From NCBI GenBank assembly GCA_945919375.1, contig CAMEJD010000002.1, positions 1-35,642 of the forward strand: a DNA stretch of 35,642 bases, written 5' to 3'. Positions 1 to 35,642 of the stretch are shown here, piece after piece (within the stretch, counting starts at the first letter, position 1; each line of letters opens with the position of its first letter). The position numbers and the translations under genes are program-made. This DNA comes from an uncultured Clostridia bacterium. GTDB lineage: Bacteria > Bacillota > Clostridia > Christensenellales > UBA1242. A model generated the notes under the pieces. It searched no databases, was not told the origin of the DNA, and was given only the letters and a program-made list of their open reading frames with translations.

Positions 1-55
1 TCCCTGCACCTTTGAATATGGTGGATCTTTGGGGACTCGAACCCCAGACCCACTG
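1..55 (-). repeat. Duplicate of the tRNA-Lys 3' half and downstream flank
   Basis: Positions 1-55 are identical to 194-248. On the minus strand the copy holds the 3' side of the anticodon stem, the variable loop, T arm, acceptor 3' strand and CCA, plus about 18 bp of downstream flank. The 5' half of a tRNA is absent, so this is not a working gene. A 3'-half tRNA duplication is the usual footprint of integration by a tyrosine recombinase, which uses the tRNA 3' end as attachment site; a simple tandem duplication is the alternative. The repeat may extend past the left edge of the window. Confidence 0.8.
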
Positions 56-193
56 TAAACAAGAAGAATTGACAAGTTTATGCTTGCATATATACTTGGC
101 TATTCTTCGCAGTCGCCAAAATTTTTACTTATAAAAATTTTGATTAAGAGTTGACTCTTAATCTGTGGGAGTGTAATAACAAAAAAAGATGCA
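56..193. other. Hairpin-rich spacer between the tRNA-Lys copies
   Basis: No coding potential. It holds three successive inverted repeats: an imperfect one from GAAGAAT (about 64) to ATTCTTC (about 108), an AT-only one around 120-140, and a perfect one at 142-163 (GATTAAGAGT, TG, ACTCTTAATC). The last one contains the tRNA-Lys anticodon-arm sequence in both orientations. On the minus strand, TGCA-ggga-TGCA followed by seven T at 184-202 may terminate the tRNA transcript. Confidence 0.5.
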
Positions 194-211
194 TCCCTGC
201 ACCTTTGAATA

Positions 212-287
212 TGGTGGATCTTTGGGGACTCGAACCCCAGACCCACTGATTAAGAGTCAGTTGCTCTACCAACTGAGCTAAAGATCC
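212..287 (-). tRNA. tRNA-Lys (anticodon CTT)
   Basis: The cloverleaf reads cleanly on the minus strand. The acceptor stem GGATCTT pairs with AAGATCC, the D arm contains AGCTCAGTTGGTAGAGC, the anticodon loop is CTCTTAA (anticodon CTT, lysine AAG codons), and the T loop is TTCGAGT. The discriminator is A and the 3' CCA is encoded (212-214). Its 3' half is duplicated at 1-55. Confidence 0.95.
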
Positions 288-424
288 ATACCGACCATAC
301 GGATTATAATATAATACATTTTTACATATTTGTCAAACACTATTTTTGTGTTTGACTTATTTTTATTATATTAACATTGCCACCATTCCCCTACTGATAT
401 TTTTAAAACATTAACTAAAAATAA

Positions 425-453
425 TTGACAAACATAATATATAATTGTATTAT
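425..453 (+). promoter_or_regulatory. Sigma-A promoter of the GntR-ABC operon
   Basis: TTGACA (425-430), 17-bp spacer and TATTAT (448-453), about 30 bp before the first start codon. Regulators of the YtrA type usually repress their own operon, so their operator is expected around here; I could not pick out a clear dyad. Confidence 0.75.
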
Positions 454-484
454 TGTATTAGTTAAGTAACACAGTGGAGAGATG

Positions 485-847
485 ATGAGTTATAAATTTT
501 CAAATGATAAACCAATATTTATGCAAATAGAAGAAATACTCAAAAGTAAGATTATTTCAAAAGAGATTTTACCTGGCGAAAAACTTAAATCGGTACGAGA
601 GTTATCCAGTGAATTTCAAGTTAATCCCAATACCATTCAAAATGCACTAAAAAATCTTGAAGACAGTGGACTTATTTACACAGATAGAACCAATGGTAAA
701 TTTGTATCAAACGATAACAAAAGTATTGAAGAAAGCAAAGCTATACAATTAAAAACTCTCACAAATGATTATATTAACAAAATGACCGCATTTGGACTTG
801 ACAAAAAAGAAATAATAAAATTTATAAAGGAGAATTTGAATGACTAA
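485..847 (+). CDS. GntR-family regulator, YtrA subfamily
   Basis: A 120-residue repressor-type protein. It has a winged helix-turn-helix at about residues 8-75 (PIFMQIEEILKSKI, then LKSVRELSSEFQVNPNTIQ) and only a short helical tail of about 45 residues instead of a large ligand-binding domain. That architecture is the YtrA subfamily, which controls the ABC transporter encoded next to it. GGAG at 475-478 favours the second of two adjacent ATGs (485) over 482. The gene overlaps the downstream ATPase by 8 nt, so the two are translationally coupled. The inducing signal cannot be read from the sequence; in relatives it is often cell-wall-active compounds. Confidence 0.9.
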   Translation: MSYKFSNDKPIFMQIEEILKSKIISKEILPGEKLKSVRELSSEFQVNPNTIQNALKNLEDSGLIYTDRTNGKFVSNDNKSIEESKAIQLKTLTNDYINKMTAFGLDKKEIIKFIKENLND

Positions 848-1550
848 CCTATTAGAGTTCAAAAATGTTTGTAAAAATTTTGGAGAAAAACAAATTTTAA
901 AAAATATAAACTTAGAAATTAAACCAAACAAAATTATTGGTGTTATTGGTCAAAATGGAAGTGGAAAAACATCAATGTTTAAACTTATTAACGACCTATT
1001 TACAATTTCAAGTGGCGAAATTCTATTTTTGGGAAAACCTATTTCAGTTGAAAGCAAAAAGCAAATATCTTATCTTCCAGAAAGAACATACTTTGACAAA
1101 AATACCACAGTTCTTGAAGCACTAAAAATATTTGAAACCTTTTATGAAGATTTTGATAGACAAAAAGCAGAAAGATTACTTAAAGATTTAGATTTAGACA
1201 TAAACTCAAGTATGGAAAAAATGAGTAAAGGTATGAAAGAGAAAGTCCAACTTGTTTTGGTTATGAGCAGACATGCAAAACTATATATCTTGGATGAGCC
1301 ACTTGGTGGAGTTGACCCTGCAACAAGAGATTACATTCTTGACACCATACTTAAAAACTTTGAAGATGATTCCACTCTTTTAATATCAACACATATGATT
1401 GCAGATATTGAAAGAATACTTGATGAAGTTATTATAATTGATAAAGGCGAAATTTTGCTACACGAAAATGCTGATGAGTTAAGACAAAGAGAAAACAAAT
1501 CAATTGATGAATATTTTAGGGGGCTTGTTTATGGAAAAAAATCTTATTAA
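840..1550 (+). CDS. ABC transporter ATP-binding protein (YtrB-like)
   Basis: A 236-residue nucleotide-binding subunit that powers the membrane protein encoded next. Visible motifs: Walker A GQNGSGKT (37-44), Q-loop replaced by SYLPER (about 77-82), signature MSKGMKEK (128-135), Walker B LYILDEP (148-154), D-loop GGVDP and H-loop His185. The signature is SKGM rather than LSGGQ, which is common in ABC-2/drug-type exporters. Start ATG 840 lies inside the end of the GntR gene, with AAGGAG about 10 nt upstream. It also overlaps the permease gene by 20 nt. Substrate unknown; export is more likely than import because no solute-binding protein is present. Confidence 0.93.
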   Translation: MTNLLEFKNVCKNFGEKQILKNINLEIKPNKIIGVIGQNGSGKTSMFKLINDLFTISSGEILFLGKPISVESKKQISYLPERTYFDKNTTVLEALKIFETFYEDFDRQKAERLLKDLDLDINSSMEKMSKGMKEKVQLVLVMSRHAKLYILDEPLGGVDPATRDYILDTILKNFEDDSTLLISTHMIADIERILDEVIIIDKGEILLHENADELRQRENKSIDEYFRGLVYGKKSY

Positions 1551-2316
1551 GTATGATTTAAAGAAAATGTTTAATATTTTGATTATATTTTACATTTTGA
1601 GCATTATTTTGGGTGGAATTGCCAGAATTTTTGCAATCTTTGATAATATCACTTTTTTTAACATTTTAAAAATAATTTTTGCTTCGCTAAACTATGCAGT
1701 TTGGGGAAATATTATTGTTCACACATTTGTCCAAATTATTATGCGTTTTAACAAAAATTTTTATGGAGATGAAAGTTATTTGACCCATACTCTACCAGTG
1801 ACAAAAATACAATTACTAATTTCAAAATACATATCAAGTTTAATTGTTGTATTATCTTCAATATTAGTACTTTTATTGTCAGTATTTATAATGTTTTACA
1901 GCAAGGAAAATATGGTAAACTTAAAGGCAATGCTTGATGCGTCTGTTTCTGGCTTTAATATTTCGGCAACAACTTTTGTAATTTTGATAGCGATTACATT
2001 ATTTACTCAAATTTGTGCAATAATCTCAATGTCTTTTGCTGGTGTTGTTATTGGGAAGAGATTTAATATAAAGAAAAACATCAAATCGCTTATCTTTATA
2101 TTTGCATTTTATATTTCATCAATTATTCTCACATTGATTTTTGCCATTCTTATGGCTATGTGTATGGGGAATGTTGGAATGTTATTCAGCAACGAAATAT
2201 CATCAAGTTTACTTATTGGTCTTTTGATACTTGCAATCGTTTGTTATGTTTTGTATGCAATTATATTTTTCTTTATCACAAAATGGCAATTTGAAAAAGG
2301 TGTAAATGTTGACTAA
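1531..2316 (+). CDS. ABC transporter permease, ABC-2 type
   Basis: A 261-residue integral membrane protein with about six hydrophobic segments (around residues 12-40, 50-75, 95-125, 145-175, 190-215 and 230-255), partner of the preceding ATPase. I chose ATG 1531 (MEKNLIKYDLKKMFN) because AGGGGG lies just upstream at 1518-1523; an in-frame start at 1504 has no such site. Residues around 75-88 (YGDESYLTHTLPVT) resemble the conserved loop of YtrC/D-like Bacillota permeases. This is the last gene of the operon, followed by the terminator at 2443-2473. Confidence 0.88.
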   Translation: MEKNLIKYDLKKMFNILIIFYILSIILGGIARIFAIFDNITFFNILKIIFASLNYAVWGNIIVHTFVQIIMRFNKNFYGDESYLTHTLPVTKIQLLISKYISSLIVVLSSILVLLLSVFIMFYSKENMVNLKAMLDASVSGFNISATTFVILIAITLFTQICAIISMSFAGVVIGKRFNIKKNIKSLIFIFAFYISSIILTLIFAILMAMCMGNVGMLFSNEISSSLLIGLLILAIVCYVLYAIIFFFITKWQFEKGVNVD

Positions 2317-2442
2317 AATGCAAAAATAAATACTCATATGTATACATGTTTTCAATGGAGATATTAAATGTTTTGTTATAGTAGCTTTTAAAGATGATTG
2401 GAATGCATGAGATAATTTTTATTAACAATAAGTTAAATAATT

Positions 2443-2473
2443 AAAAATACCACAAAAATTGTGGTATTTTTTT
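2443..2473. terminator. Bidirectional terminator, ABC operon / glyS
   Basis: AAAATACCAC, a 7-nt loop and GTGGTATTTT with A and T runs on both sides. It lies between convergent genes and can serve both. The rest of 2317-2442 shows nothing I can name. Confidence 0.85.
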
Positions 2474-2477
2474 ATAT

Positions 2478-3866
2478 TTAATTATTTATTTGATTTTGAA
2501 TATAATTTTCTAATTCAGAAATTTTTATTCTAACCTGTTCCATTGTATCTCTATCACGAACAGTAACCGAATCATCTTCCAAAGTGTCAAAGTCAATTGT
2601 TACACACATTGGCGTTCCAATTTCATCTTGTCTACGATAACGTTTCCCAATGCTACCTGCCTCATCATAAGTGCAAGAGAATTTTTTGATAAGATTTGTA
2701 TATACTTCGTCTGCCTTTTCACTTAACTTTTTAGAAAGTGGCAAAACTGCAACTTTGTAAGGTGCAAGGAAAGGTTTTAATTTTAAGACAACTCTACTAT
2801 CTCCTTCACCTAAATCTTCTTCATTATAAGCATCACAAAGAACAGTCAAAAACATTCTGTCAACACCAAGTGAAGGTTCGATAACATATGGTACATATTT
2901 TTTGTTTGTTATTGGATCAAGATAATCAAGTGCTTCTTTTGATTCATTCGCATGTTGGGTTAAATCATAATCTGTTCTATCAGCAACACCCCAAAGTTCG
3001 CCCCAACCAAATGGGAATTTGTATTCAAAGTCTGTTGTTGCTTTTGAATAGAAACATAATTCTTCTTTTTCATGGTCTCTAAGTCTAATGTTTTCTTCTT
3101 TTATCCCCATATAAAGCAACCAATCTTTGCAGTAACTTCTCCAATAATTAAACCATTCAAGGTCAGTTCCCGGTTCACAGAAAAATTCAAGTTCCATTTG
3201 CTCAAATTCCCTTTGTCTAAAAATGAAATTCCCCGGAGTTATTTCGTTTCTAAATGATTTACCAATTTGTCCAACACCCATAGGCATTTTGCTTCTTGTT
3301 GTTCTTAAAATGTTTTTAAAATTAACAAAAATACCTTGTGCAGTTTCTGGCCTTAAATATACAGTGTTTGTGCTTTCTTCTGTAACCCCAATAAATGTTT
3401 TGAACATCAAATTAAATTTTCTTATTGGTGTCCAATCACATTTCCCACAAATTGGACAAGGAATTTTATTATCAGCAATAAATTTTTCCATTTTTGCATT
3501 ATCAGTTTCCCAACCTGCAATATCAATATCTAATTTTTTTCTTGCAACATAATCTGCAATAAGATTATCTGCTCTATGTCTTGACTTACATGATTTGCAA
3601 TCCATAAGTGGGTCAGAAAAACCACCCAAGTGTCCTGATGCCTTCCAAACTCTTGGATTCATAAGAATTGCACTATCAAGTCCAACATTATATTTGCATT
3701 CAGTAACAAATTTTTGCCACCATGCTTTTTTGATGTTATTTTTTAATTCAACACCAAGTGGGCCATAATCCCAACTGTTTGCAAGCCCGTCATAAATTTC
3801 ACTACCGGGAAAAACAAATCCCCTTACTTTACAAAGATTAACAATTTTATCTAAACTTTGTTCCAT
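2478..3866 (-). CDS. glyS: Glycine--tRNA ligase (alpha2 type)
   Basis: Charges tRNA-Gly with glycine in the cytoplasm. At 462 residues it matches the single-chain class II homodimer found in many Bacillota, not the alpha2beta2 GlyQ/GlyS enzyme. The N-terminal segment has the family sequence [20 protein letters not shown] (16-35). Cysteines 90/93 and 137/140/143 could bind zinc, as in some family members. Class II motif 2 is at about 205-229 (FRNEITP...[14 protein letters not shown]) and motif 3 at 330-343 ([11 protein letters not shown]). The C-terminal anticodon-binding domain starts near 365 ([10 protein letters not shown]). AGGAGA precedes ATG 3866. A T-box leader lies directly upstream, so expression responds to uncharged tRNA-Gly. 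Confidence 0.97.
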
Positions 3867-3903
3867 ATTCTCTCCTTTTTGTTTTAAGTTATATTTTTAC
3901 ATA

Positions 3904-4056
3904 AAAAATCCCTATGCAAAAATATTGCATAGGGACGATAATACTCTTACCGCGGTTCCACCCTAATTGGTTTTCTACCCACTTTTTTACTTATTTCGTT
4001 AAGCCACACGAGTGTATTTTACACTTCCAAGCAATTCGCCACATTGCTTATTGGAT
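3904..4056 (-). promoter_or_regulatory. T-box riboswitch leader of glyS
   Basis: The minus strand carries the invariant T-box sequence AGGGTGGAACCGCGG (3950-3964). It is followed by an intrinsic terminator (TTGCATAGGGA pairing with TCCCTATGCAA, then a T run, 3904-3936) that competes with the antiterminator. A short Stem I region lies at about 3985-4056. GGC within GTGTGGCTTAACG is a plausible glycine specifier. Uncharged tRNA would bind here and allow readthrough into glyS. Confidence 0.95.
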
Positions 4057-4062
4057 ATTGTA

Positions 4063-4091
4063 AGTATAGTTCTTTAAATTAATATTGTCAA
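4063..4091 (-). promoter_or_regulatory. Promoter of the T-box/glyS transcript
   Basis: On the minus strand: TTGACA (4086-4091), 17-bp spacer, TATACT (4063-4068). Transcription should start near 4056, giving a leader of about 190 nt. Confidence 0.85.
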
Positions 4092-4096
4092 CAAAT

Positions 4097-4573
4097 TTAA
4101 TCTCTTGTTATGTTTATAAGCACATTTTTATTTTCTATTGCAGTTGGGACAAAATGTGGCATAAAATCTGCTTTCTTTAATTCATCTAATGTTGACCATT
4201 TGAATTCAAGATGTTGAATTTTACCTTTATCAAGTTCTTCTCTTGTGTAATCATTTGGATTAACATTTGTTTCATCTTCAGCTTCAACTATGTAGTAAAA
4301 ACCAATTTCGTGGAATGGTTTGCCTTCTTCTGTTTTAAAAAAGTTTTGATTGATTGCAATAAGTTTTTTAACTTTTATTGGATACCCTAATTCTTCTTGC
4401 ATTTCTCTTTTTACTGCCATGTCTGTGTCTTCATCAAGTTCAACATGCCCTCCTGGTAAGCAATAGAATCTGTTTCCATTTATTCTTACTGTAAGATACT
4501 TGTTGTTGTGTTCCAAAATTCCACAAACTCTAAACTTAAATTTTCCTTCATTTGAGTCAATTCTAATATCCAT
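4097..4573 (-). CDS. NUDIX hydrolase
   Basis: A 158-residue pyrophosphohydrolase of the Nudix superfamily. The Nudix box is complete at residues 42-64: G42, E48, then REMQEELG at 56-63, matching G-x5-E-x7-REUxEExGU. The metal-binding glutamates are present, so it should be active. Substrate cannot be predicted; MutT-like and nucleotide-sugar specificities are both possible. AGGAGGG lies just before ATG 4573. A perfect 21-bp palindrome in the upstream region (4597-4617) suggests regulated expression. The gene ends only 6 bp from the glyS -35 box, and no separate terminator is visible. Confidence 0.92.
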   Translation of the reverse strand: MDIRIDSNEGKFKFRVCGILEHNNKYLTVRINGNRFYCLPGGHVELDEDTDMAVKREMQEELGYPIKVKKLIAINQNFFKTEEGKPFHEIGFYYIVEAEDETNVNPNDYTREELDKGKIQHLEFKWSTLDELKKADFMPHFVPTAIENKNVLINITRD

Positions 4574-4596
4574 ATTTTATCCCTCCTAAAAATTAT

Positions 4597-4617
4597 AAGT
4601 ATTTTATCAAAATACTT
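4597..4617. promoter_or_regulatory. Perfect 21-bp palindrome upstream of the NUDIX gene
   Basis: AAGTATTTT, central ATC and AAAATACTT form a perfect inverted repeat. On the minus strand it is directly followed by TATAAT and then AGGAGGG, so it occupies the -35/-10 spacer of the probable promoter. The best reading is a repressor operator; the protein is not identifiable from this window. Confidence 0.5.
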
Positions 4618-4732
4618 AATATAAATCAATACACTTTTTTATAAAATTATATAGGTTTATTTTTATTTGATATTGTACTTTTTTTATGCAACATTGTGCA
4701 TACACTTAACTCATTTTTATAATTCATAAATT

Positions 4733-5533
4733 CTACATTTTAATTGACCAAATATTAATAATAAAATCAAATGTTATCTCTAACGTATTTACATTTTTTA
4801 GCATATCTTTAACTTTTTCTGCACCTTTATACCAATATGGTGTCATTTGTGCCAAATGTATAACATCGTCATTATTTTTTAAAGTTGCTTTGTATGTTAA
4901 TTTATTTGTTTTTTGCAAAAACAACTCATTATATGCAAACTTTTCTTCATTTTCTCGCATATTTTCATTAAAAAACAAACTTTTAAGTTCTTTTAAGTGA
5001 TTTTTCCCCGGTACAACTTCTATAATCTTTCCCCCAGTTTTTAACACTCTTAAAAACTCATTTTGTGGTTTTGGTGCAAAAATATTAAGTATATAGTCAA
5101 TCGTTTTATCCTTTATTGGCAACTCAAATATTGATGAAACAAAAGAAATTGCATTTTTATTTACCGATGCCTTTTTTACAGCGATTTTTGAAATGTCCGT
5201 CAAATATAAATTGCCAAAATTTTCAAGCCCTTCACTATAATACCCACTGCCACAGCCGGCATCTAAAATTGTCAAATTATTACCCACAATTTGTTTTTTT
5301 ATTTCATCTTTAAGTTTAGAAAAATATTCTTCTTTCAAAAACAAATCTCTTGCATTTATCATTATTTCATCATCACCAGGATTTTTAGAATTTTTTTGGT
5401 TTACCAAAAGTAAATTAACATATCCTTGTTTTGCAAAATCATAGCAATGATTATTTTTACATACAAGACTACTATCTTTCCTTTCTAGTTCACTTTTACA
5501 TTTTGGACAAATTAAAATTGAATAATTCTTCAT
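4733..5533 (-). CDS. rlmA: 23S rRNA (guanine-N1)-methyltransferase, RlmA family
   Basis: A 266-residue SAM-dependent methyltransferase. An N-terminal zinc ribbon (C9, C12, C25, H29/C30) is followed by the family sequence YDFAKQGYVNLL (31-42), then the Rossmann fold with SAM motif I DAGCGSGYY (91-99) and a catalytic-loop-like NIFAPKP. This is the arrangement of RlmA(I)/RlmA(II), which methylate G745 or G748 in 23S rRNA helix 35; the latter affects tylosin sensitivity. Which position is modified here cannot be told. No ribosome site precedes ATG 5533, and the -10 box ends 6 nt before it, so the mRNA looks leaderless. Confidence 0.88.
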   Translation of the reverse strand: MKNYSILICPKCKSELERKDSSLVCKNNHCYDFAKQGYVNLLLVNQKNSKNPGDDEIMINARDLFLKEEYFSKLKDEIKKQIVGNNLTILDAGCGSGYYSEGLENFGNLYLTDISKIAVKKASVNKNAISFVSSIFELPIKDKTIDYILNIFAPKPQNEFLRVLKTGGKIIEVVPGKNHLKELKSLFFNENMRENEEKFAYNELFLQKTNKLTYKATLKNNDDVIHLAQMTPYWYKGAEKVKDMLKNVNTLEITFDFIINIWSIKM

Positions 5534-5539
5534 ATAAAA

Positions 5540-5568
5540 AGTTTAATATTTTATAATCTTATTGTCAA
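5540..5568 (-). promoter_or_regulatory. Promoter of the rlmA-like gene, leaderless layout
   Basis: Minus strand: TTGACA (5563-5568), 17-bp spacer, TAAACT (5540-5545), then six nucleotides and the ATG. Transcription would start at or within a base or two of the start codon. Confidence 0.6.
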
Positions 5569-5577
5569 ATTAAATAA

Positions 5578-5605
5578 AAAAAGTGCAAAGTATATTGCAC
5601 TTTTT
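5578..5605. terminator. Terminator after the GNAT-fold gene
   Basis: AAAAAGTGCAA, 6-nt loop, TTGCACTTTTT, three bases past the stop of the GNAT-fold gene on the minus strand. Confidence 0.8.
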
Positions 5606-5607
5606 GA

Positions 5608-6729
5608 TTAAATATGTTTTATCCAAGACCTTCTTCTCTTGTGTTGACGATGGTCAAAATTTTTCCACAATTGCTGAATCTGAATATTGTTTTCAAGATT
5701 AAGATTTGTTTCGCAACTAACAATTCCATGCTTTATGAAATTTGCACACATTTCTCGCATAATAACAGCAGGAACACCTTTGCTATGCCAACCCGGTTTT
5801 ACTGCAATAAGTGCCAAATCCAAATATTTTGGATGTTTTACCGCTTTTAATACTTTGAATATGCTTCTTGGAGTTAATCTACCTTCGCATTTGTTAATTA
5901 CTTCACTAAGCGATGGAATTGCAAACCCAAAGCAAATAACATCATCATTTTGATCTACAACCAAACTTATAAAATCTGTACTAATAAACAAATTAAACTG
6001 GTCAATTACTTGTTTCCTAACTTTATCAGTATATGGGACAACACCATAAAGTGGACCATATGCTTCATCAAGGAGTTTAAAAATACCCGGCGCATATTTT
6101 TTAATAAATGCTCGCTTGTTTTTCTTTTCTGCAAGTCTTAAATGATATTTTTCTTCAACAAGGTCTGCAATCTTATTTACTCTTGGGTCAATTTCTTTTG
6201 GAACTTTGATATTATATTCAACCCAATCAGTTTCTTTTTCGTATCCACATTCTTGCATAAGATCTTTGTAATAATCAAAGTTATATGCTTCTTCAAATGT
6301 TGCAACTTCATCAAAGCCTTCAATAAGCATACCTTCTCTATCCAAGTCATTAAATCCCATTGGACCATGGACAATGTTCATTCCTTTTTCTTTTGCCCAA
6401 GATTCAACAGCATTAAACAATGCGTGAGCAACTTCTTTGTCGTTTATTGCATCAAAACGAGTAAAACGAACTCTTTTTTCATTTACCTTTTCATTATATA
6501 ATCTTTGAATTATGCCGGCGATTCTCCCTGCAAGTTTATCATCTTTATAGCAAAGAAAATATTTTGCTTCACAATCTTCAAATGACGCATTCTTTTTTGG
6601 ATTAAAAAGCTCAAACTCACTCATTCTTAATGGATGAACATATTGCTTTACTCCCTTATATAATTTTGTTGGAAAATCTATAAATTGTTTAATTTGCTTT
6701 TTTGTTTTTACTTCTTCAATTCTAATCAT
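5608..6729 (-). CDS. GNAT-fold acyltransferase-like protein (YghO-like)
   Basis: A 373-residue protein of a family found across anaerobes and annotated as N-acetyltransferase-like. Recognisable segments are the N-terminal FIDFPTKLYKG...YVHPLR (17-34), a GNAT-like stretch YKDDKLAGRIAGII (about 61-74), and the strongly conserved HGPMGFNDLDREGMLIEGF (about 121-139). The second half (about 260-330) resembles another acyl-CoA-binding GNAT core, with LALIAVKPGWHSKGV at about 305-319. The substrate is unknown; no experimental function of the family is known to me. No ribosome site precedes ATG 6729. It lies downstream of the LysM gene on the same strand but has its own promoter. Confidence 0.7.
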   Translation of the reverse strand: MIRIEEVKTKKQIKQFIDFPTKLYKGVKQYVHPLRMSEFELFNPKKNASFEDCEAKYFLCYKDDKLAGRIAGIIQRLYNEKVNEKRVRFTRFDAINDKEVAHALFNAVESWAKEKGMNIVHGPMGFNDLDREGMLIEGFDEVATFEEAYNFDYYKDLMQECGYEKETDWVEYNIKVPKEIDPRVNKIADLVEEKYHLRLAEKKNKRAFIKKYAPGIFKLLDEAYGPLYGVVPYTDKVRKQVIDQFNLFISTDFISLVVDQNDDVICFGFAIPSLSEVINKCEGRLTPRSIFKVLKAVKHPKYLDLALIAVKPGWHSKGVPAVIMREMCANFIKHGIVSCETNLNLENNIQIQQLWKNFDHRQHKRRRSWIKHI

Positions 6730-6738
6730 AACATTTAT

Positions 6739-6767
6739 ACTATAACAAATTTTATTGACTAAATCAA
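6739..6767 (-). promoter_or_regulatory. Promoter of the GNAT-fold gene, near-leaderless
   Basis: Minus strand: TTGATT (6762-6767), 17-bp spacer, TATAGT (6739-6744), nine bases, then ATG. It sits just after the LysM stop codon at 6773. Confidence 0.55.
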
Positions 6768-6772
6768 CTAAA

Positions 6773-7069
6773 TTACAACATTATTTTTTGCCCAATATAA
6801 AAATTTCTACATTTGGTATAGTTGATTAGTTGTTCAACTGTTATTCCTAAATGCTTTGCAATATTCTCTTTTGTGTCCAAAGGTTTAACAACATAGCACT
6901 TTGCATATGACTTCCCCAAAATAACAACATCTCCACACTGTAAGTCTTTGTTATTTCCGTTAAGCGAAAAAATTTCGCCAATATCCATATTCAAAACATC
7001 TGAAAGACTTTGTATATTTTCCCCAAATTGTAACCTATACACAAGCTTGTTTCTTATATTTATTTGCAT
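6773..7069 (-). CDS. Small LysM-domain protein
   Basis: A 98-residue protein made of two LysM-like units: about 10-50 (VYRLQFGENIQSLSDVLNMD...CGDVVILG) and about 54-98 (CYVVKPLDTKENIAKHLGITVEQL...GQKIML). LysM units bind the glycan of peptidoglycan or chitin. There is no signal peptide, membrane anchor or catalytic domain, so the protein is either cytoplasmic, exported with a partner, or spore-associated (SafA-like LysM proteins act in spore coats). GGGGGA precedes ATG 7069. It diverges from the SpoVB-like gene, leaving 30 bp between start codons. Confidence 0.75.
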   Translation of the reverse strand: MQINIRNKLVYRLQFGENIQSLSDVLNMDIGEIFSLNGNNKDLQCGDVVILGKSYAKCYVVKPLDTKENIAKHLGITVEQLINYTKCRNFYIGQKIML

Positions 7070-7083
7070 AATAAATTTCCCCC

Positions 7084-7089
7084 TATAAT
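7084..7089 (+). promoter_or_regulatory. Putative -10 box of the SpoVB-like gene
   Basis: TATAAT lies ten bases before ATG 7100, with no good -35 hexamer at the right distance. The same 30 bp must hold the ribosome site of the opposing LysM gene, so the two 5' ends overlap. Confidence 0.35.
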
Positions 7090-7099
7090 AAAATATGAT

Positions 7100-8629
7100 A
7101 TGAAATCATTATTCAAAACAGTTTTTATTATAATGTTTTTTAGTGCATTAACACGACTTGCGGGTTTTTTGTTTAGAATATATTTATCAAGAAAACTTGG
7201 TGCAGAAAGTCTTGGAATCTATCAAATTAGTTTTTCAATTTTTATGGTACTTTTGACCATTATTGCAAGTGGACTTCCACTAATAGTATCAAGAATGACC
7301 GCCAAATTTAACACTCAAAAGAACAAACAAAAAGAATATGAATGTGTAACTAGTGCAACCATTATTGCCATAACATTAAGCATTGCCATTTCCTTGATTA
7401 TTTTTGCTTTACAATCACCATTATCCCATATTTTTGCCGACAACAGATGCATTTATATACTAATTGCATTACTTCCCGCCTTAATTTTTTCAAGTGCATA
7501 TTCAACAATTCGTGGTAATTTGTGGGGTAAAAATAAATATGTTGCAACCTGCAGTGCCGAACTGTTTGAACAATTGATAAGAATTATTGTTTGTGTTTTT
7601 TTACTATCCGGAATTTTCCCAAGCATAACCGGCGAAATCGGTGCAGCCCTCAGCCTATCCATTGCCTGCGTATTCTCTTGTGCGTTTGTTTTAATTATTT
7701 ATTTAAAGAACGGCGGAAAATTCAAAAAATCAAAAATGTATAAGGAAATTTTAAAAACAAGCGCACCAATAACAGGAATAAGAATTGCGTCAAGTTTGAT
7801 TCAACCTCTTATCTCGCTTGTTATTCCAATAAGGCTAATCGCTGCCGGATATACCCAAAGTCAAGCAGTAAGTTTGTTTGGGATTGCAACTGGAATGACT
7901 ATGCCATTATTATTTATTCCAATGACAATTATAGGTTCGCTTTCATATGCACTAATTCCCGATCTAAGTAGTGCTCACGCAAAGGGCGACGAAAAGTATA
8001 TAACAGAACGAGTTTCTGTATCAATTATTTTTAGTATGTTTACCGCATTCTTTATTGTCCCACTATTTATGGGTGCAGGTCAAAAAATTGGAATGTTCTT
8101 TTTTGACAATGCTCAATGCGGTATTTTGTTAGAAAAATCTGCCTGGGTTATTATTCCAATTTGTTTAACAAATATATCTTCATCAATATTAAATGCAGTT
8201 GGCCTTGAAATAAAATCGTTCAAAAATTATATAGTTGGTGGAATTTTAATGCTTATTGGTATTTGGTTTTTGCCAAAGTATGTTGGAATTGATGCGCTTA
8301 CATATTCAATGGGTATATGCTTTACAATTTCAAGTATTTTAAATTTAAGAATGATAAAAAAGAATGTTTGCCAAAACCTAAAAATAAAAAAGCATTTTAT
8401 ATATTTTGCAATGTTTATGATTCCAACTCTTGCAATAACATCATTTGTAAGCAGTCTTTTGTCCAATTTCTTTAATTTATTTTTCACTTTGGCAATTTCT
8501 TGTTCTCTTGGCGGAATATTCTTTGTGCTATTATGTTTTATATTCAACATAATCAATTTTAGCAGTGTTATCGTATGGGTAAAAACTAATGTAAAAATCA
8601 AAAATAATAAAAAAATGCATGCAAAATAA
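7100..8629 (+). CDS. Polysaccharide/lipid flippase, SpoVB-MurJ (MOP) type
   Basis: A 509-residue membrane protein with about 12-14 transmembrane segments, the usual size for the MOP exporter superfamily. The N-terminus (FFSALTRLAGFLFRIYLSRK) and the following LGAESLGIYQISFS are typical of Bacillota SpoVB/YtgP-type flippases. Such proteins move lipid-linked glycans across the membrane; SpoVB itself is needed for spore cortex synthesis. I start at ATG 7100 because the protein then begins as the family does; a TTG at 7064 would overlap the start of the divergent LysM gene. No ribosome site precedes 7100. DUF421 follows 42 nt downstream, a pairing consistent with envelope or sporulation functions. 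Confidence 0.85.
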   Translation: MKSLFKTVFIIMFFSALTRLAGFLFRIYLSRKLGAESLGIYQISFSIFMVLLTIIASGLPLIVSRMTAKFNTQKNKQKEYECVTSATIIAITLSIAISLIIFALQSPLSHIFADNRCIYILIALLPALIFSSAYSTIRGNLWGKNKYVATCSAELFEQLIRIIVCVFLLSGIFPSITGEIGAALSLSIACVFSCAFVLIIYLKNGGKFKKSKMYKEILKTSAPITGIRIASSLIQPLISLVIPIRLIAAGYTQSQAVSLFGIATGMTMPLLFIPMTIIGSLSYALIPDLSSAHAKGDEKYITERVSVSIIFSMFTAFFIVPLFMGAGQKIGMFFFDNAQCGILLEKSAWVIIPICLTNISSSILNAVGLEIKSFKNYIVGGILMLIGIWFLPKYVGIDALTYSMGICFTISSILNLRMIKKNVCQNLKIKKHFIYFAMFMIPTLAITSFVSSLLSNFFNLFFTLAISCSLGGIFFVLLCFIFNIINFSSVIVWVKTNVKIKNNKKMHAK

Positions 8630-8671
8630 TAAAAAAAGTATAAAAAAGATTAGATTTGCAATAATTTTTGT

Positions 8672-9376
8672 ATGTCTACATTAATTATTCGTTCAATTAT
8701 AATTTATTTTTTGGTGCTAGTTGTCTTTCGTTTAATGGGAAAAAGACAACTCGGTCAAATGCAACCATTTGAATTGGTTTTAACATTGATTTTGGCTGAT
8801 ATTGCAACAATTCCAATGACCGAAATTAGCACCCCAATATTACACGGCATTGTACCACTTTTAACTTTACTTGTTGTGCATTACACAATAACTCTTCTTT
8901 CAAGATTCTCAACAAAATTTAGCGATATGATAAGCGGAAAGCCCGTTATTGTGATAAATCAAGATGGTGTTGATTATAAAGCAGTAAAAAAATTAAATCT
9001 TTCTATTGACGACATAACCGAAAGTTTGCGTGGTGCTGGGTATTTTTCTTTTGATGAAGTTTTGTTTGCGATAATGGAAACAAATGGAAAAATGAGTGTA
9101 CTACCTAGGGCACAAAATTCGCCACTTGTAAAAGAAGATATGAAAATTAAAAGTGAAGAAAATAGTTTGCCAGTAACTATTGTTTCCGAAGGCAAAATAC
9201 TTAAAGAAAATTTTAATCAAGTTAAGGTTAGCAAAGAAAAAATAATGAAATATATAAAAAATCTTGGAATTTCAATTAAAAATATACTAATTTTTACTCT
9301 TGATAACAATGGCCTTATATATTTACAAGAAAAATACAAGAAAGGCAAAACTATAAATTCAAACCTAAAAGGATAA
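8672..9376 (+). CDS. DUF421 (YetF-like) membrane protein
   Basis: A 234-residue protein: an N-terminal membrane region of about three segments (residues 4-75), containing FRLMGKRQLGQMQPFELVLT, then a cytoplasmic domain (about 80-165) with GKPVIVINQDGV and LRGAGYFSFDEVLFAIMETNGKMSVLP. These are hallmark DUF421 sequences. Bacillus relatives include YetF and other paralogues, some induced during sporulation and germination. The next gene is DUF4363, its usual companion. No ribosome site is visible before ATG 8672; an extended -10-like TGCAATAAT ends six bases before the start. Confidence 0.9.
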   Translation: MSTLIIRSIIIYFLVLVVFRLMGKRQLGQMQPFELVLTLILADIATIPMTEISTPILHGIVPLLTLLVVHYTITLLSRFSTKFSDMISGKPVIVINQDGVDYKAVKKLNLSIDDITESLRGAGYFSFDEVLFAIMETNGKMSVLPRAQNSPLVKEDMKIKSEENSLPVTIVSEGKILKENFNQVKVSKEKIMKYIKNLGISIKNILIFTLDNNGLIYLQEKYKKGKTINSNLKG

Positions 9377-9381
9377 AAATA

Positions 9382-9771
9382 ATGAAAAAATTTATTACCA
9401 TTATATTTGTTGTCTTTTTACTAGTTGGACTTTGCACATGGGAACAAATAACAATAAATGACTATCTTGACGATATACAAAACCAGTCAAAAGAACTTAT
9501 CGAAATCACAAAAGGCATTAAAAATATACAAACCGAAGAAATCTCTAACAGAGTGGAAAAACTTAAATCAACTTGGGAACAACACGAAGAAGTTTTGTGT
9601 TTTTTTGCCAATCATAAGGATATGAGAGATTTGTGCATTGAGATTCAACGACTACGTGGAAATATTATTGTAAACCAATATGAAGACTTTACTGCAGGTT
9701 TGCAAGTAATCTATCATCTAACTCAAGATTATCATTTTATTATGGGACTTAGCCTTCAAAATGTATTTTAA
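9382..9771 (+). CDS. DUF4363 protein
   Basis: A 129-residue protein with one N-terminal membrane segment or uncleaved signal (residues 4-20, FITIIFVVFLLVGLCTW), then an extracytoplasmic helical part with conserved KLKSTWEQHEEVLCFF (about 61-76) and a helical C-terminal region. This matches DUF4363, which typically follows DUF421 in Clostridia. It starts five bases after the DUF421 stop, with AAAGGA as ribosome site, so the two form an operon. The molecular role is unknown; a helper subunit of the DUF421 protein is my inference. Confidence 0.8.
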   Translation: MKKFITIIFVVFLLVGLCTWEQITINDYLDDIQNQSKELIEITKGIKNIQTEEISNRVEKLKSTWEQHEEVLCFFANHKDMRDLCIEIQRLRGNIIVNQYEDFTAGLQVIYHLTQDYHFIMGLSLQNVF

Positions 9772-9810
9772 TAATTGAATATCTATTCAACTATAATCAC
9801 ATTTATTCCT

Positions 9811-9839
9811 TTGCCAAAAACATATTATTATGATAATAT
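9811..9839 (+). promoter_or_regulatory. folA promoter
   Basis: TTGCCA (9811-9816), 17-bp spacer, TAATAT (9834-9839), 17 bp before ATG 9857, which has the ribosome site AAAGGA. Confidence 0.65.
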
Positions 9840-9856
9840 CAAATAAAGGATAAAAT

Positions 9857-10360
9857 ATGAATCTTATTGTTTGCATAGATAATAATTATGGAATTGGCTT
9901 TGATAACAATATTTTGTTTAAAATTTCAAACGACTTAAATCATTTTAAAAATTTAACAATCGGAAACATTGTAGTAATGGGATACAACACCTTAATATCA
10001 TTACCAAATGGCAAGCCACTAAAAGATAGAACTAATATCATATTAACAAAAAAAGATATAACCATAAATGGCGCAATAGTAGTTAATTCAATTCAAGAAC
10101 TTTTTGACAAACTTAAAAAGTATACATCCAAAGATATTTTTGTTATTGGTGGTGAACAAATTTATAAACAACTGTTGGACTATTGCAAATTTGCATATGT
10201 TACAAAAGTAAATAAAAGCACAAACGCCAACAAATTCGCACCAAATTTGGACAAAAATCAAAATTGGAAACAAATAAAAATATCTGATAAACATTTTGAT
10301 GGTAACCTTGAATATGTTTTTACAATATATAAAAATCTCAACCCCAAAAAATACATATAG
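9857..10360 (+). CDS. folA: Dihydrofolate reductase
   Basis: Reduces dihydrofolate to tetrahydrofolate with NADPH. At 167 residues it has standard length. Recognisable segments: N-terminal strand MNLIVCIDNNYGIGFDN, substrate-loop Asp in ISNDLNHFKNL (residues 23-33), GNIVVMGYNTLISLP (36-50), RTNIILTK (57-64), and FVIGGEQIYKQLL (about 95-107) with the GG of the cofactor site. The usual active-site tryptophan (Met/Leu-Pro-Trp) is replaced by Phe in ILFKI, which may alter antifolate binding. Thymidylate synthase, its frequent neighbour, is not in the window. Confidence 0.93.
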   Translation: MNLIVCIDNNYGIGFDNNILFKISNDLNHFKNLTIGNIVVMGYNTLISLPNGKPLKDRTNIILTKKDITINGAIVVNSIQELFDKLKKYTSKDIFVIGGEQIYKQLLDYCKFAYVTKVNKSTNANKFAPNLDKNQNWKQIKISDKHFDGNLEYVFTIYKNLNPKKYI

Positions 10361-10371
10361 GTTGAGATTTA
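10333..10371 (+). terminator. Hairpin at the folA stop codon
   Basis: AAATCTCAACC pairs with GGTTGAGATTT around an A-rich loop; the folA stop codon lies inside the stem region. There is only a weak T run, so termination may be inefficient and folA transcripts could run into the hairpin array. Confidence 0.5.
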
Positions 10372-10486
10372 TACAAAATTACATAATTACTATTTTTAAC
10401 CAGTTATTTGGTTACAAGTAATAAAAATCTTTTCCACTCGCTTCCAAACCGAGAAATTACCAAAATTTCGCACTTGGTAAAAAATA

Positions 10487-10730
10487 AAGAACCCGAAATT
10501 CGAGACTCGCTCGGTATTTGCACGCAGGAGCTTACCTATGTAAGTAACTGTGTGCAAATTGCCGAGCAGAAACAAAGAAGTTTTTATTGTAGTTTTTAAT
10601 AAATAAAAAAATAGCCATGAGAGCAAGGCTCGGCGAGTTACCACACGAAGGAGTTTAGTTTCCTAAATGACTTTGTGTGGTATGCTCGCCAGTAAACGAA
10701 GCTATCTACACAAACTATGCAATAAATAAA
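10487..10730. repeat. Tandem structured repeat, unit 1
   Basis: First of two 244-bp units. It contains two related hairpin modules. Module A1 (hairpin 10509-10567) has outer stem GCTCGG/CCGAGC, a long ATTTGCAC/GTGTGCAAAT-like stem, the core GCAGGAG opposite TAACTGT, and apical stem CTTAC/GTAAG. Module B1 (10632-10690) has stem GGCGAG/CTCGCC plus TACCACAC/GTGTGGTA, the core GAAGGAG opposite TGACTTT, and apical TTTAG/CTAAA. Each is preceded by a small GAG..CTC hairpin and followed by AG(A/T)AAAC(A/G)AAG. No reading frame of interest. The preceding 10396-10486 holds only two weak inverted repeats (AACCA/TGGTT and TTACCAA/TTGGTAA). Confidence 0.85.
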
Positions 10731-10968
10731 AAAAGAACCCGAAATTCGAGGCTCGCTCGGTATTTGCACGCAGGAGCTTACCTGTGTAAGTAACTGTGTG
10801 CAAATTGCCAAGCAGAAACAAAGAAGTTTTTATTGTAGTTTTTAATAAATAAAAAAATAGCCATGAGAGCAAGGCTCGGCAAATTTGTCAACGCAGGAGT
10901 TTGGTTACCCAAATGACTGTGTTGAAAATTTGACAGTAAACGAAGCTATCATGAGCTATTTTTTTATT
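10487..10968 (+). ncRNA. Candidate structured RNA made of four hairpin modules
   Basis: If transcribed on the plus strand, the two repeat units would fold into four long hairpins with tandem G-A mismatches, each with a small side hairpin, and would end in a helix followed by TTTTTTT, which resembles an intrinsic terminator. The promoter could be weak local elements near 10362-10390 or readthrough from folA. I know of no RNA family it belongs to. A DNA-level role, such as a REP-like palindromic element, remains equally possible. Confidence 0.35.
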
Positions 10969-10973
10969 TATTT
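10731..10973. repeat. Tandem structured repeat, unit 2
   Basis: Second unit, period 244 bp. Module A2 (10755-10813) is nearly identical to A1, differing in the apical loop and with one C-A mismatch in the outer stem. Module B2 (10880-10933) sits where B1 sat but has completely different stem bases (CAAATTT, CAAC opposite GTTG, AAATTTG) while keeping the core GCAGGAG opposite TGACTGT. An outer helix AATAGC-ATGA (from 10855) can close on TCATGAGCTATT (to 10961) and is followed by a T run. It abuts the rpoZ stop codon at 10964. Confidence 0.85.
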
Positions 10974-11170
10974 ACTTGGTCAGAAGAAATAACTTTCCCT
11001 TCATATATTTCATCAGCGGCCATACTAATTGCCTTCTTGTCGCTTGCTTCAATTTCTGCAGGAATAGTTTTTTCAAGTTCTTTTGCACGCTTTTCCATTA
11101 CGCAACAAAGTTTGTATTTATTTCCGCCCATTTTGGCTGCCAATTCATCGATTGGTGGTTCAATCATCAT
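10964..11170 (-). CDS. rpoZ: DNA-directed RNA polymerase subunit omega
   Basis: A 68-residue omega subunit, which helps assemble and stabilise RNA polymerase. Family features: MIEPPIDELAAKMGGNKYKL at the N-terminus, then CCVMEKRAKEL and ISMAADEIYEGKV near the C-terminus. Two adjacent ATGs exist; GAGG nine bases before 11170 favours the first. In many Bacillota rpoZ follows gmk and precedes coaBC and priA; here it stands alone after ligA with its own promoter. Its 3' end touches the structured repeat array, which may act as its terminator. Confidence 0.93.
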   Translation of the reverse strand: MMIEPPIDELAAKMGGNKYKLCCVMEKRAKELEKTIPAEIEASDKKAISMAADEIYEGKVISSDQVNK

Positions 11171-11201
11171 AATAGTTTACCTCTTTTAATAATTTCATTA
11201 T

Positions 11202-11230
11202 AGTATAGCATACAATTATTGTTTTGTGAA
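11202..11230 (-). promoter_or_regulatory. rpoZ promoter
   Basis: Minus strand: TTCACA (11225-11230), 17-bp spacer, TATACT (11202-11207), located between ligA and rpoZ. Confidence 0.7.
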
Positions 11231-11241
11231 TAATTTTTTAA

Positions 11242-13185
11242 TTATTTTTTTATTAGTTCGTCAAATTCTTGTTCAGTTAAGATTGTTATTCCAAGCATTT
11301 GCGCCTTTGTTAGTTTACTCCCCGGGTCACTGCCTGCTAAAACATAACTTGTCTTTTTTGACACCGAAGTTGAAGTTTGCCCACCCAAATCTTCAATTAT
11401 TTTTGTAGCATCGCTTCTAGAATATTTTTCCAATGTACCCGTAAGCACAAAAGTTTTACCTTGCAATAAATTCCCAACCTTTGTTGATTTGTATATTATG
11501 TTTACACCAAGATGTATAAGTTCGTCAATTATTTGCAAGTTTTTTTCGTCCTTAAAATATTGCACAACACTGTTCGCAACAATATCTCCAATATCACGAA
11601 TACTAGATAAATCTTCAACTTTTGCATATTTTAAATCATCAAGAGTTTGATAATATTTTGTCAAATCTTTTGCTGTCTTTTTCCCAATATTAGATATTCC
11701 AAGGGCAAAAATAAAGTTTTCAAAATTAACATTTTTGCTTTTATTTATAGAATTTATCAAATTTATTGCCTTTTTATCCTTAAAACTAGGCAAATTTACC
11801 AAATTTTCATATTTTAGTCTATATAAATCGGAAAATGTTCTAACATTAAGTTTGTCATATATTAGGTCTGCAGTCTGCTCACTAAACCCTTCAATATTCA
11901 TTGCATCTCTGCTTGAAAAGTGCGCTAATCTGTCAACAACTTGTTCTTTGCAACCATAGGTGTTTGGGCAAAACAATAACGCACCAATTTCAACAAGTTT
12001 AGTTTTACAACAAGGACAAAAAACAGGTTTTTCTATTTTTCTTGAATTTGGCAAAAGTTCTGCAAGCCCCATAATTTCCGGTATAACTTCGTTACTTCTT
12101 CTAACAAAAACCCTTGAACCAATTTCAACATTTTTTCTTTCAATATCTCCATAGTTATTAAGTGTTGCACGCATAATTTGTGCACCTGCCAAAACAACAG
12201 GTTCAATTTCCGCTATTGGTGTAATTTTTCCAGTTCTGCCAACTTGCCAAACAACATTTTTGAGTATTGTTGAAAGTTCTTGCGGAGCAAACTTATATGC
12301 CATTGCCCACTTTGGAAACTTTGCAGTATACCCAAATTCATCACGAGATGGAACATCATCAAGTTTTAGCACCATTCCATCAATAAGTATATCTAGTGAT
12401 GATTTTTCCCTGTCAACCCTATTGATTTCTTCTTCTATTTCATCAAAATTTGACACTACTTTGTAAGGCGAAACTTTAAAATGATTTTGTTTTAAAAATT
12501 CAAACATATCTTCTTGACTTTTAAATGTTTTATCTTGTGCAAAACACACATTATAACAAATCCAGTCAAGATTTCTTTTTGCAGTCTGCTTTGAATCAAG
12601 ATTTCTTATTGCACCACTAACTGCATTTCTTGCATTTTTTAATGCTTCTTTTGGATATTTTTCATTGAACTTTTTAAGGTTAGATATTGTGATAATACCT
12701 TCACCTTGAACAATCAATTCGCCTTTGTATTCAATTTTAAGTGGAACACTTTTAATAGTTTTTACTTGCGCTGTAACATCTTCACCAACTTGTCCATTAC
12801 CACGAGTGGCAGCAGACACAAAAAGCCCATCTTTGTAGGTGCAAACAATTGTAAGCCCATCAAACTTATATTCCAAAGTAAATTTTTGCTTGCCTGACTT
12901 TTGTTGCACGGAATCTACCCAAGAATTTAGTTCTTGCAAAGATTGGCATTTGTCAAGACTATACAACCTTATTTTGTGTTCAACTTTTTCAAAATTTTCC
13001 AAAACAACATCGCCAACTCTTTGTGTTGGAGAATTTGGTAATATGACTCCAGTTTCTTTTTCCATTTTTGAAAGTTTGTCATAAAGTTTGTCATATTCGC
13101 CATCAGATATTGTTGGCTTGTCTAACACATAATAGTCATAAGCATACTTGTTAAGCAATTCAACTAACTGTTTCATATCTTCCAT
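11242..13185 (-). CDS. ligA: NAD-dependent DNA ligase
   Basis: Seals nicks during replication and repair using NAD+. It has 647 residues with all LigA parts: domain Ia (LNKYAYDYYVLDKPTISDGEYD region), adenylation domain with KFDG at 107-110 (nucleophile Lys107), OB fold, four-cysteine zinc finger (CPCCKTKL...FCPNTYGC), helix-hairpin-helix repeats (LPSFKDKKA; IRDIGDIVANSV) and a C-terminal BRCT domain (LQGKTFVLTGTLEKYSRSDA). I use ATG 13185 rather than an in-frame 13218 because GGGAGA lies before it and it starts 4 bp after the pcrA stop codon. It is the second gene of a pcrA-ligA operon, a classic Bacillota pairing. Confidence 0.96.
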   Translation of the reverse strand: MEDMKQLVELLNKYAYDYYVLDKPTISDGEYDKLYDKLSKMEKETGVILPNSPTQRVGDVVLENFEKVEHKIRLYSLDKCQSLQELNSWVDSVQQKSGKQKFTLEYKFDGLTIVCTYKDGLFVSAATRGNGQVGEDVTAQVKTIKSVPLKIEYKGELIVQGEGIITISNLKKFNEKYPKEALKNARNAVSGAIRNLDSKQTAKRNLDWICYNVCFAQDKTFKSQEDMFEFLKQNHFKVSPYKVVSNFDEIEEEINRVDREKSSLDILIDGMVLKLDDVPSRDEFGYTAKFPKWAMAYKFAPQELSTILKNVVWQVGRTGKITPIAEIEPVVLAGAQIMRATLNNYGDIERKNVEIGSRVFVRRSNEVIPEIMGLAELLPNSRKIEKPVFCPCCKTKLVEIGALLFCPNTYGCKEQVVDRLAHFSSRDAMNIEGFSEQTADLIYDKLNVRTFSDLYRLKYENLVNLPSFKDKKAINLINSINKSKNVNFENFIFALGISNIGKKTAKDLTKYYQTLDDLKYAKVEDLSSIRDIGDIVANSVVQYFKDEKNLQIIDELIHLGVNIIYKSTKVGNLLQGKTFVLTGTLEKYSRSDATKIIEDLGGQTSTSVSKKTSYVLAGSDPGSKLTKAQMLGITILTEQEFDELIKK

Positions 13186-13189
13186 ATAT

Positions 13190-15442
13190 TTATTCTCCCA
13201 AAATCTCAAGTGGTGCAATGCTTAATATCAAAGTCTTTTTCCCAAAATTATCAAACACAATTTCTCCACATTCACCTTTATCAACGATTGCAACAATTTT
13301 GCCTTTTCCATATTTTGGATGGTTTACAATTTGCCCTGCTTTGTATTTTGATGTGTCAACTTTTGGCTTTTCTTCTTCATCTTCCGCAAATAAACTCTTT
13401 GCAGAAGTATACCCATTTGTATTTTTTGTAAACGAATCAACTTTAACCGTTTTTGGAATGTATACCGGTTTAGACTCTTTGTTGCAACCAAAATGTTCAC
13501 AAGAACCATAAAACTCGTCAAAATGGTTCTCTTTTGGCTTAACAGGGCTATGTATCCCTGCTTCTTCAATGTATCTGCTTGGCTCCATAAGTGAACGTTT
13601 GCCATGCAAATACCTTGTTTGAACATGTGTCAAAATAAGGCGTTCCTTTGCCCTTGTCATTGCAACATACATAAGCCTTCGCTCTTCTTCAAGTGCTCCA
13701 TCCGAATCAAAACTTCTTGACAACGGACAAATACCTTCTTCAAGCCCAACCAAGATAACAACCTTAAATTCTAGTCCCTTAACACTGTGAATCGTTGCAA
13801 GGGTAACAGTGTCATTAGCCCCCATAAAGTCAAGGTCACTTTCAAGAGTTATACTCTCCAAAAACTCGCCAAGAGTTGCTTCGTTCCCATTTTCACGAAC
13901 ATAATCTCTTACCGAACTAATAAAAACATCAATATTCATAAGTTTTGATGTATTTTCTTCGGTTTGTTCAGTAAATGCAGATTTTATCTCAAATTTTTCT
14001 ATAACTTCTTTGCAAAATTCATCAAGCGGTTGTTTTGACATATCTTCCTTTAACTGCAAATACGTTCCAACAAACCCCTTTATCTTTGAAAATAGTGCAC
14101 TATTGTCCAAACTATTATTGTATAACTTAACCATTCCTGCAAGCATAGACAAATTGTTTTCTCTTGCATAGTCCTTAAGTTTTTGAACGGCAACATCTCC
14201 AATTGCCCTTTTTGGGAAATTGATTATTCTTGTAAGTGCAATTTCGTCATCAGGATTTGAAAATAACCTTAAATAACAAACAATACTCTTGATTTCTTGG
14301 CGTTCATAAAACTTGAACCCGCCATATATTTTGTATGGTATGTTGTAAGCCAAAAATTTCTTTTCAAAGGGCAAACTTAACGCATTTATGCGCATTAGCA
14401 CTGCAATATCACTATATTTGTATCCCTTGCTCTTTAGTTTTATTATTTTTGTTACAACATTCTCTGCTTCTTGTTGTTCGTCGTAATACTCAAAACTTTC
14501 AACAATGTCCCCTGCTTTGTTATCCGTCCAAAGAACCTTGTCAAATCTTTCATTGTTGTTTCTTATAACCATATTTGCTTTGTCAACTATACTTTTTGTA
14601 CTGCGATAATTTTGCTCAAGTTTAAAAAGTTTAACAGGTGCAAAGTCTGTTTTAAAATTAAAAATATTCCTAAAATTTGCCCCACGCCAAGTGTAAATAC
14701 ATTGGTCTTCATCGCCAACTGCAAAAATATTGTGATGTACACTTGCAAGCAATTTCATAAGGTCATATTGAACCTTGTTTGTATCTTGAAATTCATCAAC
14801 AAATATATACAAAAACTTGTCTGCATAATAATTAAGCACCGTTTTGTTTGTTGACAATAACTCATATGCCTTTGTTAAAAGATGGTCAAAATCCAATGCA
14901 TTGTTCCTTTCCAACGCCTTTTCATACCCTTCATAAACAGCAATAATTTCCTTATCGTCAAGTGGTCTATTTTTGGCATATTCATATATGCTCATGTTTT
15001 CATTTTGACAATGGCTTATCACTCCAGCATAATGCTTTTGATCTTCAGCCGGCAAATTACATTCAGCAATAACTTGTTTCAATAATTTTTCACTGTCAGT
15101 TTCATCATATATTGAAAAATGTTTGTTAAACCCCTGATGTAATGTTTCAATATATTCCCTTAACATTCTTATACACATTGAGTGAAAAGTTGAAATCCAA
15201 ACGCTTGTTTCCCTTCCAATAAGTTTGCTAACTCTTTCAGCCATTTCCCTTGCAGCCTTGTTTGTGAATGTAACAGCCAAAATTCTACTTTGAGAAACAC
15301 CCAAATCAAAAATAAGGTGTGCAATTCTGTGTGTCAAAAGTTTTGTCTTGCCACTTCCAGCCCCGGCAGTTACCAAAACTGCTCCTTCTGTTGTAAGCAA
15401 AGCTTCTTTTTGAACATCGTTTAATCCTTGTAATATTTCCAT
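13190..15442 (-). CDS. pcrA: ATP-dependent DNA helicase PcrA (UvrD family)
   Basis: SF1A 3'-5' helicase for repair and for clearing replication-transcription conflicts. It has 750 residues. Motifs: Q motif LNDVQKEA, Walker A GAGSGKT (27-33), VDEFQDTN (motif II), GDEDQCIYTWRGA (motif III), LEQNYRST (motif IV), TIHSVKGLEF (motif V) and VAMTRAKERL (motif VI). The C-terminal Tudor-like domain (GQIVNHPKYGKGKIVAI...IVFDNFGKKTLIL), which contacts RNA polymerase in PcrA, is present. No ribosome site precedes ATG 15442, but a promoter ends nine bases before it, so the transcript is probably leaderless. Confidence 0.96.
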   Translation of the reverse strand: MEILQGLNDVQKEALLTTEGAVLVTAGAGSGKTKLLTHRIAHLIFDLGVSQSRILAVTFTNKAAREMAERVSKLIGRETSVWISTFHSMCIRMLREYIETLHQGFNKHFSIYDETDSEKLLKQVIAECNLPAEDQKHYAGVISHCQNENMSIYEYAKNRPLDDKEIIAVYEGYEKALERNNALDFDHLLTKAYELLSTNKTVLNYYADKFLYIFVDEFQDTNKVQYDLMKLLASVHHNIFAVGDEDQCIYTWRGANFRNIFNFKTDFAPVKLFKLEQNYRSTKSIVDKANMVIRNNNERFDKVLWTDNKAGDIVESFEYYDEQQEAENVVTKIIKLKSKGYKYSDIAVLMRINALSLPFEKKFLAYNIPYKIYGGFKFYERQEIKSIVCYLRLFSNPDDEIALTRIINFPKRAIGDVAVQKLKDYARENNLSMLAGMVKLYNNSLDNSALFSKIKGFVGTYLQLKEDMSKQPLDEFCKEVIEKFEIKSAFTEQTEENTSKLMNIDVFISSVRDYVRENGNEATLGEFLESITLESDLDFMGANDTVTLATIHSVKGLEFKVVILVGLEEGICPLSRSFDSDGALEEERRLMYVAMTRAKERLILTHVQTRYLHGKRSLMEPSRYIEEAGIHSPVKPKENHFDEFYGSCEHFGCNKESKPVYIPKTVKVDSFTKNTNGYTSAKSLFAEDEEEKPKVDTSKYKAGQIVNHPKYGKGKIVAIVDKGECGEIVFDNFGKKTLILSIAPLEILGE

Positions 15443-15451
15443 AACGGGATT

Positions 15452-15480
15452 ATTTTAACACAATACACCCTTTATGGCAA
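15452..15480 (-). promoter_or_regulatory. pcrA-ligA promoter, near-leaderless
   Basis: Minus strand: TTGCCA (15475-15480), 17-bp spacer ending in TGT (extended -10), TAAAAT (15452-15457), then nine bases and ATG. It lies directly after the stop codon of the gene at 15484. Confidence 0.6.
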
Positions 15481-15483
15481 ATA

Positions 15484-15816
15484 TTAAGCATTAAGTTGTT
15501 TACATTTTTCTTGCATTATCTTTTCTTTTTCTTTCCTATATTTTAATGCAAGATCAATAAAATATTTTTCCTTTTGCTCGTTTGAAAGTGTTTTATAATA
15601 TGAAAAATTTATCAACTCATTTAGTGGACAAATTGTATCCTTTTCAATTATTTCTTTAACCTTTTGACTAAACCCCAAATCTTCCTTTATAAGCACTGTT
15701 TCTATAATATTTTTTTGATTTATGTACCTAATATTATCTACCTTTTTGCCTTGCTTTCCAGATAGCCTGTTCTTTGCCCTTTTTGCAAGTTCTTTCAACA
15801 TATCTCTGCCGTCCAT
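15484..15816 (-). CDS. Hypothetical protein, 110 residues, helical and basic
   Basis: I do not recognise this family. The protein is soluble, lysine-rich and predicted helical, with a basic N-terminus (MLKELAKRAKNRLSGKQGKK, residues 6-25), a middle with CPLNELINFSYYKTLSNEQKE (split around residues 68-88), and a charged helical C-terminus. No signal peptide or membrane segment. A good ribosome site, AGGAGA, precedes ATG 15816, and codon use resembles its neighbours, so it is likely a real gene. It lies between rpsU and pcrA on the same strand. A nucleic-acid role would fit the charge and setting, but nothing in the sequence proves it. Confidence 0.7.
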   Translation of the reverse strand: MDGRDMLKELAKRAKNRLSGKQGKKVDNIRYINQKNIIETVLIKEDLGFSQKVKEIIEKDTICPLNELINFSYYKTLSNEQKEKYFIDLALKYRKEKEKIMQEKCKQLNA

Positions 15817-15929
15817 ACTTTTCTCCTATCAAGTAAAGTATAGTAAAAATATGACAAATTTTGTAATAAAAAGAATGTTGCATTTGCACTACTTTTGACA
15901 TAACTTTGCCTAATATAAAAAATAAAGTC

Positions 15930-15966
15930 GAAAAAAAATTCAAGGCAATTATGCCTTGAACTTTTT
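15930..15966 (-). terminator. rpsU terminator
   Basis: Minus strand: AAGTTCAAGGCAT, short loop, TGCCTTGAATT, then eight T. It follows the rpsU stop codon by a few bases. Confidence 0.88.
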
Positions 15967-15971
15967 ACATA

Positions 15972-16154
15972 TTACATTCTTTTTCTTGCACGTTTTCTTG
16001 CTGCTTCAGATTTCTCTTTTTTTGCAACAGAAGGTTTTTTGTATGCTTCTTTTTTACGAATATCTCCGATTATGCCGTCTTTTTGACATTTTCTTTTGAA
16101 ACGTTTGATTGCACTTTCGATGTTTTCGTTTTCGCCAACTTTAACAACTGTCAT
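15972..16154 (-). CDS. rpsU: 30S ribosomal protein bS21
   Basis: A 60-residue, strongly basic protein with the bS21 pattern: [20 protein letters not shown] at the start, [20 protein letters not shown] in the middle and an Arg/Lys-rich C-terminus. bS21 sits at the 30S platform near the anti-Shine-Dalgarno end of 16S rRNA and helps initiation on ribosome-site-dependent messages. An in-frame GTG at 16163 would add three residues, but GGGTGA at the right distance supports ATG 16154. It is transcribed alone from a strong promoter and ended by a terminator. Its presence beside several apparently leaderless genes is worth noting. Confidence 0.95.
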
Positions 16155-16190
16155 CTTTTTCACCCACTTTTAGTTCTTAATTCGCTGACT

Positions 16191-16219
16191 AGTATACAAA
16201 ATAAATTTCATATTGTCAA
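16191..16219 (-). promoter_or_regulatory. rpsU promoter
   Basis: Minus strand: TTGACA (16214-16219), 17-bp spacer, TATACT (16191-16196). One of the strongest promoters in the window, fitting a ribosomal protein gene. Confidence 0.85.
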
Positions 16220-16274
16220 TAATTTTAAATACTTTGTATAAATGAATTTTACTGTGTAAAGGTGTCACAAAGTA

Positions 16275-16303
16275 TTGAAAGCATACATTTTATTTTATAA
16301 AAT
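16275..16303 (+). promoter_or_regulatory. Promoter of the coiled-coil/beta-rich protein gene
   Basis: TTGAAA (16275-16280), 17-bp spacer, TAAAAT (16298-16303), about 30 bp before ATG 16334. Confidence 0.6.
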
Positions 16304-16333
16304 CAAACTGTCCAAAAACAAAAAAGGAGAATT

Positions 16334-17971
16334 ATGAACGAATCAACTTTACAACAAATTAGAACGAGTTTTGAAGAACTTGAAAAGCGAATAAAAGCAA
16401 TGGAACGTTCAGTTGGTGTAAATTCGCAAATTACTGCACTGGTATCATATATGCAAGAAGTTAAAAGTTTGATTGAGCAGTTTGAAGATAACTACAACGA
16501 ACATTTGACCGACTATCAAACTCATACACAAGATTATAATAGTTTTAAGGAATCAATTCAAACTTCTTTAAACTCAAATAACAGCACAGATAACAACCAA
16601 TCTTTGCTTATAAACAACCTTTCAACTCAATTAACTCAACTTTCAACAACAATAAACACCTTAAAAACAAAAGTTGAAGAACTTGAAGAAAACACCGGCG
16701 AAGGCAACCAAACTTCCGATTATGCAAAGGTGTTATTTAATTTAACAGCAACACACACAACCGAAAAAAGTCCAAGATTTTACATCCTAAACGCAAACAA
16801 GGGATTAACTAAAATTAATGTATATTTTTATGGAACATACACAACAAACACCCAAAAAACAAGCATTACTGTTAATTTATATCTTAATGACACAAAAATA
16901 AAAACAAAAGAACTGACAATTGAACATGGCAAAGATTTTGAATGTTCTTTTGCATACAATTTTTTGAGTGCAAACACAAGTGACTACATTCAACTTGAGC
17001 TAACAAATGTTTATGGCACTGCATTTAACTATATGGAAGTATATTTGTCGGGAACTGATACATCTTTGCTTTCTTATCCCGATAGAAAGGTAAATTTCTT
17101 TTGCTTTAACAACCAATATTATGTTGTGGATAACAGTGTTAAAGATAAAATTAAATATGCTGTTGTTGACAAAACAAATTTGGCAAATTTGGATACAAGT
17201 TATGAAATAACTGACAAAACTTTGGAAGTATCTTATGAAATTAGGTTGATAAACTGTTGTGTGCCGGCGACAAAACTAAACGAAACAAACACTTTGGAAG
17301 TTGACACAACTTATGCCGACCGTGGCTTACATTTTTTGAGTACACGTTTAACACAAGATTCAGCAAATTATGTATATCAATATAGCATTTCACAAAAAAA
17401 ACTTACAGCAAAATTTGGGCAAACTGACCCTTGCGGTGTTGGGGATCTTTTGCCTTATGCCAACAATAGCGCCGGTCTATGTGTTGCCAATGCATCTTTT
17501 AAGTATGATAATGTAACTTATTTTACAGCTTTAAACAATAGCATTGTTGAAAATATTGAATTAAAATTTAACAATGTTAAGTTAAAAAACTGTTTCGCTA
17601 ACAAACTTGTGAGAAATAACAGAGTTAGAGTTGGAGATAGTGTTTGTTCACTTTCGGGAAATATTATAACCGACCTAAATGGAAATGTAACATATTACCC
17701 TAGCCAAAATTCAACATACAAAATAGATATTGCAAAAGGAAGAAATGCTTCTGCATACCTTCAAAGCAATGGTAATATTAATGTTTATATCAATAGATTT
17801 TGCAATGTGTATAAATATGTTTTGCAAAAAAATACAACAACAAATCAATATGAACTGCAAGGACTTGCAAAAGTATTTCAAGGTATAACGGGATATGAAG
17901 AACTGTATGACAACAAAGCAGTTGTATATATGTTTGATGAACACAAAATTGTAACAAATCAAGAGTTTTAG
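16334..17971 (+). CDS. Orphan coiled-coil plus beta-rich protein
   Basis: A 545-residue protein I do not recognise. Residues 1-120 form heptad-rich coiled coil (FEELEKRIKAMERS; LSTQLTQLSTTINTLKTKVE) interrupted by an Asn/Thr/Ser-rich linker. From about 130 on it is Thr/Asn/Tyr-rich with alternating polar and hydrophobic residues, typical of beta sandwiches or phage-fibre folds (for example TKINVYFYGTYTTNTQ, about 157-172). No signal peptide, anchor or membrane segment is seen. AAGGAG precedes the ATG. It has its own promoter and terminator and no phage genes around it. A fibre-like, trimeric domesticated phage structural protein is my best guess, with low certainty. Confidence 0.75.
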   Translation: MNESTLQQIRTSFEELEKRIKAMERSVGVNSQITALVSYMQEVKSLIEQFEDNYNEHLTDYQTHTQDYNSFKESIQTSLNSNNSTDNNQSLLINNLSTQLTQLSTTINTLKTKVEELEENTGEGNQTSDYAKVLFNLTATHTTEKSPRFYILNANKGLTKINVYFYGTYTTNTQKTSITVNLYLNDTKIKTKELTIEHGKDFECSFAYNFLSANTSDYIQLELTNVYGTAFNYMEVYLSGTDTSLLSYPDRKVNFFCFNNQYYVVDNSVKDKIKYAVVDKTNLANLDTSYEITDKTLEVSYEIRLINCCVPATKLNETNTLEVDTTYADRGLHFLSTRLTQDSANYVYQYSISQKKLTAKFGQTDPCGVGDLLPYANNSAGLCVANASFKYDNVTYFTALNNSIVENIELKFNNVKLKNCFANKLVRNNRVRVGDSVCSLSGNIITDLNGNVTYYPSQNSTYKIDIAKGRNASAYLQSNGNINVYINRFCNVYKYVLQKNTTTNQYELQGLAKVFQGITGYEELYDNKAVVYMFDEHKIVTNQEF

Positions 17972-17976
17972 TGTAA

Positions 17977-18009
17977 AAAAAAAATGGTCGAAATTCGACC
18001 ATTTTTTTC
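17977..18009. terminator. Bidirectional terminator between convergent genes
   Basis: Near-perfect palindrome AAATGGTCGAA/TTCGACCATTT flanked by A and T runs, just after the stop codon of the 545-residue protein. Confidence 0.88.
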
Positions 18010-18037
18010 TCGCCTTTTAATTTCTTATATTGACTGA

Positions 18038-18646
18038 CTATTCAGCAAATGTTTCATTAATTGAAGCAAATCCTTTAACTTCCCATTTTGAACCATCAGC
18101 GGTAAGTGTAGATTCCATATTCTTTAATGAAATTGTTAAAACCAAAGTAATTGTTTGTTGATTTGTTAATGTTTTTACATCACCTGTATAAGGTGTTGCA
18201 GCTTCTTCGCCTGTTACTTGTGCTGTAACTGTAGCACCCAAGTGAGCTTCATCTGTTGGTTTTGTAACAACAAATTTAACTTTTATAGGTGACTCACCAT
18301 CATTTTTTATTGTTGTTGTGTACTTAATATAGTCACCAGTTTTTGTGAAAACTACATCTTCATATGTACAATCAGCAGCAAGATCTGTTCCTGTTTTTAC
18401 ACTAGATCCATCTACAGTATAAGATTGTGCACTCTCAACATCTGATGCAACCTTTTCTTCTTGAGCAGTCCCAATTTTCTTTACCATGTTATTTGTTACT
18501 GTAACGAATACATCGTTTACTGTAAATGATACACTACCGCTTGCTGTGTACTTAACATTTGTAGCAGCGTAAACGCCGAAAGCCATAAGTGCTAAGCAAA
18601 GGCAAAGAGAAGCAACTGTAGCGAATAATTTAAATTTTCTTTTCAT
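18038..18646 (-). CDS. Secreted protein with SipW/TasA-substrate-like signal
   Basis: A 202-residue exported protein. The N-terminus has a basic start (MKRKFKLF), a hydrophobic core (ATVASLCLCLALMAFGVYA) and a cleavage region AATNVKYTASGS, resembling signal sequences of SipW-type substrates such as TasA/camelysin-like proteins. The mature part is rich in Val and Thr with beta-type alternation, and contains YIKYTTTIKNDGESPIKVKF (about 108-127), an immunoglobulin-like segment common in such proteins. AGGAG precedes ATG 18646; an in-frame GTG six bases upstream is less likely. No signal peptidase gene lies nearby. A strong promoter and a long leader suggest abundant expression. Function (fibre, matrix or surface protein) is inferred only. 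Confidence 0.75.
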   Translation of the reverse strand: MKRKFKLFATVASLCLCLALMAFGVYAATNVKYTASGSVSFTVNDVFVTVTNNMVKKIGTAQEEKVASDVESAQSYTVDGSSVKTGTDLAADCTYEDVVFTKTGDYIKYTTTIKNDGESPIKVKFVVTKPTDEAHLGATVTAQVTGEEAATPYTGDVKTLTNQQTITLVLTISLKNMESTLTADGSKWEVKGFASINETFAE

Positions 18647-18802
18647 AAACACTCCTTAAAAAAATTAAAAATAGAATAAATGAAGATTGATAAATCAAAC
18701 TAAACACACCTAAACCGGCTAGGCGAAAAACCGAAAATTAAATGTGAATTAAAAAGAAAAATCAAACCTCCAATGAAATATATCCCTTTCTCTATATATT
18801 TC
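18647..18802 (-). promoter_or_regulatory. Long 5' leader with 5' hairpin and early SD-like sequence
   Basis: The predicted transcript has a leader of about 156 nt. Right at its 5' end GAAATATAT can pair with ATATATTTC around a 10-nt loop. Directly after comes TTGGAGG, a strong ribosome-binding sequence about 130 nt before the start codon, with no convincing leader peptide. A further hairpin can form at CCTA-GCCGGT-TTAGG. A 5' hairpin plus non-translated ribosome site resembles known mRNA stabilisers. Confidence 0.5.
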
Positions 18803-18808
18803 GCTTAT

Positions 18809-18837
18809 AGTATAATAAACGGAAAAATTTAAGTCAA
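18809..18837 (-). promoter_or_regulatory. Promoter of the secreted protein gene
   Basis: Minus strand: TTGACT (18832-18837), 17-bp spacer, TATACT (18809-18814). Confidence 0.8.
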
Positions 18838-19103
18838 ACAAAAAAACATAATTTTTTACACAATATATTACATAATAATGAAAATATTGCGTTTTATTCT
18901 TTCGCTATCATTTTAGAATCACATATCGGTAAGAACGACACTGTAATTTACATTTTTTCTAAAATATGATAATTATCGGAAATCTTTAAACTATATTAAA
19001 TTTACTTTAAAGTCATCAAAATTTCCCAAAAGTTTTATATAAGATAACAAAATAACATTATAAAAAAATTTACAATGCACAGCATATAACGATTTCTACT
19101 ACT
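18838..19103. other. AT-rich intergenic region with one TTCCGATAAT box
   Basis: No gene, RNA or clear terminator. The only item I can name is ATTATCGGAA at about 18970-18980, the same box found twice in the fic promoter and in the 155-bp repeat. It lies downstream of fic. Confidence 0.5.
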
Positions 19104-19994
19104 TTAATATTTTATTTTGAAATAATCTAGCCATAGTTTATATTTATCTTGACAAGATAAACATGTGTCAATAAGATAACCTTTTTCATTATCCCATTCT
19201 TTTAAACCACGATAATAAAACAGTTTATGTTCTTCATCAATAATAAAAGGGACTATATTATTAGCCAAACATTCTTTAAACATTAAAAGTCTTCCAACTC
19301 TACCATTTCCATCTTGAAATGGGTGAATACTTTCAAAGTTCTTATGAAAATCCAAAATTTGTTCAAATGTTTTTTCTTTTATTAAATTATAATTTGCAAG
19401 CAATTTTTTCATTTTTTCTTTTACCATTTCTGGTTGACAGGTTTCTTGTCCACCAACTTCGTTTGGTAATTTTTTATAATTCCCAACATTAAACCATTCT
19501 TTTCTAGAATCACTTGTTCCATTTTTTAAAATAAAATGTAATTCTTTTATCATTGATTCTGAAAGTGGCTTTTTTGCATTATCTAATATATAATCAAAAC
19601 ATTTAAAATGATTTGCAGTTTCCACAATATCATCAACATTTACAGCACTATTTTGAACACCTATTGTGTTAGTTTCAAAAATATATCTTGTTTGGTCATG
19701 TGTTAGAGTGCTACCTTCTATATGATTTGAATTATATGTCAATTCAATTTGTGTTTTGTGATAAATTCCCCCATTAAGTTTAATTTCTTTTTGCTCTTTT
19801 AATATATTTAATAGATTATTATCACTATAACTTTTTATGATTTCTCTTTTAGGTTTTATACTATTTTCTGGAATATTCCAAGTTTTTCCAGTCAAAAATG
19901 CACCTTTAATTCTTCCACTAGAACAATAATTTCTAACCATTCTTTCAGAAATATTCCATTTCTTTGCAATTTGAGCAACTGATAAAAAGTTCAT
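19104..19994 (-). CDS. Fic-domain protein with N-terminal helix-turn-helix
   Basis: A 296-residue Fic protein, a family that usually transfers AMP from ATP to target proteins. An N-terminal MerR/excisionase-like helix-turn-helix (residues 3-45, SVAQIAKKWNISERMVRNYC) is followed by an inhibitory-helix motif S-N-H-I-E-G (89-94), matching [S/T]xxxE[G/N], and the catalytic motif HPFQDGNGRVGR (224-235) with its His and both Gly-Asn-Gly residues. The enzyme is therefore predicted active but self-inhibited (class II). AGGAG precedes ATG 19994. The DNA-binding head and the paired boxes in its promoter suggest autoregulation. No separate antitoxin gene is present. Its targets are unknown. Confidence 0.9.
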   Translation of the reverse strand: MNFLSVAQIAKKWNISERMVRNYCSSGRIKGAFLTGKTWNIPENSIKPKREIIKSYSDNNLLNILKEQKEIKLNGGIYHKTQIELTYNSNHIEGSTLTHDQTRYIFETNTIGVQNSAVNVDDIVETANHFKCFDYILDNAKKPLSESMIKELHFILKNGTSDSRKEWFNVGNYKKLPNEVGGQETCQPEMVKEKMKKLLANYNLIKEKTFEQILDFHKNFESIHPFQDGNGRVGRLLMFKECLANNIVPFIIDEEHKLFYYRGLKEWDNEKGYLIDTCLSCQDKYKLWLDYFKIKY

Positions 19995-20020
19995 TATTTA
20001 CTCCTATTTTATTTTAACAT

Positions 20021-20086
20021 ATTATATCAATTATCGGAAGTTTTGTCAAATTTTATTCGGTTCAAAATTTCCGATAACGGAAGTTT
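20021..20086 (-). promoter_or_regulatory. fic promoter with two operator boxes
   Basis: Minus strand: TTGACA (20044-20049), 17-bp spacer, TATAAT (20021-20026). The spacer itself contains AACTTCCGATAAT. A second site upstream of the -35 box is a perfect dyad, TTCCG-ATAA-CGGAA (20069-20082). Boxes in the promoter spacer and just upstream are the classic positions for repression; the Fic protein's own helix-turn-helix is the obvious candidate binder. Confidence 0.75.
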
Positions 20087-20088
20087 TT

Positions 20089-20243
20089 ATAATATAAACT
20101 ATGTGATGTTGCTTTGCTCATTTCATTCACAAATCAATTTGCTAACGCAAATCCTTGATAAATCAAGGCATCACAGTTTGAATAAACATCAGTTGCTGGC
20201 AAGTATCCCTGCGGGCTGTTTGCCGACAACTTCCGATAATATA
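20089..20243. repeat. 155-bp dispersed repeat, copy 1
   Basis: Identical over 155 bp to 22445-22599. Both ends carry ATAATATA as a direct repeat. Internal structure: outer stem AAACT(A)TGTGATG/CATCACAGTTT enclosing hairpins TTTGC/GCAAA and CCTTGAT/ATCAAGG, then a second long hairpin AGTTG-TGGCAA-CCC/GGG-TTGCCG-CAACT. The right end contains AACTTCCGATAAT, the box of the fic promoter. It is too short to encode a transposase; it looks like a non-autonomous palindromic element. Confidence 0.9.
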
Positions 20244-20285
20244 GTTGTAATCTACTTACAAGAACATATTCACAAAAAATTTAAT

Positions 20286-20310
20286 CAAAAAAAACACCCG
20301 AGTGGGTGTT
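20286..20310 (-). terminator. Terminator after chorismate mutase
   Basis: Minus strand: AACACCC, loop ACTC, GGGTGTT, then a T run; five bases beyond the stop codon. Confidence 0.88.
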
Positions 20311-20314
20311 CTTC

Positions 20315-20587
20315 TTATTTTTGTATAATTTCTTTTTGATATTGCTTGCTTGTTTTTAAAAATGCTTGCAAAACTGTTTTATAATATTTCCTAAGCCCTA
20401 TATTTTTGAATTTCTTAACATTTGTTTCAAGCATCATTTTTTCTCTTTGTTCATCTAGTATTGGCAAACTATTTTCTTTTTTATACAAAGCGACATCTTT
20501 TATTACATTCATTCTTTTTTCAAACAATTCAATAACTTGTTTGTCAATTATATCCAATTCCTTTCTACATTCTTCAAGTGTTTTCAT
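20315..20587 (-). CDS. Chorismate mutase, AroQ type
   Basis: Converts chorismate to prephenate, the committed step to Phe and Tyr. The 90-residue all-helical domain has the AroQ signature: TLEECRKELDIIDKQVIELF (3-22), EKRMNVIKDVALYKKENSLP (23-42) with catalytic Arg/Lys positions, and a C-terminal helix with YKTVLQAFLKTSKQYQ. ATG 20587 is chosen because AGGAGA precedes it and because longer frames overlap the transporter gene. It is free-standing, without the prephenate dehydratase or DAHP synthase fusion seen elsewhere. It begins eight bases after the transporter stop codon, so the two share a transcript, though a metabolic link is unclear. Confidence 0.9.
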   Translation of the reverse strand: MKTLEECRKELDIIDKQVIELFEKRMNVIKDVALYKKENSLPILDEQREKMMLETNVKKFKNIGLRKYYKTVLQAFLKTSKQYQKEIIQK

Positions 20588-20595
20588 ACTCTCTC

Positions 20596-22038
20596 CTACA
20601 TAACAAGTATTGCCAATGGATAGCCAACGCACAATGCAACGATTAAAGATAACAGCATTAGTATTGAGCCATACAAAAGCACAGATTTTGTGTCGCAATA
20701 TTCACTGCCTGCAACAATGGCAATATGTGGCATACTTGGTGGGGTTGCAAAAGCAAAAGCCGAAAGCATACCAATTATGCAAATAACCGCATTAAGATTA
20801 AGTGGCACGCCTGCCGATGCAATAATTGAACTTGCCACAGCCGATACAAGTGTTGCTGTTACCATATTTGAAGAAACATTTGTTTGGAGCATTGCCCACA
20901 AGCCAAATATGATAAGTAGCAACACAGCAGGAACTCCAGAAAGTGAGCCGGACAAACTTGACTGAAGAAAGGATTTTAGTCCAACACCATTATTTGTCAT
21001 TGCACTGCCAAGAATTAGCGTGCTTGCACACATAATCAAACTGCCCCAAGGCACACCATTTTTGAATGCATCATTTAGGTCAATAAGTGGTTTTTTATCA
21101 ACTCTTACGATACACAAGATAAGTGTTCCCAAAATTGGTGGCATTGCTGTGCCATATTGGTTTATAAAGTTATAAAATTCTGGGCTAACATTTTTAAACA
21201 AACTTGGTATAACCCATAAAATAATTACAACAACAAAAACGACAAGGCTAATAATTTCTCTTTTTTCTATTTTTGGCAAATTTTCTTTTATTTGAGAAAC
21301 ATCAACATCTTTCAGTTTTGACATATCTGGGCGAAGAATGAACCTAAACATAAGAATCATCAGCACAAAACATAAAAGTCCAACCGGTATTGCAAAAAGC
21401 ATATATTCGCCATAGCCCACTGCAATATTTGCCGAATTCATTGCAAGAATTGGAAAAACGTGAGCAATTGGTGTCATTCCTGAAGATATTGACACAACGA
21501 AGCCGAGTCCCATAAGTAGCATCTTTCCAACTTTTTCGCCCTTTTCAATTTTTGCGATTTCAAATATTTCAACTAGTATTGGCAAGATAACAACAAACAA
21601 AACTGATGGCGACATAAAGCAACCCAAAATCAGCACAGAAAGCCAAAACATTATGGCAAACCACCAACCACCTTTTTTGGCGAGTTTATTTGAAACAAAC
21701 CAAATTGCAATTCTTTTAATTAGTGGTGTTTTTGAAAGTGCATATGTACAAATAAAAGTAAACAACAAGAAGATAAAAGTGCTATTCCCAAAACTGCCAG
21801 CAAGAACTGACGAGAATGAAAAATTGTCCAAAAACGCAAGTGCAAAAATGCAAAGCAAACTTGGCCAATCAATGCCAATCGTTAACCACAGAATTAAACT
21901 ACCAACAAATATTCCAATAACTCCCATTGCATCTTGAGTTAAACCCTGTGGTGCTGGAATATAACGCGAAAAAAAGCATAATGCCACACAAATTGGTATC
22001 ATTATGCTTCTATATATAACATTATCTTTTAATTTCAT
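20596..22038 (-). CDS. SLC13/DASS-family anion transporter
   Basis: A 480-residue membrane protein with about 11-12 segments, typical for the divalent anion:Na+ symporter (DASS) family that imports dicarboxylates, citrate or sulfate. Features include the repeated hairpin regions and a C-terminal conserved block around AFATPPSMPHIAIVAG, corresponding to the family's substrate/Na+ site near the second Ser-Asn-Thr-like motif. The classical SNT motifs are altered, so substrate cannot be predicted. AAAGGA precedes ATG 22038. A leader of about 150 nt precedes it. Confidence 0.85.
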   Translation of the reverse strand: MKLKDNVIYRSIMIPICVALCFFSRYIPAPQGLTQDAMGVIGIFVGSLILWLTIGIDWPSLLCIFALAFLDNFSFSSVLAGSFGNSTFIFLLFTFICTYALSKTPLIKRIAIWFVSNKLAKKGGWWFAIMFWLSVLILGCFMSPSVLFVVILPILVEIFEIAKIEKGEKVGKMLLMGLGFVVSISSGMTPIAHVFPILAMNSANIAVGYGEYMLFAIPVGLLCFVLMILMFRFILRPDMSKLKDVDVSQIKENLPKIEKREIISLVVFVVVIILWVIPSLFKNVSPEFYNFINQYGTAMPPILGTLILCIVRVDKKPLIDLNDAFKNGVPWGSLIMCASTLILGSAMTNNGVGLKSFLQSSLSGSLSGVPAVLLLIIFGLWAMLQTNVSSNMVTATLVSAVASSIIASAGVPLNLNAVICIIGMLSAFAFATPPSMPHIAIVAGSEYCDTKSVLLYGSILMLLSLIVALCVGYPLAILVM

Positions 22039-22180
22039 TTTTTATCCTTTTGCATTTTTTTGTTTATTTGTTTGATACCATTTTTATTTGGTCTGCAAAC
22101 GAGAAATCCAAACTGCTCAATGGCGAAGAGATTACTCCAAAGTTACGCTTTTAAGCGTGTGTTGAAATGATAGTATTATA
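22039..22180 (-). other. Possibly structured leader of the SLC13 gene
   Basis: On the minus strand this stretch is less AT-rich than its surroundings between about 22085 and 22160. It contains a palindrome ACGCTT-TT-AAGCGT (22145-22158) and possible pairings TTTGG/CCAAA and CTC/GAG. TATAAT-like sequence near 22175-22185 could start transcription. I could not match it to a riboswitch class I know. Confidence 0.3.
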
Positions 22181-22236
22181 TATAAAAAGTCATTTCTGGT
22201 ATTTTGTTGCCTTGGCATAAAAAAATAAATGGTACT

Positions 22237-22260
22237 AAAAAAGACTAGAAAAATCTAGCC
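22237..22260 (-). terminator. Terminator after tRNA-Ser
   Basis: Minus strand: GGCTAGA, TTTT, TCTAGTC, then six T, eight bases after the tRNA CCA end. Confidence 0.88.
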
Positions 22261-22268
22261 CAATTTGC

Positions 22269-22360
22269 TGGCGGAAAAGGAGGGATTTGAACCCTCGCGA
22301 GCCTTTTGGACTCCTACATCCTTAGCAGGGACGCCTCTTCGACCTCTTGAGTACTTTTCC
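22269..22360 (-). tRNA. tRNA-Ser (anticodon GCT)
   Basis: Minus strand: acceptor GGAAAAG/CTTTTCC, discriminator G, encoded CCA, long variable arm (type II tRNA), T loop TTCAAAT, and anticodon loop CTGCTAA, giving anticodon GCT for AGC/AGU codons. Length is 92 nt including CCA. Confidence 0.95.
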
Positions 22361-22444
22361 ATTCGCTTTGTTAGTTTAGCATAATTTATTTTGCATTGTC
22401 AATATATTTTTAATGGTAAATTAACAAAGTTTTTTAAATATTTA

Positions 22445-22599
22445 ATAATATAAACTATGTGATGTTGCTTTGCTCATTTCATTCACAAATCAATTTGCTA
22501 ACGCAAATCCTTGATAAATCAAGGCATCACAGTTTGAATAAACATCAGTTGCTGGCAAGTATCCCTGCGGGCTGTTTGCCGACAACTTCCGATAATATA
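22445..22599. repeat. 155-bp dispersed repeat, copy 2
   Basis: Perfect copy of 20089-20243 in the same orientation, again bounded on both sides by ATAATATA. It lies between tRNA-Ser and the glycosyltransferase terminator. Identity without any change implies recent duplication or ongoing correction. It again carries AACTTCCGATAAT at its right end. Confidence 0.9.
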
Positions 22600-22603
22600 A
22601 AAA

Positions 22604-22658
22604 AATCATTCTAAAACTATTATACTTTGAAATAACATAAGTTAATTTTAGAATGATT
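22604..22658. terminator. Terminator after the glycosyltransferase gene
   Basis: AATCATTCTAAAA and TTTTAGAATGATT pair across a loop of about 29 nt; a T run follows on the minus strand. The repeat copy 2 begins directly beyond. Confidence 0.65.
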
Positions 22659-22665
22659 ATATAAA

Positions 22666-23949
22666 TTATTTTTCCAAATCTTCTTGAGTAACGCATTGGT
22701 TATGTTCAATAGGTTCCCACTTTACTTTTTTAAACATTGCAACTATACTTGTTGGCATAGCGATTAACATATTAAACAATGGCAATGCAAACATACTCAT
22801 TATTTTTTGTCCTTTTGTTGCCTTTATCTTTTTCCAATTTACAATACAAGAAAGTGCAGAGTCTACAAACAATCCAAGATATGTTGTAAGCAATGCAACA
22901 AGTAATGGCGACAAGAAGTATATGATACTTGCAATGGCATGTCCATTCATTACTTCCAAAATTCTTGCAACAATATTAATAATACTTGAAGCAACAAACG
23001 AGAATGAATAATATATTACTACAGGGAAGAATCTTGAAAAGTAGTATTCATAGTATGTAAAATCAAAAGTCTTAAAAAATGTTCCTAAGAGTGAAGTGTG
23101 AAAAAGTGAAAAACCTAAAAGTCCACCTTTACCCCATCTTAACCTTTGTTTCCATGCTTGCTTAAATTTTGTTGGTTGTTCATCAAAAAATTCGGCATCT
23201 TCACAATATCCAATTTTAACACCTTTTAGTGTACTTGATGCAGAAAATTCAAGGTCTTCGGTTATCATCGTGTAATCCCAACCATCTTTAAAGGTCATAA
23301 CATCTTTGCTAAAATAAAAACCAGTTCCACTAACATGAGTGCTTATTCCCATAATTGACTTTGGTTTATGGAAGAATTGACACTCTCTTATAAAACTAAG
23401 TGATGCCCCTGCACTTATCCAGTTTGTTCCAAAATTTTTTGAGTTACGATAACTTGTGCAAATTTTTACACCACTATCAAGTGCTTTGTTCATTTCTTTT
23501 ATATAGTTTTTTGTTAAAATATTATCGGCATCAAAAATCATTATTGCGTCGGGTTCATAGTCTGGAAAATCTTTTTTAATGTTATTAAACATAAGATTGA
23601 GTGCATAGCCCTTGCCTATTTGATTTTTATTTTGTCTTTCATAAACTATGCAACCTTTTTCTCTTGCAATGTTTGCAGTGTTATCAGTTTTATCACAGTT
23701 ATCAGCACAAACAAATATTTTAAGTTTGTCTTGTGGATAGTCGTTTGCATGTATACTATCAATCAAATTACCAATAACCTTTTCTTCATTTCTTCCACAA
23801 ATTAAAATTGCGAATGTATGATTTTCTTTTGCCTCTGGATATTTTTTCTTTTTTGCAAAAGTTCCAATCAAAATAAAAATAATTTGATAAAAATAAATTA
23901 AGCCAAACAAGACTCCTAATATTGTCAACACAAGTTGTGCGATTTTCAT
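22666..23949 (-). CDS. Membrane glycosyltransferase, family 2 (processive type)
   Basis: A 427-residue GT2 enzyme related to cellulose, hyaluronan and poly-GlcNAc synthases. One N-terminal membrane segment (about 5-30) is followed by the catalytic domain: ILICGRNEE (48-56), nucleotide-site CADNCD (81-86), DAD (140-142), acceptor-site TED (230-232) and QRLRW (268-272), the full set expected for a processive synthase. Three or four C-terminal membrane segments follow (about 295-420). Sugar donor unknown. AGGGG precedes ATG 23949. It stands alone, without a PilZ domain or deacetylase partner. The promoter is strong and the leader carries three short tandem repeats. Confidence 0.9.
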   Translation of the reverse strand: MKIAQLVLTILGVLFGLIYFYQIIFILIGTFAKKKKYPEAKENHTFAILICGRNEEKVIGNLIDSIHANDYPQDKLKIFVCADNCDKTDNTANIAREKGCIVYERQNKNQIGKGYALNLMFNNIKKDFPDYEPDAIMIFDADNILTKNYIKEMNKALDSGVKICTSYRNSKNFGTNWISAGASLSFIRECQFFHKPKSIMGISTHVSGTGFYFSKDVMTFKDGWDYTMITEDLEFSASSTLKGVKIGYCEDAEFFDEQPTKFKQAWKQRLRWGKGGLLGFSLFHTSLLGTFFKTFDFTYYEYYFSRFFPVVIYYSFSFVASSIINIVARILEVMNGHAIASIIYFLSPLLVALLTTYLGLFVDSALSCIVNWKKIKATKGQKIMSMFALPLFNMLIAMPTSIVAMFKKVKWEPIEHNQCVTQEDLEK

Positions 23950-24041
23950 AAAAACTATACCCCTTACATCTAATATTATAAAAAATTGTATGTATAATAA
24001 ATTGTATATATAATAGATTGTATATAATTACAGCATTGTTT

Positions 24042-24069
24042 ATTATACTACACAAAAGAATTTTGTCAA
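24042..24069 (-). promoter_or_regulatory. Glycosyltransferase promoter
   Basis: Minus strand: TTGACA (24064-24069), 16-bp spacer, TATAAT (24042-24047). The leader of about 85 nt contains three imperfect repeats of ATACAATYTATTATA at about 23980-24028. Confidence 0.8.
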
Positions 24070-24148
24070 CCAGTAAAACCATATAAAATTTTGACTATTG
24101 AAAATATCTACAAAATATGCTAATATATTAGTGTATTTGGAGTTTGAT

Positions 24149-24949
24149 ATGGAAGAAAAACAATTGACACCTTTTATACTAAAAAGATTAAGCAATATGA
24201 GTTTTGATGAAAAAGTAAGGCTTTATGCAAGGCTTAGAGTCCTCAAACAAAACAAACAAATTTCTGGAATAATTGCAAACTCAAATGGTTTTGAGCCTTT
24301 TACCGATTTAAAGGCAGAAATAACTCATCACCTATATGATGGAAACGATGATTATTACAATGGGGAAAAATATTATGAAATGTTTAAGGCAATGACTGAA
24401 AATAAGAACATTTTTCCAATGTTTGACACTTACACAATGTGTATGTATATGCTATATTTTGATAAGTTTATTGAATTTGCCAAAGATGCAAGATTTTCTC
24501 AAGATATCCGAAATGCAAAGCAAAAAGCACTTTTGTATATAAAAGAAAACACCAATTTTGATAGACAACTATTAAATATGGACTATGACGAAAAAGGCAC
24601 TGGAATGAGTACTTTACTTAAACCTGAATATAGAAGAAGCATTGTAAAATATCTTACACAAGATTTAAAAATAAAAAATGGTTTTGATTTTGTTCAAGGA
24701 TATGTAAATGGAGAGTTGGACTTTGATTATGACGAACTAATACCTCAATCTGACCCTAACAAAGTTTATGCCAACACTGTTGAAGAATACAAAGATGCAG
24801 ACGGAAATGTATACTATCTTGATGCTGATGGTAACACATATGACAGCAGTGAAATTTCCGATTACAATTATAATGGATATTCACTTTCTGCCACAAAGAA
24901 TGGTTTTGTTGCAAAATCTAAAAATAAAGATAATGATTATGAAATGTAA
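24149..24949 (+). CDS. Hypothetical protein with acidic, repeat-bearing C-terminus
   Basis: A 266-residue soluble protein I do not recognise. Residues 1-200 are helical, starting MEEKQLTPFILKRLSNMSFD, with many aromatic residues in the middle (YTMCMYMLYFDKFIEF). The C-terminus, from about 205, is acidic and Tyr/Asp/Asn-rich and contains a short duplication (DADGNVYYLD, DADGNTYDSS), reminiscent of disordered tails or of small sugar- or calcium-binding repeats. GGAG eight bases upstream supports ATG 24149 over an in-frame start at 24098. A promoter TTGAAA-17-TAATAT (24098-24126) lies just before. Single-gene unit ended by the terminator at 24987. Confidence 0.75.
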   Translation: MEEKQLTPFILKRLSNMSFDEKVRLYARLRVLKQNKQISGIIANSNGFEPFTDLKAEITHHLYDGNDDYYNGEKYYEMFKAMTENKNIFPMFDTYTMCMYMLYFDKFIEFAKDARFSQDIRNAKQKALLYIKENTNFDRQLLNMDYDEKGTGMSTLLKPEYRRSIVKYLTQDLKIKNGFDFVQGYVNGELDFDYDELIPQSDPNKVYANTVEEYKDADGNVYYLDADGNTYDSSEISDYNYNGYSLSATKNGFVAKSKNKDNDYEM

Positions 24950-24986
24950 GTAATTTATTATTAAAAAATCTTTTAATTTAAACAAA

Positions 24987-25014
24987 AAAAACGAGCAAAT
25001 TTGCTCGTTTTTTT
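24987..25014. terminator. Bidirectional terminator between convergent genes
   Basis: AAAACGAGCAAA/TTTGCTCGTTTT, perfect, with A and T runs on both sides. Confidence 0.9.
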
Positions 25015-25030
25015 TGTTTTTTGTTGCTTT

Positions 25031-26236
25031 TTATTTGTTTTCTTGATATCCATCAATAAGCATTGTTCTCATTTTCTCCCATTCTTGTTTTGCTTTTTCT
25101 TGATGTTTTGAATAATTTTCTTTGAATGATGTTTCAAAGTTTTCAATATTATCGTTTATGTTTTCCCCTGCTTTATCTAGCAAATCGTTGACATTTTTCC
25201 CCATTTTTGAGATTTCATCAACAATTTTATTATATGCAGTTGTAACACTTGTTTTTGCTTTATCAATACCATTTAACGCGGTTGTTTTGGCATTTTCCAA
25301 AGCAACTTCTGCATCGTTTAATGCTGTTTCAATTGTTGCAAGTGTTTGCATTGCTTGTTGTTTTGCTTCTTCATTACCACCAAAATCTTTTTCTTGAACA
25401 TAGTTCTTATAATTCAAAAATTCAACTTTCTTTTCTCTAAATTTCTTTAATGCAACTTGATAAACGCTGTCATCTTTTACAAACATATCTTCTCTTGTTT
25501 TGTCAAGAGTTTGGCAAGTGGCTTGGTAAGTTTTTGTAACAATATCCAATGTTGCTTGTTGAACCAAATTGAGTTGTTCTCTTACCTTTTCAAACTTTGC
25601 TTGTTTTACTGCAAATTCTTTTGCTTCGTAATATGCATTTTTGAGTTCTTGTGATAAAAATTCTTTTGTTTCATCTCTTGATTTTTTGATTTTTTCAATC
25701 ATTTCATCATTTGACCATTTTTTTATTTGTTCCATATTTAGATATGGTTCACATTCAAGCAATAATTCTTGTATTTTTTCTTTTGTCAAAGTGTCAAGTT
25801 TTTTAAGTGTTCCACTTACATCAAGTTCTTTTAGATAACTTGAAAGGTCGTCTTTTATGCTATTAAATAATTTATCTGCATCGCCTTTATTCCCCGAAAA
25901 TTGGATTTTGATTTCATTTTCGCCACTTTTTACATTGCCTTCAAACAAAAATCCCATTTCTTTTGAATAAGAAGCAAAAAGTTTCACTGCACTATTGGCA
26001 TCTTTGCCAACAAATTGTTCACCATTTGCTTGTGCAGACAAAATAAGATTGCCTTCTTCATTCTTTGCATTTACGCTAACAACTTTGTCGTTACTATCCA
26101 AAATAAATTCAACTGATGGGTTGAGTGAAACATTCATAACTGTGTTATCATCATGTCCATCACAACCAGTAAGTAGCATTGTTGCAGGAACGGCAAGACA
26201 AGCAGAAAGTACAAAACTTACAATTTTTTTATTCAT
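25031..26236 (-). CDS. Lipoprotein with RsgI-type extracellular domain
   Basis: A 401-residue lipoprotein: signal peptide with lipobox LLTGC (lipidated Cys25). Residues 33-90 (VMNVSLNPSVEFILDSND, KVVSVNAKNEEGNLIL) resemble the central extracellular domain of RsgI anti-sigma-I factors, which has a conserved INPSxEL sequence whose Asn-Pro bond is self-cleaved in clostridial RsgI; here it is Asn39-Pro40. The cytoplasmic anti-sigma segment and the membrane helix of RsgI are missing. Residues 130-401 are long charged helices, probably coiled coil. AGGAGG precedes the ATG. A sensor, decoy or structural envelope role is possible; none is proven. Confidence 0.75.
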   Translation of the reverse strand: MNKKIVSFVLSACLAVPATMLLTGCDGHDDNTVMNVSLNPSVEFILDSNDKVVSVNAKNEEGNLILSAQANGEQFVGKDANSAVKLFASYSKEMGFLFEGNVKSGENEIKIQFSGNKGDADKLFNSIKDDLSSYLKELDVSGTLKKLDTLTKEKIQELLLECEPYLNMEQIKKWSNDEMIEKIKKSRDETKEFLSQELKNAYYEAKEFAVKQAKFEKVREQLNLVQQATLDIVTKTYQATCQTLDKTREDMFVKDDSVYQVALKKFREKKVEFLNYKNYVQEKDFGGNEEAKQQAMQTLATIETALNDAEVALENAKTTALNGIDKAKTSVTTAYNKIVDEISKMGKNVNDLLDKAGENINDNIENFETSFKENYSKHQEKAKQEWEKMRTMLIDGYQENK

Positions 26237-26260
26237 ATTATTCCTCCTAATAACAATAAT

Positions 26261-26290
26261 ATTATAACAAATAAAATTTTATTGTGTAAA
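26261..26290 (-). promoter_or_regulatory. Promoter of the RsgI-like lipoprotein gene
   Basis: Minus strand: TTTACA (26285-26290), 18-bp spacer ending TGT, TATAAT (26261-26266), an extended -10 promoter. Confidence 0.65.
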
Positions 26291-26358
26291 GTATTTTTTG
26301 TCAAAAACATATACGACTTTTTGAATTTTATTGAAAATTTTTTAACAATTGATATTAT

Positions 26359-26386
26359 TTGACTTATTTCTACTATTTATTATAAT
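26359..26386 (+). promoter_or_regulatory. Leaderless promoter of the SASA esterase gene
   Basis: TTGACT (26359-26364), 16-bp spacer, TATAAT (26381-26386), six bases, then ATG 26393. Transcription should start at the start codon. Confidence 0.7.
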
Positions 26387-26392
26387 AGAATT

Positions 26393-27241
26393 ATGAAAAC
26401 AAAGTTTAATATATTTTTATCTATTTTTTTAATTGCCATTTTTGTTATTCCATTTTTTATTTGTTCGGGTTGTAAAAACGCACCACAAGAAGTTGATGTT
26501 ATACTCCTTTCCGGGCAATCAAATATGGTTGGAGTGTCGGAGCGAAATGAACTGAAAGATGTTTGTGGAGAAGATGTTTACAATGAACTTGTAAAAGGCT
26601 ATAACAACATAGAAATGTGTGTTCAAATCCACTCTCCCGAATCGGCATTTATTCCCTTTACAAAATACACTCTTGGTCTTGGTGCTCAAAGTGACCAATA
26701 TTTTGGTTTGGAAGTTGGTATTTGCAAAACATTAAACGAATATTTGCCAAACAGAAAAATATTTTTGATAAAATGTGCTATTGGTGCTTCTTCAATTTAT
26801 GACAACTGGCAAAAAGACTGCTCTATTTATCAATTATTTGAAAAGACAATTCAAAAAAGTCTGGACTATATAAAATCATTGAACTACAACCCAAAGATAA
26901 AAGCAATGTGTTGGATGCAAGGCGAATCCGATTATGGTGGTTATGAACAATATTATTACGATTGTTTGGTGAATTTAAAAACAAACTTAACTAATACTTT
27001 TGATGAATATATGGACAATTTTTCATTTATTGATACAACAATCCAATTTGACGGAGAAATTAACGAAGCAAAGAAAAAATTTGCCCTACTTGAAGGTAAT
27101 TATTACATTGACACTGATATAATGGGAATTGTTGAACCAAATGTAAAAGGTTTAATTCTTGGAAACCCTATGCACTACAATGCAAAAAGCGAATATCTTT
27201 TGGGACAACTTTTTGGAAGGAAACTTGTTGGACTTATATAA
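26393..27241 (+). CDS. Sialate O-acetylesterase-family (SASA/DUF303) lipoprotein
   Basis: A 282-residue lipoprotein: hydrophobic signal and lipobox FICSGC (Cys27). The SGNH-like esterase domain shows GQSNM (41-45, nucleophile Ser43), WMQGESD (174-180) and PMHYN near 260 with the catalytic His. This family removes acetyl groups from sialic acids or plant polysaccharides such as xylan. The protein would act at the outer face of the membrane. It is a single-gene unit without neighbouring glycan-utilisation genes. No ribosome site lies before ATG 26393, and the -10 box ends six bases upstream. Confidence 0.88.
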   Translation: MKTKFNIFLSIFLIAIFVIPFFICSGCKNAPQEVDVILLSGQSNMVGVSERNELKDVCGEDVYNELVKGYNNIEMCVQIHSPESAFIPFTKYTLGLGAQSDQYFGLEVGICKTLNEYLPNRKIFLIKCAIGASSIYDNWQKDCSIYQLFEKTIQKSLDYIKSLNYNPKIKAMCWMQGESDYGGYEQYYYDCLVNLKTNLTNTFDEYMDNFSFIDTTIQFDGEINEAKKKFALLEGNYYIDTDIMGIVEPNVKGLILGNPMHYNAKSEYLLGQLFGRKLVGLI

Positions 27242-27270
27242 AAAAGTTAGAGAGAAATCTCTAACTTTTT
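27241..27270. terminator. Bidirectional terminator, esterase / serS remnant
   Basis: AAAAAGTTAGAGA, short loop, TCTCTAACTTTTT. On the plus strand it ends the esterase transcript; on the minus strand the stop codon of the remnant lies in its stem. Confidence 0.85.
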
Positions 27271-27407
27271 GTTATTATTGAGTCAACGCACAAAGCACCT
27301 GAAATTACTTTTATTGAAATAATATGGTCAGTATTTTCAAGTCCATAAATTGAAAATATGCACTCCCTTTGCTTGTTGTTTTTTAGGTCAATAGTTTTTG
27401 TAACGCC
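27261..27407 (-). pseudogene. C-terminal remnant of a carbohydrate-active surface protein
   Basis: Directly after the serS stop codon, and in the same frame, 48 further codons stay open to a TAG at 27261. The translation contains TKTIDLKNNKQRECIFSIYG followed by LENTDHIISIKVIS and VDSI. This pattern (strand, SIYGLEN, HxIxIKV, VDxI) resembles the last strands of the carbohydrate-binding beta-sandwich modules that end many glycosidases and large surface proteins. It has no start codon or ribosome site of its own. I read it as the tail of a deleted gene, with the original terminator still in place; stop-codon readthrough from serS is an unlikely alternative. Confidence 0.6.
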
Positions 27408-28688
27408 TTATTTTACTGGATAAATCTTTTCCATTCCACCCATATATTTTCTCAAAGCTTCTGGAATCGTTACACTGCCATCTGCATTTTGGCATTGTTC
27501 AACAATTGCAGGCAAGACTCGGCTTGTTGCAAGTCCTGAAGCGTTAAGTGTGTGGCAGAATTTAATTTTTCCTGTTTCTTTATCTTTGTAACGAATGTTG
27601 CCCCTTCTTGCTTGGTAATCATTTGCATTACTTGCTGATGAAACTTCTTTGTAAATTCCCATACTTGGAATCCAAACTTCAATGTCATATGTTCTTGCCA
27701 TTGAGTGAGAGCAATCTCCTGCTGCAAGTTTACTTAATCTAAAGTGAAGTCCAAGACCTTCAACCAATTTGCAAGCCTTGTCAACCAATTCTTCAAAACT
27801 TTGTTTTGAATTTTTTTCTGTTGCATATTGGAACATTTCAACTTTGTTAAATTGATAACCCCTTATCATTCCCCTTTCTTCTGTTCTGTATGAACCTGCT
27901 TCACAACGATAGCAAGGAGTGTAAGCAAACAATTTTTCTGGCAAATCTTCTTCTTTTAATATTTCATTTCTATGATAATTTACAAGAGCAGTTTCTGCTG
28001 TTGGAAGAATAAATTTTTTTGGTTCAACGCCTTCAAGCCAAAAAACATCTTGCTTGAATTTTGGAAATTGCCCTGCAACAAATCCACTTTCTTCATTAAG
28101 AATATGTGGTGGCAAAATGAACTTGTAACCATCGGCAATATGTGTGTCAATAAAATAATTGAGAAGTGCCCATTCAAGTCTTGCACCAAGTCCTGTATAG
28201 AACCATGTGCCCCTGCCACTTACTTTTGCTGCTCTATCATAATCAATAAGTCCCAAGCTTTCACAAAGTTCAACATGGTCTTTTGGTTTGAAATCATATT
28301 TTCTTGGTTCGCCAAACATTTTTATAACTTTGTTATTTTCTTTTTCTCCTGGAAGCAAATCGTCATCAGGTATATTTGGAAGTGGTGCAATAAAGTTAAA
28401 AATTCCATCTTCAAGTTCTTTTAATTTTTCATCATATTTTGAAATTTCAACATTCATTTCTTTTACTTTTGCAAATATTTCTTCAACATTTCCGCCTTGT
28501 TTTTTAATTACAGGAACACTTGCTGAAAGTTGATTCTTTTCCTTCTTTAAATCTTCTGCTTTAACAATGAGTTGCTTTCTTTGATTATACATATCAATAA
28601 GTGGTGTAAAATCAACATCAAAACCCTTTTTTGTTAATGCATCGTGAACATATTTTGTTTCATTTACAATTCTATTTATGTCTAACAT
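27408..28688 (-). CDS. serS: Serine--tRNA ligase
   Basis: Charges tRNA-Ser and also provides Ser-tRNA(Sec) where selenocysteine is used. The 426-residue length is typical. Residues 1-110 form the long coiled-coil arm that grips the tRNA-Ser variable arm. Class II motif 2 is CYRCEAGSYRTEERGMIRGY plus QFNKVEMF, and motif 3 contains LNASGLATSRVLPAIVEQCQ. AGGAGA precedes ATG 28688. No T-box is seen upstream, unlike glyS. The gene shares a 154-bp intergenic region with the divergent Na/Pi transporter. Confidence 0.96.
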   Translation of the reverse strand: MLDINRIVNETKYVHDALTKKGFDVDFTPLIDMYNQRKQLIVKAEDLKKEKNQLSASVPVIKKQGGNVEEIFAKVKEMNVEISKYDEKLKELEDGIFNFIAPLPNIPDDDLLPGEKENNKVIKMFGEPRKYDFKPKDHVELCESLGLIDYDRAAKVSGRGTWFYTGLGARLEWALLNYFIDTHIADGYKFILPPHILNEESGFVAGQFPKFKQDVFWLEGVEPKKFILPTAETALVNYHRNEILKEEDLPEKLFAYTPCYRCEAGSYRTEERGMIRGYQFNKVEMFQYATEKNSKQSFEELVDKACKLVEGLGLHFRLSKLAAGDCSHSMARTYDIEVWIPSMGIYKEVSSASNANDYQARRGNIRYKDKETGKIKFCHTLNASGLATSRVLPAIVEQCQNADGSVTIPEALRKYMGGMEKIYPVK

Positions 28689-28842
28689 TTTTATCTCCTA
28701 TTTTGAATTATAGACTATAAAGTTATAAATTGCAAATAAATAGACAAAAAACAATAAATTCAAATTATATTTTTGTAAAAATTGTTTTTTAATTTTGCAG
28801 TAATTTTATATAATAATTTCATATAGATATTTGGAGCAAGAT

Positions 28843-30456
28843 ATGATAGTACAATTTTTATGTGGAATAGGCATCCTTCTTTTTGGTGTCAGCGTTATGA
28901 GTTCATCATTTGAAAAATTATGCGGAGCAAACTTTAAGCACAAAATTGCAAAATATGGCAACAGCAAAGCAAAAAACGCATTGATTGGTTTTGGTCTTGA
29001 TATGGTTATGCAATCAAGTACAGCGTCTGTTTCTCTTATTATGGGTTTGAGTGGGGCTGGAGTTTTGACTTTAGCACAAACAATTGCAATAATGATGGGA
29101 ACAAACATTGCAAGTGCTGTTTCAGTTTTGTGGGTTGCACTTCAAGGTGTTAATATTGTTAGTTATTTTGGACTTTTGATTGTTGTTGGATTTTTTATAA
29201 AGTTATTTGCAAAATCAAATACAATGAAAAACTTTGGAATGTGCCTTTGTGGATTTGGACTTATCTTTTGTGGTATGGCATATATGGGAATTGCAACAAA
29301 AGAATTATGCTCAAGTCAAGGATTTGTGGACTTTTTCTTTAAAATCAATAACCCTTGGATATTATTCTTTCTTGGTTTACTTCTATCTGCACTACTTAAT
29401 AGTTCACTTGGAACAACTGCAATTGTTGCATCAATTATGACATCAAATCCCGAACTTTTGTCAGTTCACAATGCAAGTTATATAATCTTTGCAATGAATG
29501 TTGGGACTTGCTTTACTTTGATTTTGATTGGTCTTACAAGCAAAAATAAGCAATCACTGAAAGTTAGTTTAAGTTACCTTTTATTTAATTTGGTTGGTGC
29601 AATTATCTTTTGTCTTGTTTCAATTTGGGATTGGATTACTCCAGCAACATCGTTTATATCTGACCCAACATTAAAAATTATTTTTGTAAACATAATTTTC
29701 AATATTATTACCCTTGCGATTTTGTTGCCTTTTACAAATCAAATTGCAAAACTTCTTGACAAAATTATACCGGACAAAAAGCAAGACAAGTTTGAAAATA
29801 TATCTTCCCTTCCAACCCTTGGCTATATTCAACTTGGGTCAAACTCAATTTCTTATTTTAAGGAAACTTGCCGAACACTTGAATATGCAATGGACTACAC
29901 CAGACACTCTTCAAAAAATAGAAAAAATATCATTTTGGAACATGCAAATAATATGATCGTTATGTCAAAAGAAATGAATAATAAACTTTTTGAACTTGGC
30001 GGTGATTTTGCTTTTGAAAATGAAAAAGAAAAGCACGATATAAATAATATGTTTGTTGGGATTGAAAAAGCCAATGTAAATATTGAAAAACTTATAAATT
30101 CTTGCGAATACAACAATAAAAAAGTAAAGTTTAACGAAGGTCAACAAAATGTATTGAACGAAATGCAAAAAATTATTTTGGAAAACATATCACTTTCAAG
30201 AATAATAATTTCGAACTCACTTACAAATGGTAGTGAAATTGAACAAAAAGATGTGCAAAAAATTGTTGACAATATGGCAAAAATTACTGCACTTAAAGTT
30301 GATGCAAAAAAGTCAATAATTCTTGAAAATAACGCTAGCAACCTCGACAAATTGACTTGTTATCTTAATGTTATAAATTACTTTGAAGAAATAACAACAA
30401 ATTTAACCGATATAATTCTTAACATTGCAAACATAGAAACAAAAAAAGATATTTAG
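28843..30456 (+). CDS. Na/Pi cotransporter family protein with PhoU-like domain
   Basis: A 537-residue protein. The N-terminal membrane part (about 1-310, 8-9 segments) contains the duplicated NptA/SLC34 motif: MQSSTASVSLIMGLSGAG (about 51-68) and LLNSSLGTTAIVASIMT. The C-terminal cytoplasmic part (about 330-537) is a helical PhoU-like domain, common in bacterial members. It imports phosphate with sodium or balances phosphate efflux. TTGGAG six bases upstream supports ATG 28843; a TTG at 28831 is less likely. The stop codon lies within the stem of the downstream terminator. Confidence 0.9.
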   Translation: MIVQFLCGIGILLFGVSVMSSSFEKLCGANFKHKIAKYGNSKAKNALIGFGLDMVMQSSTASVSLIMGLSGAGVLTLAQTIAIMMGTNIASAVSVLWVALQGVNIVSYFGLLIVVGFFIKLFAKSNTMKNFGMCLCGFGLIFCGMAYMGIATKELCSSQGFVDFFFKINNPWILFFLGLLLSALLNSSLGTTAIVASIMTSNPELLSVHNASYIIFAMNVGTCFTLILIGLTSKNKQSLKVSLSYLLFNLVGAIIFCLVSIWDWITPATSFISDPTLKIIFVNIIFNIITLAILLPFTNQIAKLLDKIIPDKKQDKFENISSLPTLGYIQLGSNSISYFKETCRTLEYAMDYTRHSSKNRKNIILEHANNMIVMSKEMNNKLFELGGDFAFENEKEKHDINNMFVGIEKANVNIEKLINSCEYNNKKVKFNEGQQNVLNEMQKIILENISLSRIIISNSLTNGSEIEQKDVQKIVDNMAKITALKVDAKKSIILENNASNLDKLTCYLNVINYFEEITTNLTDIILNIANIETKKDI

Positions 30457-30478
30457 GCTTTTCTAAATATCTTTTTTT
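30445..30478. terminator. Terminator shared by the Na/Pi gene and the small membrane protein gene
   Basis: AAAGATATTTAG, loop GCTTTT, CTAAATATCTTT with T run. It overlaps the 3' ends of both convergent genes. Confidence 0.85.
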
Positions 30479-30648
30479 CCATCCTTATATTTTTCTTTGT
30501 TTTCTTCAAATTGTTTTATTCTTTTATGTAATTCATTTTTTGTTTTAAAATAACTTATTATCACAATAACCAATGCAACAAGCGAAACAGTCAATGTTAT
30601 TCCACCAATTATCCATGAAATTAAATTTAATGTTGATATTAGTAACAA
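30463..30648 (-). CDS. Small single-pass membrane protein, 61 residues
   Basis: Residues 8-32 form one hydrophobic helix (ISWIIGGITLTVSLVALVIV within it), followed by a highly charged tail of about 25 residues (KTKNELHKRIKQFEENKEKY). It starts with TTG at 30648, seven bases after AGGAG, and one base after the stop codon of the FAD-dependent oxidoreductase gene, so it is the last gene of that operon. Family not recognised. The layout suggests a small membrane-anchored helper; a chance reading frame is less likely given the ribosome site and spacing. Confidence 0.65.
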   Translation of the reverse strand: MLLISTLNLISWIIGGITLTVSLVALVIVIISYFKTKNELHKRIKQFEENKEKYKDGKKDI

Positions 30649-30649
30649 T

Positions 30650-32218
30650 TTATTCTCCTTTTAATTGCTTGTATATATGTGTACAAATTTTTATTGCATC
30701 TTGGGCACTTGAGATAATTCCACCGGCATATCCTGCACCTTCTCCACAAGGATACACACCTTTTATGTTACTGCAAAAATCTTCGCCCCTAATTATAGTA
30801 ACCGGGCTTGAACTTCTTGTTTCAACACCAATTAAGACATCATTGTCTTGAGCAAAGCCATTGTACTTTTTATTAAAGTCCAAAAGCCCAAGTTTTAGAC
30901 TTTCATAAACAAAATCTGGCAAGCAATTTTTTAGTTCAACAAACTTATAACTTGGTCTATATGTACATTCTCCAATATTTGTTTTGTTATATAAAAACGA
31001 GCCAACAGTTTGAACAGGTGCACTATAATTTCCCCCACCTAATTCATATGCCAATTTTTCATACTTTTCTTGAAAATACATTCCTGCCAAAACATCGTTT
31101 GAGTTTAAGTCACTTGGGTTTACATTTATAAGCAATGCCGAGTTTGAATATTTGTTATCCCTTGCAAAATTACTCATCCCATTTGTAACAATTTCACCTT
31201 CTCCACTTGATGATGCAACAACATATCCACCCGGACACATACAAAAAGTAAACATCGCCCTTCCATTACTTAGGTGACTAACAAGTTTGTAATCTGCATT
31301 TGGTAAATTTTTGTTGTAGTTTTTGCCATATTGCATAACATTGATATTTTGTGCTTTTTGCTCAATCCTAACCCCCATTGCAAAAGGTTTTTGTGCCATA
31401 TCAAAATCGTAACTTTTTAGCATCTTGAAAATATCTCTTGCACTGTGTCCGACACACAAGGCAAGTAAATCCGTTTTTATAATTTCTATTTTATTGGTTA
31501 TAACATTTTTAGTTTCAACATACTTTATTTGATTATTCTCTATTCCAAGATTTACAAGTTTTGTATTAAACAAAACAGTTCCACCAAGTTTTATTATTTC
31601 TTCTCTAATATTTTTTACAACCTGTCTTAATTTGTCAGTTCCAATATGTGGCTTGCCTTCATACAAAATTTCTTCTGGGGCATTATGCAAATAAAGTTCT
31701 TCAATTGCCATTTTGCAAAACTCATTATTTACGTTTGTGTTAAGTTTGCCATCACTAAAAGTCCCTGCTCCACCTTCACCAAATTGCACATTTGAAAATT
31801 TGTTTAACTTGCCATATTTCCAAAATTCTTTCACACTTTTTTGTCTTAAATCAATATCTTCTCCTTGTTCAATAACAATTGGGTTCTGCCCCATTTTTGC
31901 AAGACACAAGGCAAAGAACATTCCACTTGGCCCAAATCCAACAACAATTGGTTTTGTCTTTTTGCCTAGTTTTTCAAATTTTATCCCATTGATTTTATAA
32001 TCAATTTTTTCATAATTTAATGTTTTTTCTTTAGCTTTATTTTTTAATTCAACACCAACAGAATATACATAAAAAATATTATTTTTATTTCTTGCATCAA
32101 TAGATTTTTTTAATATTTTTATTTCTTTTATTTCGTTTTTTAATAATTTTTCTAATTTATTTTTTAAGTCGTTTTTTGTACTTTCAATTTGCATTTTTAT
32201 GTTATTTATTTTAAGCAT
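30650..32218 (-). CDS. FAD-dependent oxidoreductase, COG2509 type
   Basis: A 522-residue flavoprotein of the uncharacterised COG2509 dehydrogenase family. An N-terminal domain of about 80 residues precedes the FAD-binding motif VVGFGPSGMFFALCLA (about 91-106). Further family signatures are FGEGGAGTFSDGKLNT and GRAMFTFCMCPGGYVVASSS (both mid-protein), and YPCGEGAGYAGGIISSAQDA near the C-terminus, which closes the FAD site. ATG 32218 has GGAGAA at the right distance and overlaps the end of the upstream flavoprotein gene by 13 nt, indicating coupling. Substrate unknown. Confidence 0.9.
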   Translation of the reverse strand: MLKINNIKMQIESTKNDLKNKLEKLLKNEIKEIKILKKSIDARNKNNIFYVYSVGVELKNKAKEKTLNYEKIDYKINGIKFEKLGKKTKPIVVGFGPSGMFFALCLAKMGQNPIVIEQGEDIDLRQKSVKEFWKYGKLNKFSNVQFGEGGAGTFSDGKLNTNVNNEFCKMAIEELYLHNAPEEILYEGKPHIGTDKLRQVVKNIREEIIKLGGTVLFNTKLVNLGIENNQIKYVETKNVITNKIEIIKTDLLALCVGHSARDIFKMLKSYDFDMAQKPFAMGVRIEQKAQNINVMQYGKNYNKNLPNADYKLVSHLSNGRAMFTFCMCPGGYVVASSSGEGEIVTNGMSNFARDNKYSNSALLINVNPSDLNSNDVLAGMYFQEKYEKLAYELGGGNYSAPVQTVGSFLYNKTNIGECTYRPSYKFVELKNCLPDFVYESLKLGLLDFNKKYNGFAQDNDVLIGVETRSSSPVTIIRGEDFCSNIKGVYPCGEGAGYAGGIISSAQDAIKICTHIYKQLKGE

Positions 32219-33318
32219 AATTTTTCTCCAACAATTTTGCCACTTGTCCATGCCCATTGCAAGTTATATCCACCACAAAGTCCATCAACGTCACACACTT
32301 CACCAATAAAATAAAGCCCTTTTATGCCTTTGTATTCAAGGTCAGAAGTCAAATCTTGCAAACTTACACCACCATTATTTACTTGATTATTATCATAAGT
32401 TCCAACAATATCAAATTCAAGTGATTTTATGTTTTTTACAAGTTTTTGAATGTTATTTTTGCATGGTTTTTCTTCTTCGTTTATTTTGCAAATATTTAAC
32501 AAATATTTATTTATTTCTCTATGAAAAATACCTTGCATAAATGTTTTCATATTTTTGTAATTGTTTTTTAATCTTTTTGTTAATATTTCTTCTAATTCTT
32601 CTTTTGAATATTTTGGCAAAAGGTCAATTGATAGTATGCTTTGATAATTATGTTCTCTTGCGAGCAAACTGGATAAATTAAATATGCAAATACCACTTAG
32701 TCCACTATCTTTAAATAGCACTTCACCATATTCAGAGTATCCCTTTGATTTTACTATAACATTAGAAAGCCTAAGTCCAGATAACCTTTTTGTGTTTTGC
32801 TTGGTTTTTAATGCAACAAGCGATGGGAAAAACTTGTTGTATTTTATATTCAAATTATCAAGCAAGTTTGCTGTGCTTCCAGTTGCAATAACAACTTTGT
32901 CAAAATGATATGTTTCATTAACCAAAAAACCATCGTCCAGCTTTTCAATCTTTTGAACTTGGGTGTTAATTACTTCCACTTTTTTTGTGCCCAAATAATT
33001 TACAAAAACATCAACGACACTTGTTGCCGTGTTTGAAATTGGGTACACTCTGCCCATTTCGTCAACATAAGTCAAAAGACCAATCTTGTTAAAAAAATCA
33101 AGAGTGTTTTTGTGGTCAAACTTTTGCAAATAAGAATCAATATTTGTGTTATAACTAAAATTGTTATAATGCACATTTGTAAGGTTGCATCTCCCGTTGC
33201 CTGTAAGCAAAATCTTTTTCCCTAGTTTCTCTTCATTTGAAAAAATTGTCACATCGCTTGTGCAAAAACTTGCACACATAAGGGCACTTGCCCCACCACC
33301 TATAATTGCTACTTTCAT
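32206..33318 (-). CDS. HI0933/YhiN-family FAD-binding protein
   Basis: A 370-residue flavoprotein of the HI0933/YhiN family, often annotated as aminoacetone oxidase family. Motifs: N-terminal dinucleotide fold VAIIGGGASALMCA (3-16), the family hallmark GKKILLTGNGRCNLTN (about 33-48), VVIATGS (about 131-137) and the C-terminal GLYFIGEVCDVDGLCGGYNL, FAD-binding. It is the first gene of a three-gene operon with the COG2509 flavoprotein and a small membrane protein. No ribosome site precedes ATG 33318, and a promoter ends six bases before it, so the operon mRNA appears leaderless. True substrate is unknown. Confidence 0.9.
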   Translation of the reverse strand: MKVAIIGGGASALMCASFCTSDVTIFSNEEKLGKKILLTGNGRCNLTNVHYNNFSYNTNIDSYLQKFDHKNTLDFFNKIGLLTYVDEMGRVYPISNTATSVVDVFVNYLGTKKVEVINTQVQKIEKLDDGFLVNETYHFDKVVIATGSTANLLDNLNIKYNKFFPSLVALKTKQNTKRLSGLRLSNVIVKSKGYSEYGEVLFKDSGLSGICIFNLSSLLAREHNYQSILSIDLLPKYSKEELEEILTKRLKNNYKNMKTFMQGIFHREINKYLLNICKINEEEKPCKNNIQKLVKNIKSLEFDIVGTYDNNQVNNGGVSLQDLTSDLEYKGIKGLYFIGEVCDVDGLCGGYNLQWAWTSGKIVGEKLCLK

Positions 33319-33324
33319 AGTTCT

Positions 33325-33353
33325 ATTTTAACATATACATAAAAAAAGTACAA
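33325..33353 (-). promoter_or_regulatory. Leaderless promoter of the flavoprotein operon
   Basis: Minus strand: TTGTAC (33348-33353), 17-bp spacer ending TGT (extended -10), TAAAAT (33325-33330), six bases, then ATG 33318. The -35 hexamer lies inside the terminator stem of the upstream surface-protein gene. Confidence 0.65.
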
Positions 33354-33370
33354 ACCTATGTTTGTACTTT
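33341..33370 (-). terminator. Terminator of the surface protein gene
   Basis: AAAAAAGTACAAAC, 4-nt loop, GTTTGTACTTTTTT, about 20 bp after the stop codon at 33390. Confidence 0.88.
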
Positions 33371-33389
33371 TTTGTTTGCTATTCACCTT

Positions 33390-35642
33390 TTAATTACTTT
33401 TATCTTTGTCCAAATTTTCTGCTTTTGGTTTTTGTCCGGCTTTTTTGTTGGACTTTAAAATTTCATCCATCATCTTTTGGTTTTGAGCAACTGAAGAAAT
33501 TGTTGCAAGTTTTTCCATCTTTTTCTTCTTGTGTCTTATCCATAACCAAAGAATCAAAACAATAAGAATAATTAGCGAGACTATGCTTGAAATTAGCACA
33601 ATCGCCAAGGTGTAATTTGCTTGTGACCTTATGAATTTTGCATTCTCTGTTACATACCCAAACAATCCATTTTGATTTATTACTTCATAATATTCGTCAA
33701 GTTCAAGATTTGAAATGCCGTTGTCTATATAATCAAATGTACCATCAAATGGATTATCTTTTGTCCCAATTGGTTGCCAGAATCTTTCGTCAAGATTCAT
33801 ATCAGATTTAAGGACATAATATCCTTGTGCATAAGGTATTGTCGTTTCGGCTGAAATATTGTTGTTAATCAAATATGCCATTGCCGAAAGTTGTCTTTCG
33901 TTATATATCACATAAGGGTCGCCTTCTGTTCCATAACCAGCAAACATTTCATAAACTTCTACCCAAAGAATTTTACGGAATTTTGCTTTTATTATATTTG
34001 TTGAATCAGAATCAAACCCATTGTCTTTGTGAATTAACAATTGTCTTACATTTGAATCAATATTTTTATCATTTAATGTCAAGGACACAAGTTCATATCT
34101 TTTTGCTGTCAAAAGCACGATATCCAAATAATTATCATAGTTATATGTCTTTGTTATTGAAATTAACTTTTGACCATCAAATTCAAACTCGCCGCCTTCG
34201 GCTCCGTCAACAACAAATTCAACTCTGACCGACTTTTGAGATATTACCAAAGAGAACTCAACATATCCCCTTACAGCATCTTCTTTTGTTATTCTATAGG
34301 TCTTATTGCCAATAACTCCAGAATATTCGCCATCCCATGCTTTGTGATAATAACCGTATGTTATATCATTTATACCAAAGATTATTGTGTCACCGACTCT
34401 AAAGTTTCCTTCAACATTTTGAATTTTTGAGTAAACAGAGAGTTTTGCATTGTCTACTTGCTTTAACCTTACATCAACTTCTTTTCCAATGAATTTTGCA
34501 GAGATTACAGTAGGTTGTTCAATTACAAAACTCATTTGGGAAGTTGAATTTTGAATTGTTGTGCCATTAACTGTCCAATAATAGAATAAGTATCCGTCAT
34601 TTGGAAGTGCATTTACAGTAACTGATTCGCCATATAATACTTCTTTTGTTGAAATACTTGCTTCGCCATTACCATAAGATTCAACTGAAACTTCCATTGT
34701 GTAATACAAGTAAACAACAATATCTTCTTCCGGCATTTCTATGTTAAACGGTTCAGTGTTAAGTAGTGTCCTATCTTTTATACCTTCTTCATATGACCAA
34801 CCATAGTATTTATATCCACGATTGCCATAAGGAGCATTGATTATAACCTGTGAACCCGGCTCATATCTTACGCCAACTACTTCATATTTTTGCAAATCTT
34901 GGTAAATTGGTTTTCTGCCTTCTTTTGCTGGGAATACTTCATCAAACGCAATTTTGCTCAGTGTTGAAGTTGGAACAAGTACAACATCAACCTTGTATGT
35001 AATAAGTTCCCACATTGCATATAGTGTGCATTCATAATCAATTCCCGCTGTGTGTGACACTTCAGCAAATTCAGAGCCATAGAATCCCAAAGTTTTTACT
35101 TTTGATTGTCCATTGAATGAATAATAGTAAATATTTCCATTTTCAAACACATAACTTGCATCCAGTGAACCACTTTGAAGTCCCCAACCTACAAATTTAT
35201 ATTTTGCTCGTGTTGGATTCATCACTGTAGATGGAAGTGTTGGATTGAATATTGATTCCCCGCTCTTTATAGTGCTTGCCACACTTTCTGGGCAATTTTC
35301 ATAATTAAAGTTAAATGTAACATTGTATGTGAATGCTTTTATTTCAACACCAATAACCATGTCGCCTTTAATATTTGATATAAGCCCATTTGAAAGTGAA
35401 GTTATACCATCCGGAGTTATCACTGGAGTACCAAAGTATTCATTTGAAACCAACATATATCCCGGATTGATTTTTAGTTGCATTCCAACTTTTCCGCCAG
35501 TCTTTACATTAAATTCAAATGACCTTTGATTTCCAAAATCTCTATAAGTTATAAGACCTTTAGTTGTATTGCTGTCGTATGTAAGTTCAGCACCATTAAC
35601 ATCGCCGGTTAATTCAACAAGGACAGTATTATATCTTGCCCT
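33390..35642 (-). CDS. Surface protein with InlB B-type repeats and C-terminal membrane anchor (5' end outside window)
   Basis: At least 750 residues; the frame stays open to the window edge, so the start and signal peptide are missing. An internal ATG at 35483 has no ribosome site. Visible parts, in order: a Listeria-Bacteroides repeat (YNVTFNFNYENCP ... KYKFVGWG ... YECTLYAMWE), a related YNR-type unit with YKYYGWSYEEG, a divergent B-repeat (SVESYGNGEASISTKEVLYG ... DGYLFYYW), further beta domains, and a GLUG-like segment (GYGTEGDPYVIYNERQLSAM ... FWQPIGTKDNPFDGTFDY ... GLFGYV). A single membrane helix (about 75 residues from the end) and a basic cytoplasmic tail follow. It is anchored without an LPxTG motif. 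Likely an adhesin or polymer-binding surface protein. Confidence 0.85.
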   Translation of the reverse strand, partial: RARYNTVLVELTGDVNGAELTYDSNTTKGLITYRDFGNQRSFEFNVKTGGKVGMQLKINPGYMLVSNEYFGTPVITPDGITSLSNGLISNIKGDMVIGVEIKAFTYNVTFNFNYENCPESVASTIKSGESIFNPTLPSTVMNPTRAKYKFVGWGLQSGSLDASYVFENGNIYYYSFNGQSKVKTLGFYGSEFAEVSHTAGIDYECTLYAMWELITYKVDVVLVPTSTLSKIAFDEVFPAKEGRKPIYQDLQKYEVVGVRYEPGSQVIINAPYGNRGYKYYGWSYEEGIKDRTLLNTEPFNIEMPEEDIVVYLYYTMEVSVESYGNGEASISTKEVLYGESVTVNALPNDGYLFYYWTVNGTTIQNSTSQMSFVIEQPTVISAKFIGKEVDVRLKQVDNAKLSVYSKIQNVEGNFRVGDTIIFGINDITYGYYHKAWDGEYSGVIGNKTYRITKEDAVRGYVEFSLVISQKSVRVEFVVDGAEGGEFEFDGQKLISITKTYNYDNYLDIVLLTAKRYELVSLTLNDKNIDSNVRQLLIHKDNGFDSDSTNIIKAKFRKILWVEVYEMFAGYGTEGDPYVIYNERQLSAMAYLINNNISAETTIPYAQGYYVLKSDMNLDERFWQPIGTKDNPFDGTFDYIDNGISNLELDEYYEVINQNGLFGYVTENAKFIRSQANYTLAIVLISSIVSLIILIVLILWLWIRHKKKKMEKLATISSVAQNQKMMDEILKSNKKAGQKPKAENLDKDKSN

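Follow-up and report, generated by a model that had tools for sequence, protein, structure and literature searches.

What are the four similar hairpin modules that stand in a row between two convergent genes of an uncultured Clostridia bacterium, and what has kept their fold? The window, i.e. the whole stretch of DNA that was analysed, covers positions 1 to 35,642 of contig C2 in the home genome (G000; 1.16 Mb in 26 contigs, 96.8% complete). Within it, an array of two units of ca. 245 bp, holding four modules, occupies the intergenic region between a dihydrofolate reductase gene and an rpoZ-type gene. The two units with four homologous modules described in a first-pass annotation were recovered as a 198-nt direct repeat with a spacing of 246 and 91% identity. 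The core it had read, G(C/A)AG-GA-G opposite U-(G/A)A-CU(G/U)U, and the replacement of a C-G pair by A-U in copy B1 are likewise present in the sequence. The features of the locus are listed below, with scores from R1, a covariance model made from 19 home-genome copies in 14 fetched stretches, and from R3, a covariance model made from eight enterobacterial ERIC copies alone.

9857..10360, plus strand: dihydrofolate reductase gene (Pfam PF00186), convergent left neighbour of the array
10501..10579, plus strand: core of copy A1 (R1, 91.8 bits), its full left arm lost or altered
10624..10702, plus strand: core of copy B1 (R1, 92.3 bits), without a matching right arm after it
10747..10825, plus strand: core of copy A2 (R1, 90 bits; R3, E 0.34), without a matching right arm after it
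10844..10869, plus strand: left outer arm of B2, paired in the predicted fold
10870..10946, plus strand: core of copy B2 (R1, 80.4 bits; R3, E 5.1e-4), a complete copy that adjoins the gene end
10947..10972, plus strand: right outer arm of B2, paired in the predicted fold and spanning the stop codon and last two codons of the rpoZ-type gene
10964..11170, minus strand: rpoZ-type gene (RNA polymerase omega; Pfam PF01192, E 2.4e-8) to the right of the array, TAA stop at 10964-10966

The element extends beyond the modules as annotated earlier, since the core of B2 is enclosed by outer arms, whose outermost 18 nt are perfectly complementary, and the right arm overruns the stop codon of the neighbouring gene. 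On the plus strand, B2 together with its outer arms was predicted to fold at -54 kcal/mol (z = -10.2), and none of 200 shuffled sequences was equally stable. B2 folded strongly on both strands (z -10.2 and -11.5), and in seven folded stretches (five loci, two of them on both strands) every z-value lay between -8.1 and -13.9. The separate small GAG..CTC hairpin of the first-pass annotation had to be given up: CGAGGCTCG would leave a loop of 1 nt, and in the predicted fold of B2, GGCTC is part of the long stem, where a C bulges out.

A blastn search with the array returned 25 places in the home genome, and R1 gave 30 matches there at E<=0.1. Of 60 relatives searched with R1, 24 were matched. A lack of copies in related genomes, which had been named beforehand as a reason to drop the idea of a selected fold, was not seen: 17 of 17 genomes of the home genus carry matches (4-37 copies each), as do 4 of 19 in the rest of the family (20 copies in one genome, 1-2 in each of the three others) and 3 of 24 in the order. 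R2, a broader model made from 150 of 155 matches in 100 loci, was used with stricter filters; it matched 42 of 297 genomes of the order, belonging to 19 of 121 genera, and in a phylum sample of 398 genomes it matched the home genome and none of the 397 others. A pattern scan of public genomes found at least 113 stretches and, among the 80 matches listed, these came mostly from uncultured Clostridia. Two MAGs titled Bacteroidaceae had three matches per genome; in both (L122 and L123) copies were seen at the 3' end of an apparent serS gene. One BLAST query each against phages and plasmids, and one exact pattern against viral contigs, searches that divergent copies would escape, gave no match, and carriage by a phage, virus or plasmid was rejected for lack of matches in these collections. 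The search of Rfam that had been proposed for a homologous family was negative, both for the element in the window at gathering scores and for 11 loci at E<=1. We conclude that the four modules are copies of a dispersed repeat and not a local oddity.

Conservation of the fold was examined in an alignment (A3) of 142 distinct rows. Although the rows had been fitted to the model and are hence biased towards its structure, 93.8% of cells were paired, 26 of 26 pairs had changed on both sides, and the covariation score was 0.591, versus at most 0.108 for slid structures. With the 30 home-genome matches of R1, the covariation-supported homologues that were to be looked for outside the locus are therefore at hand. 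Compensatory change had also been put forward as strong evidence that the folded form is selected. The covariation itself stands, but as sole proof of selection it falls short, because template switching during replication, a described source of compensatory changes in hairpins (PMC8794818), can restore hairpin pairing. One strand keeps the G-A core and two wobble pairs. At these two conserved wobble pairs, 228 cells had G-T and not one had A-C; at the other pairs, G-T outnumbered A-C by 70 to 36 (p 0.0012, with cells that are not independent of each other). A separate count gave 82 to 14 for 98 inner arm pairs, the conserved wobble included, and 24 to 34 for the outer arms. The excess of G-T over A-C points to the strand that carries the G-A core, and we conclude that the fold of this strand is the favoured one. 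We would argue that mismatches retained on one strand are better evidence for selection than covariation is.

The position of the copies relative to genes was determined for 108 last copies. The right-hand gene was antisense to the G-A-core strand in 84 cases, sense in 15, and absent in nine; the 15 same-strand genes among 99 right-hand neighbours speak against the reading preferred below, as an ERIC-like mobile element. In intervals between co-directional genes, the folded strand was antisense in 39 cases and sense in seven. Between convergent genes, 19 of 23 copies were antisense to most of the other coding sequence (26 clusters with missing, far or short neighbourhoods were dropped from this count), so orientation may follow replication or the dominant operon. 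Replication alone as the determinant was rejected, as the GC skew of short loci tracks genes.

Gene ends were then located relative to the element. Among the 84 last copies with a minus-strand gene no more than 300 nt to the right, the stop codon lay within 45 nt in 52 and farther away in 32, the latter again counting against that reading. When 50 near loci were realigned, pairing of the outer arms began, at the median, at the second base of the stop codon, and in 20 it extended into sense codons. The outer stem was clear at 41 loci, where 37 of the genes have a TAA stop; a TA in the left arm stood opposite the stop codon in 65% of these loci, versus 15-42% at nine other offsets, and the identical stop triplet was present in 21, versus 1-6 at seven control offsets. 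Since this excess is tied to the pairing between arm and gene end, it is compatible on its own with insertion at TA as well as with copying of the gene end. As a general rule, copying of the gene end into the arm was rejected: the arm extends at least six bases into codons in eight of 50 loci, two or more of which may reflect wrong gene calls, and the gain over swapped gene ends was slight (5.84 versus 5.38 of 12 bases, p 0.0055). In other families of the order, a core-to-gene-end distance of ca. 20-27 nt was noted by reading at L275, L277, L279, L282, L287, L289, L291 and L293; loci that depart from this spacing also occur there, e.g. L294. One copy (L011:2126-2234) directly adjoins the 3' end of an RNase P RNA gene; non-coding RNA genes thus carry copies too.

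A location at gene 3' ends is what would be expected if the palindrome acted in the sense transcript, as a 3' end, terminator or stabiliser, and were kept for that function. At 23 of 74 loci the genes on either side of the copies are convergent, versus 82 of 542 background intervals (taken from long loci, the copies' own intervals included); many home-genome loci have A-tract and T-tract arms; and ERIC, a repeat of enterobacteria, reportedly alters the stability of mRNA in Yersinia when it lies in one orientation (PMC2229807). It is the antisense strand, however, that carries the conserved G-A core and wobble pairs, and the home-genome rpsG copy, by reading, has no T-run. Moreover, such a function accounts for retention beside genes but not for dispersal. 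We therefore consider a cis-acting RNA an unlikely explanation, if the most serious of the alternatives.

To the first-pass annotation, this core was unknown from any family of RNAs or palindromic repeats, but ERIC, also called IRU, has it. R2 matched a site between pyrH and frr in a contig of a Chryseobacterium assembly (L326); by recognition, this tsf-pyrH-frr contig looks enterobacterial and is probably a contamination. Nearly all E. coli genomes searched (5,375 of 5,426) contain the matched sequence, the median being 8 places per genome; for a related query from E. coli the median was 14. The boxes of the clostridial element, CRAGGC, CAGGAGYTTA..TAARTGACTG and an AACGCAG-like box, are those of ERIC, and the published ERIC/RU-1 consensus has the identical three (PMC2759123), in identical order. 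The central core of ERIC, CAGGAGCTTAC..GTAAGTGACTG with its tandem G-A mismatches (GAG/TGA), was found in the element, and the flanking boxes, CAAGGC on the 5' side and AACGCAG on the 3' side (variants AACGCAG, AACGAAG and AACAAAG), stand at matching spacing. GAG and TGA were invariant in eight of eight aligned enterobacterial copies. As with ERIC (127 bp), the element is an imperfect palindrome over its whole length, stretches of 122-135 nt folding end to end; it is dispersed and intergenic, with no encoded protein seen and what appears to be a terminal TA in most tested copies. Three E. coli ERIC copies folded alike (z -9.0, -6.5 and -4.2), their outer arms varying with pairing kept.

Could the two repeats be unrelated, and similar at the tip because a G-A hairpin is useful or stable? 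The match is indeed strongest at the tip. R1 gave a full-length match to the enterobacterial copy in L326 (32 bits, E 1.3e-6). Of seven E. coli ERIC loci it matched four, three of them with E below 0.001 and confined to the central 32 positions, the fourth at E 0.17 over 20 positions; it missed the remaining three. Convergence would also suit the differences in terminal repeat and host group, and the absence of R2 matches from the 397 other genomes of the phylum sample. Against it, both flanking boxes align as well, with the correct spacing, and the ERIC-only model R3 lands on the clostridial elements. In 85 loci (880,297 bases), R3 gave 45 matches at E<=1, of which 44 fall on known elements (two being a single place fetched twice) and one, L294:1658-1685, could not be assigned to any. 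Many clostridial copies were matched by R3 along their full length. In the window, R3 matched A1, A2 and B2 but not B1. The best match (L072, E 5.6e-6) is among the copies from other families of the order, which look nearer to ERIC. Comparison of the ERIC core with non-enterobacterial cores gave a score of 32 with 25 of 129; the maximum in 40 shuffles was 27. Convergence thus appears improbable.

The clostridial copies nevertheless differ from typical ERIC. The fixed 7-bp terminal inverted repeat of ERIC is absent from them, and their outer arms are locus-specific. They have an extra bulge (CAAGGC-TC-GGC versus CAAGGC-GGC), are tied strongly to stop codons and one orientation, and form arrays with truncated copies. 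ERIC is known from Enterobacteriaceae and some other gamma-proteobacteria, whereas the carriers described here belong to a clostridial order; a literature search that covered few subscription papers found no report of ERIC in Clostridia. ERIC is tabulated with a terminal TA and a target duplication (PMC2229807); among pairs of empty and filled loci, no clean one gave an exact target duplication. Because the core and boxes are common to both, and the terminal repeat and host range are not, we filed the element as a divergent ERIC-like branch and not as typical ERIC. We conclude, with a probability of roughly 0.68, that the array consists of four copies of a dispersed imperfect palindrome of ca. 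130 bp, likely a clostridial branch of ERIC/IRU and predicted to be non-autonomous (MITE-like) DNA.

Candidate mobilisers were sought in the genomes of the genus. A REP-type Y1 transposase gene beside copies had been suggested as a sign of a DNA element. The Y1 domain PF01797 was absent from the home genome and nine others of the 17 genus genomes, and none of ten fetched Y1 loci holds a copy. Reverse transcriptase PF00078 was absent from the home genome and 11 others of the 17, and one of 12 fetched loci holds a copy (L232, a sub-threshold reverse-transcriptase match). Tyrosine recombinases gave one match in G006, which has 18 copies, and none in G012 (75% complete), which has 21. Each of the three was rejected as mobiliser, its presence being unlinked to copies. 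In 1.99 Mb of fetched loci no larger, gene-carrying version was found, the single match being two tandem copies.

Other known systems share some of these properties. Like the RAYT-mobilised REP, BIME and REPIN sequences, the copies are dispersed palindromes mostly downstream of genes (PMC3733652); unlike REP, the clostridial element is larger, has a different core and a GGAG instead of a GTAG tag, and its home genome has no Y1 gene. The RUP element of Streptococcus pneumoniae, a MITE linked to IS630-Spn1, is likewise a short dispersed repeat with a TA target (PMC2229807), a likeness by description, and, unlike for RUP, no donor insertion sequence was identified. In integron attC sites, too, the folded strand is antisense to the preceding gene and has unpaired bases and variable stems (PMC2727003), and one could imagine an attC-like site that a tyrosine recombinase recognises in its single-stranded, folded form. 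Not all clostridial copies have the AAC/GTT boxes of attC, though, no cassettes and no linked integrase were seen, and recombinases do not track the copies, which makes such a site very improbable. Least probable of all is a structured RNA transcribed from the antisense strand: it would agree with the favoured fold being that of this strand, but the left-hand gene, the usual source of read-through, is on the plus strand for 46 of the 108 last copies, on the minus strand for 44 and absent for 18, and no Rfam family matches.

The history of the repeat, which we read as an ERIC-like mobile DNA, was followed at individual loci. The gene rplS was found in 16 genus genomes. One of them, the home genome, has the array, and the 15 others had no copy in the stretch compared (520 nt; 93 nt for G004). 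By reading, these 15 loci mostly have a plain short hairpin after the stop codon, and R3 gave no match in them. We conclude that the array is a lineage-specific gain in the home genome. At ligA, 18 loci from 17 genomes were compared, some of them cut by contig ends, and a core was found in just two genomes, the home genome and G010. Some genes recur beside the element: among 95 right-hand genes, rpsG was found nine times, fusA four times and lysS three times (rpsG was identified by Pfam in L018, the other rpsG, fusA and lysS neighbours being presumed from recognition), and some positions are thus either old or favoured. In the rpsG-fusA region, an identical operon position is occupied in several genera (e.g. 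L018, L070, L273 and L276); the matches of two g45 genomes that have one or two each lie in the str operon.

The arrays are internally ordered. AGGCTC/AGACTC motifs outside complete copies, within 700 nt, numbered 59 on the left, some by chance, versus 19 on the right, and right halves without a left half numbered only seven, several of them variant-core copies. We conclude that arrays have polarity, left-half remnants lying mainly to the left of complete copies. The closely related loci L139 and L208 differ by entire blocks of partial copies, and in the copy at C2:152382 the left half is of A type and the right half of B type. Different element types within one array share a locus-specific outer-arm base, which speaks against simple insertion. 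Larger variants with ca. 70 nt extra in the hairpin tip were seen at L014 and L021 (G000, contigs C6 and C4), L015 and L010, and R1 aligned two larger variants at 151-152 nt (L259 and L262). At L069 (G042) and L134 (a Clostridia MAG), a copy lies beside an apparent large serine recombinase gene, in similar surroundings.

A mechanism can be proposed from these positions and array structures. The element would enter at a TA dinucleotide, most often the one within a TAA stop codon, and the stop codon would survive entry because the end of the element usually starts with A. The element would then become the new 3' end of the gene and, at some loci, likely a two-way terminator. The hairpin of the antisense strand may be recognised by a putative enzyme or DNA-binding factor. 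Arrays of truncated copies with locus-specific outer arms suggest that template switching is added to insertion: arrays might grow through repeated entry at one stop codon combined with fold-back template switching, which would remake the left outer arm from the right arm, i.e. from local sequence, and would leave the left half of the older copy, truncated at its 3' side, on the far side.

ERIC is familiar as an enterobacterial repeat and typing marker, for which no mechanism of movement is established (PMC2759123, PMC2229807). It is likely that ERIC-like mobile DNA reaches far beyond the bacteria for which ERIC was named. The clostridial branch has up to dozens of copies per genome of ca. 1 Mb and stems far more varied than those of ERIC, and these varied stems reveal the fixed letters (the G-A core and two boxes) and the favoured strand of the fold. 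They also call for caution, since covariation in such repeats can stem from replication as well as from selection. More tentatively, and with the balance somewhat against it, ERIC might belong to an old family of mobile DNA hairpins that spans phyla, in which a putative TA-targeting enzyme would read the folded antisense strand and entry at stop codons would give genes new ends without breaking them. The many natural copies beside stop codons make mobility testable by comparison of close strains.
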